Assembly (NCBI GenBank): GCA_024226555.1
Contig: JAAELO010000762.1
Coordinates: 25,531 to 89,530 of the forward strand
Direction of reading: 5' to 3'
Length of the DNA stretch: 64,000 nucleotides
Source of the DNA: Desulfobacterales bacterium
GTDB lineage: Bacteria; Desulfobacterota; Desulfobacteria; Desulfobacterales; JAAELO01
Below are positions 1 through 64,000 of the stretch, piece by piece (position 1 is the stretch's first letter; each line of letters opens with the position of its first letter). Both the position numbers and the translations under genes were made by a program. The notes beneath the pieces are model-generated. The model had not been told where the DNA came from. It did no database searches and saw nothing but the letters and a program-made list of their open reading frames with translations.

Positions 1-2
1 GC

Positions 3-161
3 CAGGCAAATAAATACAAGATAAGATCTATTCCAACCCAGATATTTTTTGATAGTTCTGGAAAAGAAATTTACAGGCATGTTGGTTTTATGAGCGAAAA
101 AGCCATTATTGAACAATTTACAAAAATGGGTGTTAATACTCCTGCCAAAATTAAAGGATAA
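3..161 (+). CDS. Thioredoxin-family protein, C-terminal part (5' end outside window)
   Basis: An open frame enters from the left edge and ends with TAA at 159-161, giving 52 residues. The peptide reads like the second half of a thioredoxin fold: a strand-turn with the cis-proline signature (RSIPTQIFF), then a strand carrying GKEIYRHVG and a closing helix. The redox CXXC lies outside the window, so activity cannot be judged. The CcdA-like gene starts 9 bases downstream, so the two probably form a thiol-disulfide relay across the membrane, with CcdA passing electrons to this thioredoxin-like partner. Too short for the ORF track; family call is good, exact subfamily unknown. Confidence 0.75.
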   Translation, partial: QANKYKIRSIPTQIFFDSSGKEIYRHVGFMSEKAIIEQFTKMGVNTPAKIKG

Positions 162-170
162 TTTCTGTTT

Positions 171-875
171 ATGCTGGATACAATTTTCCTGACTGTGAAT
201 CAATGGATGACAAGTGGAACTATTGTTGCTGCAATTGGGTGTTTTATCTGGGGAATGATCAGTGTGCTTTTCAGTCCTTGTCATATTGCTTCCATTCCTC
301 TTATTGTCGGTTACGTTGGTGGGCAGGACAAAATGGTTCACCCTAAACAAGCAGGTCTCTATTCCATTCTCTTTACATCAGGTCTTTTTATAACAATCGC
401 TTTGGTAGGGATCATATGCGCTCTGCTTGGCAGAATGCTCGGAGATGTTGGAAATTACTGGCAGATACTTGTTGGAACTATTCTTATTTGGGTTTCTTTA
501 GGCATGCTTGGGGTGGAAAAGTGCTCTTTATCCGGAAGCCTTCTATATAAATTAAATATAAAAGGTCTGTTTGGCGCATTCGTGCTGGGTCTGGCATATG
601 GAGTTCTTTCAGGTTCATGTACTTTTGGTTTCATAGCTCCAATTCTTGCAATTATTACAGTTCAGGAAAAAATCATAACCGGTATTATTATGATAACACT
701 TTTTGCCACAGGTCACTGCCTTCCAATATTTATTGCCGGAAGTTCAACAGCTATAGTAAAAAAACTGATCGAAAGTAGTTCCTGGAATGGAGCGGGCATT
801 TGGTTTAGAAAATTAGCTGGATTTACAATTATGGCTTTGGGTGTTTACTTCATTGCAAATCCAATTTTCGTATAA
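171..875 (+). CDS. CcdA/DsbD-type membrane thiol-disulfide transporter
   Basis: 234-residue integral membrane protein with about six hydrophobic segments and no soluble domains, the size of the CcdA family. Two half-repeats are visible, each with a cysteine near a proline in a membrane segment (FSPCHIASIPL near residue 36 and SGSCTFGFIAPIL near residue 150). These are the CcdA redox cysteines that carry electrons from cytoplasmic thioredoxin to the periplasm. It follows a thioredoxin-family gene by 9 bases, which fits one transcription unit used for cytochrome c maturation or periplasmic disulfide reduction. The exact acceptor is unknown. Confidence 0.85.
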   Translation: MLDTIFLTVNQWMTSGTIVAAIGCFIWGMISVLFSPCHIASIPLIVGYVGGQDKMVHPKQAGLYSILFTSGLFITIALVGIICALLGRMLGDVGNYWQILVGTILIWVSLGMLGVEKCSLSGSLLYKLNIKGLFGAFVLGLAYGVLSGSCTFGFIAPILAIITVQEKIITGIIMITLFATGHCLPIFIAGSSTAIVKKLIESSSWNGAGIWFRKLAGFTIMALGVYFIANPIFV

Positions 876-1063
876 GTTAGGTATAAAATTAATAGAAGCT
901 ATCTCAAAATAGAAAAGAACCACATGAAACAACCTCCTGTAAGCGAACAAAATTAAATCATTTTTGTTCTATTGGAAGCTAAACTTTTGAAAAGTTTAAC
1001 AAACAGATTTTTATTTATAATCGAGATTGGTCGTCATTCCCGAGAATATTTTTTAGATGGATT

Positions 1064-1786
1064 CTAATTAAACCTTACTTTGAGATGAGCACCTATAAAC
1101 ATTAAACCTTCATCAGGGCTTCCATCTGAATCAAGGTACTCAAACTTCAGGAAAACTGCAATTCTGTCCTCAAAAGGACTTTGAATAAAACCTATAGGAT
1201 TCATGTTTAATATAGTACTATTCCCTTTACGCTTATATTTGTAGATAGCCTTTTGACCAATAGCCCCTTCAATAACCAATTTTCCACTTGCCAGCATCTC
1301 AATAGTTGCTGGCGGTACCGCTTCAGGTGCTTCAAAAGGTTTGTATTTAAATTTTTCTGTATATGAATCAAATCTTAAATAGTAGCTTCTACCTTTGTAT
1401 TTAAAGCTATTACCTCCTGTTACATATCGCTTCTGAGAAACTATTCCAAACTTCTTTAAATATTTCTTAAATTCAACCTGATTCTTTTCCCAGATCTCTT
1501 CAACAGTTTTAATATTATCCTTTGTTTTCTCTGAAAATGCTTCAATGGTTTTTGTAACAAGCTTCTTATCCGTAACCATAGACTGAATAACAAAATCATA
1601 CCGGGGACAAAAACCGCATGCTCCACCAATGTTGTACATAAAAAGATATGCAAAACTACCCTTTTTGGACCACCCAATAGGATAGATTTTATTCTTGATT
1701 GCAATTTTTAAAGGTTCTGGTGGGGTATCGGCAAATACCAATGATGAAGAAAGTAATATCAATGTGATTATAAGTATTTTTTTCAT
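1064..1786 (-). CDS. Secreted hypothetical protein
   Basis: 240 residues starting with a clear Sec signal peptide (MKKILIITLILLSSSLVFA, cleavage expected just before DTPPEP). The mature part is mixed alpha/beta with a CGFC pair near residue 57 that could be a disulfide or metal site, and a lysine-rich middle. An AGGAAGAG ribosome site precedes the ATG. No family recognised. It is the last gene before a short gap containing a GGAATGACG-type repeat remnant, and is separated from its upstream neighbour by a family A repeat, so it is probably transcribed alone. Periplasmic location is inferred from the signal only. Confidence 0.6.
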   Translation of the reverse strand: MKKILIITLILLSSSLVFADTPPEPLKIAIKNKIYPIGWSKKGSFAYLFMYNIGGACGFCPRYDFVIQSMVTDKKLVTKTIEAFSEKTKDNIKTVEEIWEKNQVEFKKYLKKFGIVSQKRYVTGGNSFKYKGRSYYLRFDSYTEKFKYKPFEAPEAVPPATIEMLASGKLVIEGAIGQKAIYKYKRKGNSTILNMNPIGFIQSPFEDRIAVFLKFEYLDSDGSPDEGLMFIGAHLKVRFN

Positions 1787-1876
1787 ATCTCTTCCTATCT
1801 ACGGCGCAAAATATACAACTTTTAAATTTAATAGTAAAACGAATATGTGGTTGAATGACCTGATCCATTTTTTAGT

Positions 1877-1998
1877 GCTAAGTAAAAAGCTTCTTTTACA
1901 AGGCTTTGATTTTATTCAGGCGTGAAGACGTACGTTTTTAGTACTTCGAACGTCTGATAAAATCTATAACGCAGTAAATGGAGTTTTTTTACGACGCA
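1877..1998 (-). repeat. Family A palindromic repeat, copy 1
   Basis: About 120 bases that match copies near 14.9, 28.1, 36.9 and 47.7 kb. The ends are imperfect inverted repeats (GTAAAA..CTTC..TTTRC type at one end, its complement next to GACGC at the other). On the minus strand it starts right after the TAG of the SUI1-family gene. It ends in a hairpin arm followed by a T-rich stretch, so it may end transcription of that gene. Confidence 0.75.
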
Positions 1999-2358
1999 CT
2001 AACCGCCGGACTTCTTAGCTTTGAACCCCAACTTAATTAACTCTTCTACTAAGAACTCCCTGTGGTCTCCCTGTATTTCGATAACACCGTCTTTTACAGC
2101 TCCCCCGGTTCCACACTTTTGCTTCAGTTTTTTAGCAAGATCCTTTAGTTCACGATCCTCAAGTGGAAGTCCGGTAATCAGAGAAACTCCTTTTCCTTTT
2201 CTTCCCTTTGTTGATCTTTCAACTCTGACCTTGCCATCACCTTTAGGGGCGCTGGCTTTCTTCTTTTGACACTTACATTTCTTATTCTGCTTACCACACT
2301 TTGGACAGATATCCCCAAACTCAGTGGAGTATACTAATTCACTGTTACTATCTCTCAT
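1999..2358 (-). CDS. SUI1/eIF1-family translation factor YciH-like
   Basis: 119 residues. The C-terminal 75 residues are a SUI1 domain: basic RKGKGVSLITGL loop, then KKLKQKCGTGGAVKDG and IEIQGDHREFLVEELIKLGF, which is the hallmark of bacterial YciH and eukaryotic eIF1. The first 40 residues add a small Cys motif (CPKCGKQNKKCKC) that could bind zinc. Bacterial YciH is thought to influence initiation fidelity, binding the small ribosomal subunit. Same strand as the DUF3795 and CvfB genes upstream, with a 48-base gap, so probably one small translation/RNA-related operon. The stop codon directly abuts a family A repeat. Confidence 0.9.
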   Translation of the reverse strand: MRDSNSELVYSTEFGDICPKCGKQNKKCKCQKKKASAPKGDGKVRVERSTKGRKGKGVSLITGLPLEDRELKDLAKKLKQKCGTGGAVKDGVIEIQGDHREFLVEELIKLGFKAKKSGG

Positions 2359-2406
2359 TTATATTGACCTTTTGATATTATATCTCAAAACTATAAGGAA
2401 CCTTAC

Positions 2407-2832
2407 TTATTCCTGTCCTTTACCCACAACAAACTTATGTGTGAAATATTTTGTTCTGATTTCAGAAGATTCCTCAATCCATTTCTCTATTCCATATTTT
2501 TGAATTCTACAGAGATTATATACCTTCATATTATGAGGGTACATGGAAGCTCCTTCAGAAAGAGGCGCTAAAAGCTTACATGGAAAATCGGAACATTCAC
2601 TACAAAGATCATGTCCTTTCTCTTTAACACAAGAAAGGGTCTCACAACCATTTGGTATATGATAATGCTTACCATCCTGTGCTCTGCAACCTTTACAGGA
2701 AATATCATCTTTTGGAACACCCATTTTACTGTGAATCATCTCCTGTAATTTGTCAGTAAGATTTTCTTCATAAAGTTCACAATTAAAACAATCGAGGCCA
2801 CAGGGCGCTGTTAAGACTACTTTCTTTTCCAA
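2407..2832 (-). CDS. DUF3795 cysteine-rich protein
   Basis: 141 residues with the typical DUF3795 cysteine pattern: APCGLDCFNCELY at the N-terminus, CKGCR near residue 46, then C..LSCVKEKGHDLCSECSDFPC. These cysteines probably bind metal, but the biochemical role of the family is unknown. The start is a TTG codon preceded by GAGGAG with a 7-base spacing; no in-frame ATG fits as well. It lies 21 bases after the CvfB gene and ahead of the SUI1 gene on the same strand, so the three are probably co-transcribed. Confidence 0.85.
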   Translation of the reverse strand: MEKKVVLTAPCGLDCFNCELYEENLTDKLQEMIHSKMGVPKDDISCKGCRAQDGKHYHIPNGCETLSCVKEKGHDLCSECSDFPCKLLAPLSEGASMYPHNMKVYNLCRIQKYGIEKWIEESSEIRTKYFTHKFVVGKGQE

Positions 2833-2853
2833 TTCTATTCTCCTCGATCATCT

Positions 2854-3681
2854 CTACTTCAGTTTTATTCCATCCTTGTTTAGCTCTATTAATCCGCTTT
2901 TAAACAGACTTCCTATTGCTTTTTTGAACTCTTTTTTACTCATGGAAAACACCTTCTTTATATCATCCGGGGAACTTTTGTCATGATATGGAAGAGATCC
3001 TCCAGCTTCTTTTAATTTGGCAAAAACAGATTCGCCAGATCCTTCAACAGAGTTATAACCTGGTGTTTTTAGAGTCAGGTCTATTTTGCCATCCTCACGA
3101 AGACGCATGATATAACCAGTAACCCTTTCACCAACACTTAGTTTCTTATAAGTCTCATTTTTATATAGCATTCCAAAGTATCTGTTATCAATAACAGCCA
3201 TAATACCAATGTTGGTTTCAGAGTGGATCAGAAGTTCAACTTTCTGCAATTCAGTGAGCTCTTTCAGGTCTTTTTCGCTATTTGCAGATATTTTGGTTGT
3301 CCCGTAAACCCTGTCTGTAATTTCATCCAGGCATATTTTAACAATATATTTTGATCCTATAATCAGTTTATCCTGCTGTTCACTTTTTGGAACCAACAGA
3401 TCCTTTTCAAGTCCCCAGTCCATAAATGTTCCAAATGGCGCCACATCTTTAGCTTCAATATAAACAAAATCCCCTACAACACCACTTGGTTTTATAGTTG
3501 TTGCAATGGGTCTATCCTCTGAGTCTGTATAGACAAAAACATTTATAGAGTCCCCAACATTAAGATCCTCGGGGACATATTTTTGTGGTAATAATATTCT
3601 TTCCTCTTCAGAATGGAGGTATACTCCAAATTCAACAACACTATCTACGATAAGCTCATTATAACTTCCAATTTTAAGCAT
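2854..3681 (-). CDS. S1-type RNA-binding protein, CvfB/YitL family
   Basis: 275 residues with tandem S1-like OB folds followed by a C-terminal winged-helix. The N-terminal section (GVYLHSEEERILLPQKYVP) and the central APFGTFMDWGLEKDLLVP match the CvfB layout; the final part, with PDDIKKVFSMSKKEFKKAIG, is the winged helix. CvfB proteins bind RNA and affect virulence or stress gene expression in Firmicutes; the role in this type of organism is not established. First gene of a three-gene minus-strand unit. Its promoter must lie in the 265-base divergent region shared with the EAL gene, which holds a long inverted repeat. Confidence 0.85.
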   Translation of the reverse strand: MLKIGSYNELIVDSVVEFGVYLHSEEERILLPQKYVPEDLNVGDSINVFVYTDSEDRPIATTIKPSGVVGDFVYIEAKDVAPFGTFMDWGLEKDLLVPKSEQQDKLIIGSKYIVKICLDEITDRVYGTTKISANSEKDLKELTELQKVELLIHSETNIGIMAVIDNRYFGMLYKNETYKKLSVGERVTGYIMRLREDGKIDLTLKTPGYNSVEGSGESVFAKLKEAGGSLPYHDKSSPDDIKKVFSMSKKEFKKAIGSLFKSGLIELNKDGIKLK

Positions 3682-3804
3682 TCTTTTCCCTGTATTAATT
3701 AGTATTAAAGCTCATTTTTTGAGCTTTTTATTGTAAAGTAACAACAATATCAGTATTATTTACTTTTTGAAAGATTAATACCGATACCTTCAAATAATTA
3801 AAAT

Positions 3805-3870
3805 TTCATTGAAATAGATGGTCGTTTATAGAGATTTTTCATTTAATAAACGACCATCTATTTCAGTGAA
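3805..3870. repeat. 25-bp near-perfect inverted repeat in a divergent promoter region
   Basis: Arms at 3805-3829 and 3846-3870 match at 24 of 25 positions (core AAATAGATGGTCGTTTAT) around a 16-base loop. It lies between the divergent CvfB and EAL genes, 76 bases before the chosen EAL start. No T-run follows either arm, so it is not a simple terminator. It could be a large operator, a leader hairpin or a remnant of a mobile palindrome. The ORF-track start of the next gene is inside the left arm, which argues against that start. Confidence 0.8.
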
Positions 3871-3946
3871 AGGACAATTATTAACAATTTTTCTTACCAA
3901 AAAATTTAAGATTCAAAAGGTTTTTACTCTTAATCAGGAATATATA

Positions 3947-5158
3947 ATGAATAATTGTAAGTCACAAAGTGCAGCTTTTGCAAATACAATAAAACGAAAC
4001 TATCAGTTTACCGAAGAGGATGCTCGTAAACTAAAAGAGATGTTATCTCTGATGGAAAAATACAGAGATGATTTTGTTAAAAAATTTTACGATTTTATAT
4101 TTAATTTTGAACATGCATCAGCCTTCCTGGAAACAAAGGAAATTATTGAACTACACAATGAAAAAATGAAAGAGTGGTTCAATAATCTGTTTTCAGGTAA
4201 CTACGACCCCAACTATTTTGAAAGTTTAAAGCAGATAAGTGAAGCCCATTCACGTATCAGCCTTCCAACGCATTATACTAATGCCAGTTTTAATTTTGTA
4301 CGTCGATATTTTTTACAAATACTGGTTACAAACAATCATATGGAATATCTGGATGTTGTGGAGAAAATTGTTGATATTAACCTCGATGTTTTAACAAGTT
4401 CCTATCTGCTTGAGGACACCAAACGTATTATTCAAACAATTAAATCAATCAAAAGAGCACTGGATTCAAAATCCGTTGTTCCTTTCTATCAACCAATTGT
4501 TGATAACAAAATGAATCATATAGTAAAATTTGAATGCCTGGTAAGGATTATAGAAGATGATGGGAGTTTTTTGTATCCTATGGATTTCCTTCCCATCTCC
4601 AAACAGGTTAAACTGTATGATGATATAACAAAAGAGGTTATCCGAAAATCGTTTAAGGATTTTGAAAAACTTAGAATGCCATTCTCTATCAACCTTTCAA
4701 TTAATGATATTGAAAATGAAAAAACCAAGACTTTTATCTATGAGAAATTAAAAAAATACCAAAGTATAGGAAGCAAACTTACTTTTGAAATCCTTGAATC
4801 GGAACAGATAAAAAATTATGCTCAAATTCTGGAGTTTATTCAAAGTGTTAAAAAATATGGGGTTAAGATTGCAATTGATGACTTTGGAAGTGGGTTTTCA
4901 AACTTTGACCATATAACAAAAATGGGAGTTGATTATCTAAAAATAGATGGTTCTCTCATTCGTGACCTACCTGAAAATAAAGAGAAACAAGTAACGGTTG
5001 AAACTATTGTTGATCTTGCTGCAAAGTTAGGTATCGAAACCATTGCTGAGTTTGTAAATGGTAAAGATGTTTATGAGATAATAAAGGCAAAAGGAGTAGA
5101 CTACTCGCAAGGTTTCTTTTTTGGTAAACCGGAACCGATAAACTTTTATTTGGAATAA
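3947..5158 (+). CDS. Globin-coupled EAL-domain cyclic-di-GMP phosphodiesterase
   Basis: 403 residues from the chosen ATG at 3947, which has AGGA seven bases upstream; the 43 extra residues of the ORF-track start come from the inverted repeat. Residues 1-150 look like a protoglobin/globin-coupled sensor: a helical bundle with SEAHSRISLPTHYTNASF holding the likely haem-binding His. Residues 165-400 are an EAL domain with Glu in FECLVRI (ECL for EAL), the N of SINLSIND, the DDFGSGF loop, the YLKIDGSL lysine and QGFFFGKP. All metal and catalytic positions look intact, so hydrolysis of c-di-GMP in response to O2, NO or redox is a reasonable inference. The GH114-like gene follows after 3 bases, suggesting control of an exopolysaccharide. 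Confidence 0.85.
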   Translation: MNNCKSQSAAFANTIKRNYQFTEEDARKLKEMLSLMEKYRDDFVKKFYDFIFNFEHASAFLETKEIIELHNEKMKEWFNNLFSGNYDPNYFESLKQISEAHSRISLPTHYTNASFNFVRRYFLQILVTNNHMEYLDVVEKIVDINLDVLTSSYLLEDTKRIIQTIKSIKRALDSKSVVPFYQPIVDNKMNHIVKFECLVRIIEDDGSFLYPMDFLPISKQVKLYDDITKEVIRKSFKDFEKLRMPFSINLSINDIENEKTKTFIYEKLKKYQSIGSKLTFEILESEQIKNYAQILEFIQSVKKYGVKIAIDDFGSGFSNFDHITKMGVDYLKIDGSLIRDLPENKEKQVTVETIVDLAAKLGIETIAEFVNGKDVYEIIKAKGVDYSQGFFFGKPEPINFYLE

Positions 5159-5161
5159 TCT

Positions 5162-6178
5162 ATGTTCGTTAATAAGAAAAAGTTAGTTCTTCTTTCAATT
5201 ACAGTTTGTCTTTTAATATCTAATTCTGCATTAGGGAAGACTTTAAGCAGAAAAACACGTCTTAAAAAAACTATGTCATGGATGTATCAAATCCAGGGCC
5301 TTGAAACAAAATCCCAGATTAATGCACTTGCTAAAACTCCATACCCTCTTCTTGTTGTGGAACCAAATTTTAATCACAGAGATATGACCGATTTTGACTG
5401 CAAAAGTATGACTAAAAAATTAAGGGTTATGCCAAATGGCAAAAATCGCCTGATCCTTGCTTATATTGACGTTGGTCAGGCTGAGGGCTGGAGAACTTAC
5501 TGGAAAAAGAGTTGGGTCGCCCCAACAGTAAAAAAGAAGGGAACCCCCGAATTTCTGGTTACCGTAGATCCCGATGGTTGGGAAAACTGCTATCCTGTAG
5601 CATATTGGAAAAAGGGGTGGAAAAAAATCTGGGTGGGTAAAAACGGTCTGATAGAACAACTTGCCAAAATGTGTTTCGATGGAGTTTACATTGATTGGGT
5701 AGAAGCCTATGATGATGACTTAATCAGAGTTGCTGCTAAAAAAGATAGAATCAATCCTGAAATTGAGATGATCAAATTTGTTGAAGAGATAGGAAAAGCT
5801 GGAAAAAGGGTAATAAAAGATTTTCTTGTGGTTCCTCAAAATGCTCCATTTTTAATCGATACAGCTCCCAAAAGATACGCCGCTGCTATCGATGCCTTAG
5901 CCGTCGAAGACACCTGGTTCCACGGCGAAGCGGATGCTAAATGGGATAGCCCAAAAGCCGGGGATTTAAGAACAAGGCATGATGGAATATGGGCTACAAA
6001 AGGAAGGCTTAATCAATACAAAAAATACTTACGCCTTGGGCTCCCTGTTTTTTCTGTGGATTACTGCGTTAAAAAGAGTAATGTAAAAATGGTGTATAAG
6101 GAAGCCCTAAAAGCTGGTTTAAGGCCCCTTGTTTCCAGAGTGGATCTATCGAGAATTACTGAAACACCTCCTGAATAA
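5162..6178 (+). CDS. Secreted GH114-like (endo-alpha-1,4-polygalactosaminidase family) protein
   Basis: 338 residues with a signal peptide (hydrophobic stretch ending in SNSALG). The mature part shows the TM1410/GH114 TIM-barrel pattern: WMYQIQGL, then LLVVEPNF, LAYIDVGQAEGW, a VAYWKKGWKKIW repeat and FDGVYIDWVEAYDDD with acidic residues at the expected active site. This family cleaves galactosaminogalactan or Pel-type polymers. It starts 3 bases after the c-di-GMP phosphodiesterase gene, which fits a biofilm-dispersal pairing (inference). A 9-bp hairpin (CTAATAATC arms, 6198-6224) follows without a T-run. Substrate specificity cannot be read from sequence. Confidence 0.8.
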   Translation: MFVNKKKLVLLSITVCLLISNSALGKTLSRKTRLKKTMSWMYQIQGLETKSQINALAKTPYPLLVVEPNFNHRDMTDFDCKSMTKKLRVMPNGKNRLILAYIDVGQAEGWRTYWKKSWVAPTVKKKGTPEFLVTVDPDGWENCYPVAYWKKGWKKIWVGKNGLIEQLAKMCFDGVYIDWVEAYDDDLIRVAAKKDRINPEIEMIKFVEEIGKAGKRVIKDFLVVPQNAPFLIDTAPKRYAAAIDALAVEDTWFHGEADAKWDSPKAGDLRTRHDGIWATKGRLNQYKKYLRLGLPVFSVDYCVKKSNVKMVYKEALKAGLRPLVSRVDLSRITETPPE

Positions 6179-6326
6179 GAATTCTTTTTTGTATTTTCTA
6201 ATAATCTATATCGACGATTATTAGGTTATAAGATTAATATACAACATCTTTTTATGACCAATTTGATCTGTATTATCGAACGTATTTTTCATTTAATAAA
6301 ATATATCCCATGTGTTATTAGAAACT

Positions 6327-7046
6327 ATGAATAAAAAAATACTAAATTATATTCCCTGGCAAGAGTTAACAAAAGGAAAACTGATTAAGCGGTATAAACG
6401 CTTTTTGACAGATGTTGAACTTGAAGACGGATCAATAGTTACAGCACATTGCCCGAATACCGGATCTATGAAGACATGTGGGGAGCCTGGTAGCCCTGTT
6501 TATATATCATACCATGACAATCCAAAGAGAAAACTGAAATACACCTGGGAACTGATTCAAATGCCCACCTCCCTAATTGGTGTAAATACAAACATTCCCA
6601 ATAAACTTGTGAAAGTTTCCATAGAAACTGGTCTTGTTGAAGAGCTTAAAGGTTATGACAATACCAAAGCAGAGGTAAAAACGAGCGAACACTCAAGATT
6701 GGACATCATGCTTTCAAAAGAGACCGGTGAAAAATGCTATGTTGAAGTTAAAAACTGTACACAGGTTATTGATAGAGTCGCCTCTTTTCCAGACGCAGTT
6801 ACCACAAGAGGTTTAAAACACCTTGTGGAGCTCCAAAGATTAGTAAAAGAGGGAACCAGAGGCGTAATGTTCTATCTGATTCAGAGAATGGATGCTGATA
6901 GCTTTGAGCCTGCGGATTCAATAGATCCTGCTTATGGCAAAGAGCTTAGAAAAGCAGTTAAGAATGGCGTTGAAATTGTTTGTTATGATGTTGATATAAA
7001 CATGAAGAGGATTAAGCTAAATAAGGCTATTCCTATCAAATTATAA
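6327..7046 (+). CDS. sfsA: SfsA family nuclease-like protein
   Basis: The track start is a GTG at 6312; I prefer the ATG five codons later because SfsA proteins begin just before this point, giving 239 residues. The family signature is clear: KRYKRFLTDVELEDG, AHCPNTGSMKTC, PRKLKYTWELIQ-like stretch, then a PD-(D/E)XK-like core SRLDIMLS...CYVEVKNCT and the FPDAVTTRGLKHLVEL motif. SfsA was named for sugar fermentation stimulation in E. coli; the fold suggests a DNA-binding nuclease. No obvious operon partner; about 150 bases separate it from each neighbour. Confidence 0.9.
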   Translation: MNKKILNYIPWQELTKGKLIKRYKRFLTDVELEDGSIVTAHCPNTGSMKTCGEPGSPVYISYHDNPKRKLKYTWELIQMPTSLIGVNTNIPNKLVKVSIETGLVEELKGYDNTKAEVKTSEHSRLDIMLSKETGEKCYVEVKNCTQVIDRVASFPDAVTTRGLKHLVELQRLVKEGTRGVMFYLIQRMDADSFEPADSIDPAYGKELRKAVKNGVEIVCYDVDINMKRIKLNKAIPIKL

Positions 7047-7208
7047 TAAACTGGGCAGAAACCTCCCTTTTTATTAGTGTAAATCCAAACCCTATAGAGA
7101 TATCCAATCCACTGGAATCTATATATCTATATTAAAAATTGGTGTTCTATCAATTTTTAGACTATTCACCTTAGCTCAATCACAAACAATTTAAGAAAGA
7201 GCTCTGAA

Positions 7209-8048
7209 ATGTCTGATATCAGAAAGATTAAAATACCATACCACCCGTGTATGGATGAAGGTGCGCATTCCAAAATTGCAAGGCTTCATCTTCCTGTTGC
7301 TAAGAAATGCAATATTAAGTGTGGTTATTGTGAAAGAAAAATTGACCATAACATTCAAAGACCCGGAACATGCAGTTCTGTTATATCACCCAGTGAAGCG
7401 CTTTTTGAGGCAAAAGAGTTTATAAAAGAATGGGGAGATAGTTCAATTATTGGAATTGCAGGCCCCGGAGACCCACTTTACAATGTTGAAACCTTTGAAA
7501 CAATAAAGCTTCTAAATGAACATGTCCCAAATATCAGGATATGTCTTTGTACAAACGGGTTAAAACTTTATGAATCCATAGGCTTTCTCGTTGAGGCCAA
7601 AGTTAAGCATGTAAGCATTACTATAAACGGTATCGATGCAGGTATCGTTAAAAAGATCCACCCCTTTATACATTCAGATGGATTTAAGATTGTTGGAAAA
7701 AAAGCTGCAGAAATACTGATTACAAATCAGCTTAAAGCAATTGAATCAGCAGTTTCAAATGGTATCTTTATAAAAATTAATTCAGTTGTAATACCAGGCT
7801 TAAATGATTTTCATCTTATGGATGTGGCAAAAAAAGTTTCTGAGATTGGAGCGGGAATAATGAATCCTATGCCCCTTATTCCAGCAGGAAAATTCAGGGA
7901 TATTAAGAGACCAACATCAAATTTTATGGATTCTATTTACAATGGATGTGGAAAATATATAGAAGTTTTTAAAAAATGCAGGCAGTGCAGAGCCGATGCG
8001 CGGGGAATTCCCGGAAAGGAGAATTGCAGATGGAAAAAAACAGCATAA
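7209..8048 (+). CDS. NifB-like radical SAM protein
   Basis: 279 residues. The N-terminus has the NifB-type pattern HPCMDEGAHSKIARLHLPVA followed by the radical-SAM triad CNIKCGYC, an IDHNIQRPG tail, and GIAGPGDPL for SAM binding. A CRQCRADARG cysteine pair at the C-terminus is also NifB-like. In nitrogenase systems NifB builds the FeMo-cofactor precursor, but no nif genes are visible here. It overlaps the ModA-like gene by 19 bases and that one overlaps a NapH-like gene, so the three are tightly coupled. A role in assembling or inserting a metal cofactor is inference. Confidence 0.8.
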   Translation: MSDIRKIKIPYHPCMDEGAHSKIARLHLPVAKKCNIKCGYCERKIDHNIQRPGTCSSVISPSEALFEAKEFIKEWGDSSIIGIAGPGDPLYNVETFETIKLLNEHVPNIRICLCTNGLKLYESIGFLVEAKVKHVSITINGIDAGIVKKIHPFIHSDGFKIVGKKAAEILITNQLKAIESAVSNGIFIKINSVVIPGLNDFHLMDVAKKVSEIGAGIMNPMPLIPAGKFRDIKRPTSNFMDSIYNGCGKYIEVFKKCRQCRADARGIPGKENCRWKKTA

Positions 8049-8881
8049 GCCGAAGAGGATTTATAAAAACAGGCGGGCTTGCATTGGGCGCAACTCTGAT
8101 TTCAGGTAAAGATGCTCTTGCTAAAAACTATGAAAATGAAGCTATGCAGGTTTGGTCCTGTGGTGGACTTGCCGAAGCTTTCATACCTGCCAATAAAAGA
8201 TTTGAGGAGCGTACTGGTTCTTCAATAGCATACACAGGTGCTTTTGCCGGTGCTCTTGGAAAATCCCTTCTGGGAAGTGCAAAAACAGAGATTTTTGCAC
8301 CAAGGGTTCTAAAATTAGCTCAGAAGCTAAAAAAAGAGGGAAAAATGCTTAGTTATAAACCTCTTTGCTTTACAAAGTATGTTGTGGCGACTCCAAAAGG
8401 AAATCCAAAGGGAATTAGTGGAATAGCTGATATGGGAAAGAATGGTGTAAAAACGGTTATTGCTCCTGATGCCTCTCCACCTGGAGGAAAAGCTGCAATG
8501 ATTATTCTTAAAAAAGCAGGGGTTGAAGAGGGCGCCATAAAAAATGCCGTAAAAGTAGGTGATTGTGTTCAAACGGCTGTTACAGATCTTGTAAATGGCA
8601 GGGGTGATGCGGCAGTTATTGAAAAGAGAATTACAGAACTTCCCCAGTTCAAAGGTAAACTTGACCAGTTCGATATACCTGAAAAATTTATTCCACCAGT
8701 TCCGGTACCTTTTACAATCGGTATTATGAAGTGGGCTAAAAACAAAGCTTTTGCAGAGACTTATGTAAATTTTGTTCTTTCAGGTGAAGGTCAGAGGTGT
8801 TTTGAAAAGGCAGGATTTATTCCGGCTATATCAGATGAGGGACAAAGACTTATTAAGAAATATGGGGTTACCAATGCATAG
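8030..8881 (+). CDS. Tat-exported ModA-like substrate-binding protein
   Basis: 283 residues from the ATG at 8030, which has AGGAG eight bases upstream and sits inside the end of the radical-SAM gene; the earlier track start lacks a ribosome site. The N-terminus is a twin-arginine signal (SRRGFIKTGGLALGATLISG). The mature part has the type-2 periplasmic binding fold of molybdate-binding proteins: VWSCGGLAEAFIPANKRFEE, a hinge strand YVVATPKGNP, VKTVIAPDASPPGGKAAM and the C-terminal AETYVNFVLSGEGQ. Tat export suggests folding with a cofactor before export. No ABC permease or ATPase is adjacent, so it may act as a carrier rather than a transporter subunit. Confidence 0.8.
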   Translation: MEKNSISRRGFIKTGGLALGATLISGKDALAKNYENEAMQVWSCGGLAEAFIPANKRFEERTGSSIAYTGAFAGALGKSLLGSAKTEIFAPRVLKLAQKLKKEGKMLSYKPLCFTKYVVATPKGNPKGISGIADMGKNGVKTVIAPDASPPGGKAAMIILKKAGVEEGAIKNAVKVGDCVQTAVTDLVNGRGDAAVIEKRITELPQFKGKLDQFDIPEKFIPPVPVPFTIGIMKWAKNKAFAETYVNFVLSGEGQRCFEKAGFIPAISDEGQRLIKKYGVTNA

Positions 8882-9647
8882 TATCAAATCATTTTTTCAG
8901 AACTGGAAAAGAAGAGCTGTGCAACTAATATCTCTTTTCTTTATTGGTGAGTGGTCATTTTATGGAATTTTCAGATGCCCCTATGCTGTTCCCTATATTG
9001 GATGTGGGAACTGTCCGGTTGTTCAATGTCCGGGAAGAAGTCTATGGATGTGGTCATGGATCTTAATAGGAGTTTCAGCAATATTCATGGGAAGAGTATT
9101 TTGCGGATGGATTTGCCCCGGCGGATTAGTCTCTGAGATTTTAGGGATGTTCTCTCTTATGAGAAACAGGATAAAAGGAACTCTTAGTATCTTCTTAAGC
9201 TACGGAAAATACATTGTTCTATTAACTTCATTGTATTTTTTCTTTATTTTAAACAATCCAAGATGGGCTATTCCGATAAGAACAGGCGAATTTTTCAATT
9301 CAGTCGTGTTAACCTTTGAACATGCAGATCCAATCTGGATTTATAAAACAGCTACTATTTTAGTTCTTTTAGCAATAGGAATTGCTGTTCCACATCTCTG
9401 GTGCAGATTCCTTTGTCCAACCGGTGGTGCCTTAGAGATTTTCAATAAGATCTCAATCTTCAAATATTCCATGAATGAAAATTGTAACAACTGTGATAAG
9501 TGCATTCAAAGTTGTGCTGCTGAAACCAGGCCTTCCGAAATTAACTGTACAAACTGCGGGGACTGCGTGGAAACATGCAAAACTTCAGCAATAGAAATAA
9601 GAGGTTTAAATGGAAGGGTTGAAAATAATATCCAATATGAAAGCTGA
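8874..9647 (+). CDS. NapH-like membrane [4Fe-4S] protein
   Basis: 257 residues from the ATG at 8874 (GGGG six bases upstream), overlapping the previous stop by 8 bases. Several membrane segments are followed by cysteine clusters: CGNCPVVQCPG, the FCGWICPGG and RFLCPTGGA pairs typical of NapH/NosR/RdxA-type proteins, and a C-terminal double ferredoxin motif (CNNCDKCIQSC and CTNCGDCVETC). This points to quinol-linked or membrane electron transfer to or from a periplasmic partner, likely the ModA-like protein encoded just before. The ORF-track start (8772) lies deep in the upstream gene and is rejected. Confidence 0.85.
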   Translation: MHSIKSFFQNWKRRAVQLISLFFIGEWSFYGIFRCPYAVPYIGCGNCPVVQCPGRSLWMWSWILIGVSAIFMGRVFCGWICPGGLVSEILGMFSLMRNRIKGTLSIFLSYGKYIVLLTSLYFFFILNNPRWAIPIRTGEFFNSVVLTFEHADPIWIYKTATILVLLAIGIAVPHLWCRFLCPTGGALEIFNKISIFKYSMNENCNNCDKCIQSCAAETRPSEINCTNCGDCVETCKTSAIEIRGLNGRVENNIQYES

Positions 9648-9659
9648 TTAAAAGTGTTT

Positions 9660-10064
9660 CTAATTATTGAGTTGCTGGATACTTAACTTTACCACCGGGT
9701 TCTGGTATCCGGTAACTTCAAGTAATTTAAACCTGTAATTTTTCCACTCTTTGGATAATATACTCTCATATGGTTTTGTAATTTCTAAAAGTGTTATTTT
9801 TTTTGATTCACCACCACTTTTTACCAGTAAATATACATTCACGCCACTTCCTTCCGGATATGAGTCTGAATCAGGTTCAGGTTCAACCTCTTCAAAAATA
9901 ACATCGGTAACTTTTAAGGTCAGTTTTTCAAAAACGGTGATATTTTCATTAATTTTTAATTCTATTGTCTTGTTCTTCATAAGATCTCCTTTATGAAATG
10001 TGCAATTAGCTATAGCTATTAGAATAAAAAATATTACGAATAATGTGAATGGGGTTTTAATCAC
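9660..10064 (-). CDS. Small hypothetical protein, possible lipoprotein
   Basis: 134 residues from a GTG at 10064. The N-terminal stretch (FVIFFILIAIANC) resembles a lipoprotein signal, though the residue before Cys is Asn rather than small. An internal ATG at 9980 has a much stronger AGGAG site and would give a 106-residue cytoplasmic form. The GAGG near the upstream GTG comes from the end of a family B repeat. The body is mostly beta strands with an acidic loop (EEVEPEPDSDSYPEG). No family recognised. It converges with the NapH-like gene with only 12 bases between, so it is not part of that operon. Confidence 0.5.
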   Translation of the reverse strand: MIKTPFTLFVIFFILIAIANCTFHKGDLMKNKTIELKINENITVFEKLTLKVTDVIFEEVEPEPDSDSYPEGSGVNVYLLVKSGGESKKITLLEITKPYESILSKEWKNYRFKLLEVTGYQNPVVKLSIQQLNN

Positions 10065-10067
10065 TTA

Positions 10068-10155
10068 AAGGAACCTCTAATAACAACCGTTTTTATAACA
10101 GTTATTTTTGAATATAACACAGTATCGCCAAAAGTTTTTTTATTAGAGATTCCTT
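10068..10155. repeat. Family B inverted repeat element, copy 1
   Basis: 88 bases bounded by AAGGAACCTCTAATAA and its inverse TTATTAGAGATTCCTT. The inner end carries the CGCCAAAAG-type segment found in longer copies at 14.8 and 57.1 kb. It sits 3 bases before the GTG of the preceding minus-strand gene. Confidence 0.75.
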
Positions 10156-10375
10156 AATGCTCCATAAGAATCTCTTAATAATTCAGTATCATACCAATGT
10201 GGAATGAATTCTTAAAGATAAATTATTATGAGGTTCAAACTGATGTGGATTTAATTTTTGATATTAACACAAAAAGCTACCGTTCTGCCTATCGGTTAAA
10301 AAAGGAGGTCAGTTGAATGACATGTTACCAAATAGACAGAACAGGTGCTTAAAATGTTTTTATTCTTTTATATGA

Positions 10376-10515
10376 GATTCCCAATCAAGCTGGGAATGAC
10401 ACGCTGTAATTAGAATTCCAGTTTAAAAATTTTTTTAACTTAAATCAAAACCCTGATGGATTCCTGATACGCTCCAAAAAACAAGTTTCTTGTAGCGTTC
10501 TGGAATGACGACCGA
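10376..10515. repeat. Family C repeats (GGATTCCTGAT...GGAATGACG type)
   Basis: Two adjacent imperfect hairpins: GATTCCCAATCAAGCTGGGAATGAC at about 10376-10400 in shorter form, and TGGATTCCTGATACGCTCC pairing with GGAGCG-like TAGCGTTCTGGAATGACG at 10457-10510. A related copy is at 36.7 kb, with degenerate pieces near 1.03 and 47.5 kb. Function unknown; this style of dispersed palindrome is common in Desulfobacterota. Confidence 0.65.
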
Positions 10516-10703
10516 TCTTTTAATTATATAATAATAAAAGATTACATATCCCTCTAATAAATTGATTTTTAGATGAAATACAAGGCGCAAAGTGAAATAT
10601 AATTCGAAGGAATATGTAGTTAATATTTCGAGAATTATATTTTACTTTTAACTCTGTTGTTATGTTTTTTATAACAACTTAAGTATTTCGCTTTAAAATT
10701 AAC
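10516..10703. repeat. Diverged family B copy filling the gap after the ferredoxin gene
   Basis: From about 10551 the sequence CCTCTAATAAATTGATTTTT and GAAATACAAGGC matches the left half of the 14.75 kb family B copy. It ends in an 8-bp perfect hairpin (GTTGTTAT arms, 10656-10679). This lies directly downstream of the minus-strand ferredoxin gene. No coding sequence is apparent in 10156-10703. Confidence 0.5.
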
Positions 10704-11783
10704 TTATAAATGGGACATAGGGTTTTTGTTACGCGCCATCGCAATATTCATATAAGTCTCTGCGCCACTCTTAGGTGGTTCATAAAGATCAGCATCATCT
10801 TTCTTAAGAAGCTTAATAGAATCACCCGGACAGGTTGTTACACAAAGTCCGCATCCTATACATCTGTTATCGATTAATTCTGCAACATCATCCTTCATCT
10901 CAATTGCTTCCATCTGGCATCTCTCAAGACAAAGCTCACAACCTGTACATTCATCTGCTTCAATTATTGCATAATAGTTAGATTTCACAGCTTCAGCAGG
11001 ATCTGGTTGCAACCTTAAAGACCTTAAAACACCACAACAATCGCCACAACAGCTGCACATACCACCAACTTTTTGAGCGTTAAACGGCATCATCACAAGG
11101 CCAGCTTCGTCATTCTTCTTTATGATCTCAAGGGCTTCCTCTTTCTCAATATAGCGACCCATTTTGTTTTCAACATAGTAATCTCCATGGGAGCCAAACT
11201 GAAAACAGGTTTCTATGGGTTTGTCACATGCATCATCGTTAATTAACTTATGTGATGTTCTGCAAATACAATCTGCTATAGCTATTCTATCCTGGTCTTC
11301 AATAATTTTTACAACATCTTCATATGGAGCTATGGGCCATTCTGCAACTATCTTCTTATTGATTGGAACTGACCTTAACTGAGGTGTACCTGAACCCTGA
11401 ATTGTTTTTCCAAACCCTTCGTAGAAATATTTTTGAATATTCTCCATGGTCTCTTTTTTCATACGATTAACCTGATATTCAAAGATTCCTATAACAAATG
11501 GAGAAGCTGCATATCGAGAACCTTTATCATTTTTTAACCTGAAGATAAGACCTCTTTTGGCCATCTCTTCTAAAAATTCAGCCATTACACTTTCATCTTC
11601 ACCGCATCTTTCAGCTATGACTTGAGGGGTTTCAATAAAAGGGGCCATTTTTAAGAAGACACCTGCTTCTTTTTCAGAAAAAAGCTGCTTAAGAATTTTT
11701 AACTCCACTCCGCTTTCTGTTTCTGGAAATCCTGTTGCTAACTCATCAAGCCTGATTTGTAAATTTCTGTAAAGATCTGACAT
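10704..11783 (-). CDS. Winged-helix and ferredoxin fusion protein
   Basis: 359 residues. The first 110 residues form helices resembling a winged-helix domain (IAERCGEDESVMAEFLEEMAKRGL). The middle has a cysteine pattern IADCICRTSHKL...CFQFG and GGMCSCCGDCCGVLR. The C-terminus is a two-cluster ferredoxin (CTGCELCLERC and CIGCGLCVTTCPG). Similar proteins are common in sulfate reducers but I know of no firm function. It is 16 bases downstream of a PadR-type regulator on the same strand, so its expression is probably controlled by that regulator. A good AGGAG precedes the ATG. Confidence 0.75.
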   Translation of the reverse strand: MSDLYRNLQIRLDELATGFPETESGVELKILKQLFSEKEAGVFLKMAPFIETPQVIAERCGEDESVMAEFLEEMAKRGLIFRLKNDKGSRYAASPFVIGIFEYQVNRMKKETMENIQKYFYEGFGKTIQGSGTPQLRSVPINKKIVAEWPIAPYEDVVKIIEDQDRIAIADCICRTSHKLINDDACDKPIETCFQFGSHGDYYVENKMGRYIEKEEALEIIKKNDEAGLVMMPFNAQKVGGMCSCCGDCCGVLRSLRLQPDPAEAVKSNYYAIIEADECTGCELCLERCQMEAIEMKDDVAELIDNRCIGCGLCVTTCPGDSIKLLKKDDADLYEPPKSGAETYMNIAMARNKNPMSHL

Positions 11784-11799
11784 TTCGATGTATCTCCTC

Positions 11800-12324
11800 T
11801 CATTCCTCTATATTTTCAAGTTTTTCTATTGTATCGATTATATTTTTACTCAGATCACTGAAGAATCTAAGTCCAAACTCATAATTAATCAGTTGGAAAG
11901 CATCTCCGGTTCTTCTTGCAGTTTCATTAACAGATTTAAGGTTCTCTTCCTTTTCTTTAACAACATTTTGATATTGCCTTGCAAGTTCAACCCTCTCTTC
12001 CTTATGGATTTCTGAAAAGAAAAACAGTTTTGACAGAAAGCCACTTCTCATTTTGTCTTCCTTGACAGGTTTTTTTAGAGACTCTACAAAAACATCTCTA
12101 CCCTTATCAGTGATAGTATATATCTTTTTATTAGGTGCATTTTCCTGCACCTTTATGCTCATTGTTATTAACTCTTCTGACTCCATTTTTTTAAGAGCTG
12201 GATAGATAGAACCATAACTCAGACCTGAAAAATATGAGAATGACATGGTGAAAGTCTTCTTTATGTCATATCCTGACAGATTTCTGCTCATCAACAAACC
12301 AAGTATAAATGTTTTTGTATCCAT
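11800..12324 (-). CDS. PadR-family transcriptional regulator
   Basis: 174 residues from the ATG at 12324, preceded by GGGAAAAAA; the track start adds 21 residues not typical of PadR. The N-terminus has the PadR winged helix: LGLLMSRNLSGYDIKK, SYGSIYPALKKMESEELI and KKIYTITDKGRDVF. The C-terminal helices match the PadR dimerisation region. These regulators repress genes in response to ligands or phenolics and often control their own operon. A perfect palindrome lies 37-53 bases upstream of this start. The next gene is the winged-helix/ferredoxin protein. Confidence 0.85.
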   Translation of the reverse strand: MDTKTFILGLLMSRNLSGYDIKKTFTMSFSYFSGLSYGSIYPALKKMESEELITMSIKVQENAPNKKIYTITDKGRDVFVESLKKPVKEDKMRSGFLSKLFFFSEIHKEERVELARQYQNVVKEKEENLKSVNETARRTGDAFQLINYEFGLRFFSDLSKNIIDTIEKLENIEE

Positions 12325-12360
12325 TTTTTTCCCAATGATTTTAGCTATATTTAAATGATA

Positions 12361-12377
12361 TATATCAATTTGATATA
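12361..12377. promoter_or_regulatory. Palindromic site upstream of padR, candidate operator
   Basis: TATATCAATTTGATATA is a perfect 8-bp palindrome around one base. It lies 37-53 bases upstream of the PadR start, where a promoter is expected. PadR regulators typically bind short AT-rich palindromes at their own promoters, so autoregulation is likely but inferred. Confidence 0.5.
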
Positions 12378-12470
12378 GCCGGGTCAAATAAATTTTTAAT
12401 ATAATTTAAAAAATCAAATAGATTTTTACCGGGATTTCTTTAATATAAGTTTGAAGGATCTTTAAACGCA

Positions 12471-12497
12471 AAAATTCCCTGATTCGGGAAATTTTTT
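12471..12497 (-). terminator. Intrinsic terminator after the tRNA pair
   Basis: AATTTCCCGAATCAGGGAATT on the minus strand forms a short GC-containing stem followed by TTTTTG. It lies about 33 bases beyond the 3' end of tRNA-Glu and fits as the terminator of the tRNA-Lys/tRNA-Glu transcript. The plus strand also has a T-run, so it could work in both directions. Confidence 0.6.
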
Positions 12498-12529
12498 GTT
12501 TGTAAATGATTTTTGTTCTTAGATGTATG

Positions 12530-12607
12530 TGGCGACCCCAAGGGGATTCGAACCCCTGTTGCCTGGATGAAAACCAGGTGTCCTAGGCCTGACTAGACGA
12601 TGGGGTC
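12530..12607 (-). tRNA. tRNA-Glu (UUC)
   Basis: Read on the minus strand it folds as a cloverleaf: acceptor GACCCCA pairing with TGGGGTC, discriminator G and an encoded CCA; anticodon stem CCTGG/CCAGG around TTTTCAT (anticodon TTC); T-arm with GGTTCGAATCC. The D-arm ATCGTCTAGTC is typical of Glu. It is 13 bases downstream of tRNA-Lys, probably on the same transcript. Confidence 0.95.
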
Positions 12608-12620
12608 GCAACAAAAAAAC

Positions 12621-12696
12621 TGGTGGGTCATGTTGGGCTCGAACCAACGACTCTCTCCTTAAAAGGGAGATACTCTACCGACTGAGTTAATGACCC
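12621..12696 (-). tRNA. tRNA-Lys (UUU)
   Basis: On the minus strand: acceptor GGGTCAT pairing with ATGACCC, discriminator A and encoded CCA; anticodon stem CTCCC/GGGAG around TTTTAA giving anticodon TTT; T-loop GGTTCGAGCC. The D-arm AACTCAGTCGGTAGAGT is standard. Transcribed before tRNA-Glu. Confidence 0.95.
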
Positions 12697-12925
12697 GTAT
12701 CAAAAGAACAGCGAATGTTTATCCGATTTTTTTTTCTTTGTCAACTGATATATTCAACTTTTTATTTTTTTTTAATGGGTAATTTTGAATATCTTTACCT
12801 ATCTCTTTATAATATAGCCTTTTTCAGAAAAATTAAATAAAAAAATTGGTTGTATTAAAATAGCAAACTATTATAATCAGATATTATTTTACTATATCAA
12901 AACTTTTAATATTCAGGGAAAAACA

Positions 12926-14740
12926 ATGCTAAAAAAAATTGGTCGATTCTTCAAATTTATCTGGAACGGGGTCACTTTTTTAAAGAACCTTACTACAAAC
13001 TTCATATTTATAATTCTTGTTTTATTTGTAATTTCTATTTCCCTTTTTAAGAGTCTGGACACGGTTGCAATTGAAAAAAATTCTGCATTACTCCTTTCAA
13101 TAAAAGGAAATGTTGTGGAGCAGAAAAGTTATGAAGACCCTCTATCTTCACTCAGTGATGAAGATGATGATCTGGAAACCAAACTCTCAGATATATTAAA
13201 AGTTATAAAATCTGCTAAAAACGATAAAAGAATAAGCTGTATTGTTCTCGACCTTAAAGGTATGGGTCACTGTGGAATGAGCAAGCTTCAGGATATAGGC
13301 AAGGAACTTACATTATTTAAAAGATCTCAAAAAAAGATATATGCTGTTGGAGACTATTACTCTCAAGGACAGTATTATCTTGCTGCCCATGCTGATAAAA
13401 TTATTATGAACCCATATGGACAAGTTATACTTAGTGGATTCGGAAACTACAAAATGTTTTTTGAAAAAGCTTTAAAAAAACTAATGATAACTTTCCATAT
13501 CTTCAGGGTTGGTAAATATAAATCTGCTATTGAACCTTTTATTAGAAACGATATGTCAAGAGAAGCCAAAAAGGCCAATTATGCATACCTTAGTGATCTT
13601 TGGGCTGAATATAAAAGAGATGTGGCAAAATTAAGAAAAACAACACCGGAAAAAATAGATAGCTTCATCAACAATCTTGATACAAATCTGAAAACCTTTG
13701 AAGGAAACACTGCAAAGATGGCCTACAAAATGGGTTTTGTAGACAGCCTTTATCCAAGAGATATAACTAAAGGTTTTTTATATAAAGTTACTAAAACCCC
13801 GAAGTCAAAAAGCAGTTATAATAAAGTTACCTTTAAAAATTATCTTTCAGCAATTAATACCGGGATTAACTCTGATTCAAAAAAAGTTGCCGTTTTAATA
13901 GCAAAGGGCTCAATATTAGATGGTAAGCAGAAAGAGGGTAAAATAGGTGGGGATTCCTTTTCAGCTCTGATTAGAAAAGCCAGAAAAAACACGAATGTTA
14001 AAGCTATAGTTATTAGAGTTGATAGTGGTGGTGGAAGTGCCTTTGCATCTGAGTTAATAAGAAGGGAAGTTGAGATAACCAGAAAAAAAGGGATACCTGT
14101 TGTTGTTTCAATGGGATCTGTTGCTGCATCAGGCGGATACTGGATGAGTGCCAGTGCAAATGAGATCTGGGCATCACCTACAACTATCACTGGTTCAATA
14201 GGTATATTTGGAGCCTTTCCAACTTTTGAAAAAACACTTAATTATTTAGGAATAAATAATGATGGTGTTGGAACAAATAAAATATCAGGGGCTTTCGACC
14301 CAACGCGTCCTCTAAACCCTGTTATTGCAAGTTATCTTCAACAAACAATCGATAAAGGTTACCAGGACTTTTTAAAAATTGTATCTAAAGGAAGAAAACT
14401 TCCTCTTGAACAGGTAAAGCTGATCGCTCAAGGTAGAGTATGGTCTGGTAAAAAAGCCCTAACATTAGGTCTTGTTGATAAACTTGGCTCTCTTTCAGAT
14501 GCTGTTGCTTCTGCTGCAAAACTTGCAAAACTTGATAAATATGAAGCCATTGAAATTAAGAGGGATCTGACGAAACAGGAGCAATTCTTTAAGAATTTAA
14601 GCGGGACCGGGATTAAGATTAATATTTCAGGAAAAAGTCCTTTATCAAAATTTATTGGTATCGTTGAAAAAGAAGCATCTGTTGTTCTTGATATGAATGA
14701 TCCTAAGAATTTATATGCGAAATGCTTAACATGTGAATAA
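12926..14740 (+). CDS. sppA: Signal peptide peptidase SppA, long form
   Basis: 604 residues, the length of the two-domain (67K) SppA. A membrane anchor lies near residues 25-45. The general-base lysine is in the FRVGKYKSAIEPF motif near residue 197 and the nucleophile serine in SMGSVAASGGYW near residue 397, both conserved. The protein degrades cleaved signal peptides at the inner membrane as a tetramer. It has its own promoter region of about 230 AT-rich bases after the tRNAs. Its stop is followed within 6 bases by a family B repeat and then a family A repeat that probably act in transcript 3'-end formation. Confidence 0.92.
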   Translation: MLKKIGRFFKFIWNGVTFLKNLTTNFIFIILVLFVISISLFKSLDTVAIEKNSALLLSIKGNVVEQKSYEDPLSSLSDEDDDLETKLSDILKVIKSAKNDKRISCIVLDLKGMGHCGMSKLQDIGKELTLFKRSQKKIYAVGDYYSQGQYYLAAHADKIIMNPYGQVILSGFGNYKMFFEKALKKLMITFHIFRVGKYKSAIEPFIRNDMSREAKKANYAYLSDLWAEYKRDVAKLRKTTPEKIDSFINNLDTNLKTFEGNTAKMAYKMGFVDSLYPRDITKGFLYKVTKTPKSKSSYNKVTFKNYLSAINTGINSDSKKVAVLIAKGSILDGKQKEGKIGGDSFSALIRKARKNTNVKAIVIRVDSGGGSAFASELIRREVEITRKKGIPVVVSMGSVAASGGYWMSASANEIWASPTTITGSIGIFGAFPTFEKTLNYLGINNDGVGTNKISGAFDPTRPLNPVIASYLQQTIDKGYQDFLKIVSKGRKLPLEQVKLIAQGRVWSGKKALTLGLVDKLGSLSDAVASAAKLAKLDKYEAIEIKRDLTKQEQFFKNLSGTGIKINISGKSPLSKFIGIVEKEASVVLDMNDPKNLYAKCLTCE

Positions 14741-14745
14741 GTCTT

Positions 14746-14875
14746 GGGAATCTCTAATAATTAGAATTTTGATTGAAATACAAGGCATGAGAAAAAATAA
14801 CGAATCGGTTTTACAACAGTTCTTTTTTTGAAATAACGCTGTAGTTCGATCAAAAGGCAGTTATTAGAGATTCCC
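14746..14875. repeat. Family B inverted repeat element, long copy
   Basis: 130 bases bounded by perfect inverted ends GGGAATCTCTAATAA and TTATTAGAGATTCCC. The interior includes GAAATACAAGGC and CTGTAGTTCGATCAAAAGGC, which recur in reverse orientation near 57.1 and 31.1 kb. A T-run follows on the plus strand, so it may terminate sppA. Best-preserved copy in the window and a good reference. Confidence 0.85.
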
Positions 14876-14884
14876 TTTTTTTTT

Positions 14885-14999
14885 GTAAAATTCCTTCATT
14901 TGCATCGTTGCAGCAACCGTTCAGACGTTCGAAGTACCAAAAACATACGTCTTCACGCCAGATCGAATACTAACGCCTTGTATATGAAGTTTTTTACTT
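14885..14999 (+). repeat. Family A palindromic repeat, copy 2
   Basis: Same element as at 1.9 kb in the other orientation: GTAAAATTCCTTCATTTGC at the gene-proximal end, GACGTTCGAAGTAC in the middle and GAAGTTTTTTACTT at the distal end. It follows sppA after the family B copy. The remaining 15000-15203 has no feature I can support. Confidence 0.75.
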
Positions 15000-15203
15000 C
15001 AACACAAAAAATGGTCCAACCTAAATGCCTTACAATTTGAATAATTGGATCATGAAACTTTATGTGTGGTTATAAAAGTTCTGGAAGAAAATAGTTCTCA
15101 TCATGCTTGTTATAAAATCAGGGAAAATGAATGAATTGTCAGAAATGTACTCAATTCCAATTGTTTATGGTAAACCTACACAAGAAATATCAAGGATTAA
15201 GAG

Positions 15204-15401
15204 ATGAAATTAATATGCTACTGCTTTAATTACACATATGAAGATATAAAAAAGGATCTGCTTGAAAATGGCAGATCCACGATTATGGAGATGATAATAA
15301 AGGAGAAACAGTTTGGGGGCTGTTCCTGCCATACAAAAAATCCCAGCGGTAAATGATGCCTCCATGATGTCCGCAAGGTTGTGGATTCAATGAGACAATA
15401 G
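15204..15401 (+). CDS. Candidate selenoprotein: small BFD/CopZ-N-like [2Fe-2S] protein with in-frame UGA
   Basis: Not in the ORF track. ATG at 15204 is preceded by AAGGATTAAGAG. The frame runs 50 codons to TGA at 15354-15356 and then continues open to TAG at 15399-15401, giving 65 residues with UGA at codon 51. The part before UGA has the BFD-like pattern CYCFNYTYEDIKKDLLENG, then GGCSCHTKNPSGK. In relatives as I remember them this is followed by a Cys-Cys pair and a DVRKVV-type helix; here the codons are TGA-TGC then LHDVRKVVDSMRQ. So UGA stands exactly at the first Cys of the pair. A SECIS-like hairpin follows at the right spacing. Selenocysteine insertion is inferred; the alternative is a 50-residue protein with a normal stop and decayed tail. 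Confidence 0.65.
15365..15389 (+). promoter_or_regulatory. SECIS-like hairpin downstream of the in-frame UGA
   Basis: Five pairs (UCCGC with GUGGA, one G-U) close a six-base loop AAGGUU; a further G-U pair, then a bulged U and three more pairs (UGA with UCA) extend it. The loop begins 19 bases after the UGA. In E. coli fdhF the loop AGGUCU begins 18 bases after UGA and the stem has a bulged U. This close geometry supports selenocysteine recoding. The fold was done by eye. Confidence 0.6.
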
Positions 15402-15409
15402 AAAATCTA

Positions 15410-16765
15410 CTAATAGTTTGAGATTATAAGCCTTCTAGTAAGTTTATAAAGTAGATTTCGTTTGAATGTTTTTTCCATTAACTCCTTTTTTTCTGCTTTT
15501 CTATACCACTTGAGCTCATTTCCAATAACCTCCTGAAGATGTTTGTTGAGCTTCTCATCACAAATTTTTATAAGCCAGTCATTGTTCTTTTTTGATGAGG
15601 ACCATGTAAAATTATCGGTTCCAGTATATGTGATATTTGAGTTTTGAAATAATATCAGCTTTCTATGTACAAATGTTTTTTCATTTAATGACCTTGCTTT
15701 TTCAACATCCAGATAGAAAACATTGAAAGTGCCCTTCATATCTTTTGTCTTTAATAGAAAATAGTGCAGGGTCTCAAGGGTATATAAAAAAGGGGTTCCA
15801 AACCAGACAAATTCTTTGTGTGCCTTTTTTCCATTAGTTATAAGGTTTAGCGTATTACCTCTTTGGATAAAACGAACAAATGCTTTAAATAAAGGCTGCG
15901 GAAAACCTATTGAATATGAAGTCAGATCAATGGTCCCTTTAAAATTGTCTATATCAGCAATTAATGTATCGTGACTGTCATTTGGAAGAATCTCTCTGTT
16001 TTTTACCTTCTCTCCGGAAACAACTATATTTGAAATAACATCATTTGAGAGAAGTTGAGCACGATCTGGAATAAACTGATACTCTTTAAGTGGTTTGCTC
16101 AAATCTACCGGTTTACTTAAATGGTTTGTGATTTCATCTATTTTATCTTTATGATCATTCCCTTTAAAACCTTGGGGAACACTGTATTTAATACTTTTTG
16201 AATTTTTTAAAGTTTTCGAGATTTTCGAGATCTCACTGAAGATCTTATTAAAATTATGCTTAACATCCGTTCCAATATAGTACTCTTTTGAGTCTATGGG
16301 CCTGAAGATATATGCAGAATCGGCTGTTAATGTACTGAAATCTGTATAGCCACGACCTCCGACGATAAGCTTTTCATCCTTTGTATCTGCATCAATCAGG
16401 AGCAACTTTTCATGGTAAAAATCATCCCATGAGATTTTTCCTGTACGCTTATTATAAAGGCTTATGGATTGAACTTTTGCCTGGCATTTTTTATCCACCA
16501 TGATCTTTCCGGATCTGTTAAAAAAATCCTTATCTATCCACGAAGCTGTATGGTCATATACAAAACGAACTTTTACTTTTTTTTTGATCTGAACAGATCT
16601 TATTGCATCTAAGAAGATAAGGCCTGTTTCATCTGTGGCCTGGGAAAAAGTAATGATATCTATTGTGTATTTTGCTCTCTTAATAAGCTCAACGCGGACA
16701 CAAAGATCAACGATCATCTCATTAATATAGATTATTTCAGTATTTAACCTTTCGGGATATATCAT
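15410..16765 (-). CDS. Phospholipase D-family (HKD) protein
   Basis: 451 residues with two PLD half-motifs: FYHEKLLLIDAD followed by LIVGGRGYTDFS in the first half, and FVHRKLILFQNSNITYTGTDNFTW in the second. Both His and Lys of each HxK are kept, while the Asp positions are altered to Asp and Asn-like residues, so it could be active as a transferase such as a cardiolipin-synthase-like enzyme. No signal peptide is visible. Its start overlaps the stop of the B12-radical SAM gene by 4 bases (ATGA), the last member of the five-gene minus-strand operon. Substrate unknown; a lipid headgroup or lipid-linked product is likely from context. Confidence 0.8.
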   Translation of the reverse strand: MIYPERLNTEIIYINEMIVDLCVRVELIKRAKYTIDIITFSQATDETGLIFLDAIRSVQIKKKVKVRFVYDHTASWIDKDFFNRSGKIMVDKKCQAKVQSISLYNKRTGKISWDDFYHEKLLLIDADTKDEKLIVGGRGYTDFSTLTADSAYIFRPIDSKEYYIGTDVKHNFNKIFSEISKISKTLKNSKSIKYSVPQGFKGNDHKDKIDEITNHLSKPVDLSKPLKEYQFIPDRAQLLSNDVISNIVVSGEKVKNREILPNDSHDTLIADIDNFKGTIDLTSYSIGFPQPLFKAFVRFIQRGNTLNLITNGKKAHKEFVWFGTPFLYTLETLHYFLLKTKDMKGTFNVFYLDVEKARSLNEKTFVHRKLILFQNSNITYTGTDNFTWSSSKKNNDWLIKICDEKLNKHLQEVIGNELKWYRKAEKKELMEKTFKRNLLYKLTRRLIISNY

Positions 16766-18417
16766 TTTCTATTCTTACCTAATTTGTTTAATTGGGAAAA
16801 TGGCAGTATTCCCGGGCTGATCATAAATTGTTGGATCTTTGATCTGGTTTTTTCCGGTGAAAATGAAGCTTTTACAAAAATCATTAAAACCTGAAAAAAT
16901 GAAGATAACAGTAGAACAGGTTTTCTTCTGGTGATCTTAAGCCAGTTTATAAATGCAAGTTTTGCTGAATCTTTAAGATACTTTTCAAAATAGTATGACA
17001 GGAAATTGATTGTAACCTCCGAATCCTCATAAATCTTACTGTAAAACAAAGTGTATGGGATTCGATACTCCTCATATAGTGAGAATATAACAGGCCTGGT
17101 TATGTTTGATGAGTTTCGTACATTGTGCTCAAGATCTGTATTTTTATAGGGCCGCCATATTTGAAAAATTGGTGTTGCATTGTATTTCTTAAAAAGATCG
17201 AAAGCAAAATAGTATGTTTTTAAAAGGTCTTCCTTGGTTTCTCCAGGCATACCGAAAATAAAAAAGGTTAGTGTATCTATCTCGTTCTCATAGCATAATT
17301 TACAGGCTTTTATAACATCTTCAATATTCAGATCTTTCTTAATTACATTCTCCAGTACCTTTTTACTTCCACTTTCAACACCAAATATCAGATAGGTACA
17401 ACCAGTTTTTTTGCAGAGTTTAACAAGCTCTTCATCAACAAGGTCAGCGCGAACTCCGTTTGGTGTATCCCAGGTGATATTCCATTCGTTTTTTATTATA
17501 CCTCTTAGAATATTCTTGAACCGTTCAGGATTGAATAGAAGATTATCATCCTCAAAATGAATGTTTCTTACTCCGTGTTTTTCAATGAGAAACTTCATCT
17601 CTTCAAGAACATAATCAACACTCTGGGCACGAACCTTTCGACCCATATGTAAGTGGATACAACAGTGACTGCATTTAAAATTGCAGCCTCTGCTTGTAAC
17701 AAGATCAATTGATCTGTGTGAATCTTTATATTTAGCTATTAGCCTTGAGGGGAAACCTTCTCTGTTTATCTCGAAATATTTCTCTAAATCCACAAGGTCG
17801 TAATCACAATAAAGCTCATCAAGATTCTCTATATATGGTCTATCCTCAGTTATTGTAATATTTTCATTTTCTTTATATGCAATTCCCATTATCTCTTTGT
17901 ATGGTTTGTTAGATCTAAGTTTATCTATAAGTTCTTTAAATGTAACTTCTCCCTCTTTCATCACAATTACATCTATTGCAGAAGTTCTGTTAAAGTAATC
18001 GCGATAATCATTTGTTGCATCAGGGCCGCCAACTATTATGAAAATGTCAGGGAAATTTTTCTTTACCAGATTGATAAGCTTTATAGTGTCACTGATATAG
18101 TAGTTTGCTGTGGATGTGACCGCCAGAACATGTGGGGAATAATTTTCAACATAATCTATAATTTCAGAATCTTCCATTCCGAAATATATAGGTGGATTTT
18201 TTCTCTCGGTCCGTACCTTTTTCAGATCTGCATTAACAAGGATATCTAAAAAATCAGTTTGAACCAGATCATCATCTTTAAAAAGACCTGACAGATACAA
18301 AATACTTTTTGGAAGTCCAATCATTGGAGCATCAGGAGGTTCAATCTCCATAAAATACCCACCAGAGCGCATAAACAGAATCTTAAGGGGTTTATCAGCT
18401 TTATAATTCTTTAACAT
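16762..18417 (-). CDS. B12-binding-domain radical SAM protein
   Basis: 551 residues. The first 190 residues look like a cobalamin-binding Rossmann domain (VLAVTSTANYYISDTIKLI, IIVGGPDATNDY). The radical-SAM core follows with SRGCNFKCSHCCIHLHMG (CxxxCxxC) and the FEDDNLLFNPERFKN and FGVESGS motifs of BchE/HpnJ-like enzymes. These enzymes do radical methylations or rearrangements on lipids, hopanoids or tetrapyrroles. It lies two bases from the glycosyltransferase gene and overlaps the PLD gene, so it acts in the same pathway. The reaction cannot be assigned. Confidence 0.85.
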   Translation of the reverse strand: MLKNYKADKPLKILFMRSGGYFMEIEPPDAPMIGLPKSILYLSGLFKDDDLVQTDFLDILVNADLKKVRTERKNPPIYFGMEDSEIIDYVENYSPHVLAVTSTANYYISDTIKLINLVKKNFPDIFIIVGGPDATNDYRDYFNRTSAIDVIVMKEGEVTFKELIDKLRSNKPYKEIMGIAYKENENITITEDRPYIENLDELYCDYDLVDLEKYFEINREGFPSRLIAKYKDSHRSIDLVTSRGCNFKCSHCCIHLHMGRKVRAQSVDYVLEEMKFLIEKHGVRNIHFEDDNLLFNPERFKNILRGIIKNEWNITWDTPNGVRADLVDEELVKLCKKTGCTYLIFGVESGSKKVLENVIKKDLNIEDVIKACKLCYENEIDTLTFFIFGMPGETKEDLLKTYYFAFDLFKKYNATPIFQIWRPYKNTDLEHNVRNSSNITRPVIFSLYEEYRIPYTLFYSKIYEDSEVTINFLSYYFEKYLKDSAKLAFINWLKITRRKPVLLLSSFFQVLMIFVKASFSPEKTRSKIQQFMISPGILPFSQLNKLGKNRK

Positions 18418-18419
18418 TA

Positions 18420-19607
18420 TTACATTTCCCCATGCAGGTTGACGTGAACGGTCTCTTCATTTGCTATTTTTAGTGCTATTTCCTGAGCATTTCTCAGGAA
18501 CTGGTCCTCTTTTACAAGCCTTTCAAAAGCCCTTTTTATATTTTTACCGGATATCTTTTTAAAACATATTGGTTTCGGCCCTATTCCAAGCCTTTTCACT
18601 TTATCCCCCCAATAGAACTGGTCTAATAAATGGGGGATAATCAGTTGTGGAACTCCAGATTTTGCTGCATTAAATGTGGTTCCGGCACCACCATGATGCA
18701 CAATAAATCTCATTTTTGTAAACAGTTTCCCGTGTGAAATTTCACCCACCTCTAAAAAGCGGTTGCTGTTTTCTGTTTCAAAACCAGCCCACCCTTTTTG
18801 AATAATAGCCCTTAAACCAAGTGTTTCAATTACTTCTTTAAAAATCTCAATTGTAGAATTTTCTCCTGGCATACTACCAAAGCCAATATATATTGGAGGC
18901 GCGCCATTCTCGATAAATTCTGTAACTAGCTCTGGTAGTGGGTTTATATCTTCAAGATTAAGATAGGAAATGCTTTTAATCTCATCCGGCAGTTTTGATA
19001 AAACAGGGCTATGGGAGATAATTGTTTTATCTTTCAAAGTTTCAAAAATATCTTTTATCGGTTCTAAACTATTTGCCCTGCGATAACGGTTAATCTTTCC
19101 TTTTACAGTCAAATTCACAGCTGATTTAAAGAAGAACCACAGAAGTTTATTAATCGCACCATCTTTGAACTGAACAGGAACCTGTGGTGGAGAGTGAAGA
19201 TTAGATGGAACCCAGTTTGGAGCAAAAAGTATGTGACTGTATTTTACACTCAATTTTTCAGCAATTGAAAAAGCTGAAAGTTGCAGACCACTTCCAATTA
19301 CATAATCATACCCTTTGATTATTTCGCCAAGCACATCTAATTGAACATCCATCACTTCTCTTAAATTTTGTTTAAACCTTAAAGTGCTCGAAAAGGTTTT
19401 CCCAACCACATCTTTATTATTTATGGCGAGTTCTTTAAAACTTATATTTATAGGATAAAATTTAAATGAGTGCTTTTCAGATAGCTTTTTAAAGTCGCGG
19501 GTTGAACAAACAGATACATCATTTCCCTGATCCCGTAAAAGGCAACCCAAAGCTATTATGGGCCTAACATCACCTTCCGTTCCTATGGGTGTTAAAAGTA
19601 TTTTCAT
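18420..19607 (-). CDS. MGT/UGT-like glycosyltransferase (GT1 family)
   Basis: 395 residues from the ATG at 19607 with GAGG four bases ahead. The 13 extra residues of the track start are encoded by the end of a family D repeat and are rejected. The N-terminus MKILLTPIGTEGDVRPI and the C-terminal donor site VHHGGAGTTFNAAKSGVPQLIIP followed by DQFYWGDKV are typical of GT-B enzymes that glycosylate lipids or small molecules, such as sterol or polyketide glycosyltransferases. It is the third gene in the operon after the ketosynthase and methyltransferase genes. The acceptor is unknown; a lipid made by the neighbouring ketosynthase is a reasonable guess. Confidence 0.85.
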   Translation of the reverse strand: MKILLTPIGTEGDVRPIIALGCLLRDQGNDVSVCSTRDFKKLSEKHSFKFYPINISFKELAINNKDVVGKTFSSTLRFKQNLREVMDVQLDVLGEIIKGYDYVIGSGLQLSAFSIAEKLSVKYSHILFAPNWVPSNLHSPPQVPVQFKDGAINKLLWFFFKSAVNLTVKGKINRYRRANSLEPIKDIFETLKDKTIISHSPVLSKLPDEIKSISYLNLEDINPLPELVTEFIENGAPPIYIGFGSMPGENSTIEIFKEVIETLGLRAIIQKGWAGFETENSNRFLEVGEISHGKLFTKMRFIVHHGGAGTTFNAAKSGVPQLIIPHLLDQFYWGDKVKRLGIGPKPICFKKISGKNIKRAFERLVKEDQFLRNAQEIALKIANEETVHVNLHGEM

Positions 19608-19617
19608 AAAACCTCGA

Positions 19618-19754
19618 GGCTGTGTCACAAATGCACTTTTGCCCAATTTCTACGTCAGATAAAAATTTTAATCCTCAAAATATTCTATATGTTCCTGTGG
19701 TTAAAATTTTGATCTTCCTTGAACTAAAACAAAATCTCTATTTGTGACACAGCC
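19618..19754. repeat. Family D inverted repeat with perfect 15-bp ends
   Basis: GGCTGTGTCACAAAT at 19618-19632 is mirrored exactly by ATTTGTGACACAGCC at 19740-19754. The right arm encodes the last residues (RLCHK) and the stop of the methyltransferase gene. Related copies end at the stop codons of hypD (38.1 kb) and, in mini form, the GTPase (23.7 kb). Lies inside the operon between two genes. Confidence 0.85.
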
Positions 19755-20409
19755 TCCCTTTTTTGGAATTTAAAAATGGAAAAAGCCCTGTTGTATTTTT
19801 GTATGAGATATAATCATCTCCAAAATAACCAATAAGGAGCTTCTCCTCATTATGGATACGTATCAGAGTAAATGGAGAGCATATAAGCATTAAAAGAAAG
19901 CCCAAATAAACTCCAAACATTAGAGTTATACCTATCATAGTAAGGAATGTTCCCAAATAAGCAGGATGCCTTACAATTGAATATATTCCGGTTTTAACAA
20001 GTTTATGATCTTCTCTTATCTGAACTGTATAGGTAAAATTTTCATTCAGATCATACCTTGCTTTAACACGAAAAATTAAACCAGTTATAAAAAATAATAT
20101 TCCAATCATAAAAAGATAATTCCAGAGATAGTCCGGCATAACAGGCCATATTTCAAGGTATCTGTAAAATGAAATAAACAGAGTTAAAGTGCAGAATATC
20201 AAACAGCTTAGCACGCCATTATCATCAGATTGAATTTTATCCTCTTTAAGTGAAAGAGACTCATACATGAAACCAATGAGAACTAAAATATTTGCTATAA
20301 GGACTTTAGCCGGGGAAATAAACGTACTGAAATTAAGAATGACATAGCAAAAGGAGATAGTACTGGTTAAGAGAAAAATAGCTATGATATCTTTTCTATA
20401 TTTATTCAT
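19738..20409 (-). CDS. Isoprenylcysteine-methyltransferase-like membrane protein
   Basis: 223 residues with about five membrane segments. The C-terminal half carries the ICMT/PEMT fingerprint: LVKTGIYSIVRHPAYLG, then an NEEKLLIGYFGDDYISYKNTTG stretch, which binds SAM and methylates lipid or prenyl carboxyls. It starts 8 bases before the end of the ketosynthase gene. The final residues RLCHK and the stop codon are encoded by the arm of a family D repeat, so the natural end may have been replaced by the insertion. The real substrate is unknown; in this operon it may methylate the product of the ketosynthase route. Confidence 0.8.
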   Translation of the reverse strand: MNKYRKDIIAIFLLTSTISFCYVILNFSTFISPAKVLIANILVLIGFMYESLSLKEDKIQSDDNGVLSCLIFCTLTLFISFYRYLEIWPVMPDYLWNYLFMIGILFFITGLIFRVKARYDLNENFTYTVQIREDHKLVKTGIYSIVRHPAYLGTFLTMIGITLMFGVYLGFLLMLICSPFTLIRIHNEEKLLIGYFGDDYISYKNTTGLFPFLNSKKGRLCHK

Positions 20410-21637
20410 GTTTTTTTATTACACATGCTCCGTTATATCCGCCCCAACCAGCACTAACAATTAAAATTCTTTTTATACTCTTTTTTACTGGTGAATTTGT
20501 AGGAGATAGCTCACAAACATCGTCAAGTTTATCAGGTATATTTTTAGTTGGCAAAAGAGTATTTTCTTTTAAACTAAATATTGAGAGTATAATATTTATC
20601 ATCGCTGTGGCAGCACCAGTATGACCTATTACAGGTTCTGCTGTAAAAGTATGAACCTCTTTAAAATACTTACTGCAAACAGTATAAAGGCCAACATCAA
20701 GTAGATAACAGCCTGTTATGGGAAGATAAACAGAGTCTATTTCAAGGTTTTTATACTTCTCAATCACACTTGTCAAACCCATAAGTTTTCTATCTTTACC
20801 ACCATAATTATCTGAATGAAAAAAGAAATTTACAGATTCTACCTCACCATAAACAGGTGCATTACGCTTAATTGCAGAATCCAGAGATTCAAGTAAAACA
20901 GCACCACCACCCTCTGCAATTACTCCCCTGTTACTTAATAGAGGCGATCCATAAGGAATAACATAATCTTCAAGCTCCCGATCAAAAGAGTTATTACCAA
21001 AAAATGATATTGTTTTACCCGCAACTTTTGCTGCTTTATTGTAAAAAAGGAAGGTTACAGGATAAAGATTTGCTTCACCAACCACAGAAAAAACCCTCTC
21101 ACACATTCCGGATTTTATTAGATTAAAGGCAGAAATAACAGTAAGCATACCAGAGCAGCTGGCTCCCTCGACACTATGCACATAACCATTTATTTTAAAA
21201 TGGGATGCTAAAAGATGACAAGCGCCGGCATTTGAAATACTACTAACGAGATGGTGACTTATCTTTGAAAAAGGTTTTGTACCGATCTCTTTTATAGCTT
21301 CTTCAGCTTTATCTGCACCATGGGAAGCGGAACCAAAAATCAGGCCGGTTCCATTATTTGACATTTCATCCAAACATGATGAATCAATACACTCTTTTAA
21401 AGCTGTGATCCCTAAACGACCGTGCCTTGATAGTGGGGTAACTCTTTTCGCAATAGTAAGATCGAAGGGAACTCTTCCAACATATTTAACAGGAAAATCT
21501 TTGGAAAATGCCTCATATTGTGTAAGACAACTCTCTTTTTGCAGACTTTTATTCCAAAGATCATTTGAAGTTCCGGCAGCAGAGCATGAGCCAAAACCAG
21601 TAATTAATATCTTTTTATCATCAATTAAATTTTCCAT
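20402..21637 (-). CDS. Beta-ketoacyl synthase (thiolase fold), lacking the first catalytic His
   Basis: 411 residues of the KAS II/FabF type. The active-site Cys is in SVEGASCSGMLTV near residue 180, and the second His is in VIGHTGAATAMINI. Where FabF has HGTxTxxND the sequence is TGCYLLDVG, so the first catalytic His is missing. This could make it a chain-initiation or non-decarboxylating KS, or a chain-length-factor partner. No ACP or KR gene is beside it. It is the first gene of a five-gene operon with a methyltransferase, glycosyltransferase, B12-radical SAM and PLD. Divergent from the PBP/GTPase/ABC trio. Confidence 0.8.
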   Translation of the reverse strand: MENLIDDKKILITGFGSCSAAGTSNDLWNKSLQKESCLTQYEAFSKDFPVKYVGRVPFDLTIAKRVTPLSRHGRLGITALKECIDSSCLDEMSNNGTGLIFGSASHGADKAEEAIKEIGTKPFSKISHHLVSSISNAGACHLLASHFKINGYVHSVEGASCSGMLTVISAFNLIKSGMCERVFSVVGEANLYPVTFLFYNKAAKVAGKTISFFGNNSFDRELEDYVIPYGSPLLSNRGVIAEGGGAVLLESLDSAIKRNAPVYGEVESVNFFFHSDNYGGKDRKLMGLTSVIEKYKNLEIDSVYLPITGCYLLDVGLYTVCSKYFKEVHTFTAEPVIGHTGAATAMINIILSIFSLKENTLLPTKNIPDKLDDVCELSPTNSPVKKSIKRILIVSAGWGGYNGACVIKKHE

Positions 21638-21728
21638 TAATTCTGTATATCATAAAAAAACTCTTTATTCTCTTTCCGTATAACTATATTTATAACAGGA
21701 ACCTTAAATATAAGAAAAGGTCATCAAA

Positions 21729-22994
21729 ATGAAAAGCCATCAAAAAATCAGAGAACAGAAAACCCTTTCATTATCACCAGATATGTTGATAAATGATGTC
21801 ATAAAAACATGGCCCCAAACTGTAGCAACTTTTTCAAAAATGGGTTTTTCGTCGTTTAAAATACCCATTTTCAGAAAACTATTTACAAGAAATCTTACAA
21901 TTGAAAGTGCTGCCAAATTTAAAAATGTAGATCTGAATATTCTTCTGATTAACTTACAAAATGCCATTGCAAACCCCACTACTCATAATGAGTCATTTAT
22001 AGACCCTAACAGATTGAGGTTTGATGAAAATACCGTTCCGGATTTAACAGGGGATCTAAGTATGTTTGGTATTATTCCCTGCCCTGTAAGAAATGTTATA
22101 ATCGAAAGATTTGATTCTTTTATACAGGAAAATTATACCAAAAGGGATAAAAAAGTTGCGTGGTGGCTTGCATCAGGTGGCCCTTCCATAATGGATATCA
22201 AGAACTATATAAAATCCACTGTTAAGTCCAATCAATTTGAAACATTTCCGGATCTTTTTCTATCCGTTGGAACAGAGGTATTTTTACACGATGATTTCTG
22301 TAGACCATTATATAAAGAGAATTTTTTTAAACAAACAGATGTTAAAACAAGAGCTGATCTAAAAAAACTTGAGGACCCAAACGGAATTTTACAACTCCAG
22401 TTTGCAGCAATTTTTACTTTTTACTGCATACCTGAATCTCTGGGAGGTCTCCCACTTCCAAATAACTGGTTCGATCTGACTGACCCAAAGTATAAGGGAC
22501 ACATTGTTTTACCTTCTCTAAACCTTCCGGTGATTCCGGATCTTCTATCTGCTCTTTATTTTCACCTTGGAGATAGTCATTTCATAAAGTTTTGCCAAAA
22601 TGTTAAGTTTGCACTACATCCATCCCACAGCTCTGATAGGAAAATTAAGAAAAACTCCCCGGGGATCTTTGTTACTCCCATGCACTTTTCCAAAATAAAA
22701 AAATCTCCCGGGCATGTCAATGTAATCCCGGAAGATGGATTTATAGCTGTTCCGGCATATATTGCTAAAACTTCGCAGAATTCAGAAGTTTCTAAAATGG
22801 AAGATTTTCTGCTTTCTAAAGAACTTCTGGATATCTATTACAATAGTGGGTTTATGCCAAACAATCCTGATATTGAAACGGAGTATCCCATGGATAACCT
22901 GATAACAAGACCCTGGAGCTCTCTATTCGACAATATTCCTGATGAGTTCTTACAACAACTCCTGAGAAACTTTAAACTGGAAGTATCGGCATGA
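21729..22994 (+). CDS. DUF1858-like plus type-2 periplasmic-binding-fold protein without signal peptide
   Basis: 421 residues with no signal peptide. Residues 15-80 resemble a DUF1858 domain (LSPDMLINDVIKTWPQTVATF), but the usual Cys pair is absent. From about residue 105 the protein shows the fold of ABC substrate-binding proteins: WWLASGGPSIMDIK, WFDLTDPKYKGHIVLPS, a hinge and DGFIAVPAYIAKTS. The next gene overlaps its stop (ATGA), and the third gene carries a similar N-terminal domain. A cytoplasmic binding protein with no membrane partner is unusual. A role in handling a metal or cofactor is only a guess. Confidence 0.65.
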   Translation: MKSHQKIREQKTLSLSPDMLINDVIKTWPQTVATFSKMGFSSFKIPIFRKLFTRNLTIESAAKFKNVDLNILLINLQNAIANPTTHNESFIDPNRLRFDENTVPDLTGDLSMFGIIPCPVRNVIIERFDSFIQENYTKRDKKVAWWLASGGPSIMDIKNYIKSTVKSNQFETFPDLFLSVGTEVFLHDDFCRPLYKENFFKQTDVKTRADLKKLEDPNGILQLQFAAIFTFYCIPESLGGLPLPNNWFDLTDPKYKGHIVLPSLNLPVIPDLLSALYFHLGDSHFIKFCQNVKFALHPSHSSDRKIKKNSPGIFVTPMHFSKIKKSPGHVNVIPEDGFIAVPAYIAKTSQNSEVSKMEDFLLSKELLDIYYNSGFMPNNPDIETEYPMDNLITRPWSSLFDNIPDEFLQQLLRNFKLEVSA

Positions 22995-23692
22995 AGCTAA
23001 TAATTGTTGGAGGACCACCGTCAGTAGGTAAAACTTCTGTTATTATCCATACCATAAACAACTCAGGTATTAACAAGAGTGGTACTACAGTATTCAAGCT
23101 GGATTGCCTTGTTGCAAATGACTATGAAATCTATAAAAAAAACAAAATAAAAGTCATAACAGGATTATCAACAAATATTTGCCCGGATCATTTCCTTGCA
23201 ACCAACATTGAGAGAGTCGCAAAATATGGGCTTAAGAACAAACTTAACTATATCATAGTTGAAAGTGCCGGATTATGTAACAGGTGCTCTCCCCACTTAA
23301 GAAGCTTTTTAGGAGTAACTGTGCTTGATGTACTAAGTGGAATCCATACACCTAAAAAAATGGGTCCTCTTTTAAAAGCAGCTGATATTGTTGTGTTAAC
23401 CCGCTCAGATCTTATCAGCCAGGCTGAACGTGAAGTTTTCAGAACAAGAATCAGAAATCTAAATCGCAAAGCAAAAATTCTTGAAATTAATGGTTTAACA
23501 GGGCAAAACAGCCAAACCCTTGGAAATCTCTTTAAAGATGCAACCGATTTTGATGAATCTATCCCACTATCACTTAAATATGCAATGCCAGGGGCTGTAT
23601 GCTCGTTTTGTTTAGGAGAAAAGAGAGTTGGTGAAACTTACGCAAGTGGCAATGTTAAACTGATGGAATTGAAAGGTTTTCCAAATCAATGA
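22991..23692 (+). CDS. HypB/CobW-like G3E GTPase with Cys pairs
   Basis: 233 residues. The P-loop is GGPPSVGKTSVI; a later VLTRSDLI resembles the NKxD-type specificity region and IVESAGLC the switch motif. Two Cys pairs stand out: LCNRCSPH near residue 96 and CSFCLGEKR near residue 207, which may bind a metal. HypB and CobW proteins deliver Ni, Co or Zn; hypA and hypB are not in the visible hyp cluster, so this protein is not an obvious hypB but is related. It overlaps the upstream gene by 4 bases. Its TGA is directly followed by a GGCACAAA hairpin, and the ABC ATPase starts 146 bases later. Confidence 0.75.
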   Translation: MKLIIVGGPPSVGKTSVIIHTINNSGINKSGTTVFKLDCLVANDYEIYKKNKIKVITGLSTNICPDHFLATNIERVAKYGLKNKLNYIIVESAGLCNRCSPHLRSFLGVTVLDVLSGIHTPKKMGPLLKAADIVVLTRSDLISQAEREVFRTRIRNLNRKAKILEINGLTGQNSQTLGNLFKDATDFDESIPLSLKYAMPGAVCSFCLGEKRVGETYASGNVKLMELKGFPNQ

Positions 23693-23713
23693 GGCACAAA
23701 AGCTATTTGTGCC
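23693..23713. repeat. Mini family D hairpin at the GTPase stop codon
   Basis: GGCACAAAAGCTATTTGTGCC is a perfect 8-bp stem with a 5-base loop, starting right after the TGA. It shares the CACAAA core with the family D arms. There is no strong T-run after it. Confidence 0.6.
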
Positions 23714-23762
23714 AACTACTTTGGGTGAAAATTCACTATTGTCTGGTAAAAAAACAGATAAA

Positions 23763-23790
23763 GGGAATCTCTAATAAATTAGAATTTTTG
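23763..23790. repeat. Family B half-copy upstream of the ABC ATPase
   Basis: GGGAATCTCTAATAAATTAG and the following AATTTTTG match one end of family B; the opposite arm is not found nearby. It splits the trio, so the ABC gene may have its own promoter downstream of it. Confidence 0.55.
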
Positions 23791-23838
23791 TATAATATTT
23801 ACATATTTAATAACATACAACCAGACTAATGGTGAAAA

Positions 23839-24819
23839 ATGATTGACGGCTCTGCAAGAGGTAATCAAAACCCAGGGGAAGAAGCTCTTTCTTTAAAAGA
23901 TCTTTCAAAAAAATATCCTGCTATTAAAGGATTGCTAAATGATCTTGGTGTGCCTGTTACTAAAAAACAATCCCTCGCATTTCTCTGCGAAGAAGCAGGC
24001 GTAGATCATAGAGATGTGCTTGATATCCTAAACGGAAAGGTAATTTCAGAGGAATTACCTTCTATAGATGTTGAAGATCTGACAATCATCCCTGGAAAAA
24101 ATAAATCTGGAAAATCTGAATTTAAGGATTCAATTACAATCTGTCGGGGTGAAATTATAGCAATTGTTGGGGCAACTGGTTCCGGCAAATCACAGCTCCT
24201 TAGTGATATTGAAGGAATGGTTCAAGGTGATTCCCCATCAGGACGTTCGATAGAATTGAATAAAAACAGTATTGATGATGATCTAAGATTAAACTCTTTT
24301 CTGTTTATCGCTCAAATATCTCAAAATATGAACTACCTTATAGATCTACCTGTCAGCGAATTTCTCGATCTTCATATAGAGAGTCGAATGGTTAAGAATA
24401 GTAAAGGACTTAAGAAAAAAGTAGTCAAAGAGGCTTGCAAACTGTGTGGTGAGGCTTTTGAACTTAATGATAAGATGGTCTCATTATCGGGCGGCCAGGC
24501 AAGAGCGCTTATGATAGCGGATTCAATCTTTATCAGTGATTCACCAATAATACTGGTGGATGAAATTGAAAATGCCGGTATTGATCAGGAAAAAGCGATA
24601 GATCTTCTTTTAGGAAAACAAAACATAACTATAATTGCCACCCACAGTCCGCTTATCGCTCTTTTAGCCCATAAAAGAATTATTTTAAAAAATGGGGGAA
24701 TTGATAAGATTATTACAAAAACTCCCGAAGAGGAAGAAACTCTGAAATCTCTTTCTGAAATGAATATTTTTCAAAATAACCTAAAAGAGAAATTAAGAAG
24801 AGGAGATAATCTAAGATAG
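23839..24819 (+). CDS. ABC-type ATPase with N-terminal DUF1858-like domain, no membrane domain
   Basis: 326 residues. Residues 15-70 look like a DUF1858-type helical domain (LSLKDLSKKYPAIKGLLNDLG), as in the first gene of the trio. An ABC ATPase follows: Walker A GATGSGKS, signature LSGGQ, Walker B IILVDEIE and the H-loop ATHSPLIAL. There is no transmembrane permease in this neighbourhood. A soluble ABC ATPase with a GTPase and a soluble binding-fold protein resembles a cofactor or metal insertion machine more than a transporter. The function is unknown. It converges with the ABC-F gene, with a hairpin in the 45-base gap. Confidence 0.75.
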   Translation: MIDGSARGNQNPGEEALSLKDLSKKYPAIKGLLNDLGVPVTKKQSLAFLCEEAGVDHRDVLDILNGKVISEELPSIDVEDLTIIPGKNKSGKSEFKDSITICRGEIIAIVGATGSGKSQLLSDIEGMVQGDSPSGRSIELNKNSIDDDLRLNSFLFIAQISQNMNYLIDLPVSEFLDLHIESRMVKNSKGLKKKVVKEACKLCGEAFELNDKMVSLSGGQARALMIADSIFISDSPIILVDEIENAGIDQEKAIDLLLGKQNITIIATHSPLIALLAHKRIILKNGGIDKIITKTPEEEETLKSLSEMNIFQNNLKEKLRRGDNLR

Positions 24820-24833
24820 TTGGGTTAAACCTA

Positions 24834-24852
24834 AGGTGCACAAAGTGCACCT
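24834..24852. terminator. Hairpin between convergent genes
   Basis: AGGTGCACAAAGTGCACCT is a perfect 8-bp stem with a 3-base loop centred between the ABC ATPase and ABC-F stop codons. No clear T-run is present, so termination is possible but not certain. Confidence 0.45.
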
Positions 24853-24864
24853 ACGAATCTTTAA

Positions 24865-26382
24865 TCAATTAATTCTACCAGGCTCTAATGTTTTTGAAAC
24901 GCCTATAGATTTTAGAAATTCCCTGTTATGACTAACAACAATAAGAGTTCCTTTCCATGCTTTTAAAGCTTTTCTGAGGGATGTTTCTCCTACAAAATCA
25001 AGGCTAAAGGTTGGTTCATCCAACACTAAAATCTGTATCCCTGGTTTTTGATGAAATAAACATATTAGAGCTGCTCTCACTCTTTCACCCGGGCTTAGTG
25101 AAGAGATTGGCCTTTCTGCTAAAGCAATCGGAAATTTATGCATCAAAAGAACCCTGGTAACCTCATCAGTTTTTTGACTACCTGAGTAGATCATTAGCCG
25201 TGCGAAAAGGCTTTCATCTGTCATCCAGTTTGCTCCTCCCTGGGAGATCCACCCTAAATTTCCATCAATTGAAACCTTTCCACTAAAGGGTTTAGTGTTC
25301 CCCACAATAATATTGAGAAGGGTTGTTTTTCCTACTCCATTTGAGCCTACAATAGCAAATTTCTCATAACCAATTGATAGATCAATATCTTTGAAAAGAT
25401 AACCTTTATCAAATTTTGCTGATATAGATTCCAAAACAACAGGAGTATTATTTCCTAAAACATCTATCTTTATATCCGGAAGCTCAAGAGGAAGATTCAC
25501 AGAAAGAGCTCTTCTGCTAACAAGAGTCCTTTTCCTTTCTGTACTAATTCTATCCTGCTCTATTCTTGCAGCTTTTCCCTGATTAACCTGAGCTTTACCT
25601 CTTTTTGTATTTAGTCTGGATTTAGGTGTACATCTTTCAAGTTCACTTATTCGTCCAAAGTTCTTTTTCCTTCGCCTTCTTCTTGTCACCTTAACTCTGT
25701 GTTCCTCTTTCCTATCAAGCATATTGATCTGTTTTATATATTGTTTTTCAGCGTCCAGTGCCTGATCTTCAAGTAGTAGCGAAAGTTCATTGAAAGAACC
25801 TGAAAAATAACTACAACCTGATTCTGAAATAATAAAAAAATGCTTAAAGTGAGAAAGTAATAGCCGATCATGGGAAACAACAATTAAGCCCTTTTCCCAT
25901 GATAAAATCCAGTCTATCAGCCACTCAACACCTCTTTCATCCAGATCTTCTGTTGGCTCATCGAGAAGCAGCATATCAGGGGATATTAATTTTGCTAAAA
26001 GAAGATGAAGCTTTCTGATTTCACCATAACTAAAGTTATTTGAATGCATTATTTCTGATGGTTCAGGAAAACCTAACTCTTTAAGCTCTTTCTCCAAAGA
26101 TGATATATTTATAGAAGTGATAGCTTTCAAAACTGTTTCAACACTTGAAGGTAGCTGCTGAGAAACCAGACAGGGCTGTTCTCTAAAACGAACTTCACCT
26201 TGATCCGGCTCCTGAATACCAGCCATAACTTTTAAAAGAGTTGATTTTCCAATTCCATTTCTACCGATAACGGCAACCTTCTCACCTTCAAACACCATAT
26301 TAAGATCATTGAATAAAGGCCTTCCCTCAAGAGTGCTGATGTTAACACCCTTTAATTTAAGTGATGTAGAGTGTTTAGTCAT
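24865..26382 (-). CDS. ABC-F family ribosome-associated ATPase
   Basis: 505 residues with two ABC domains and no membrane segments. First: IGRNGIGKSTLLK, signature FSYGEIRKLHLLL, Walker B LLLDEPTEDLDE. Second: VGSNGVGKTTLL, LSPGERVRAAL and LVLDEPTFSLD. The interdomain region (about residues 210-300) is very basic with runs of Arg and Lys (VTRRRRRKKNFG), as in antibiotic-resistance or rescue ABC-F proteins that reach into the ribosome. It overlaps HflX by 8 bases, so the two act together on translation. Antibiotic-target protection is possible but not shown. Confidence 0.88.
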   Translation of the reverse strand: MTKHSTSLKLKGVNISTLEGRPLFNDLNMVFEGEKVAVIGRNGIGKSTLLKVMAGIQEPDQGEVRFREQPCLVSQQLPSSVETVLKAITSINISSLEKELKELGFPEPSEIMHSNNFSYGEIRKLHLLLAKLISPDMLLLDEPTEDLDERGVEWLIDWILSWEKGLIVVSHDRLLLSHFKHFFIISESGCSYFSGSFNELSLLLEDQALDAEKQYIKQINMLDRKEEHRVKVTRRRRRKKNFGRISELERCTPKSRLNTKRGKAQVNQGKAARIEQDRISTERKRTLVSRRALSVNLPLELPDIKIDVLGNNTPVVLESISAKFDKGYLFKDIDLSIGYEKFAIVGSNGVGKTTLLNIIVGNTKPFSGKVSIDGNLGWISQGGANWMTDESLFARLMIYSGSQKTDEVTRVLLMHKFPIALAERPISSLSPGERVRAALICLFHQKPGIQILVLDEPTFSLDFVGETSLRKALKAWKGTLIVVSHNREFLKSIGVSKTLEPGRIN

Positions 26383-27736
26383 TTTGCACCTCCTTTATTC
26401 TTTCACGAATATTTGTGACTATATGTGGCTCACCCTCTAATGAAAACAGCAACCCATCTTCCTTTGCCTCTGTTTCGAGAACACGACATTTCGAATATAT
26501 CAGCTTAAAAACCTCACGGGCTTTGTATGGAACCAATAGCTTACATTTTAAATGTTCTGAGTGAACTTCAGACAGGAGCTTTTCTCTTAGATTCTTTACG
26601 GACACTGAGTCTTCAGAACTCGCTTTTAAAAATTTATGCCCATCACTTAACCTTTCAATATTACTGCCTGGAATATCACTCGTAAGAAGGTCAATTTTGT
26701 TAAAAACATATAAGCAGGGAATCTTATCTGCGCCTATCTTGTTTAATAGTTTTTGAGTTGTCTCTATATGCAACTCTTTCTCACTATCTGAAGCATCAAC
26801 AACCATTACAATTAAGGACGCGTCTTTTATTCCATCCAGAGTTGATTCAAAACTTGATAACAAACTTTCTGGCAACCTTCTTATAAAACCAACTGTATCA
26901 CTTAATAAAACATCTCCTCCGTAGTCAGATAAACATCTGGTTGTCGTATCCAGAGTTTCAAAGGGTTTATCTTTGGCTGAAAGAGCAGCTTTTGTCAGAG
27001 CATTCATAAGTGATGTTTTGCCCGCATTGGTGTACCCAACCAAAGTGATCTGCTTACTTTTCTTTCGACCTGTACGCTGAGTGGAATCCGTTTTTTTGAT
27101 TCTGGAAAGCGCTTTTTTCAGCTCCAATAACCTTCCATCAAGTTTTCTTGCTAACATCGCTGAAGCTGTTTCACCTGGACCTCGTCCTGTTACAACACTT
27201 GATGCCTGTTGATCCATATCAAGACCCAACCCACGAATACGAGGCCTTAAGTACTCAAGATGAGCAATCTCAACCTGAATTTTAGATCGTTTAGTTTTTG
27301 CATGTTTTGAAAATACATTTAATATTATCGCCTCACGATCACATACCGATATTCCGGTAATATCCTCCAGATTTCGCATTTGAGATGGAGAAAGCTCTGC
27401 ATCAATAACTAAAAGATTTGCGCCAGCTTCTATCGCACGATCTGATATCTCCTGTGCTTTTCCCTTTCCAATCAATGTTTTTGGGTTTGGATATAATAGG
27501 TTTACAGTCTCATGGCCAACAATGTGATCTCCCTGGGTTTGAACCAGACTTAATATTTCCGCCAATTGACCGGAGAGGTCTCCTTCTCCCAGAGAAACAA
27601 CATAACAGTTATTATTTTCCGATCTGTTTTCAGTAGTTCTTTTATTATCCCAATTACTAACAAGTTCTTCAAAACGACCCTCATCAGCAACCGGAACTTC
27701 AGGGTGTTCTAAAATAGGTTTTGAATAAAATTTCAT
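26375..27736 (-). CDS. hflX: Ribosome-splitting GTPase HflX
   Basis: 453 residues. HflX N-terminal domain with the TLIGKGKAQEI and DAELSPSQMRNLED motifs, a coiled helical part with SSVVTGRGPGETA, then a G domain: P-loop GYTNAGKTSL, switch DTTTRCLSDYGG, SDTVGFIRRLPESL and the NKID specificity motif. HflX splits stalled 70S ribosomes after heat or antibiotic stress. It is the first gene of a two-gene operon with ABC-F, both ribosome rescue factors. A 6-bp GC hairpin (CAGGGC/GCCCTG, 27757-27774) lies 21 bases upstream of the start and may be a leader element. Confidence 0.92.
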   Translation of the reverse strand: MKFYSKPILEHPEVPVADEGRFEELVSNWDNKRTTENRSENNNCYVVSLGEGDLSGQLAEILSLVQTQGDHIVGHETVNLLYPNPKTLIGKGKAQEISDRAIEAGANLLVIDAELSPSQMRNLEDITGISVCDREAIILNVFSKHAKTKRSKIQVEIAHLEYLRPRIRGLGLDMDQQASSVVTGRGPGETASAMLARKLDGRLLELKKALSRIKKTDSTQRTGRKKSKQITLVGYTNAGKTSLMNALTKAALSAKDKPFETLDTTTRCLSDYGGDVLLSDTVGFIRRLPESLLSSFESTLDGIKDASLIVMVVDASDSEKELHIETTQKLLNKIGADKIPCLYVFNKIDLLTSDIPGSNIERLSDGHKFLKASSEDSVSVKNLREKLLSEVHSEHLKCKLLVPYKAREVFKLIYSKCRVLETEAKEDGLLFSLEGEPHIVTNIRERIKEVQND

Positions 27737-27756
27737 TTATGTACCTCTATATATAA

Positions 27757-27774
27757 CAGGGCTTTTACGCCCTG
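27757..27774 (-). promoter_or_regulatory. GC hairpin in the hflX leader
   Basis: CAGGGCGTAAAAGCCCTG, with 6 bp pairing around a 6-base loop, lies 21 bases upstream of the hflX start codon and just before the AGAGG ribosome site. It is not followed by a T-run. It could slow translation initiation or be part of an attenuator; no upstream peptide was seen. Confidence 0.35.
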
Positions 27775-28057
27775 GTTTTATTTATGCTTGAAAACAAACA
27801 GCTGTAGTGTTTTACTGGATATTAAAACCCAGTAAATTTAAAATAGATGTATCTATACGTAGAAAACTGAATTTAAATACAGCTCACTTCATAAACTTAG
27901 ATACTCAATTTGTAAAAAAAATGTGGTACTGGCTGAATCAGTCAGAAACCAAAGTGTGGATTATGTGAAGTAATTAATTAACATGTTCTTATCTTATTCC
28001 TTTTTAAAGTAGGAATACTTAATAACCTATTTTCACCAACAATACAAGTTTTTTTAT

Positions 28058-28212
28058 GGCGTCGTAAAATTCCTTCATATGCTGCTAAAAAGAAAAAGCA
28101 AAGCATTTTTCTTTCGATGTAGCTGCCCGATCAGACGTTCGAAGTATTAAAACCATACATCTTCACGCCTGACCGAACGCTAACGCCTTGCATATAAAGT
28201 TTTTTACTTAGC
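28058..28212 (+). repeat. Family A palindromic repeat, copy 3 with an insertion
   Basis: Starts GGCGTCGTAAAATTCCTTC and ends GTTTTTTACTTAGC, with the GACGTTCGAAGTA core. It is about 30 bases longer than other copies. The rest of the 27775-28371 gap has an 8-bp hairpin (TTTACTGG arms, 27811-27836) and no gene. Unlike the other copies it does not follow a gene on its own strand. Confidence 0.7.
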
Positions 28213-28371
28213 CAGGATAATAAAGATATGATTAAAGACAATTGTTGATTATCTACAATTTAATGTGTTTTCTATTGCCTTGTTAGATACTATGAAATAA
28301 AACTCAACATTTTTCAAAAAATGCAAAAATAAATTTTATGTTAGATCTAACCAGCAAGCCCGCTGCACTTA

Positions 28372-28746
28372 CTATTCAGGTGTTTTACTAAAGCAAAGGT
28401 ATGTATACATTAATCCTGTTATAATACAAACACTGAATATTGCCGGATCAATGCCCCAAAAGTAGATATCTTCCACAGCTCTTTGGAGATAAAAAAAAGC
28501 AATAAAACCTGTTAAAAGTCTACCCAAACCAGATTTAAGCAATTTTATATTATAAAAAAAAGAAAGATAAACGAATAAAATAAGAAGTACTGAACAATGT
28601 AAATTTAAACAGTACATAATCGAACGATTATCTTCAGAAAGACATTTTAAAGTTTCAGACCAATTTTGGATTTTAAAAAACATCAAATGGAGAAAAACAA
28701 GTAGTAAATTTATTACCCCACCAATATAGAAAAAAAATTTTTTCAT
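28372..28746 (-). CDS. Small membrane protein, hypothetical
   Basis: 124 residues from the ATG at 28746, which has an AAGGTAGG site; seven extra residues in the track start are not needed. Four hydrophobic segments are spread over the protein (INLLLVFLHLMFF, VLLILFVYLSFFY, FIAFFYLQR, IFSVCIITGLMYTYLCF). Short loops carry two Cys. I do not recognise a family. It stands alone between a family A copy and a solute-binding gene. Confidence 0.5.
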   Translation of the reverse strand: MKKFFFYIGGVINLLLVFLHLMFFKIQNWSETLKCLSEDNRSIMYCLNLHCSVLLILFVYLSFFYNIKLLKSGLGRLLTGFIAFFYLQRAVEDIYFWGIDPAIFSVCIITGLMYTYLCFSKTPE

Positions 28747-28964
28747 ATTACCTACCTTTATGTGCAACTACTATATTTTACAAACTCAATTATAAGTCAT
28801 AATATATAGTTTTTTTACATAAGGCAACAAAATTACATTTTAAGCTCTTTAGGTAAAAAACCTTGGATTTAGTTTGCAGGTTAACAATGAAGATTTTGTT
28901 GATTCAAAACAAGCTGATTAGACATTCCTTAAGACAACACTTTTTAAATAGCTCACTTTAGCTC

Positions 28965-29723
28965 TTACTTTGAATAGCGGTCGATAATATCCTGATATTT
29001 TCCTTCTTTTTTGAGCTCATCGAAAGCTGCTTGAAATCTTAGAATTAGTTTGTCAGGTGCCTGTTTATGAAATGCAAAATAGAAATCATCTGTTGGACCT
29101 AAATGGTATATTATTTCAAAATTTTGGGGATTTAATCCACTCTTTTTGATGATCCATATGCCAACAGCTTCACCATAAGCCCACATATCGACTCTGCCAA
29201 TATTTAATTTTTTTGCATTTTGCTCTGGATAAGCCACTCTGTATAAATTTCTCTCGGGAATTCCTTTTTCAATCAAATATTGTTCAGAGATATCATCTCT
29301 AACCACCCCAATTTGATATCTCTTTAAATCTTTAATTGAATTAATTCTTATATTTTTGCTTTTTAGTGCAAATAATACAATTGGATTGGGAGAATAAGGG
29401 CCCACCCATTTAAATAATTTTTCTCTTTTCCTGGATCTTGTCATTGCAAAAAGACAAGTATTTGGTGTTGTCTGAACATAATAATATCCACGAGCCCAAG
29501 GATATAATTTAATATCACTTCGCAACAACTTTGATTTGAGTTTTTGTAACATTAATACCATTAAATCAACGGAAATACCTTTTAATTTTCCATCTTCTTT
29601 AAAATTATAAGGGGGATAATCTTCAGTTATATATTTTATATCATCTATATTTTGGGCTAAAGTGATTGAATGGAAAATCAAAAAGGAAACTATCAAAGCC
29701 AAAATTTGTTTTATTTTCATCAT
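28965..29723 (-). CDS. Type-3 solute-binding protein (amino acid-type, SBP_bac_3)
   Basis: 252 residues with an N-terminal signal peptide (LALIVSFLIFHSITLAQ). The mature part shows the amino-acid-binding fold: YITEDYPPYNFKEDGKLKGISVDLM, ARGYYYVQTTPNTCLFAMTRS, then a later FYFAFHKQAPDKLILRFQAAF. No permease gene is adjacent, so it may be an orphan periplasmic binder, similar to those found with sensor kinases, or an amino-acid scavenging protein. It has its own region of about 200 bases upstream. The ligand is unknown. Confidence 0.75.
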   Translation of the reverse strand: MMKIKQILALIVSFLIFHSITLAQNIDDIKYITEDYPPYNFKEDGKLKGISVDLMVLMLQKLKSKLLRSDIKLYPWARGYYYVQTTPNTCLFAMTRSRKREKLFKWVGPYSPNPIVLFALKSKNIRINSIKDLKRYQIGVVRDDISEQYLIEKGIPERNLYRVAYPEQNAKKLNIGRVDMWAYGEAVGIWIIKKSGLNPQNFEIIYHLGPTDDFYFAFHKQAPDKLILRFQAAFDELKKEGKYQDIIDRYSK

Positions 29724-29832
29724 AGTTTCCTAAAAGTTGAAGTTAAATCATTAAAAAATAAGTATAGTTATATTATACAGAAGTTATAAGAAATTTAGAA
29801 TAAAATTATTCAAATGTCCCTGTTACAATAAC

Positions 29833-30288
29833 TTAAGGAACCACTTCAAAACCCTTTATGAGTGATATTGCTCCTGGAATCTGGTCAGCACTTATATTTC
29901 CAATGGCTGTAAAAGAAAGCCAGGAACCAAATACTCCTCCCATAAAAACAATTCCTATAAGCGATAAAGAGATCCCTGTAATAGAAAACCATGGCTTTTT
30001 CTCAAACAACAGATAACCAAGGTATGCAATAGCCGGGATTCCAAAAGGTATCGCTAAATAAATAATGAGATGGGGTATAATAAAATCCATATTGGAGTTT
30101 GAGCTGAATAGCTCCATAAACCGCTCTGGAGATAGTGGTATATATATCCATTTTAGCCTTATTAAATCGACCATAGAATACTCACCCATGTGATGTATTA
30201 CAAATGAAACAATGAGTACCGCCGGAAATATAACTGAAGACAACACCCCTATCCTGTATAACATTTCAATTGCTTTTTGATTATTCAT
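29833..30288 (-). CDS. Small membrane protein, probably truncated
   Basis: 151 residues with four to five hydrophobic segments (VLSSVIFPAVLIVSFVI, FIIPHLIIYLAIPFGIPAIAYLGYLLF, ISLSLIGIVFMGGVFGSWLSF). The end is abrupt at GFEVVP, and the final GGTTCCTTAA resembles the arm of family B repeats, so a longer ancestor may have been cut by an insertion; this is inference from the terminus only. No family confidently assigned. Upstream is a Crp/Fnr regulator on the same strand that may control it. Confidence 0.5.
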   Translation of the reverse strand: MNNQKAIEMLYRIGVLSSVIFPAVLIVSFVIHHMGEYSMVDLIRLKWIYIPLSPERFMELFSSNSNMDFIIPHLIIYLAIPFGIPAIAYLGYLLFEKKPWFSITGISLSLIGIVFMGGVFGSWLSFTAIGNISADQIPGAISLIKGFEVVP

Positions 30289-30314
30289 AAGTCCCTCCTG
30301 TTGGTTTTATTGAA

Positions 30315-30361
30315 GGGAACCTATAGTAACTGTTCTTTTGGCGAAATAATTGGAGGTTCCC
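30315..30361. repeat. Family B inverted repeat, short copy
   Basis: 47 bases from GGGAACCTATAGTAAC to ATTGGAGGTTCCC, with arms GGGAACCT and AGGTTCCC and the TCTTTTGGCG inner segment seen in other copies. It is between the Crp/Fnr gene and the membrane protein gene. Confidence 0.6.
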
Positions 30362-30444
30362 TAAAACTGTTTAAAGATCTAAGGTGATTTGGCCTTTTCT
30401 TCAAATTAACAGGATGGGGTACTATTTCATTAACATATGTTAAT

Positions 30445-31032
30445 TCACTTTTTTTTTCTTATTCTACTAAGACTTACAGGCGAAATGCCCAGGTAAGAAG
30501 CAATATGAAAATGTTTAACTCTATCAACCATTCCGGGATAATCTTTTAAAAAGTGTCTATATCTCGTTTCCGCATCATCAAACAGGAATTGATATTCTCT
30601 TTTTTCTTTTTTGATATATTGTCGTTCTATTAGTTTTCTGGCAATTTTATTCAAGCTTAAGTTATCTTCAATCAGATTATTAAATTTTTTGAAACTTGAG
30701 ATAAGAGTTTCGGAGTTTTCCAGAGCTTCAATATAAAACTTTGATTCCTCTCCTGTAAGAATAGCTGAATAGGAAATCAGTAAATCATTTTCAAGAGCAA
30801 AATACTTTGTATATTCCTTTCCATCATTATCGATATAAAAGTAACGAAATATTCCAGAAGAAACTATTCCAAACTGATCAGGATCTTCTCCAGCATTTAT
30901 AAAGAATTCATTTTTCTTTACTGTGGACGGGTAAAAAATATTATCAATCACAGATAAATCGGATGAAGAAATATTCGAAATACTTTGAAAAAAGGATGTG
31001 ATTTTTTTAATTTTTCCTTCGGCTGAGATCAT
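30445..31032 (-). CDS. Crp/Fnr-family transcriptional regulator
   Basis: 195 residues: N-terminal cyclic-nucleotide-binding-like beta barrel (FFINAGEDPDQFGIVSSGIFRYFYIDNDG), a helix, and a C-terminal winged helix at HFHIASYLGISPVSLSRIRKK. No Fnr-type Cys cluster is present at the N-terminus, so sensing is more likely via a small ligand, redox or haem than an Fe-S cluster. Targets are unknown; the gene 156 bases downstream on the same strand, a membrane protein, is a candidate. Not in an obvious operon with its upstream neighbour because a family B copy separates them. Confidence 0.8.
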   Translation of the reverse strand: MISAEGKIKKITSFFQSISNISSSDLSVIDNIFYPSTVKKNEFFINAGEDPDQFGIVSSGIFRYFYIDNDGKEYTKYFALENDLLISYSAILTGEESKFYIEALENSETLISSFKKFNNLIEDNLSLNKIARKLIERQYIKKEKREYQFLFDDAETRYRHFLKDYPGMVDRVKHFHIASYLGISPVSLSRIRKKK

Positions 31033-31110
31033 AACAATCCTTACTGTAGTTGGTAAAAGTAGCTGTTTTTTTAAACTCAGCCTTTATTAGTAATTTTTAT
31101 TGCTCATCCA

Positions 31111-31180
31111 ACCCTCTAAAACCTGTCTTTTGACCGAACTACTGCGTTTTCAATAAAAATACTAGTTTATAGAGGTTCCC
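31111..31180. repeat. Family B element overlapping a gene's 3' end
   Basis: CCCTCTAAAACC and TTATAGAGGTTCCC form its ends; the inside CTTTTGACCGAACTACTGCG matches the copy at 57.1 kb. The last 19 bases are coding: GTSIN and the TAG of the upstream-reading gene are supplied by the arm. Confidence 0.65.
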
Positions 31181-32772
31181 TTTATTAACTTTTTTATATT
31201 TTTTCTTATATCTTCTTCTGGTTCTTCATCAATAATACTTTCTAAAAAGGATTCTGTTTCAGAAGGCCAATTATCTTTTCCCCATTCATATAAAGCCTGA
31301 AGGGACATATTTCTGTTTCGAACAACCGGGCTTTTAAATCCAGTTTTAATAAATTCAAAACCTTTACCGGGAAATTCTCTTAGTTCCTGAAGAATACAAT
31401 CCAAACATGAGTGTAGATTAAACTCATCCCCAAAACCCATATCATCGGAAGGCCCTGTTGATAGTTCAGAAAGTGGTAAAACTTCTTTTGCAAAACTTAG
31501 AACTTCATCTATTTTACTATGATCAGCTTCAACCATAATATCATACCAACTACCCTGATCATGTGGCATTTTATTCAATTTTTTCCAGTAAACCCCCCAA
31601 ACGTTAATATTCAGCAGTTTGGCAGCCCTTGTAATTTCCCAAAACAGAAGGTTCTCTTTATAATTTAATGAACCAAGGCTGGTTGAAACTATCAGTTTCC
31701 ACCTCGGATTTTCAATTATTCTCTTTAAAGACGCTTCCATATCATTTCGTTCATAACGGTCCCACCCATTAATCTTAGCTCTGTCTTTCCAGCTATCTTC
31801 TTCCTGTATAAATTCCAGAATATCATGTGAATTTAAAAAATGTTGAATTGATGTTGCATGAGATTCAAGATGCTCTATGTAATGAAAAATCAAATCTGCT
31901 GCATGTTCATAATCATCGATATCTTCAGCAGGGCCTCCTGCAATTAACGCCCTGATAATCTCACCTGCTGATTCAATCATATTCAGGCTGATAACTGGCT
32001 TTGAAAGTACAAGGTGAAGATCTCCCGCAACAGCGCAGGAATACGCAAGATACTCGTACATTATTGAATTTTTATAGCCTTCAGTAATAAACCAGCTCTT
32101 AATTTCAGAACTCTTAGTATCTAAAAGTCGCTCTACTAAGTGTATTCGTCCCCAGCCATCAACTTTTTTTGCTATATCCCAAAGAATAGTTTCTGGTTCT
32201 GCAAGGGTATTGGAAAGAGCTGTGGCTGAAAAAAGCGTAAACTCTTCATGTTTACTTAATATAATAAGATCCTCAAGGCTGAATACGTCTGACAGAAGTC
32301 CCATTAGTGAAATTCCAAACTTTAAAGGCCCTCTGTCAGGGCTCTTTAGTATGAGCCATCTTGCAAAATCATACAGATAAGGTTGTTGTTCAGGATTCTT
32401 CTCTATTATCAATTCAAGTGATGAATCAAGAAAATCGAGCAGAGAATCCTCTTTTAACAAATTATACAGATCAATTTTTTTTGATTTTTCTCCGGTTTTG
32501 GCTATTTCAACAATTAACTTAGCTACTTTTTCAGCTTCTTCTGTATTGCTTCCTGAACTATGGCGACCAAGTGCTCCATCCAAACCACCAGCAACCCACC
32601 TTAAATCTCCAGGCTTGAAAAAACGCTCATCATCAGGAAGCTTCTCTCCTGCAGGTTTTAACTTTCCTTTTGAATCGAGGTTCTTTTTGATGTGTGAATA
32701 GATTGATGGATAATATCTCCAGGGGATTTCCCTTTTCTCATCTTTTCTATTGAAGAGTGATATTACATTCAT
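31162..32772 (-). CDS. Large alpha-helical hypothetical protein (HEAT-like)
   Basis: 536 residues with no signal or membrane segment and a long series of helices suggestive of HEAT-type repeats (SETESFLESIIDEEPEEDI near the end). Conserved-looking N-terminal part: DDERFFKPGDLRWVAGGLDGA. I recall similar proteins only as unannotated, sometimes misnamed, so no function is assigned. It follows the B-box-like membrane gene by 3 bases, so the two are co-transcribed. The final GTSIN and stop are encoded by a family B arm. Confidence 0.6.
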   Translation of the reverse strand: MNVISLFNRKDEKREIPWRYYPSIYSHIKKNLDSKGKLKPAGEKLPDDERFFKPGDLRWVAGGLDGALGRHSSGSNTEEAEKVAKLIVEIAKTGEKSKKIDLYNLLKEDSLLDFLDSSLELIIEKNPEQQPYLYDFARWLILKSPDRGPLKFGISLMGLLSDVFSLEDLIILSKHEEFTLFSATALSNTLAEPETILWDIAKKVDGWGRIHLVERLLDTKSSEIKSWFITEGYKNSIMYEYLAYSCAVAGDLHLVLSKPVISLNMIESAGEIIRALIAGGPAEDIDDYEHAADLIFHYIEHLESHATSIQHFLNSHDILEFIQEEDSWKDRAKINGWDRYERNDMEASLKRIIENPRWKLIVSTSLGSLNYKENLLFWEITRAAKLLNINVWGVYWKKLNKMPHDQGSWYDIMVEADHSKIDEVLSFAKEVLPLSELSTGPSDDMGFGDEFNLHSCLDCILQELREFPGKGFEFIKTGFKSPVVRNRNMSLQALYEWGKDNWPSETESFLESIIDEEPEEDIRKNIKKLIKGTSIN

Positions 32773-32775
32773 ATT

Positions 32776-33141
32776 TTAGTCTTTATAAGTGGTTGTCATC
32801 TTTTTAATATTAATAGTGTGATAAACAAATATTACTATCCCAAAAACTGTAAATCCTGATCCAAGAATTAAGGATAAACTTTGATTTCGCTGATAACCAA
32901 AGTAAGCAAATACCAAACCCATAAAAATTGAAAAAAAAGGAACAATCAACCTTGCTTTTGGTTGAGAAGCATACACCAACTTATTGTTATCAATTAAACT
33001 CTTGATAGCCTCAACTTCATCTCTATGGTTTTTACAAGAAAGTCCATGACCAAGATCTAAACAACACTCTTTACATAGTGCTCTTGAACAGTGCTTACAA
33101 ATTCCTACAGCGTCTGTTTCTATGTGATTAAAACATTTCAT
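32776..33141 (-). CDS. B-box zinc-finger-like protein with two membrane helices
   Basis: 121 residues from the ATG at 33141 with an AAAGGTG site; the ORF-track start adds 35 atypical residues. Residues 1-40 hold a B-box-like zinc pattern: CFNHIETDAVGICKHCSRAL then CKECCLDLGHGLSCKNH. Two membrane helices follow (LIVPFFSIFMGLVFAYFGY and SLSLILGSGFTVFGIVIFV). Such bacterial B-box membrane proteins are conserved but uncharacterised. The gene is directly upstream of the helical protein gene, so the two may act together. Confidence 0.65.
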   Translation of the reverse strand: MKCFNHIETDAVGICKHCSRALCKECCLDLGHGLSCKNHRDEVEAIKSLIDNNKLVYASQPKARLIVPFFSIFMGLVFAYFGYQRNQSLSLILGSGFTVFGIVIFVYHTINIKKMTTTYKD

Positions 33142-33322
33142 GTGTTCACCTTTGGCGACATTAAAAAAGATTAGTGCACATAATTTATAAGAGAAGTTTG
33201 GAGAGATCAAGTGTTTCGTTTTATTGAGTTGAGATACGAGCTGCAAAGTGCATTATTGTTGACCTTCTTTTTGAAATATAATAACTTGCTTATCCTTATA
33301 AATATTACATGGATTTAAATTA

Positions 33323-33910
33323 ATGAAACAATTTAAGCTTTTAATAATAATTATACTGTTTATGGCCTCTCCCCAAAATTCACTGGCTTTATCTGACTAT
33401 TATCATAATAACAAAATGGTCAGGTTTAATTACTATATTGATAACGAAATTGTTTTACTATATAAGCTCGTTAACTGGTGGTATAGCTGTGATGTTGATT
33501 GCCAGTCCTTTTTATGCGGCAGAGAGATCAAATTAAACTTAATTGGACAAAACAAGTTAAGCGGTAACCTCTTTCTAACTACCGATTTTCCAGAACTTCA
33601 AATACAAATACCTGAATTAAAGAAAACCATAAAAAGCATAGATAAAAAAACTGATATTACATTTTATGATACTAAGATTAAAGTTAAAATTTCAAAACTA
33701 CCGAAACAAACTATTAAGCATATAAAGAAAAATCTTTCTCAAATAGGCTTTATTATAAAAGGAAATATATCAGGCATACTTAACAGCAAAGTCCTGTTAA
33801 GGAAAAACCTTAAAGCTGAAAAAAAGTGTAATAAAACCGGAGGTAAAACACTCGTTCATCTTATGGATTTTAAACGATCTAAAATTATAACATCATTTGA
33901 AATTATCTAA
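33323..33910 (+). CDS. Secreted hypothetical protein
   Basis: 195 residues with a signal peptide (LLIIIILFMASPQNSLALS). The mature part is lysine-rich and mostly beta, with a Cys pattern CDVDCQSFLC near residues 54-63 that could form disulfides. No family recognised. It stands alone between the divergent B-box gene and a 1-kb gap. Confidence 0.5.
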   Translation: MKQFKLLIIIILFMASPQNSLALSDYYHNNKMVRFNYYIDNEIVLLYKLVNWWYSCDVDCQSFLCGREIKLNLIGQNKLSGNLFLTTDFPELQIQIPELKKTIKSIDKKTDITFYDTKIKVKISKLPKQTIKHIKKNLSQIGFIIKGNISGILNSKVLLRKNLKAEKKCNKTGGKTLVHLMDFKRSKIITSFEII

Positions 33911-34870
33911 AATTGCCTTTCAGTGTCCCTGCAATTATTACCTGTTAAATTTGCGATGAAAATAAATTTCATTTTTTTGAAGCTAATATCTATTTGTAAA
34001 TATTACTCATATTGCAATCGAATTTCTTTTGATATTTACGATTATATAGATTTTACAAAATATATATAAACATAAATAACCACCCTATTTTTCTATCAAA
34101 ACAATTCCACCCGCACCTAATCGTCCGTAATTAGCAGCTAACAACTGATTTAAAAAGAAAACATTAAATTCAATTTAATTTCTCAATGGAATAATTTTTG
34201 AAATTTTACAAAAAATGAAAGTGAAATGAAAATTTATTAAAAATAATATTATTTTATCCTTGAATTAACAAAAGGGAAATTATAGACTTTTTAAAAAGTT
34301 AGTAAAAAACAGTTTTATTATAGAAACGAGCCGGAAAGAGGTGTGCGCCCCTAACCAGCTCTCACCAATTACTCTTAACCACTATAAGGAAGAAAAGAGC
34401 TATGGCTATCCATTCTTTTATCGAGAAACAGAGGTTCCGTCAACGCCTCTTTCACTCACTGGATCAATTTTCACACCAAAAATTAAGCTTTAAATGGATT
34501 AAAACGCGTATAAATTGCTGCATTTGCATCTATTGTGCAGGATTTGCCCCTTTTATACTAAGATTTAATCCAGGATACGGTGTGAATTGAATCGGTAAAA
34601 AACCTAAAGAAACTTCATCGTTTTGCATGGAAAAAATTAGTTGAAGAATTTCTTCATACTAAACACTGGATCTACGTTCAGACTCAATTAACCATCTGAG
34701 TTGAGAAGTTGTTAATAAAAAAAGACCTCTTCTTATCTATTATGCTCCAGTGAAAGACGAGTAAAAAATGTTTTTTTATTTTTTATGCAATGCTTTATCA
34801 AAGAATTTCTTCAGGGAACTGGTTCTGTATCCAAAACTCAGGTTATCTTCTTGAGGGGAGAAAGAGGCGT
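33911..34870. other. Intergenic kilobase with a GC-richer RNA-like hairpin and a small ORF
   Basis: AT-rich and mostly featureless to 34320. At 34328-34361 the sequence GAGCCGGAAAGAGG pairs partly with CCCCTAACCAGCTC, a plausible RNA stem. This is followed by a 62-codon ORF (34402-34590) and, in another frame, a second coding-like run from 34589 with a stop at about 34697. This could be a leader, a degenerate gene or a small RNA; none is proven. See the separate small-ORF entry. Confidence 0.35.
34402..34590 (+). CDS. Possible small ORF, doubtful
   Basis: 62 residues starting MAIHSFIEKQRFRQRLF with AAGGAAG about ten bases upstream and containing a CCICIYC cysteine run. The amino-acid mix is basic and hydrophobic. 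No homologue comes to mind, and the downstream frame change gives no continuous longer gene. Real or remnant cannot be decided; kept because a ribosome site and the only GC-richer region in the gap support it weakly. Confidence 0.25.
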   Translation: MAIHSFIEKQRFRQRLFHSLDQFSHQKLSFKWIKTRINCCICIYCAGFAPFILRFNPGYGVN

Positions 34871-34910
34871 TTTATTAAAAAAGGAGTGGTCTGATTTTTT
34901 GCCACTCCTT
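34871..34910 (-). terminator. Intrinsic terminator for the MORN/lipoprotein operon
   Basis: On the minus strand AAGGAGTGG pairs perfectly with CCACTCCTT (9 bp, 12-base loop) and is followed by TTTTTTTAAT. It lies 49 bases beyond the stop of the MORN-repeat lipoprotein gene, so it ends that two-gene transcript. Confidence 0.75.
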
Positions 34911-34958
34911 CACTTCTTAAACTATACCGGTCAAGACCCAACCTGCTAACTGCTTTTG

Positions 34959-35762
34959 CTAATCAACAGTCTCTTCTATTTTTTCAAACGTTTTGAATTT
35001 AAACGCAACAGGAGCATTATTTCTATTATATGACAAAGTATATTTATACTTCCCTTTTTCTGTATCCACAGTTCCTACTAAAAAGCCCAAAAAAAATGTT
35101 ACTCTTGTTTTAAATATTCCTTTAAACTCAACTCCTTCTGAGTTTATATATATCCCTTCACCCAAAGGAACACTTCCAGAATAATGATAATCTCGACTAT
35201 TATCACGATCTGCTGGTACCATCCCAAACTTACCAATATATTTACTACCATCAGCCCATGATATTTTACCTGTTAATAAAATTAAATCTTTATATGAAAA
35301 AAAAGGATCATTGCTATTAGTGTATTCGCCATAACAGTCTACTATATCTGAAGTGAATTTGAATTTTCCAACTGGTTTTCCCTCTCTCCACAAACCTGAT
35401 AAAGTTCCATCTATAAATACAACTTTACCTTTCCCATGGAAACGACCTTCTTTCCATTGACCATAAAGATCGTAGTATTCTTTTGAAAAGAAATTGTATA
35501 CTTTTAGTTTTTTTCCTTCACCATGGTATAAATCATTTTTCCAATGACCTATATACATATACCCAAAATTAGATTTGTAAGAGCCTTTTCCATTTTTTTT
35601 TTCGTTTTTTAAATGGCCGATATAAATTCCAGATCTATCTCTTTTTATAGAAAATCCATCATGACAATCTCCTAAAATGCATTTTGAATTATCCTGTAAT
35701 TCCATTGTCATGCAACTTGATAACAATAAAGTTATTACTACTAATAAATATTTTTTAAACAT
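34959..35762 (-). CDS. MORN-repeat lipoprotein
   Basis: 267 residues from the ATG at 35762, which overlaps the TAA of the gene before it (TAATG). The lipobox is LLSSC, so the protein is probably anchored in a membrane after Sec export. About four to six MORN-type repeats follow: GIYIGHLKNEKKNGKGSY, YIGHWKNDLYHGEGK, YGQWKEGRFHGKGKVV, LSGLWREGKPVG and SKYIGKFG. MORN repeats often bind lipids or proteins; function here is unknown. The track start adds six residues read from the upstream gene's end. Confidence 0.75.
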   Translation of the reverse strand: MFKKYLLVVITLLLSSCMTMELQDNSKCILGDCHDGFSIKRDRSGIYIGHLKNEKKNGKGSYKSNFGYMYIGHWKNDLYHGEGKKLKVYNFFSKEYYDLYGQWKEGRFHGKGKVVFIDGTLSGLWREGKPVGKFKFTSDIVDCYGEYTNSNDPFFSYKDLILLTGKISWADGSKYIGKFGMVPADRDNSRDYHYSGSVPLGEGIYINSEGVEFKGIFKTRVTFFLGFLVGTVDTEKGKYKYTLSYNRNNAPVAFKFKTFEKIEETVD

Positions 35763-36463
35763 TATAAAACCACCGTCCATTCAAATCCAGAGCCTGGAAT
35801 ATATTTAATTTTTGGTATTTTAATTGTTTCTTTTTTGTATTGAAAATCAGGTAGAATTATTTCAATTTTCTTATCAGGAAATACCAATTGATCGTAAATC
35901 AATTCTATTAACAAGATGTCTAAATCATTCAAATTATCTTTTTTGTAGTATTCACCTTTTTTACAATCACATTCTCTATCCTTACCAAGGAATGAATATT
36001 TATATCTCAAGGGGTAAGTACTATTTCCTTTTTCTTTTGATAACCCTACTTTACATAAATTTATAGACAATTTATCTGGTTCTCTTGCAAATATCGCAAC
36101 GGAAACAGTCACCCCTTCTTTTCCATTTAATAATTCACCTCGATAACCTCCCTTAATTAAACCAAATGTAGGAATTATGGAGAAAACATAAGGACCTATT
36201 GCCCACATTGATTTATAATGATTATCAATTCGAGCTTCAATAATAAGATCTTTTTTCTTTATTTGAAAAACATTATTAATTGAGTATCCATATTTCCAAC
36301 CACCTCTACCACTACCTTTCATAATAAAACCTGACTTAGAATTATTATTTTCAGGTATGCTGTAATAATCTTTAGCAAGCATGCCACAACCTGAAAAAAT
36401 TGAGGTAATTATCAAAAAAAGTAACAATTGAACCAATTTATATCTTTTATTTAATTGTAACAT
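35762..36463 (-). CDS. Lipoprotein, hypothetical
   Basis: 233 residues with a lipoprotein signal ending in IFSGC. The body is mixed beta with a KDRECDCKKGEYY cysteine pair around residue 165. No domain recognised. Translational coupling with the MORN lipoprotein via TAATG indicates the two form one functional pair at the cell envelope. The upstream 500 bases hold repeats and the minus-strand promoter region. Confidence 0.55.
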   Translation of the reverse strand: MLQLNKRYKLVQLLLFLIITSIFSGCGMLAKDYYSIPENNNSKSGFIMKGSGRGGWKYGYSINNVFQIKKKDLIIEARIDNHYKSMWAIGPYVFSIIPTFGLIKGGYRGELLNGKEGVTVSVAIFAREPDKLSINLCKVGLSKEKGNSTYPLRYKYSFLGKDRECDCKKGEYYKKDNLNDLDILLIELIYDQLVFPDKKIEIILPDFQYKKETIKIPKIKYIPGSGFEWTVVL

Positions 36464-36697
36464 TTTTTCCTTTCTAACTCCTTTTTAAACTTCTTATATT
36501 GTTTTTGAATAAATTAGCAACGACTATGCCACATTAGAAAGTAGTAGATTTTATCAGGGTTTATAAGATTATAGCTTAAGTGCTTTACTTTGAATATACC
36601 ATATATAGTATACTCAGTTTACATTTAATGTTAGTGGATTTTATGCAGATTTTTCTAACAGCCCATGTCATGAATAAAAAAATTGAGTAAAAACCTC

Positions 36698-36754
36698 TGG
36701 ATTCCTGATACCTGATTAAGAACAAGCTTTAATCAGGTTCTGGAATGACGACCA
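36698..36754. repeat. Family C repeat
   Basis: TGGATTCCTGATACCTGATTAAG pairs in reverse with the region ending TTAATCAGGTTCTGGAATGACG. Same family as the pair near 10.4 kb. The surrounding 36464-36697 and 36755-36848 are AT-rich with nothing else recognised. Confidence 0.65.
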
Positions 36755-36848
36755 ATTGTTTCATATTCTATATTTTCAAAATAGAACTTTTTTATGTAAG
36801 GGCTGTCTATCATTTAAGCCTAAAACAAGTTTGGGTAAATTTACTATT

Positions 36849-36972
36849 GGCTAAGTAAAAAACTTCATTTGCAAGGCATTAACGTTCGGTCAGGCGCGAG
36901 GCGTACGTTTTGGGTACGTTGAGTGTCTGATCGGTTGTTATAACGCTGCAAATGGAGGAATTTTACGACGCC
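36849..36972 (-). repeat. Family A palindromic repeat, copy 4
   Basis: GGCTAAGTAAAAAACTTCA to GGAATTTTACGACGCC, with the core GGCGTACGTTTTGGGTACG. It starts 11 bases after the hypE stop on the minus strand and ends with a T-tract, consistent with a role at the 3' end of the hydrogenase maturation transcript. Nearly identical to the copy at 47.7 kb. Confidence 0.8.
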
Positions 36973-36983
36973 ATTAAACAGAA

Positions 36984-37994
36984 CTAACAAATCCTAGGAA
37001 GCTGTTCGCCTGTTAGCATGTCTATTATTCTCCTGCCTCCGATCAATGTTTCAAGAAAAACCCTGCCCGGATTCTCCTCAACAACCTCACCAATAACACA
37101 GGCATCTTTTCCAAACTCACTTTTTCTAATGGACTCTAAAACCTTGTCACAATCCTCTTCCGCAACAAAGCAAAGAAGTTTCCCTTCATTGGCAACATAA
37201 AGTGGATCAAAACCAAGAAGCTCGCAGATCGCTTTAACAGAATCTTTTACAGGAAGCTTGTTTTCATAAATCAAAATACCTTTGTCAGATTGTCCGGCAA
37301 TCTCATTTAGAGTTGTTCCAACGCCGCCTCTGGTTGGATCTCTTAAAACATGAACATTAGAACTTATCTCAAGCATATCTGAAATCATATGATTTAGTGG
37401 TGCTGAATCTGTGACTATATCTGTGTCAAAATCCATGCCTTCACGTTTTGCAAGGACAGCCATTCCATGGTCTGCTATTGTTCCGCTAACGATAATTTTA
37501 TCGCCAACCCTTGCGTTCTGACCATTGATATTAAGATTATTATCCACAACACCAATGCCTGAAGTATTAATGAATATTTTATCGCAGGCTCCCTTTGAAA
37601 CAACTTTTGTATCTCCTGTTACGATCTGAATACCAGCTTTTTTAGCTGCTTCACCCATGGATTTTATTATTATTTCCAGATCTTCAAAAGGAAAACCCTC
37701 TTCCATGATTATACCAACGCTAAGATAAAGCGGCTTTGCTCCGCACATGGAGACATCATTTATTGTCCCATTGACTGCAAGTTCGCCAATATTTCCACCT
37801 GGGAAAAATATAGGATCGATTACATAGGAATCTGTGGAAAAGGATAGCTTTTTTCCATCTATTTCAAAAACAGCGCTGTCATTTAGTGCTGCAAGCATTG
37901 GGTTATCAAATGCCGGTAGGATAATATCTGAGATCATCATGTTTGATCTTTTTCCACCACTGCCATGATCCAAAAGTACGTTCTTGTCTTTCAT
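36984..37994 (-). CDS. hypE: Hydrogenase maturation protein HypE
   Basis: 336 residues. Starts with the LDHGSGGKRSNMMISDII motif and has an AIR-synthase fold (TDSYVIDPIFFPGGNIGELAVNGTINDVSM, DPTRGGVGTTLNEIA). It ends LPRIC with the essential C-terminal Cys that is carbamoylated by HypF and dehydrated to a thiocyanate to make CN ligands for the NiFe centre. Last gene of the maturation operon. A 104-base gap with a family D repeat separates it from hypD. Followed by a family A repeat. Confidence 0.95.
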   Translation of the reverse strand: MKDKNVLLDHGSGGKRSNMMISDIILPAFDNPMLAALNDSAVFEIDGKKLSFSTDSYVIDPIFFPGGNIGELAVNGTINDVSMCGAKPLYLSVGIIMEEGFPFEDLEIIIKSMGEAAKKAGIQIVTGDTKVVSKGACDKIFINTSGIGVVDNNLNINGQNARVGDKIIVSGTIADHGMAVLAKREGMDFDTDIVTDSAPLNHMISDMLEISSNVHVLRDPTRGGVGTTLNEIAGQSDKGILIYENKLPVKDSVKAICELLGFDPLYVANEGKLLCFVAEEDCDKVLESIRKSEFGKDACVIGEVVEENPGRVFLETLIGGRRIIDMLTGEQLPRIC

Positions 37995-38030
37995 TTGTTT
38001 AGTTCCTTTATTAAATCCACTCTTTAGATT

Positions 38031-38098
38031 GTTTTCACAAATAGAAATTTTGCTTTATCTGATACAGAAATTAAGCAAAAGAGCATTTGTGACACAAC
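38031..38098. repeat. Family D repeat at the hypD stop
   Basis: Ends CACAAATAG and CATTTGTGACACAAC; the right arm directly abuts the TAG of hypD. Shares arms with the 15-bp perfect copy at 19.6 kb. It separates hypD from hypE within one operon. Confidence 0.7.
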
Positions 38099-39187
38099 CT
38101 ACACATGATATTTGTAAAATGCTGCACAGGTTCCTTCATTTGAAACCATACATGGTCCAATTGGATTAATTGGAGTGCACACTTTTTTGAACAGTTTACA
38201 ATCAGGTGGTGACATGAGCCCTGTTAATATAGCTCCACAAGCACACCCTTTTGGTTCATCAACCTCTTTTACATCTAAACCAAGAGCTATTGAAGCATCG
38301 AACTCTTTGTATTTATCGTTTATTGATAGACCACTCTCTGGGATTGGTCCAATTCCTCTCCAGATAGCTGTGGATGTTTCAAAAACATCATACATCGCAT
38401 TTTTCGCTATAACGTTCCCCTCTGCGCTAACAGCTCTTTGATATGCATTTTCAAGAGTTCCTTTCCCCTCTTCAAACTGCTGAATCATCATTAGCATTGC
38501 ATGGAGAATATCAACTGGTTCAAAACCACCAACAACTGTTGGTATTTTGTATTTTTCCACAAAGGGAACATATTCATCTGTCCCTGAAATAAGAAGAACG
38601 TGGCCCGGAAGAAGAAATCCATCAATCTTTACGCCTTCTGTGTTCATTAATACTTCAAGAGCTGGCGGGACAAGCTTGTGAGCGGTATAAACAAAAAAGT
38701 TTTTCAGCCCCATCTTGCTGGCAGCCTGAATTGAAGCTGCTATTGTTGGCGCTGTTGTTTCAAAGCCAACTCCTAGAAAAACCACTTTCTTATCAGGATT
38801 TTCCTGTGCAATTTTAATGGAATCCAAAGCGGAGTATACAATTCTTACATCTGCTCCATTTGCTCTCTCAAGCATTAGTGTTGAATCTCCACCAGGAACC
38901 TTCATCAGGTCGCCGAAAAGAGTTACAATTGTATTTTCCATCCTTGCAATATCGATAAATGCACAGATATCTTTTTGTGCTGTAACACAAACAGGACAAC
39001 CTGGCCCTGAGATCAAAGAGACCGTATCCGGCAGCACATCTCTGATTCCATTTTTAAAAATGGACATAGTATGTGTTCCGCAAACCTCCATGACTTTGAA
39101 ATCTTTTGTACTTGTTTCATGGATTCTTTCAATTAGCTTCTTAGCTATTTCAGAATCTCTGTATTCCTCTACATGTTTTAGTGCCAT
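38099..39187 (-). CDS. hypD: Hydrogenase maturation protein HypD
   Basis: 362 residues. The conserved motifs are all visible: EVCGTHTMSIFKNGIRDVLP near the start, ISGPGCPVC, GFETTAPTIAASI, FLLPGHVLLISGTDEY and a C-terminal cysteine group (CACGAILTGLMSPPDCKLF). HypD carries a [4Fe-4S] cluster and with HypC assembles the Fe(CN)2CO unit. It follows hypF by 21 bases and precedes hypE. Its stop touches a family D repeat. Confidence 0.95.
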   Translation of the reverse strand: MALKHVEEYRDSEIAKKLIERIHETSTKDFKVMEVCGTHTMSIFKNGIRDVLPDTVSLISGPGCPVCVTAQKDICAFIDIARMENTIVTLFGDLMKVPGGDSTLMLERANGADVRIVYSALDSIKIAQENPDKKVVFLGVGFETTAPTIAASIQAASKMGLKNFFVYTAHKLVPPALEVLMNTEGVKIDGFLLPGHVLLISGTDEYVPFVEKYKIPTVVGGFEPVDILHAMLMMIQQFEEGKGTLENAYQRAVSAEGNVIAKNAMYDVFETSTAIWRGIGPIPESGLSINDKYKEFDASIALGLDVKEVDEPKGCACGAILTGLMSPPDCKLFKKVCTPINPIGPCMVSNEGTCAAFYKYHV

Positions 39188-39208
39188 GAATAATAATCCC
39201 CAAATTAT

Positions 39209-41443
39209 TTATATTGAAGCCGCCGCTATCATAGCTTGTCCCAGTGATAACCCGCCATCATTTGCCGGAACTATATTCTGGCAATATACTTTAAATCCGT
39301 TTTCATCTAATTTTGACAAAAAACCCTCAAGCAGTATAGAGTTTTGAAAAACTCCTCCACTTAAGGCAACACTGTTTAATTTAGTATCGCTCCTTATCTC
39401 ACAACAGATCTCTGTAAAAAGATTAATAATTGTGTTGTGAAATTTTGAGCTTATAACAGAAACATCTGTTTTTTCCAGAAGATCTTTTACAACTGACTCT
39501 ATTATTTCTTTATGTGAGATTTCGTACAGATTTGTTTTTTTATAAGAGTAGTTGTAGCTCTCTGTTACTCCCTCTTTGGCAATCATCTCAAGCTCTATTC
39601 CTGCTTGTCCCTCAAAGAAGACTTTATTTCTAACACCAGTTATAGATGCTATACCATCAAAGAGCCTACCAAGGCTGGATGTGAGGGGACAATTCAATTT
39701 TTTTTTGATCATAGCTGTTAGAAAATCAAATGATTTTTGTTCAGAACTTTTAATAAAAGGTATATCGAGATTTTTGTAGTCAGAGCCAAAAGTTGAAAAC
39801 AGGTAACTAAGACCCATTCTGTAGGGTTCCTTAATAGCAAAACCACTTCCTGGCATTGGAGCATAGGATAGGTGAGCAGCCCTTTCAAATCCTTTGAAAT
39901 CTGATATTAAAACCTCTCCACCCCAGATATTACCATCAGACCCAAGACCTGTTCCATCAAAAGCCAAGCCAATAACCGGTTCATCTATTTTGTTCTCAGC
40001 CATACAACTTGCAATATGGGCATGGTGATGTTGTACCTCTATTATTTTTGTATCCAGCTCTTTAGCATACATTGTACTCATGTAATCGGGGTGAAGATCA
40101 CAAGCTACTATTTCAGGCTCCACATCTAAAATACGTTTCATATGTGAAACTGTAAGTTGTAAAAACTCAAGGGATTCATAGTTTTCAAGATCACCAATAT
40201 GCTGACTTAAAAAAGCCCTGTCCTCTTTAGTTACACAGATTGTATTTTTTAATCCGCCACCAACAGCAAGCACTGATGGAATATTATCCTTTAAAAAAAC
40301 GGGAATTGGCACATATCCTCTTGATCTTCTTATAAAAGATGTGGCATTTTTTGTTTTTTTTACAATGGAGTCATCAGACCTAAGATATATGTCTCTATCA
40401 TGGATTAGAAAATAATCTGCAATATCTGAAATTGAATCAAAGGCGTCATCATTACTAATGGAGATGGGTTCATCACTCCTGTTTCCACTTGTCATAACGA
40501 GTGCTTCTATCTCATTTAAAATAAGATAGTGAAGCGGAGTATATGGTAGCATTGTACCAAAATATCTGTTCCTTGGAGAAACATCTTCTGAAATCTTATT
40601 TCCTTCCCTTTTTTTGAGAAGAACAATAGGTCTTTTATTTGATTCTAAAAGTTTCTTTTCATCTGTGTTTAAGTGAGCAAACGATTCAACCTTTTCTGAA
40701 TCAAATGCCATCAGAGCAAAGGGTTTTTCTTCACGCAGTTTTCTTTGCCGAAGAGTTTTAACAGCCTTATCGTTTAAAGCATCACAGGCAAGATGGAAAC
40801 CACCTAAACCTTTAATTGCTATTATATAACCCTTCTTTAGCAGATTTATAGTCTCTTCAACCGGATCTTTAACATCTATAATCTCGTTATTATTGTTCCA
40901 GAGAGAAACCTTTGGACCACACACTGAACATGCATTGGGTTGAGCATGAAATCTTCTGTTCTTTGGGTCATCGTACTCTTTTTGACATTCATCGCACATT
41001 TTAAAGTGCTTCATAGATGTCTTTGGCCTGTCATAGGGAATATCATCAATTATTGTGTATCTTGGGCCACAATTTGTGCAATTTAGAAATGGATAGTGGT
41101 ATCTTCTGTCTGCTTTATCGAAAAGTTCAGAAAGGCAATCTTTACATACAGATACATCCGGAGAAATAAGCGCATTGGTGCTTTCCTCTTTTTCACTTTG
41201 AACTATTGAAAATTCAGAAAAGTGTTCAAGCTCAATTGTTGTAACAGAGATATCTGTAATTATGGAAAGTTCCGGGTGGTTACTTGAAATATCTTTACAA
41301 AAACTATCTAATGTAGCTCTTAAACCAGTAACCCTTATGACAACTCCAGAGGAGTTGTTTAGAACAGTACCTTTAAGTTTAAATTTATCAGCAAGTTGAT
41401 AAATAAAAGGTCTGAATCCAACACCCTGAACAATCCCTTTCAC
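39209..41443 (-). CDS. hypF: Carbamoyltransferase HypF
   Basis: 744 residues from the GTG at 41443. The domains run in order: acylphosphatase (GIVQGVGFRPF), two zinc fingers (CKDC...CTNCGPRYT and CDEC...CSVCGP), a YrdC-like domain (KGLGGFHLACDA, MTSGNRSDEP) and the O-carbamoyltransferase with HHHAHIASCMAE and FDGTGLGSDG. It makes the CN donor from carbamoyl phosphate and loads HypE. In-frame codons before the GTG reach back to ATC at 41476 with no ATG, so the true start may be non-AUG; see findings. It follows hypC by 39 bases, with GGAG inside the hypC end. Confidence 0.95.
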   Translation of the reverse strand: MKGIVQGVGFRPFIYQLADKFKLKGTVLNNSSGVVIRVTGLRATLDSFCKDISSNHPELSIITDISVTTIELEHFSEFSIVQSEKEESTNALISPDVSVCKDCLSELFDKADRRYHYPFLNCTNCGPRYTIIDDIPYDRPKTSMKHFKMCDECQKEYDDPKNRRFHAQPNACSVCGPKVSLWNNNNEIIDVKDPVEETINLLKKGYIIAIKGLGGFHLACDALNDKAVKTLRQRKLREEKPFALMAFDSEKVESFAHLNTDEKKLLESNKRPIVLLKKREGNKISEDVSPRNRYFGTMLPYTPLHYLILNEIEALVMTSGNRSDEPISISNDDAFDSISDIADYFLIHDRDIYLRSDDSIVKKTKNATSFIRRSRGYVPIPVFLKDNIPSVLAVGGGLKNTICVTKEDRAFLSQHIGDLENYESLEFLQLTVSHMKRILDVEPEIVACDLHPDYMSTMYAKELDTKIIEVQHHHAHIASCMAENKIDEPVIGLAFDGTGLGSDGNIWGGEVLISDFKGFERAAHLSYAPMPGSGFAIKEPYRMGLSYLFSTFGSDYKNLDIPFIKSSEQKSFDFLTAMIKKKLNCPLTSSLGRLFDGIASITGVRNKVFFEGQAGIELEMIAKEGVTESYNYSYKKTNLYEISHKEIIESVVKDLLEKTDVSVISSKFHNTIINLFTEICCEIRSDTKLNSVALSGGVFQNSILLEGFLSKLDENGFKVYCQNIVPANDGGLSLGQAMIAAASI

Positions 41444-41482
41444 TTCAATCTGTTTTGAGACTAAATCGTTCAGGATTTTTTA

Positions 41483-41731
41483 TTACTCCTTTTTATCGGG
41501 TTCAAGCCCCTGTGAATAAAAAGCAACCTCTCTAAGAGTATCAAGCATCTTACCTGCTTCAACCTCATCTATCTTATGAAGTGCAAAACCAGCGTGCACA
41601 ATCACATAATCGCCAATCTGGGGGCTATCGATCATAAGAAGGCTACAATCACGCTTTACGCCATCAACATCAATAATTCCCAGACCCGCTTCATTAATTT
41701 CAACAATTTTTGAAGGAATTGCTAAACACAT
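41483..41731 (-). CDS. hypC: Hydrogenase chaperone HypC
   Basis: 82 residues, starting MCLAIPSKIVEI with the N-terminal Cys2 used to hold the Fe ligand complex, then GDYVIVHAGFALHKID typical of the HypC/HupF fold. It pairs with HypD and the hydrogenase large subunit during cofactor assembly. It begins 1 base after the maturation protease gene and precedes hypF. Confidence 0.95.
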   Translation of the reverse strand: MCLAIPSKIVEINEAGLGIIDVDGVKRDCSLLMIDSPQIGDYVIVHAGFALHKIDEVEAGKMLDTLREVAFYSQGLEPDKKE

Positions 41732-41732
41732 A

Positions 41733-42233
41733 TCAATTAACTCCTATTTTTTCGTACGATCCACCAAAATTAACAACCTCTTTAAGGGTCATCTCAATTA
41801 AGGGGTCTATCTGTGCTTCCACTGTTTTTGTAAGCTCAGGGTTCAGTGTTGCTATATCTTCTGGTTCAACACCAACTATTACAGTTTCAGGTGTTCCATT
41901 TGGAAGCGCAAAACAAAGAGTTAAAGCTTCTAAAACATCCACCTGGTGAAGTGATGTTTTTGCCATAATTCTTTGGGGTATCTGATCTCCAACAAGCCTG
42001 TGAAGGTCACCCGGGTTTCCTTTATTATAAACGGAATCCACAATAATCAGGTGTGTTGCCATGGACATAATACCAAGTAAATTAATACCTAATATGCCTC
42101 CATCTACCGGTGTTACATTATCTGGAAATTCATATTCATTCATTATTCTTTCAATGACCTTAATCCCAATTCCATCATCTGAATAAAGGATATTTCCAAC
42201 ACCTAAAATTATGATTTTTTTTTCATCTGTCAT
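41733..42233 (-). CDS. Hydrogenase maturation endopeptidase (HyaD/HupD type)
   Basis: 166 residues of the HyaD/HybD family: ILGVGNILYSDDGIGIKVIE with metal-binding Asp, VTPVDGGILGINLLGIM, HLIIVDSVY and SLHQVDVLEAL carrying a His ligand. It removes the C-terminal tail of the large subunit after Ni insertion, using the bound Ni to recognise its substrate. It lies 250 bases after the large-subunit gene, beyond a terminator-like hairpin, so it is probably transcribed by read-through or a separate promoter. Confidence 0.9.
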   Translation of the reverse strand: MTDEKKIIILGVGNILYSDDGIGIKVIERIMNEYEFPDNVTPVDGGILGINLLGIMSMATHLIIVDSVYNKGNPGDLHRLVGDQIPQRIMAKTSLHQVDVLEALTLCFALPNGTPETVIVGVEPEDIATLNPELTKTVEAQIDPLIEMTLKEVVNFGGSYEKIGVN

Positions 42234-42247
42234 TTCTAATTCCTGAA

Positions 42248-42300
42248 CCTAATTATTGGAATTTACTAATAATTAGAAAATATCAATTATTATAGATTCC
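42248..42300. repeat. Weak family B copy
   Basis: CCTAATTATTGGAATTTAC and AATTATTATAGATTCC resemble the ends of family B with several mismatches. It lies upstream of the maturation protease gene. Confidence 0.4.
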
Positions 42301-42414
42301 ATTTAAAAAAAAGAGTTGCATGATACAACAAACTTATTGAAGAAATCAATCCGAAAATAAAACATTTAGATTTTATTTTCAATTTTAATATACTGATTTC
42401 CTTAAGAAATTTCT

Positions 42415-42456
42415 TAAAATAAAAAGTCCGGATACCGATAAATCGATAGCCGGACT
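42415..42456 (-). terminator. Terminator or attenuator after the large-subunit gene
   Basis: On the minus strand AGTCCGGCTATCGATTTATCGGTATCCGGACT has a 7-bp outer stem and a CGAT inner stem followed by TTTTTATTTT. It lies 34 bases beyond the large-subunit stop, so it probably sets a higher level of structural than maturation transcripts. Confidence 0.75.
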
Positions 42457-42489
42457 AATATTTTATGCGATGATTACAAGGCTAAAAAA

Positions 42490-44124
42490 TTAAAGAACTT
42501 TAACTTTGTAAGTCTCATTTGTATGAGGATCAATAACATGAACCGCACAAGCTATACATGGATCAAATGAGTGTATCGTTCTAAGAACTTCAAGAGGTCT
42601 CTTAGCATCAGCAATTGGAGTACCAATTAATGCATTTTCATAAGGTCCCATCTGACCTTTTGCATCTCTTGGTGACATGTTCCATGTTGTAGGAACAACA
42701 TACTGATAGTTCTTAATTTTTCCACCCTTAATTACTACCCAGTGACCCAAACCACCACGAGGAACATCATTAAGTCCACGTCCTTTAATCTCACCTTTAG
42801 GGAAACTCCATTCCTGATAAGTCTTGGTTTTTCCTTTAGAGATATTAGACTTTAACTGGTTTAACCATCCGCCCATTTCGTTACCGATAAGAACTGTTTC
42901 AAGTCCTCTTGCCGCTGTACGACCAAGAGTTGAGAAAAGAGCTCCAGCACCAACGTTAAGCTTCTTAAGGGTTGCACCAACAAGTTTTTTTACAGCAGGA
43001 TCACCCTTAGCATAAGCAACAAGTACTCTTGCAAGAGGACCAACTTCCATTGGAGCACCATTATAACGAGGAGCTTTACTCCATGAGTAATGGCTATCAG
43101 AATGCTTAATATCTTCAGCAAGAGGTTTGGTTTCACCTTTATAAGGATGCTTTGCAGATCCTTTTTCATACCAACCGTGGGAAACATCCTCTGTAACTTT
43201 TTTATCATCAAATTTTCTATACCTAAGATCACCTTTTAGGTAACCGGAAGGTAAGAATAGTTTTGATTCGCTATCATTTAGTGGGAATTCACCATAAGCA
43301 AGAAAGTTCTTATTTCCACCAATTGCACCCCAATCTTTGTAGAAAGAAGCAACCGCAAGAAGATCCGGAATATAAATTTCATCGATGAATTTTTTTGTTT
43401 CTTTCCAGATACTTTCAAACTTTTTAAGGTTTTTAACTGTCAAATCGCTGCTTAGTGTAACACCACCAACAACAAGAGACTGTGGATGTGGGTTTTTACC
43501 ACCAAGAATAGCATGCATTGTTGCAGCTTTTGCCTGAAGCTGAAGAGCTTCAAGATAGTGAGCTGCTGCCATAAGGTTAGCTTCTGGTGGAAGCTTCATA
43601 GCAGGGTGCCCCCAGTAACCATTGCTAAATGGACCAAGCTGGCCACTGTTAACAAAATTCTGAAGAATTCCTTTAACTTTCTTGAAATAATCTGCGCTTT
43701 CTGGTCTTCCACTTGCATTTGCAGAAAGTTTTGCTGTTGCTTTTGGATCAGCACTTAGAGCACTTACAATATCTACCCAGTCAAGGGCATGTAGATGATA
43801 GAAATGCACGATATGGTCCTGCTGGTACTGAGCACCATGCAGAAGGTTTCTTATTAAACGGGCATTTTCAGGAATTGTAAGATTTAGTGCATCTTCAACT
43901 GCTCTAACTGAAGAAAGAGCATGAATATATGTACAAACACCGCATGATCTCTGAACAAAATGCTGAGCATCTCTCGGATCACGTCCTGTAAGCATGTTCT
44001 CAATACCTCTGAACATCTGACCGGAACTCCAGGCATTTTTAACTTTACCGTTTTCAACTTCCACGTCTATACGTAGATGACCCTCTATTCTAGTAATAGG
44101 ATCAATTGTTATTCTTTTACCCAT
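42490..44124 (-). CDS. [NiFe] hydrogenase large subunit (periplasmic, group 1)
   Basis: 544 residues. N-terminal RIEGHLRIDVEVENGKVKNAW and L1 motif RSCGVCTYIHALSSVRAVE; C-terminal L2 motif DPCIACAVHV supplies the other two Ni ligands. The 15-residue tail after the His is the peptide removed by the endopeptidase. A standard Cys stands at the Ni site, so this is [NiFe], not [NiFeSe]. It carries no signal and is co-exported with the small subunit through Tat. It follows the small-subunit gene by 56 bases. Function: periplasmic H2 uptake feeding c-type cytochromes, inferred from the group and context. Confidence 0.95.
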   Translation of the reverse strand: MGKRITIDPITRIEGHLRIDVEVENGKVKNAWSSGQMFRGIENMLTGRDPRDAQHFVQRSCGVCTYIHALSSVRAVEDALNLTIPENARLIRNLLHGAQYQQDHIVHFYHLHALDWVDIVSALSADPKATAKLSANASGRPESADYFKKVKGILQNFVNSGQLGPFSNGYWGHPAMKLPPEANLMAAAHYLEALQLQAKAATMHAILGGKNPHPQSLVVGGVTLSSDLTVKNLKKFESIWKETKKFIDEIYIPDLLAVASFYKDWGAIGGNKNFLAYGEFPLNDSESKLFLPSGYLKGDLRYRKFDDKKVTEDVSHGWYEKGSAKHPYKGETKPLAEDIKHSDSHYSWSKAPRYNGAPMEVGPLARVLVAYAKGDPAVKKLVGATLKKLNVGAGALFSTLGRTAARGLETVLIGNEMGGWLNQLKSNISKGKTKTYQEWSFPKGEIKGRGLNDVPRGGLGHWVVIKGGKIKNYQYVVPTTWNMSPRDAKGQMGPYENALIGTPIADAKRPLEVLRTIHSFDPCIACAVHVIDPHTNETYKVKVL

Positions 44125-44180
44125 TATTTATCCTTTCCTTTACCTTTTAAGGTATCTTTTCAACGTCAGTTTATAAAAAA

Positions 44181-45116
44181 TTAAGCTTCTTCATAAAAAG
44201 GTGTCATCTCATCCCAGAAACCTGGCTCACTGCAACCTATGCATGGATGGCCAGCCTGGATTGGGAAACTTGTTCCACCGTTGAATTTAGCTGTAGGACA
44301 ATTATTATAGGTATCAGGACCTTTACATCCCATCTTGATCAGGCAGTATCCTTTTTTAGCTTCAGGAGAATCAAAGCTTGTAACAAACTCTTCATTCTCA
44401 TAATGCTCAAGTCGTGGACACTTATCATGAACTGTTTCACCATATGCAAATGTTGGTCTGCCGCTGTCATCAAGATCTATCTTCTTACCACCAAGATATT
44501 TAACAACTGTGTTTAACAGGTTAAGTGGGTTTGGAGGGCATCCGGCAATATTAATAGTTGAAACACCTATTGCATCCTTAACTCCCTTATAACCACCTTG
44601 ATTTGGTGCTGCTGCTGGAAGACCGCCATAATTAGCACATGTTCCCATTGCAATAACAGCTGCTGCTTTTGGAATAACATCTTTAGCAATTTCAAGGAAC
44701 GTTCTTCCACCAACTTTTCCATAAGCTCCATTGTATTTAGTTGGAATGGAACCCTCTACGATGCATACAAATTTACCATCGTATTTTTTCACAGCATCAT
44801 GAAGACTTTTCTCTGCCTGATGACCAGCTGCTGCCATAATGGTTTCGTGATACTCAACTGAAATTACTTCAAGTATTACTTTACCAACATCCGGTGTTCT
44901 TAAAAATGCTTCAGAACAACCAGTACATTCACCAAAGTGCAGCCAGATTACGGCTGGGCGTTGTTTAGCCGCATTTTCAATATCATCCGCCACTTTAGAA
45001 GCACATGATGCTGACAAACCCATTGAAGCTGTTAGCAATGTGCAAAATTTCATAAAGTCTCTTCTTGAGACTCCTTTTTCTTCAAGCTTTTTATAAAACT
45101 TGTTTTCCTTCTCCAC
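44181..45116 (-). CDS. [NiFe] hydrogenase small subunit (Tat-exported)
   Basis: 311 residues from a GTG at 45116 that has a strong AAGGAGG five bases upstream; the track start at 45182 is a GTG with no such site. The signal is a twin-arginine type (GVSRRDFMKFCTLLTASMG). Fe-S ligands are visible: proximal HFGECTGCSEAFLR, GTCANYGG, GCPPNP; medial and distal CPRLEHYENEEF, GYCLIKMGCKGP and HPCIGCSEPGFW. It transfers electrons from the NiFe site to a periplasmic acceptor. First gene of the hydrogenase locus, divergent from tatA/tatC which lie 583 bases away. Confidence 0.95.
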   Translation of the reverse strand: MEKENKFYKKLEEKGVSRRDFMKFCTLLTASMGLSASCASKVADDIENAAKQRPAVIWLHFGECTGCSEAFLRTPDVGKVILEVISVEYHETIMAAAGHQAEKSLHDAVKKYDGKFVCIVEGSIPTKYNGAYGKVGGRTFLEIAKDVIPKAAAVIAMGTCANYGGLPAAAPNQGGYKGVKDAIGVSTINIAGCPPNPLNLLNTVVKYLGGKKIDLDDSGRPTFAYGETVHDKCPRLEHYENEEFVTSFDSPEAKKGYCLIKMGCKGPDTYNNCPTAKFNGGTSFPIQAGHPCIGCSEPGFWDEMTPFYEEA

Positions 45117-45182
45117 TGGCACCTCCTTGATGTCATTATAAAAGGTCGCATCTTCTCCATATAAAAAAATCCCTGTAAACAC

Positions 45183-45765
45183 CTTTACAGAGATAAATAT
45201 CCAGATATCACATCATTTGAAATGCGTATTGGTTCATTATTTTTAAAATACCCGAAAGTATTAATTTATGATTGTATTCCATATTAATCTCACAATAATG
45301 AACTACAATTAAATTCATATTTTATTTAAAAAATGATTAGATAAAGTAAATAAAGTTAGTCACAAAACACAATAAACATTAATATTGTACAACTATTGAT
45401 ATGTCAAGCCAAAAAGCTCCTTAATTCACGGTTGTTAGAGATGTTCGCATATTCAAAAAACTATTATTTTTAACTATTGAATAATATTTAGTTTTTTGTT
45501 TTTTGTAGTAGTGTTGTTTTGTTTTTGGAATGAGTATTCTATTAATAGGCTGTATATCATTGAAAAAATTTAATATTTTCTGCATTTTTTATTCTCTTTC
45601 TGTAGTACTACCAAAAAGTTCAAAATCTTATTGAAAAACTATATTGAAGTATTTGTTAAATACTGTTTACCCTTAACTCTTCGCTTTTTTTATGTTGCCA
45701 TTCACTAACTTTTATACTAAAAGAATTAAGTTTTATTATTTTAATACGTAAGCTGGAGTATAAAT
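45183..45765. other. Divergent intergenic region between hydrogenase and tat genes
   Basis: 583 AT-rich bases. A 9-bp inverted pair GTTCATTAT/ATAATGAAC (45232-45240 and 45295-45303) could be an operator or part of a regulatory site, but it is short and may be chance. No gene, RNA or clear promoter is confidently recognised. The start region for both hydrogenase and tat transcripts must be here. Confidence 0.4.
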
Positions 45766-46056
45766 ATGTTCGGAATGGGTTGGCTCGAAATTCTTTTAAT
45801 ATTAGCTATTGCACTTATTGTAATAGGTCCCCAAAAACTCCCTGAATTAGCCAAAACATTAGGAAAAGCCATGGGAGAGCTAAAAAGAGCAACTTCAGAT
45901 CTAAAAGAATCTGTTGATTTAGATATAGAGGACTTCAAAAATCCAATGGAAGAGTTTAAAGAGGATTTTGAAACTGTTGTAAAAGATGAAATGAATAAAG
46001 ACGAGATGGATATCAAAGATACTCCAGAGAAAGATAAGGTCAAAGAAAATGAGTAG
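45766..46056 (+). CDS. Twin-arginine translocase subunit TatA/TatB-type
   Basis: 96 residues: a short N-terminal membrane helix ([23 protein letters not shown]), then an amphipathic helix ([21 protein letters not shown]) and an acidic, lysine-rich tail. The GPQKLPEL turn is typical for TatB, while the tail length is in between TatA and TatB, so the exact class is open. The gene overlaps tatC by 8 bases. It makes the pore or receptor for folded proteins such as the hydrogenase encoded next to it and the Tat-tagged ModA-like protein at 8 kb. Confidence 0.9.
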
Positions 46057-46792
46057 CCTGCCTGCCAAACAAGCATTTGGTGAACATTTAGAAGAGCTTC
46101 GGAAAAGACTTATACGATGTTTTGTTGCTTTACTTATTGGTTTTGGAATTTGCTATAACTTTAAAGAAAAGCTATTTGAAATTCTTAGTTCTCCACTGGT
46201 TGAAGCCATGGGTCAAAACCCTGAAATGATTTATACAGGTCTTACAGAGCCTTTTTTCGTATACATTAAAGTTGCTTTTCTTGCAGGATTTTTGTTAATA
46301 TCTCCATATATATTCTTAGAGTTCTGGTTTTTTATAACTCCAGGCCTTTATAAAAAGGAAAAAATGGCGTTACTCCCTGTTGTTTTTCTTTCAGGATTCT
46401 TTTTTGTTGGAGGAGCGCTCTTTGGTTATTTTGGTGTATTTCCAATAGGTTTTAAGTTTTTTCTTGATTTTTCAGAAGGGGTTATTGTTGCAAGACCAGC
46501 GGTAGGCCAGTATTTTACTCTTGCAAGTAAACTTCTAATAGCATTTGGAATTGTTTTTGAACTTCCACTGGTTTTAACAGCTCTTGCACGATTTGGAATT
46601 GTAAGTGTTGAATTTTTAACAAAGAACAGAAAATACGCTCTTTTACTCTTTTTTATATGTGGAGCAATACTAACTCCACCAGATCCAGTAAGCCAGTGTA
46701 TGATGGCTGTACCTCTGATAATAATGTATGAATTAAGTATTATTGGAGCAAAAATACTGGGCAAGAAGAAAGAGGTTGAAGAGGATGTATAA
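46049..46792 (+). CDS. tatC: Twin-arginine translocase TatC
   Basis: 247 residues with six membrane segments. Typical motifs: [15 protein letters not shown] at the N-terminus, [37 protein letters not shown]-like stretch, and [13 protein letters not shown]. The [19 protein letters not shown] part is near-universal in TatC. It recognises the twin-arginine motif of substrates. It overlaps tatA by 8 bases. Position next to the hydrogenase, a Tat substrate, is a known arrangement in some bacteria and fits the function. Confidence 0.95.
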
Positions 46793-46860
46793 AGGATTTT
46801 ATTAAACCTGGAAAAAGGTTTATTTTTTGTATAATTATTTTTATTAACCTAGGGGGAAAA

Positions 46861-47322
46861 ATGGGAACAATTAGTAAAAAATTTGTTGTAGTTACTGTTC
46901 TTATGATTTCAGCTATTTTCCTTTCAACAGGACTTTACGCTGGGACTAAAGTTAAGGACATTATTCCAATGAACAACAAAGCTTATAAGAAACACAAAAA
47001 GCCTGTTGTTATATTTACTCACAAAAAGCACGCTGAAGATTACAAAATTTCATGTGGTGACTGTCATCATGATGATAAGGGAAAAGCTCTTAAGTTAAAA
47101 ATGGGCGATAATGTTCAGAACTGTATTGAGTGCCACAAAAACACCGGTAAACTTCCAAAGAAAATCAAGAAGTTAAAAGGTAAGAAGAAGAAAGCGGCAA
47201 AGATCAAAGAGATGCACAAAGAAGCTATGCACGCTAACTGCATCAATTGCCACAAAGCTTTCAACAAGAAAACAAAATCTAAAAAAGCTCCAAAGTCTTG
47301 TAAAAAGTGCCACCTTAAGTAG
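46861..47322 (+). CDS. Four-haem c-type cytochrome (cytochrome c3-like)
   Basis: 153 residues with a Sec signal peptide (VVVTVLMISAIFLSTGLYA). Four CXXCH haem sites are visible: CGDCH, CIECH, CINCH and CKKCH, and further His residues (FTHKKH, HH after the first site) can act as second axial ligands. There is a strongly basic insert between haems 2 and 3 (KKIKKLKGKKKKAAKIK), consistent with docking to an acidic partner such as hydrogenase. It is the likely periplasmic electron acceptor of the hydrogenase. Class III cytochrome c3 proteins have similar size. It starts 68 bases after tatC and ends with a terminator. Confidence 0.9.
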   Translation: MGTISKKFVVVTVLMISAIFLSTGLYAGTKVKDIIPMNNKAYKKHKKPVVIFTHKKHAEDYKISCGDCHHDDKGKALKLKMGDNVQNCIECHKNTGKLPKKIKKLKGKKKKAAKIKEMHKEAMHANCINCHKAFNKKTKSKKAPKSCKKCHLK

Positions 47323-47348
47323 TCTTTTTTAGTTAAGATTTATAAAGA

Positions 47349-47386
47349 GGGGAGAAGGGTTGAAAAACCTTACTCCCTTTTTTTAT
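47349..47386 (+). terminator. Intrinsic terminator after the cytochrome gene
   Basis: GGGGAGAAGG pairs with CCTTACTCCC around a loop, followed by TTTTTTTATT. It ends the tat/cytochrome transcript 27 bases after the stop. Confidence 0.8.
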
Positions 47387-47466
47387 TCTATAAAATAATT
47401 TATTCTTGAAATGTCGGCTTTCGTTCCTCTAGACCGACCTACTGCTAAAACCTAATTTCAATATAA

Positions 47467-47697
47467 CAAGCAATTCTATTTCTTTATATGGATTCCCTAC
47501 GCAATAACGACCAATTGTGGATTGGGTGTAAAGATTAAATATTTTAAAAAAAAATTCATTTGCAAGACGTTAACGTTCGATAATAGAAAAATACTTAGAA
47601 TTGGAAAATTGGTATTCAGGAAATTAGGTTGGTTTATGAAAATTAGGATTTTTTAAATTTGAATTCCCGGTCGACTTTATCGGTCGCTAACTTCTAT
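47467..47697. repeat. Degenerate repeat pieces between cytochrome and dsrN
   Basis: ATGGATTCCCTACGCAATAACGACC resembles family C, and AATTCATTTGCAAGACGTTAACG (47552 on) is half of a family A copy. The rest is AT-rich, with no gene. This looks like a place where repeats have accumulated. Confidence 0.5.
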
Positions 47698-47698
47698 G

Positions 47699-47822
47699 GG
47701 CTAAGTAAAAAACTTCATTTGCAAGGCATTAACGTTCGGTCAGGTGTGAGGCGTACGTTTTGGGTACGTTGAACGCATGATCGGTTGTTATAACGTAGCA
47801 AATGGAGGAGTTTTACGACGCC
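47699..47822 (-). repeat. Family A palindromic repeat, copy 5, overlapping the dsrN stop
   Basis: Nearly identical to the 36.9 kb copy. GGCGTCGTAA at its gene-proximal end supplies the last two residues and stop codon (AS and TAA) of dsrN. The distal end forms a hairpin arm followed by TTTTTTACTT on the minus strand, so it may also terminate dsrN. Confidence 0.8.
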
Positions 47823-49216
47823 TTACGCTTCCTGTATTCTGAGGATAGTTTGATCATGGACTCTGCCCACTCGGGCGTTCCAAGGGCATGAATGTGGGTA
47901 TAGGTTGCTAAAACGTTTTTATAACATGCTCCATCGCAACTATCAGCCATACCAACTCCTCTTACCATCTCAAAAACCATATTTTTATCATCCTGATCCC
48001 ACTTAATGATTTTTGAATATCTGAACTCATGGCCTTTTATCTCATAACCTTTTTCATAGTATGGATTATCCTTTGCAACCTTAACATTCACATAACCATG
48101 ACCCTGGGGTTTTTTCCCTATCCCGTAGGATATGGGGAAAATATTTACCATTGGAAAGATTTCATCTTTAATAACGATCTCTTTGCCTAAATATATTAAA
48201 CCACCACACTCTGCATATATTGGCATACCGCAATCTGCCAACTCTTTAACCCTATCTCTGAATTTAATATTTTCAGAGAGTTCTTTTGCGTGGGTTTCAG
48301 GAAAACCACCTCCAATATAAAGAGCATCTATTTCTGGTAGTTCATTATTATTTAGTGGGCTGATAAATTTAATTTCAGCGCCGTGTCTTTCAAGCATCTC
48401 TATATTTTCAGGATAATAGAACTGAAAAGCTGAATCTCTTATAATACCTATTACTGGTTTTTCTTTTGAAGACACCTTCTTTATTTCAATAGATTCTATT
48501 TTTTTAACAGGTTCTTTTGATTTTGAAATATCTATCAAAGCATCCAAATCAACATTGTTTAAAACCATCTCTTTTGCATTATTTATAGAATCGTGAGCCC
48601 ACTTGTGCTCATCCATTGGAACCAGTCCCATATGTCTTTCTGGAAAGGCATCGCCCTTTAATCTTGGGATAGCTCCAATTACTTTAATACCTGTGTGATG
48701 TTCAATTGTTTTTGTAACTATATTTCTATGCCTTGGTCCGCCATATCTGTTTAAAACAACCCCTTCTATTTTAACATCAGGATCAAAATGCATACAACCA
48801 AGAACTGTTGCAGCTACTGTTCTTGTACTTTTAGTACAATCAAGACAAAGAATAACAGGGGCTTTTAAAAGCTTTGCTATTTCTGCAGTACTGGTGTTTC
48901 CCGCAACATCAATACCATCAAACAAACCTCTGTTTCCCTCAATAAGTGATAGTTCTGCATCTTTTGCGTTTGAATAAAATGAATTTTCAGCAATCTTTTC
49001 ATCCATTAAAAAAGTATCCAGACTATAACAGTTTTTTCCTGAAGCAAGGGATAACCAACCTGCATCAATATAATCCGGCCCTTTTTTAAAAGCTCTTACA
49101 TCAACACCCTTTTCTTTTAGAGCTGACACAATTCCAATTGAAAGGATTGTTTTTCCGGAACCACCTTTTAAAGCAGAAATTACTAATTTATTTATATTTA
49201 TAATGTTTTGATGCAT
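47813..49216 (-). CDS. dsrN: CbiA-type amidotransferase, probably siroheme amidase DsrN
   Basis: 467 residues. N-terminal P-loop domain (SALKGGSGKTILSIGIV), FKKGPDYIDAGW and a class-I glutamine amidotransferase C-terminus with the nucleophile in YAECGGLIYLG and a closing His region. The family makes cobyrinic acid a,c-diamide. In sulfate reducers and sulfur oxidisers a CbiA relative sits next to dsrABD and amidates siroheme, so I call it DsrN from position; a role in cobalamin synthesis is the alternative. It is 133 bases after dsrD past a long terminator hairpin. Its stop is within a family A repeat. Confidence 0.85.
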   Translation of the reverse strand: MHQNIININKLVISALKGGSGKTILSIGIVSALKEKGVDVRAFKKGPDYIDAGWLSLASGKNCYSLDTFLMDEKIAENSFYSNAKDAELSLIEGNRGLFDGIDVAGNTSTAEIAKLLKAPVILCLDCTKSTRTVAATVLGCMHFDPDVKIEGVVLNRYGGPRHRNIVTKTIEHHTGIKVIGAIPRLKGDAFPERHMGLVPMDEHKWAHDSINNAKEMVLNNVDLDALIDISKSKEPVKKIESIEIKKVSSKEKPVIGIIRDSAFQFYYPENIEMLERHGAEIKFISPLNNNELPEIDALYIGGGFPETHAKELSENIKFRDRVKELADCGMPIYAECGGLIYLGKEIVIKDEIFPMVNIFPISYGIGKKPQGHGYVNVKVAKDNPYYEKGYEIKGHEFRYSKIIKWDQDDKNMVFEMVRGVGMADSCDGACYKNVLATYTHIHALGTPEWAESMIKLSSEYRKRKAS

Positions 49217-49240
49217 TGAATTTACTGATTTTTTTGAGGT

Positions 49241-49319
49241 AAAAAAACAAGAGCATTTTGGGAATACTATAGTTGTTTTGTTTATAAAAACAAAAAAAGT
49301 ACAATCCCAAAATGCTCTT
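49241..49319 (-). terminator. Long hairpin terminator after dsrD
   Basis: AAGAGCATTTTGGGA (49249-49263) mirrors TCCCAAAATGCTCTT (49305-49319), a perfect 15-bp stem with a 41-base loop. On the minus strand a T-rich stretch (GTTTTTTTACC) follows. It separates dsrABD from dsrN, so dsrN may be expressed at a lower level. Confidence 0.8.
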
Positions 49320-49349
49320 TGTATTAAAAGCTAATAAAAAAGAATTTGG

Positions 49350-49601
49350 CTATTCTTCGCCTTCTTCAACACCAGCTTGTTTTCCAACTCCTTTAAGTCC
49401 GATCATAGTAGTACTTCCACTTGACCAGTACTCAAGAATCTCTTCCTGAACCATCTCGTTAACGATTTTTTTAACCGCGCGTGGTTTTTCCTCTGGAAAA
49501 AACTTATAGAAATCTTTTAGGTAAAACTTTGACTTAGTTTTGGATTTCTTAGTTAATCCAGCGACAATAACTTCTCTGGCTTCTTTAGGATCTAATGCCA
49601 T
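49350..49601 (-). CDS. dsrD: DsrD, small winged-helix protein of dissimilatory sulfite reduction
   Basis: 83 residues: the DsrD winged-helix pattern KSKFYLKDFYKFFPEEKPRAVKKIVNEMVQEEILEYWSSGS, in reach of the usual 78-residue length. DsrD stimulates sulfite reduction by DsrAB (as an allosteric activator) and is a marker of reductive Dsr systems. It follows dsrB by 78 bases that hold a stable hairpin. Confidence 0.93.
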   Translation of the reverse strand: MALDPKEAREVIVAGLTKKSKTKSKFYLKDFYKFFPEEKPRAVKKIVNEMVQEEILEYWSSGSTTMIGLKGVGKQAGVEEGEE

Positions 49602-49627
49602 ATTATTGTTCTCCTGTGATAGAAATT

Positions 49628-49650
49628 AAACCGGGGAAGATTCCCCGGTT
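49628..49650. promoter_or_regulatory. Strong GC hairpin between dsrB and dsrD
   Basis: AACCGGGGAAGATTCCCCGGTT is a perfect 9-bp stem with a 4-base loop. On the plus strand it is followed by TTTTT; on the minus strand the downstream T-run is weak. It may trim or stabilise the dsrAB message and lower dsrD expression. Confidence 0.6.
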
Positions 49651-49679
49651 TTTTTAAATATAACACACAAAACTTTTTA

Positions 49680-50828
49680 TTAGAACTTGAATTGTGTTGA
49701 CTGACGCCATGTATTATAAGCTTGATCACGGAAATCATCCACAAGGTGATGAGTGAACGGTAGTTCACAAATGTCGAAAAATCTTTCCCAACCAATTCTG
49801 TCAGTCCAGTCTCCAAAACGCTCATACTTTCTTGCGCCTTCAGAATACTTTTCAATCATGTTCTTGATTGCATCTACCATACTAGGCCATCTTGGCACTT
49901 CATTTGGAATGAAACCAACAACAACTTTTGAAAACTTAGGAGCACTGATTCTGTTTGAAACTTTACCACCAGCCATAAGAACAATACCGTCACCTTCTGT
50001 ATCAGAAAGAGGCATTGATGGGCACATTGTGTAGCAGTTACCACAGAACATACACTTTTCGTTCTTAACAGCAACGGAGTTTACTTTAGTTCCGTCTGGA
50101 AGCTCATGCTTAGCTGGCTTAATAGCAGCAGTTGGGCAAGAAGCAACAGCAAGTGGAACTTCACACATTTTATCAAGATACTCATGATCTAATAATGGCG
50201 GCTTTCTGTGATATCCTAGAATAGCTATATCTGAGCAGTGAACTGCACCACACATGTTTAGACAGCAAGCCATAGAAATTCTAAGCTTTGCTGGCATTCT
50301 GTGATCCTGGAAATCTGCGAAAACCTCATCCATAGTTGCCTTAACTGTACCAGAAGCATCTGATGCAGGAGTATGGCAGTGGATCCATCCCTGAGTGTGA
50401 ACGATGTTACTGATACCAGCACCAGTTCCACCAATTGGGAATTTGAAACTTCCACCAGTAAATTTTCTGCTGGATAGTTCATCTTTAAGAGGCTTTACCT
50501 TAGCTTCGTCATCAACCATGAACTCAATGTTGTTTCTGGTTGTAAATCTAAGGTATCCATCACAGTGCTTATCAGCAATTTCACATGCTTCACGAATTAG
50601 TGAGGAACTCATTAAACGAGCTGCACCAACTCTTACTGTGTATACTTTATCTCCTGAAGCAGCAACGTGTACAAGTACACCTGGCTCAAGAATTTCATGA
50701 TACTTCCACTGACCTTTATTTTTTGCAATAACAGGTGGGTAAAAGTTATCATATTTAATAGGACCAATATCTGTAACCCTATTTTCCATTGGTTTATCTG
50801 GGTTATATCCTGAGGATACAAATGCCAT
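49680..50828 (-). CDS. dsrB: Dissimilatory sulfite reductase beta subunit
   Basis: 382 residues, the expected size. The siroheme/4Fe-4S ligand region is [21 protein letters not shown] with a later [17 protein letters not shown] ferredoxin domain [16 protein letters not shown] is inserted. It forms an alpha2beta2 enzyme with DsrA and reduces sulfite toward sulfide via DsrC. Ribosome site GGAGG lies 6 bases ahead of the start. It follows dsrA by 12 bases, so the two are tightly co-expressed. All visible ligand Cys are intact. Confidence 0.96.
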
Positions 50829-50840
50829 TTCAAATCCTCC

Positions 50841-52160
50841 TTATCTGTTGTGGTGTTTTCTGTATTCGTTGATGTCTCTGTCCCATCCACCCTCAACTTC
50901 TTCTTCTTTCCAGAAGATATAAGGATTGGTTCTTGGATGCTGAACATTCTGTGGTACCGGATCAAGCTCACACTTTTCAATAAGTGTTTTGAAGCCCTGA
51001 CGAAGCATAAGTTCACCAAGACGCTCACGGTTCTTACCTTCTTCCATCCAGTAATCCCAAATAAGCTCGATAACATCTTTGATTGCCTGATAGTCATCTT
51101 CTTTGTTAACTTCAACAAAAGGAACAAGAAGAGAACCCATCTGAGCACCATCTACGATAGGTGCTTTTGCACCAACAAGCATGGAGCAACCAGTTTCTTT
51201 ACCAATATGAAGAGCTTTAGGCATTGTGTTGATGCAATGCATGCAACGAACACATTCTCTATCGTCTATTGAAAGTTTTCCACCTTCATACTTCATACAT
51301 TCTGATGGGCAAAGATCTACAACTTCTTTTACGATGTCAAATGGACCCCAGTCACGTCCTGAGTGAGCACCACCGTTAGAAGGAGTCTGACCATCAACAT
51401 AAGCCTGAACTTCAGCAGCATCTACCTGGATAGCGTCTTTCCAGGTACCGATGAAGGATATGTCTGAACGTGCAATAGATGCTACACATCCGTTTGGACA
51501 TCCGTCAAACTTAAACTTAAATTTGTAAGGGAATGCAGGTCTGTGAAGTTCATCCTGATATTCCATTGTAAGGTTGTAACATAGATCGTTTGTATCATAA
51601 CATGCAAATTCACATCTTGAAGTTCCAAGACAATCTGCTGGTGTTCTAAGGTTAGAACCTGATCCACCAAGATCCTGACCCATTTCGTGGGTTAGCTCAT
51701 AGAAAAATTCTTCAAGCTGAGGTGTTGTTGTTCCAAGAAGAATGATATCACCTGTGGAACCGTGCATGTTAGTCAAACCACTACCACGTAGATCCCAAAG
51801 ATCCATTAGTTGTGTTAGAAATTTTGTTGTGTAGTATTTACCACTTGGCTGAGCAACACGTACTGTATGGAAAGCTGCAACTCCAGGGAATGCGTCAGGT
51901 TGATCACAATATCTACCTATAATTCCACCACCATAACCGAAAACACCAACAATACCACCGTGCTTCCAGTGGGTTCTTCCATGCTTATAGGATAGTTCCA
52001 AAAGCCCAAGTAAATCATCACATACATCTACAGGTATTTGGTAGTCTATTCCTTTCTCGTTCTTAGCCCTTACTTCTGCTTCCCACTTAAGGTCGGAAAC
52101 AAAGCTTGGCCATGGACCTGATTCAAGCTGGTCCAATAAAGGGGTTTCATGCTTTGCCAT
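50841..52160 (-). CDS. dsrA: Dissimilatory sulfite reductase alpha subunit
   Basis: 439 residues with the typical HWKHGGIVGVFGYGGGIIGRYCD segment, the cofactor Cys groups CLGTSRCEFACYD and FKFDGCPNGCVASIARSD, and a ferredoxin domain with CPSECMKYEGG and CVRCMHCINTMPKAL. It is the catalytic partner of DsrB. GGAGG precedes the ATG by 6 bases. First gene of dsrABD, with a promoter in the 346-base upstream gap. The reductive type is supported by dsrD; a phylogenetic test would settle the lineage. Confidence 0.96.
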   Translation of the reverse strand: MAKHETPLLDQLESGPWPSFVSDLKWEAEVRAKNEKGIDYQIPVDVCDDLLGLLELSYKHGRTHWKHGGIVGVFGYGGGIIGRYCDQPDAFPGVAAFHTVRVAQPSGKYYTTKFLTQLMDLWDLRGSGLTNMHGSTGDIILLGTTTPQLEEFFYELTHEMGQDLGGSGSNLRTPADCLGTSRCEFACYDTNDLCYNLTMEYQDELHRPAFPYKFKFKFDGCPNGCVASIARSDISFIGTWKDAIQVDAAEVQAYVDGQTPSNGGAHSGRDWGPFDIVKEVVDLCPSECMKYEGGKLSIDDRECVRCMHCINTMPKALHIGKETGCSMLVGAKAPIVDGAQMGSLLVPFVEVNKEDDYQAIKDVIELIWDYWMEEGKNRERLGELMLRQGFKTLIEKCELDPVPQNVQHPRTNPYIFWKEEEVEGGWDRDINEYRKHHNR

Positions 52161-52507
52161 TGATTACCTCCATTAATAAATTTTCTTAACCTGACTGAAA
52201 AGAATTGTTCCTAATAGCACAAATTCAAACTTGCCAAGTCACTTCACCATTAACCTATTAAAAAAATTTAAATTGTTATTCCAACAACTTAAATAAAATA
52301 CTAATTAATTAAATCTTAAGAAATAATTAAAGATACAACTAAACGTCAGGATATAAGATTAAAGCGCCTTCTTGTCAATAAAAAAGGTTTTATAACCTGC
52401 TTTTCATATTATTAAGAGATACTTTTAACACATTATATTGATTTATTTTTCTCAAACTATCCCTATTTTGTATGAGCTAAAAAATCATTTAATCCGTAAT
52501 AAATTTT
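52161..52507. other. Upstream region of dsrA
   Basis: 346 AT-rich bases between the dsrA start and the stop of the unknown gene. No repeat or clear operator is seen. The sequence AACCTGCTTTTCATATTATTAAG could contain promoter-like parts, but I do not claim one. The dsr promoter must be here. Confidence 0.4.
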
Positions 52508-53599
52508 TTAAAAAAGATCAAATATTTTTTTTGCATGAATTTCTATATTGTTTCGTATCAGCGGAATATCCGGTGAGTTTTCATTGTATGAATCAATGAT
52601 ATCTTCACACATTTCAAAAAAATCATTAAAACATAATGAACTCATGTAGTTACAAAAACATTCTTTCAGGGAAATGTTTCCACCAACAAAAGGTTCCTTT
52701 TGAGAAAGGGCTTCTAAAAATCCATCAATAAAACCTTCTATGGCATGTTCTTTAGCCCACACAGTTTCATCAACACCATTTAACCTGTCTAACCTCATCC
52801 TTATCGAAAGACCTATAAAAAAAAATAATAAGCCATATAGTTTCATGTCGCTATCTGGTTCTTCTGTTTCAGCAAAAGGTGCGAACTGCCTTACAGTTAT
52901 AAGCTTTACATCCAAATTTTTATTTTCTTTCTTTAAAATAAAGTCACCGGCTGCATGGTGCCATGGAGATATTTGAGAAAATGAGTTTTCATCATAATAG
53001 AGAGTCATTATTTTTGAGCACTGTTTGTAGACCTCTATCTCTTCATCTTTTGTTAGGTAATAATTTCCGGACGGGTCCCAAACTATTATTTTTTGTGAGT
53101 CTTCATATGGTGATATGTGAAATTCACAGTAATTTTCAAACCAGTTTCCACAAAACATTGAAAGTTCTGTTTCTTCTGTTTGAATATCACCAGAAAAATA
53201 TATTTCAGGTATAAATTTAAAGCCTTTTTTATTAAGCTTTGAAAGAGAGTCTATCTCAAAATTCATACACATTTTTCCGGTTTCTGTAACAGCGGTATTT
53301 AAAACAAAACATAAATTATAACTATCCTGCTCAACCTCTATTCGGGCAGGATGATAAAATTTTCCATGTTTATCTAAAAAAATAGAGATATTTTTAACAT
53401 CTATATCTTTCAAAACAGGAATTTTTTCTATATTTTTTTCTAAAAATCTGTGGGCAGCTAAAAAAAAAGAGCCGTAAGTGATACTTTCATCGCTTTGGTT
53501 TCTTTTTTTTCTGTCATCAGGAATTAAATCATTCCACAGATCGCTATCTTTAAGGACTTTGTTGTTTGTGTGTGAGATGTAGTATTGGAAGTTCAGCAT
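52508..53599 (-). CDS. Conserved-looking hypothetical protein upstream of dsrA
   Basis: 363 residues, no signal or membrane segment. Segments such as FCGNWFENYCEFHISPYE, IVWDPSGNYYLTKDEEIEVY and ISPWHHAAGDFILKKENKNL stand out as possibly conserved, and the middle slightly recalls a kinase-like fold, but I cannot assign a family. It is the same strand as dsrA and lies upstream of it, so it is not simply part of dsrABD. Cytoplasmic location is likely. An acidic composition and many Phe/Tyr are typical of this genome. Confidence 0.5.
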   Translation of the reverse strand: MLNFQYYISHTNNKVLKDSDLWNDLIPDDRKKRNQSDESITYGSFFLAAHRFLEKNIEKIPVLKDIDVKNISIFLDKHGKFYHPARIEVEQDSYNLCFVLNTAVTETGKMCMNFEIDSLSKLNKKGFKFIPEIYFSGDIQTEETELSMFCGNWFENYCEFHISPYEDSQKIIVWDPSGNYYLTKDEEIEVYKQCSKIMTLYYDENSFSQISPWHHAAGDFILKKENKNLDVKLITVRQFAPFAETEEPDSDMKLYGLLFFFIGLSIRMRLDRLNGVDETVWAKEHAIEGFIDGFLEALSQKEPFVGGNISLKECFCNYMSSLCFNDFFEMCEDIIDSYNENSPDIPLIRNNIEIHAKKIFDLF

Positions 53600-53668
53600 G
53601 TTTTTTTAAGAGAGCAACATACCATAATTAAAATTTGAAATTTTTATACTATAATTGCTCTCTTTTAT

Positions 53669-54277
53669 CTATTCCTTAAAATCTTTTTCAAGTTCAGGTG
53701 GAATTTCATAACCCAGTTCAACCGCTTTTTTTGAATGCTCAATAGCGAGTTCCTTCTGGTTATCTTCAAGGTAAGCAAGTGCTAAATTAAAATGGGAAAC
53801 TGCAAAATTAGGTTCAAGTTTAAGGGCTTTTTTATTTGCCTCGATACTCTCTTTAATTTCTCCGTTCATCAGGTATGCATTTGCAAGAGTTGCCTGGGCC
53901 TGAAGAAATGAAGAGTTAAAAGATATGGCTTTTTTAAGGCTTTTTATAGCAGCTTCTACGTTTCCTCTCTGTAGTTCAACAAAACCAATATTTCCATGTC
54001 CTATTGAAAAACCAGCTCTGGCCTTAACAGCTCTTTTATTATAGTAAAGACAACCATCAAGATCATTTTTATATAGACAAATACCACCTAACTGAACATA
54101 GGCCTCAGCAAGGTTTGGGCTACATGATATAGCCTCCTGGAGTGATTGTTCAGCTTCGTCATATTTTTTCTGTCCAAGGTAGGCCACGGCCAAATTGTAA
54201 TGAGAGTTGCCGCATTCAGCATTTTGAGCTAACGCTGCTTTTTGCTTAGCTATGTACTCTTCAGCATTTTTTTCCAT
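53669..54277 (-). CDS. TPR-repeat protein
   Basis: 202 residues made of about five tetratricopeptide repeats, visible as recurring A-x-x-x-Y-L/G-x-x-x-x-x-x-x-A patterns: SHYNLAVAYLGQKKYDEAEQSL, AEAYVQLGGICLYKNDLDGC, IGHGNIGFVELQRGNVEAAI, LQAQATLANAYLMNGEIKES and SHFNLALAYLEDNQKELAI. TPR units bind proteins; no catalytic domain is attached and no signal is present. It lies 69 bases upstream of the unknown gene on the same strand, and the two may be co-transcribed. Partner unknown. Confidence 0.8.
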   Translation of the reverse strand: MEKNAEEYIAKQKAALAQNAECGNSHYNLAVAYLGQKKYDEAEQSLQEAISCSPNLAEAYVQLGGICLYKNDLDGCLYYNKRAVKARAGFSIGHGNIGFVELQRGNVEAAIKSLKKAISFNSSFLQAQATLANAYLMNGEIKESIEANKKALKLEPNFAVSHFNLALAYLEDNQKELAIEHSKKAVELGYEIPPELEKDFKE

Positions 54278-54544
54278 TTTTCAAAAACCTCAATTTATAT
54301 TATATTTCCAAATAAGAACTTAAATACATAATTTTATTAACAATTTTTGTCAATAAAATAGGATTGTTCAAAAACCATAGACATTATTTTCTAAAATCAC
54401 TGAAAAATATAATCATTTCAAAATATTTATCAACACTGAGTTTTTCTATTACTATAAATTTATCTAATTTTTATTTAATTAAAAAAATAAGTTTGGTTGA
54501 AGTTTTTAATTATTCCCTTTATATTCCAGTTTCAAATTTATTAA

Positions 54545-54594
54545 GGGAATCTCTAATTAATTTGATTTTGATTAAAAGCAATTATTAGATTCCC
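54545..54594. repeat. Family B short copy upstream of dapA
   Basis: GGGAATCTCTAATTAA and CAATTATTAGATTCCC form a 50-base palindromic copy, the smallest of the well-preserved ones. The rest of 54278-54627 is AT-rich without a gene; the short ORF there runs into this repeat and is rejected. Confidence 0.75.
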
Positions 54595-54627
54595 CAGAAT
54601 TAATTCATTAAGAAACGGGGGGTAATT

Positions 54628-55662
54628 ATGATCACAGGATGTTACACAGCTCTTGTGACTCCATTTACGGGGAAAACGGTTGATTATGATGAACTTACAA
54701 AATTAGCTGATTTTCAGATAGATAGTGGAATAACCGGAATTTTAGCAGTTGGAACAACAGGTGAAAGTCCTACTCTATCCTGGGAAGAACATAATACAAT
54801 AATTGAAAAAATATCTAATAAAACAAAGGGTAAATGCCTTTGTATTGCAGGAACAGGTAGTAACAATACAAAAGAATGCCTGCTTGCAACAGGTCACGCC
54901 AAAGATGCCGGTGTTGATGCTGTTCTTTTAGTTGATCCATACTACAACGGACCTAGTTCACTTGAAATCAGACGCGAATATATTGAACCAGTAGCCGAAA
55001 AATACCCCGACCTTGATATAATACCTTATGTTATTCCTGGTAGAACAGGAGCTCAGCTTTTACCTGAAGATTTAGCAATTATCTCTGAAAAATACAGTAA
55101 TGTAAGGTGTGTAAAAGAAGCTACCGGTGATCTTGAAAATATGGAAAAAACAAGAAAACTATGCATTGATAATTACAAGATATTTTCAGGGGATGATGCT
55201 CTCCTTTTCGAGATGATGAAAAACAAAAATATCGATGCAAGTGGTGTTATTTCAGTAGCTTCAAATATTGTTCCTGCTTCTGTTACAAAATTAGTTAGGC
55301 TAATGGAAAATAAAGAGTATGATGAAGCTAAAAAACTATTAGACGGATTAGCACCTCTTTTTGATATCACAACTGTTTTCACAAAAGAGATATCAAAATA
55401 TGGAGAAGTTACAGTTCGTGCCCGAAACCCACTCGGTTTAAAAACGCTAATGGCTGTTTTAGGTATGATAAAAGGTGGTGTAAGAAAACCACTTGGTAAA
55501 ATGACAAAACAGGGATTTGATAAAGTTGTTAATATTGCTAAAGAAGTTCAAAAGAATAATCCTGAGCTATTAAATCCAATATCTGAATTTTTTAATGTTG
55601 ATATTGAGGAAAAACTAGAAAATTCTGATAAAATGACAAATCTTTATTACAACGAATATTAA
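54628..55662 (+). CDS. dapA: Dihydrodipicolinate synthase family protein, long form
   Basis: 344 residues, about 50 longer than E. coli DapA at the C-terminus. Core motifs are intact: AVGTTGESPTLSWEEH, VDPYYNGPSS with the Tyr of the catalytic triad, PYVIPGRTGAQLLPEDL with the second Tyr and Arg, and VRCVKEATGDLEN with the Schiff-base Lys. So condensation of pyruvate with aspartate semialdehyde for lysine and peptidoglycan synthesis is likely. The extra tail (EEKLENSDKMTNLYYNEY) has no known domain. Preceded by a family B repeat and GGGG ribosome site, followed by a strong terminator. A paralogous aldolase is possible. Confidence 0.85.
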   Translation: MITGCYTALVTPFTGKTVDYDELTKLADFQIDSGITGILAVGTTGESPTLSWEEHNTIIEKISNKTKGKCLCIAGTGSNNTKECLLATGHAKDAGVDAVLLVDPYYNGPSSLEIRREYIEPVAEKYPDLDIIPYVIPGRTGAQLLPEDLAIISEKYSNVRCVKEATGDLENMEKTRKLCIDNYKIFSGDDALLFEMMKNKNIDASGVISVASNIVPASVTKLVRLMENKEYDEAKKLLDGLAPLFDITTVFTKEISKYGEVTVRARNPLGLKTLMAVLGMIKGGVRKPLGKMTKQGFDKVVNIAKEVQKNNPELLNPISEFFNVDIEEKLENSDKMTNLYYNEY

Positions 55663-55665
55663 AAA

Positions 55666-55701
55666 AAACCCCTTAAATAATTATTATTTAAGGGGTTTTT
55701 T
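55666..55701 (+). terminator. Intrinsic terminator after dapA
   Basis: AAACCCCTTAAATA pairs perfectly with TATTTAAGGGGTTT (14 bp, 5-base loop) and continues into TTTT. Only 3 bases follow the dapA stop. Confidence 0.92.
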
Positions 55702-55748
55702 GTATCTGCATACCTAATAAATAGAATATTGAGGCTAATTATATATTT

Positions 55749-56558
55749 CTATTTAGCTCTTTTTGTAGCAACTTCCTCATTTTTATCAAATTCACCCTCT
55801 TGAAACAGGATAAATTTAAGCCACTCAAACCCAAACTCAATCAAAGCTATGTCATCATCTTTTATATTCTTAAGGGTTTCTTCTTCAATATTATAAAGAG
55901 TTAAGAAAGTGCTTTCAAATATAAACCTTCTGAATTTCTCAGTGTTATAACTTATATCATAGAACATCTTTTTACTCTGTTCAGTTAACTTTACGCTCGA
56001 AGGTATGGATTTTTTACGAACAAGAATATTTGTCCATCCATCATTTACTCTATCACATTCAACAACACCTTCATGATCTCTCCAACTATTAACAGACCAG
56101 GTTTTATCTTCATCAAAACCTTTACAGTGTGGTTCTTCTACCATAAAGAAGAAATCTTCTTCGTCAGTTTCTTCTTCTGTATAACTTAGAGAAGCAACAC
56201 CAAGTGGATAATATCTGCATGTTGTGGGTCTGTCATCATAAATGATACAACCAACATCATCTTTAACAAAAGGACAGGATTCCCGTTCATCATCTAATAA
56301 TTTCAAAGTTGCAACAGGCATATCTGTATTTTTCAAAAGTTTAATTTCTGTATATAAAAGAAGAAATTCGTCGGAATTTAATTCCAGTCTTTTCTTCATT
56401 CTAATGACATCATAGGGAGTAAGCATGATATCTATTTTTCTGCAGCATGCCGTAAAACAGGAACAATCTTTATGGCAATCAAACTTAAATTCTGTATTTG
56501 GTCCCAACTGAACCGGAGCTAACTGGGGTTTATTTTTATTGTTTTCTGAGTTTTCCAT
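55749..56558 (-). CDS. YkgJ-family cysteine cluster protein
   Basis: 269 residues. The YkgJ pattern is clear: FKFDCHKDCSCFTACCRKIDI at the N-terminus, PFVKDDVGCIIYDDRPTTCRYYP in the middle, and the LTPYDVIRMKKRLELNSDEFL segment. These cysteines (about eight) probably bind zinc or an Fe-S cluster; the family's function is not settled. The C-terminus is longer than usual. It is 16 bases downstream of a small hypothetical gene on the same strand, so the two share an operon. Confidence 0.8.
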   Translation of the reverse strand: MENSENNKNKPQLAPVQLGPNTEFKFDCHKDCSCFTACCRKIDIMLTPYDVIRMKKRLELNSDEFLLLYTEIKLLKNTDMPVATLKLLDDERESCPFVKDDVGCIIYDDRPTTCRYYPLGVASLSYTEEETDEEDFFFMVEEPHCKGFDEDKTWSVNSWRDHEGVVECDRVNDGWTNILVRKKSIPSSVKLTEQSKKMFYDISYNTEKFRRFIFESTFLTLYNIEEETLKNIKDDDIALIEFGFEWLKFILFQEGEFDKNEEVATKRAK

Positions 56559-56574
56559 TTCTGTCTCCGTTGCT

Positions 56575-56946
56575 TTAGTATTTTAGATCATTAAACTGTT
56601 TGATAATAAATTTGGCGGGAAAGTCTTCTTTTGCAAGATAATTAAGAGATGTTTCAACAAAAGTATCCATTAATGATTGAAAAATCTTTTCTTTTTCTTC
56701 AATCTTTATAAGATTTCTCTCTTTAATTATTTCAAAAACAGCATAATCTCCTAACTTTTTTTGAATCTCCTTAAAATCTATTTCTTTATATTTATCATCT
56801 TTAAAAAGAGACTCTACAACAGGAACATTCATTCTTAAAATCAACTTAACATGACTTGCATCTATACCTATTTTTTTAGATGCATCAAAAATTTCAACTT
56901 TATAACCATTATCAAGATTAATTTCTCTATAAGATATCTCTTTCAT
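56575..56946 (-). CDS. Small hypothetical protein paired with a YkgJ gene
   Basis: 123 residues without signal or membrane segment. The N-terminal half is beta-rich (REINLDNGYKVEIFDASKKIG), and the C-terminal half is helical (IFQSLMDTFVETSLNYLAKED). No family recognised. It is the first gene of the YkgJ operon, so function may be linked to the Cys cluster protein. Confidence 0.5.
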   Translation of the reverse strand: MKEISYREINLDNGYKVEIFDASKKIGIDASHVKLILRMNVPVVESLFKDDKYKEIDFKEIQKKLGDYAVFEIIKERNLIKIEEKEKIFQSLMDTFVETSLNYLAKEDFPAKFIIKQFNDLKY

Positions 56947-57087
56947 AAATCCTCAAACTTAAATAAATCTTTAATTTTTTCAACACTTTATCTTTAATAA
57001 AAAATTCAAAATCAAAATAACATACATCTTTTTTATTTATTATTAAAGATATAAACTCCGGTTTATTAAATAAAAAAGGATATTTTA

Positions 57088-57215
57088 GGGAAGTCTAATA
57101 ATTGCCTTTTAACCGAACTACTTCGTTATTACTAAAAAAAAAATGTTTTAAAATCAGCTCTTTATTTTTTATAATGCCTTGTATTTCAATCAAAATACTA
57201 ATTATTAGAGTTCCC
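57088..57215. repeat. Family B element, long copy in reverse orientation
   Basis: GGGAAGTCTAATAATTGCCTTTTAACC and CTAATTATTAGAGTTCCC form the ends of this 128-base copy. Its interior TAATGCCTTGTATTTCAATC is the reverse of the 14.75 kb copy. It lies between the hypothetical gene start and the GAPDH end. Confidence 0.8.
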
Positions 57216-57283
57216 TTTAGCTAAAAATATCCTTTAAACTAATTACAAAATAGAAAAAATCAATTCTAATTTATTATTTTTTA

Positions 57284-58441
57284 TTAATTCATTTTATCAG
57301 CTATATTTATAATTCTTTCACAAAGCATATTAACATAACTTCCGAACTCATTATCGTACCATCCATAAATAACAGCCTGGTTTACAGAAGTTCCATTAAC
57401 ATCTGAACTATTACAATCAGTTTCATTTGATTCTATAATAGCAGCTGCCTTTGGAACACCTATTATATCTGAAGAAACGTTTTGTTTATCTGAATATATT
57501 AAATAACCATTACCTTCTTTTTCAGAAGTTTCCTTATATATAAGATTTAGATCCTCTTTAGAAATTAAACTATCTTTAATATTCACAACAAGTATTATAA
57601 GTGAACCTGTTGTAGTTGGAACCCTAACCGACTCGGCACTAAAACCAATTTTTTTCATCTCCGGAATTACAAGAGAAAGAGCTTTTGCAGCGCCCGTTGT
57701 TGTTAAAATTATATTGTTAAGGATGCTTCTGTTTTTTCTAAGATCTGTTTTTCCTTTTTTAGCAAGAGAGTCCAGAACATTTTGTGATCCTGTTGCAGCG
57801 TGGATAGTTGTCATAGCGCACGACATAATATTATCAGATCCATATTTATTTAAAAGAGGCTTTATCATATGGGCAAGGCAGGTTGTCGTACACGATGCAT
57901 TTGAAATTAAATTATGTTTTGTAGAATCATAATCAGATCCATTTATACCCATAACTGTAGTGATAGCATCTTCAGGCATATTTTTTGATGAATCTTTTAT
58001 TTTAAAAGGAGCAGATGCTACTACTTTTTTAGCTCCACCTTTAATATGTCCTTTTAAAAACCCTTTATCAGACTCATTAATTGTTGGATCCAGAAACTGC
58101 CCTGTTGTATCAACAACCAATTCAACTCCATTTTCTTTCCACTTTATATCCTGGGGGTTTCTATCAGTTCTTAAAAACTTAACTTTTATGCCATCTATAA
58201 CAATTGAACCATCTGATTCATTAATATTCTCAATTACAGAATCTTTTTTAAATCCATATAAAAAGCTGCTTAAAGATCCATATGTGGAATCTCTTTCAAC
58301 ATAATGGGCAATATCATTTATGGAAGTTCCTACTTCCCTTCCCAAATTTACAACGAGTTCGTCAAAGTATTTATGGCCAATCTGGTGCCAAACAGTTAGT
58401 TTTCCTATTCTTCCAAAACCATTAATTCCCAGTTTTTTCAT
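57284..58441 (-). CDS. Glyceraldehyde-3-phosphate dehydrogenase
   Basis: 385 residues, about 50 longer than typical GAPDH. NAD-binding GINGFGRIGKLTVW at the N-terminus; catalytic Cys in SNASCTTTCLAHM near residue 184; the His in TIHAATGSQ; substrate-binding region and GYDNEFGSY-like YGWYDNEFGSYVNM at the C-terminus. The cofactor-specificity loop is VNLGREVG, not the usual NDL, so NAD versus NADP cannot be read directly. It could act in gluconeogenesis or glycolysis. No partner gene such as pgk adjacent. The upstream region carries two family B copies. Confidence 0.9.
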   Translation of the reverse strand: MKKLGINGFGRIGKLTVWHQIGHKYFDELVVNLGREVGTSINDIAHYVERDSTYGSLSSFLYGFKKDSVIENINESDGSIVIDGIKVKFLRTDRNPQDIKWKENGVELVVDTTGQFLDPTINESDKGFLKGHIKGGAKKVVASAPFKIKDSSKNMPEDAITTVMGINGSDYDSTKHNLISNASCTTTCLAHMIKPLLNKYGSDNIMSCAMTTIHAATGSQNVLDSLAKKGKTDLRKNRSILNNIILTTTGAAKALSLVIPEMKKIGFSAESVRVPTTTGSLIILVVNIKDSLISKEDLNLIYKETSEKEGNGYLIYSDKQNVSSDIIGVPKAAAIIESNETDCNSSDVNGTSVNQAVIYGWYDNEFGSYVNMLCERIINIADKMN

Positions 58442-58530
58442 ATATGAACTCCTGAAATATTTTCAAATTTAATAAAATTATTATCTGCTAATAAATACAA
58501 TAAAAGCTTCTATAGCATAATTAGTACAAT

Positions 58531-58634
58531 GAATCTCTAATAAATAGAATTTTGGTTGAAATGCAACTTTTATAAAAGCTTTTGTTTTATAAAAAAAAAG
58601 CAGGTTCCATCAAAAGGGCTTTATTAGATATTCA
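58531..58634. repeat. Family B copy with diverged interior
   Basis: GAATCTCTAATAAATAGAATTTTGG and TTTATTAGATATTC form the ends. The interior GCTTTTGTTTTAT hairpin is different from the other copies. Upstream of GAPDH. Confidence 0.65.
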
Positions 58635-58765
58635 TTATTTAAAAATATCCATTAATAATGGTTTTTATATTTTTTTATCATACCTTATATAAAATGTTAT
58701 ATTTTTTTATTATAGTTATCTAAAAAATATATGTTATTAAGTAAAACTTTTATTTTTAATAAAGA

Positions 58766-58814
58766 TGACCTCTAATAATTATAATTTAAATCAATAACCA
58801 GTTATTAGTAGTTC
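58766..58814. repeat. Family B short, degenerate copy
   Basis: GACCTCTAATAATTATAATTT and AACCAGTTATTAGTAGTTC are a degenerate copy of about 49 bases, 27 bases before the RdgC-like start. The remaining bases in 58442-58840 are AT-rich with no gene. Confidence 0.5.
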
Positions 58815-58840
58815 ACACTAAATAGTTTAATGGAGTAAAT

Positions 58841-59455
58841 ATGGGAATTTTATCAGCCAGCGCCTCAATATCAAAATACAGAGTCGTAGGCGAAATAAGT
58901 GAGAAAATAATTGAAGTTGTAACTGAAGGGCTTAAAAAAAATACCATTATAGATATAGATGATGGGACAGCTGAAGTATCAGTAGGATGGACCTCTACAC
59001 AAAATAATTTCAAACCTTATTTTGAAGATTCATCTTTTCTTGTGGGCCAGTTCTTTATTTTTTCTTTAAGGGTGGACAAAAAAAAGGTACCTGCAAAGGT
59101 TCTTAAAAAACATGTAACACTTCAAACAGACAAAAAACTTGAAGAAACAGGTAAAGAGTTTATTTCAAAAAGTGAAAAGCAGAGAATTAAAGAACAGATC
59201 AATGAGATGCTTTTGATGAAAATGCACGCAACACCAAATACTTACGATCTTATATGGAATTTTGAAGATAAAGAACTTCTTTTTTTTACTACTCAAAAAG
59301 CTGCTAATGAAGAACTTGAAACGCTATTTTCAAAGTCATTTGGATTAACTTTAATCAAAATGTTTCCATATACTATTGCAGATCTTACACTTGATCTGAG
59401 TGAAGATGATAAAGATAAATTAAATAAATTAATACCTGCAAATTTTAAGGAATAA
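58841..59455 (+). CDS. RdgC-like recombination-associated protein, short form
   Basis: 204 residues. The middle is RdgC-like: LRVDKKKVPAKVLKKHV, a KSEKQRIKEQINEML stretch and DLIWNFEDKELLFFTTQKAANEELETLF. E. coli RdgC is about 300 residues and forms a ring around DNA, inhibiting RecA. This copy lacks roughly the C-terminal third, which could be supplied by the next gene, 3 bases downstream. GGAGTAAAT ribosome site is well placed. Next to the candidate origin and dnaN, so a role in replication/recombination balance is reasonable. Confidence 0.7.
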   Translation: MGILSASASISKYRVVGEISEKIIEVVTEGLKKNTIIDIDDGTAEVSVGWTSTQNNFKPYFEDSSFLVGQFFIFSLRVDKKKVPAKVLKKHVTLQTDKKLEETGKEFISKSEKQRIKEQINEMLLMKMHATPNTYDLIWNFEDKELLFFTTQKAANEELETLFSKSFGLTLIKMFPYTIADLTLDLSEDDKDKLNKLIPANFKE

Positions 59456-59458
59456 TAA

Positions 59459-59980
59459 ATGATAGATGTATCTGTTTCATATAATAAATATAAGTTTTTA
59501 GGTAACGAATTTCTAACATGGTTATGGTTTATCATCGAAAATGAGGAGATAAACCTAAAAGATCATGAACATGTTGTTTTAGAGATTGGTAATAAAATAG
59601 TTTGTGAAAGGGCAAGTGGGGATGATTCCGTTGAAAATATAACTATTAAAGGTGATGATGCTGGCCTTGAAGAGGGAAAACTTGCTCTTAAAAAAGGCGC
59701 GGTTGTTACCGAAATATCAGTGGTCTATAAATCAGGTGAACACCAGTGGAAGTTCACTATTAAAGGTGAAAGTCTCAATCTTAGCAATCTTAAAACTCCT
59801 GAAACGGAAAGTTTAAAAAAGAAAGATGAATATGAGGGAGCTATTCTTGAAAAATACTATCTATACAACAAAATAGTGGATTTTATAGATAAAATTTATA
59901 AAAAGTTTGTTGAAATAAGATTATCAAAAAAGTGGGATGAAGAGACTCTTATCAATATAACTGACTGGATTAAAAGTTGA
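59459..59980 (+). CDS. Hypothetical partner of the RdgC-like protein
   Basis: 173 residues. The start region KFLGNEFLTWLWFI recalls a motif I associate with RdgC-type proteins of Deltaproteobacteria; the rest is beta-rich then helical (YYLYNKIVDFIDKIYKKFVEIRL). It begins 3 bases after the RdgC-like gene. I infer it forms a complex with it or is the split C-terminal part; a profile search is needed to prove this. The stop is followed by the AT-rich candidate origin. Confidence 0.55.
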   Translation: MIDVSVSYNKYKFLGNEFLTWLWFIIENEEINLKDHEHVVLEIGNKIVCERASGDDSVENITIKGDDAGLEEGKLALKKGAVVTEISVVYKSGEHQWKFTIKGESLNLSNLKTPETESLKKKDEYEGAILEKYYLYNKIVDFIDKIYKKFVEIRLSKKWDEETLINITDWIKS

Positions 59981-60450
59981 TAAAGGTAATTGTTAATAAC
60001 TTTCAACTTATTAACAATTACTAATAATTAAAAAATTCAGGAAAAATTCCATTTTTTTTGAAATATAAAAATTCTATTATTTCAACATTATGGAAATTTT
60101 TAATTATTTTAAAATTGTTAATAACTAATGATAAAAAATGTTAATAAATATGCTAATTTTAAACAATTTTAATTTTATATTCATAACTAATATTGTATTA
60201 GAAATTTATAATAAAAAGAATATGAATAATTAACATAAAAAAAGGTAAGAAAAACATATATTTATAGAGTTATTAGTATTATTAACAGGACTAATAATAT
60301 AAAGAGTTAATTAAAAAGAATAAATAACTAAAAGCAATAAATCTCTATTTAATTTTAAATTTAAAATCATTGATATTTATTGTATTTACTACTATTGTAT
60401 TAGAGTTTTTTTGTTATATATAAACCTTAATTCAAATCTGAGATTACCAA
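59981..60450. other. AT-rich region upstream of dnaN, candidate replication origin
   Basis: 470 bases, extremely AT-rich, directly before dnaN. The 9-mer TTATTAACA or its complement TGTTAATAA occurs at 59991, 60008, 60116, 60139 and 60279. It differs from the DnaA box TTATCCACA at two positions. The first two form a perfect 12-bp inverted repeat (59988-59999 and 60008-60019). Gene direction is mainly leftward before and rightward after this point. dnaA itself is not in the window. In this very AT-rich DNA some matches may be chance. Confidence 0.5.
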
Positions 60451-61569
60451 ATGAAATTTATAGTTAATAAAAATGATATAATTTCTGTTCTTTCTAATAT
60501 TCAGGGATTAACCGGAAGAAAATCAAGTTTGGCAATAACATCTAACGTTCTTATTGAAGCTTTTGATAATAAGATTAAATTTTCCGCTACAGATCTTGAG
60601 ACCGGTTATAGAGGAGTATTCCCTGCCAATGTTGAGAAAGAAGGGATTATAGCAATAAATGCAAGAAAATTTTATGAGATTGTTAACAATTTTCCAACTG
60701 ATCAAATAGAGATTAATGAAGAGGAAGAACAATGGATCAGAATTGGAAACGAAAGTGTTGAGTATTATATAGTTGGTATGAATCATGTTGATTTTCCAGA
60801 GATAGAGATTCCTGATGAGATAGATTTTTTTGAAATAGAGTCTCAAACATTGAAAGAGATGATAGAAAAAACTATAGTAATATCCCATACAGGAGATGAA
60901 AAAAGAGCTCATATTACAGGAATTAATTTTGACAAGCATATTGCTGATGACAATAAATTTTTAAGATTAGCATCAACTGATGTTAAAAGATTAAACCTTG
61001 TAACATATGAATTTAAAAATCAACCAGCTAATTATAACGAAGAACAACTTATACTTCCAAAAAAAGGTATGAGTGAAGTTAATAAATTTCTTGATAATGA
61101 AGGTTTAATAAAAACAGGTTTCTTTAAAAACCATTTCTTTGTTAAAAAAGATAATGAATCTATAGTAATAAGAATCCTTGAAGGAAAATTTCCAAAATAC
61201 GATACTTTAAATAATATAGATGAAGAGTTTAATATTAAAATTGATAAAATTAAGTTTTCAATGCTTTTAAAAAGAATGTCAATTTTAACATCTGACAAAT
61301 ATAAAAGTGTTGTATTTAGTTTTAGTGAAAATAAACTTACTATAACAGCTACAAATCCTGAGATTGGTGAATCAAAAGAGGAATTTGAAATAGAGTATAA
61401 CAGGGAAGAGATTGAAGCTGCATTTAATCCAAGATATTTCCTTGAAACAGTTAATATGATTGGCAGCGAAAAAGTTGTCATTAATATAGAAAATAATCAA
61501 AAACCTTGTAAAGTATTTGGTGAGGATAATATGGATTTTTTAAGTATTATCATGCCAATGAAGATGTAG
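60451..61569 (+). CDS. dnaN: DNA polymerase III beta sliding clamp
   Basis: 372 residues, standard length, three-fold clamp architecture. Typical motifs: MKFIVNKNDIISVLSNIQGLTGRK at the start, LEIEAFDNKIKFSATDLETG-like strand, and the C-terminal NPRYFLETVNMIGSEKV followed by the closing FLSIIMPMKM. It keeps polymerase on DNA. It is 3 bases ahead of gyrB, with no recF between, unlike the classical dnaA-dnaN-recF-gyrB order. Upstream is the candidate origin. Confidence 0.95.
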   Translation: MKFIVNKNDIISVLSNIQGLTGRKSSLAITSNVLIEAFDNKIKFSATDLETGYRGVFPANVEKEGIIAINARKFYEIVNNFPTDQIEINEEEEQWIRIGNESVEYYIVGMNHVDFPEIEIPDEIDFFEIESQTLKEMIEKTIVISHTGDEKRAHITGINFDKHIADDNKFLRLASTDVKRLNLVTYEFKNQPANYNEEQLILPKKGMSEVNKFLDNEGLIKTGFFKNHFFVKKDNESIVIRILEGKFPKYDTLNNIDEEFNIKIDKIKFSMLLKRMSILTSDKYKSVVFSFSENKLTITATNPEIGESKEEFEIEYNREEIEAAFNPRYFLETVNMIGSEKVVINIENNQKPCKVFGEDNMDFLSIIMPMKM

Positions 61570-63999
<2,430 letters not shown>

Positions 64000-64000
64000 A

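Follow-up and report, generated by a model that had tools for sequence, protein, structure and literature searches.

Selenocysteine (Sec) at the position considered here has already been catalogued for the CopZ-type family. Two forms of a "(2Fe-2S)-binding protein (copper chaperone CopZ family)" have been listed, form 1 with the motif GxUC and the entry cd10141 (Zhang et al.; PMC9312934, PMC13188914) and form 2 with the motif CU and Csac_0668 (PMC9312934, PMC13188914). Form 1 is given there as a single accession, WP_245779778.1, without analysis (PMC9312934, PMC13188914). The original prediction for the present locus had raised, without answering it, the question of earlier reports of Sec in this family, and these two catalogues settle it in the affirmative. 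CopZ is absent from the main text of the 2008 GOS paper cited by the reviews, and the family is unnamed in the main text of several selenoproteome papers. Our literature search found no analysis of the family's SECIS, distribution or gene neighbourhood.

The window, which is the whole 64,000-nucleotide stretch of Desulfobacterales DNA that was analysed, contains a gene (Table 1) whose product reads MKLICYCF...GGCSCHTKNPSGK-U-CLHDVRKVVDSMRQ-stop. In reading order the gene consists of MKLICYCFNYTYEDIKKDLLENGRSTIMEMIIKEKQFGGCSCHTKNPSGK, then TGA, then CLHDVRKVVDSMRQ, and then the terminator TAG at 15399-15401. The open frame, the TGA at codon 51, the TGC that follows it and the TAG end were all as originally predicted. 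A 26-codon ORF that overlaps the gene's start codon showed no conservation and was dismissed. Directly upstream of the gene, at 14746-14875, is a near-perfect palindrome of 130 bp, with a 155-base stretch that folds to -45 kcal/mol; this element, a MITE- or REP-like repeat, has 49 matches genome-wide, of which about 40 are nearly full-length and at least 86% identical. Elsewhere in the window, hydrogenase maturation genes span 36984-41443 on the minus strand and include HypF (39209-41443) and an AIR-synthase-type protein, probably HypE (36984-37994).

Table 1. Features of the selenoprotein locus, in coordinates of the window
Feature	Position	Strand	Basis or remark
Shine-Dalgarno-like AAGGA, 7 nt 5' of ATG	15192..15196	+	direct sequence reading
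Predicted selenoprotein gene, 65 residues, single-domain BFD/CopZ-N-like [2Fe-2S]	15204..15401	+	sequence, family matches, kept relatives, model pLDDT 94.8
CxC motif Cys5/Cys7, predicted cluster ligands	15216..15224	+	invariant in both alignments (A1, A2)
CxC motif Cys40/Cys42; Cys42 a predicted ligand	15321..15329	+	Sec-form and Sec+Cys-form alignments
UGA read as Sec, residue 51	15354..15356	+	TGA conservation; Cys in divergent relatives
Sec51-Cys52 pair, counterpart of the CopZ-type Cys-Cys pair	15354..15359	+	alignments, A. fulgidus chain 2hu9
bSECIS hairpin GUCCGCA-AGGU-UGUGGAU	15369..15386	+	stem 15369-15375/15380-15386, loop 15376-15379; conserved, covarying

The proposed assignment to a BFD/CopZ-N-like domain was supported by three sub-threshold family matches. 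The read-through protein matched Fer2_BFD (Pfam) with 20.5 bits, below the gathering threshold of 26, with positions 1-48 of the 50 in the profile covered. It matched NF047645 (NCBIfam) with 56 bits (4.5e-15; cut-off 100) over model positions 86-137 of 138 only, and NF045877 (NCBIfam) with 33 bits (7e-8; cut-off 190) over model positions 98-158 of 161. NF047645 was also matched by 19/19 aligned members, and both NCBIfam models possess an extra N-terminal part that is missing from the 65-residue protein. None of the curated Pfam and NCBIfam models scanned reached its cut-off with the stand-alone Sec form, and annotation is therefore likely to end this form at the UGA or to miss the gene. An AlphaFold2 model built from a 19-member alignment had a mean pLDDT of 94.8, and the relevant-fold matches found by Foldseek in the PDB were to Bfd only and were weak (TM 0.55, probability 0.15). 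Relatives of the gene were not found in the viral contigs searched, and an Rfam scan of its surroundings gave no match above gathering.

Evidence for the reading of the UGA came from its conservation. The order-level sample comprised 58 genomes, the window's own and 57 others from its order; 22 matched and one TGA was present in 20 of these; in the aligned relatives the TGA occupied a single column, flanked by NPxGx and CLxDVRxVV. In the phylum sample, 68 of 395 genomes matched, 62 of them with exactly one TGA and 6 with none, which makes the stand-alone Sec form common, at about one-sixth of the sampled phylum genomes. A DNA pattern containing the TGA matched at least 114 stretches of the GTDB genome contigs, and the taxa among the matches listed were nearly all Desulfobacterota-type bacteria, with a few Nitrospirota. 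The cultured species Desulfothermus okinawensis and Desulfovibrio cuneatus were among those hit by this pattern. Overall, the motif around the TGA was found at no fewer than 141 distinct loci, and the TGA was kept across families and orders together with the tail and the hairpin. Conservation of the tail after the TGA had also been anticipated and was observed, with Cys52 and Asp55 invariant and Arg57, Val59 and Val60 near-invariant.

Homologues of both kinds relevant to the original prediction, with TGA and with Cys at residue 51, were found. The residue-51 column was Cys in the more divergent relatives and in the TGA-free matches, as in NPQGSCCLGNVRQV (L189) and NPKGSCCLAEIKK (L191), and plasmid-borne homologues likewise carried Cys at the Sec position. 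This amounts to a clear Sec/Cys exchange at the CopZ-type Cys-Cys pair. The nearest Cys relatives were two-domain CopZ-type proteins, and every intact stand-alone protein seen with a CLxDVRxVV tail was a Sec form. Cys40 and Cys42 were both invariant among the Sec forms and, of these two, Cys42 alone when the Cys forms were added; the residues invariant across Sec and Cys forms together were Cys5, Cys7, Cys42, Cys/Sec51 and Cys52.

Several individual relatives were also noted. In the TGA-free relative at L039:1501-1605 the family sequence ends after KNMREKR, and this resembles a degraded copy. A TGA-containing relative (L201, G375:C12) has Gly in place of Cys7 (CDGF) and is possibly decaying. 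A second BFD-like subfamily carries Sec at the same place (NPRGRUCSREI; L195 in G427 and L196 in G155) and has Cys relatives (L192 and L194). The genome of the window has its own two-domain Cys form, a CopZ-N part plus the present domain, with NPTGHCC (L002, genome contig C495:45972-46133).

The hairpin UCCGC/GUGGA of the original prediction was present with a longer stem, the 5 bp extending to 7 bp around the loop AGGU with a core MFE of -8.9 kcal/mol, and the bulged U was located at 15368. The spacing between UGA and loop, predicted as 19 bases, is 19 nt when the closing A-U pair is counted and 18 nt otherwise. The constraints quoted for bSECIS elements are a loop of 3-9 nt, a stem of 4-16 bp, a G within the first two loop positions, a spacing of 16-37 nt and an MFE of -7.5 or lower (PMC13188914). 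The present hairpin lies within them (loop of 4 nt, AGGU; stem of 7 bp; 19 nt; -8.9 kcal/mol). Across the window, a bSECIS-like hairpin accompanied 1.1% of the TGA triplets, and from this background rate together with the conservation of TGA, tail and hairpin it was deduced that the hairpin is not a chance occurrence.

Because the TGA-containing DNA pattern fixes some of the stem bases, the SECIS statistics were redone on a set of 43 sequences retrieved solely through protein similarity, and because the hairpin overlaps the codons for DVRKVVD, these were compared with synonymous recodings based on local codon usage. An MFE of -7.5 kcal/mol or lower was obtained for 88% of the 43 sequences versus 5.8% of the recodings, and all seven pairs were present in 56% versus 1.3%. 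The Arg57 codon was CGC in 37/37 Arg cases, and the third base of codon 60 was G in 43/43 sequences. Alignment columns 18 and 31 covaried, with C-G in 34 sequences, U-A in 6, U-G in 2 and C-A in none, and the pairing was destroyed in a control in which the partner strand was slid. The hairpin was absent from 8/9 Cys forms, in which the same stretch was unfolded (0 to -1.8 kcal/mol), and the ninth (L190) had a different fold with 2/7 pairs. Codon choice in the hairpin stretch is dominated by the SECIS.

These data bear directly on two ways of dispensing with Sec. If the UGA were an ordinary stop, as translation table 11 has it, the product would be of 50 residues and the tail a leftover or a coincidence. 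This is extremely unlikely, since the tail and the UGA are kept at at least 141 loci, the Cys forms read on through the position and the SECIS is conserved at synonymous sites. A Cys codon (TGC or TGT) could also have become TGA through sequencing error or pseudogene decay, for which a single base change is enough. The same TGA is, however, present in independent assemblies and in many families, and the SECIS is confined to TGA forms, so that this origin is scarcely credible. An ordinary stop, a pseudogene and a sequencing error were therefore ruled out by the conservation of TGA and tail, the Cys forms and the SECIS.

The selenium genes named for checking in the original prediction were sought in the genome of the window (7.69 Mb, 904 contigs), where selA, selB, selD and tRNA-Sec were found. 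SelA scored 614 bits, SelD 359 bits, SelB 335 bits, over its cut-off, and tRNA-Sec 73 bits versus a gathering value of 47. The SelD gene has an in-frame TGA of its own (genome contig C507:40250-41173; L184), and SelD is probably itself a selenoprotein. All 62 TGA genomes of the phylum sample fell within the SelA-positive set and G435, a genome with a Cys form, fell outside it; since SelA was matched in 365/395 genomes, this co-occurrence is weak support. The proposal that the UGA encodes Sec is accordingly supported by TGA conservation, Cys exchange, SECIS and machinery, and the sequence comparisons strongly support 15204-15401 as a real, conserved selenoprotein gene. We consider it highly probable that the protein is a genuine selenoprotein with UGA51 decoded via the SECIS, a CopZ-N/BFD [2Fe-2S] domain and, as its proposed role, the handling of soft metals.

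In the proposed mechanism, SelB and tRNA-Sec would decode UGA51 as Sec at the SECIS hairpin, which would sit among the codons for the C-terminal helix. The stand-alone CopZ-N/BFD-type domain would then hold a predicted [2Fe-2S] cluster through Cys5, Cys7, Cys42 and one of Sec51 and Cys52. As five chalcogens are invariant and four ligands are needed per [2Fe-2S] cluster, either Sec51 or Cys52 should be free, and Sec51 may be the free partner rather than a predicted cluster ligand. The Sec-Cys pair would bind or reduce a metal(loid), the cluster would supply or sense electrons, and the protein would support a transporter or reductase.

The converse arrangement is a non-exclusive variant of this explanation, in which Sec51 itself ligates the [2Fe-2S] cluster as a natural selenolate-ligated centre and Cys52 is free. 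One residue of the U-C pair should be a ligand, given five invariant chalcogens for four places, and in the catalogued form 2 it is the other member of the pair that is Sec (CU), so that either can be Sec. Sec is, however, usually reactive and seldom structural, and a ligating Sec51 is regarded as possible but on balance improbable. We also considered a widespread, Sec-only, stand-alone selenolate iron-sulfur metallochaperone in which Sec either ligates the [2Fe-2S] cluster or captures and reduces Hg or As beside it, and which present annotation models would have overlooked; we found this proposal unlikely.

The proposed mechanism draws its metal(loid) component from the gene neighbourhood. 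The window copy itself has an SppA peptidase gene upstream and a PLD-like protein gene downstream on the other strand, with no metal-resistance gene adjoining. In a motif screen of 98 loci, arsenic or mercury genes were found within 3 kb at 23, and none were found by the same screen at the remaining 75. Among neighbouring ORFs, 34/549 were arsenic/mercury ORFs versus 0/275 of controls that came mainly from one genome, that of the window. The recurrent functional-looking neighbours within 3 kb of the 98 loci were the regulators ArsR/SmtB and MerR; SaoE-like and Cu/Zn-efflux-like permeases, ACR3 and MerT for transport; and an ArsC-like reductase, an ArsE-like thioredoxin, MerA, an ArsM-like methyltransferase and ArsG. 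One family member (L168) has a MerT gene 57 bp downstream. In the Cys branch, CopZ-N, a BFD-like domain (CC), MerT and an HMA domain are joined in one protein on a Planctomycetes plasmid (L202:3189-4424), for which the label "mercuric reductase" is wrong as judged from the sequence, and in Halorussus the gene is near merA, between merB and a dihydrolipoyl-dehydrogenase-like gene.

The arsenic/mercury neighbourhood suggests soft-metal handling. In its most likely role, the protein would handle soft metal(loid)s in the cytosol or serve in their redox delivery, examples being Hg(II), As(III) and Cu(I); we put this forward tentatively, as an almost evenly balanced assignment. Since no metal-resistance gene neighbours the window copy, its metal role is one that we can only infer, and given the 75/98 loci without an arsenic/mercury neighbour, metal handling may represent just one use. 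A real selenoprotein could instead serve in general electron transfer or in thiol/peroxide redox as a Bfd-type ferredoxin, with the arsenic/mercury neighbours co-using a redox partner. This would suit the majority of copies, including that of the window, which are without an arsenic/mercury neighbour. It would also suit the further matches, which were NifU, NirB and Bfd domains; these serve as electron-transfer or scaffold modules. A redox function is thought, according to a passage of one of the catalogues, to hold for most catalogued prokaryotic selenoproteins (PMC9312934). The enrichment of arsenic/mercury neighbours and the MerT/MerA associations in both Sec and Cys forms argue against a purely general role, which was deemed plausible yet somewhat doubtful.

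Compared with known systems, a close likeness of the predicted selenoprotein is to form 1, in which Sec is likewise first in the pair of a CopZ-like BFD-type domain; it was matched by motif, GKUC being an exact fit to GxUC. The best family match, NF047645 (CopZ_Nterm_CC, putative iron-sulfur cluster-binding metallochaperone), has Cys-Cys at the Sec-Cys position but differs in being longer, in its N-terminal domain and in having Cys for Sec. NF045877 (CopZ_Nterm_CU, Csac_0668 family 2Fe-2S cluster-binding (seleno)protein) has the same domain as the 65-residue protein but is longer, with an N-terminal part, and has Sec second in the pair (CU) rather than first. In the N-terminal part of Archaeoglobus fulgidus CopZ (2hu9), CYC...C...NPSGRCC aligns with CYC...C...NPSGKUC of the present protein, although the sequence match is weak (E 0.27) and 2hu9 differs in its additional N-terminal domain and in having Cys for Sec. 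The name of NF045683 (MerT/CopZ fusion-like heavy metal transport selenoprotein) reflects the same partner domains, while the model itself gave no match to the 65-residue protein at E up to 10. The predicted selenoprotein adds a new, stand-alone protein to a [2Fe-2S] family for which Sec was already catalogued, and as a short soluble protein it is suited to asking what selenium does beside a predicted [2Fe-2S] cluster. What is new relative to the catalogued forms is the stand-alone single-domain form, with Sec in every intact member seen, the SECIS-dominated codon choice and the recurrent arsenic/mercury neighbourhood (23/98 loci).
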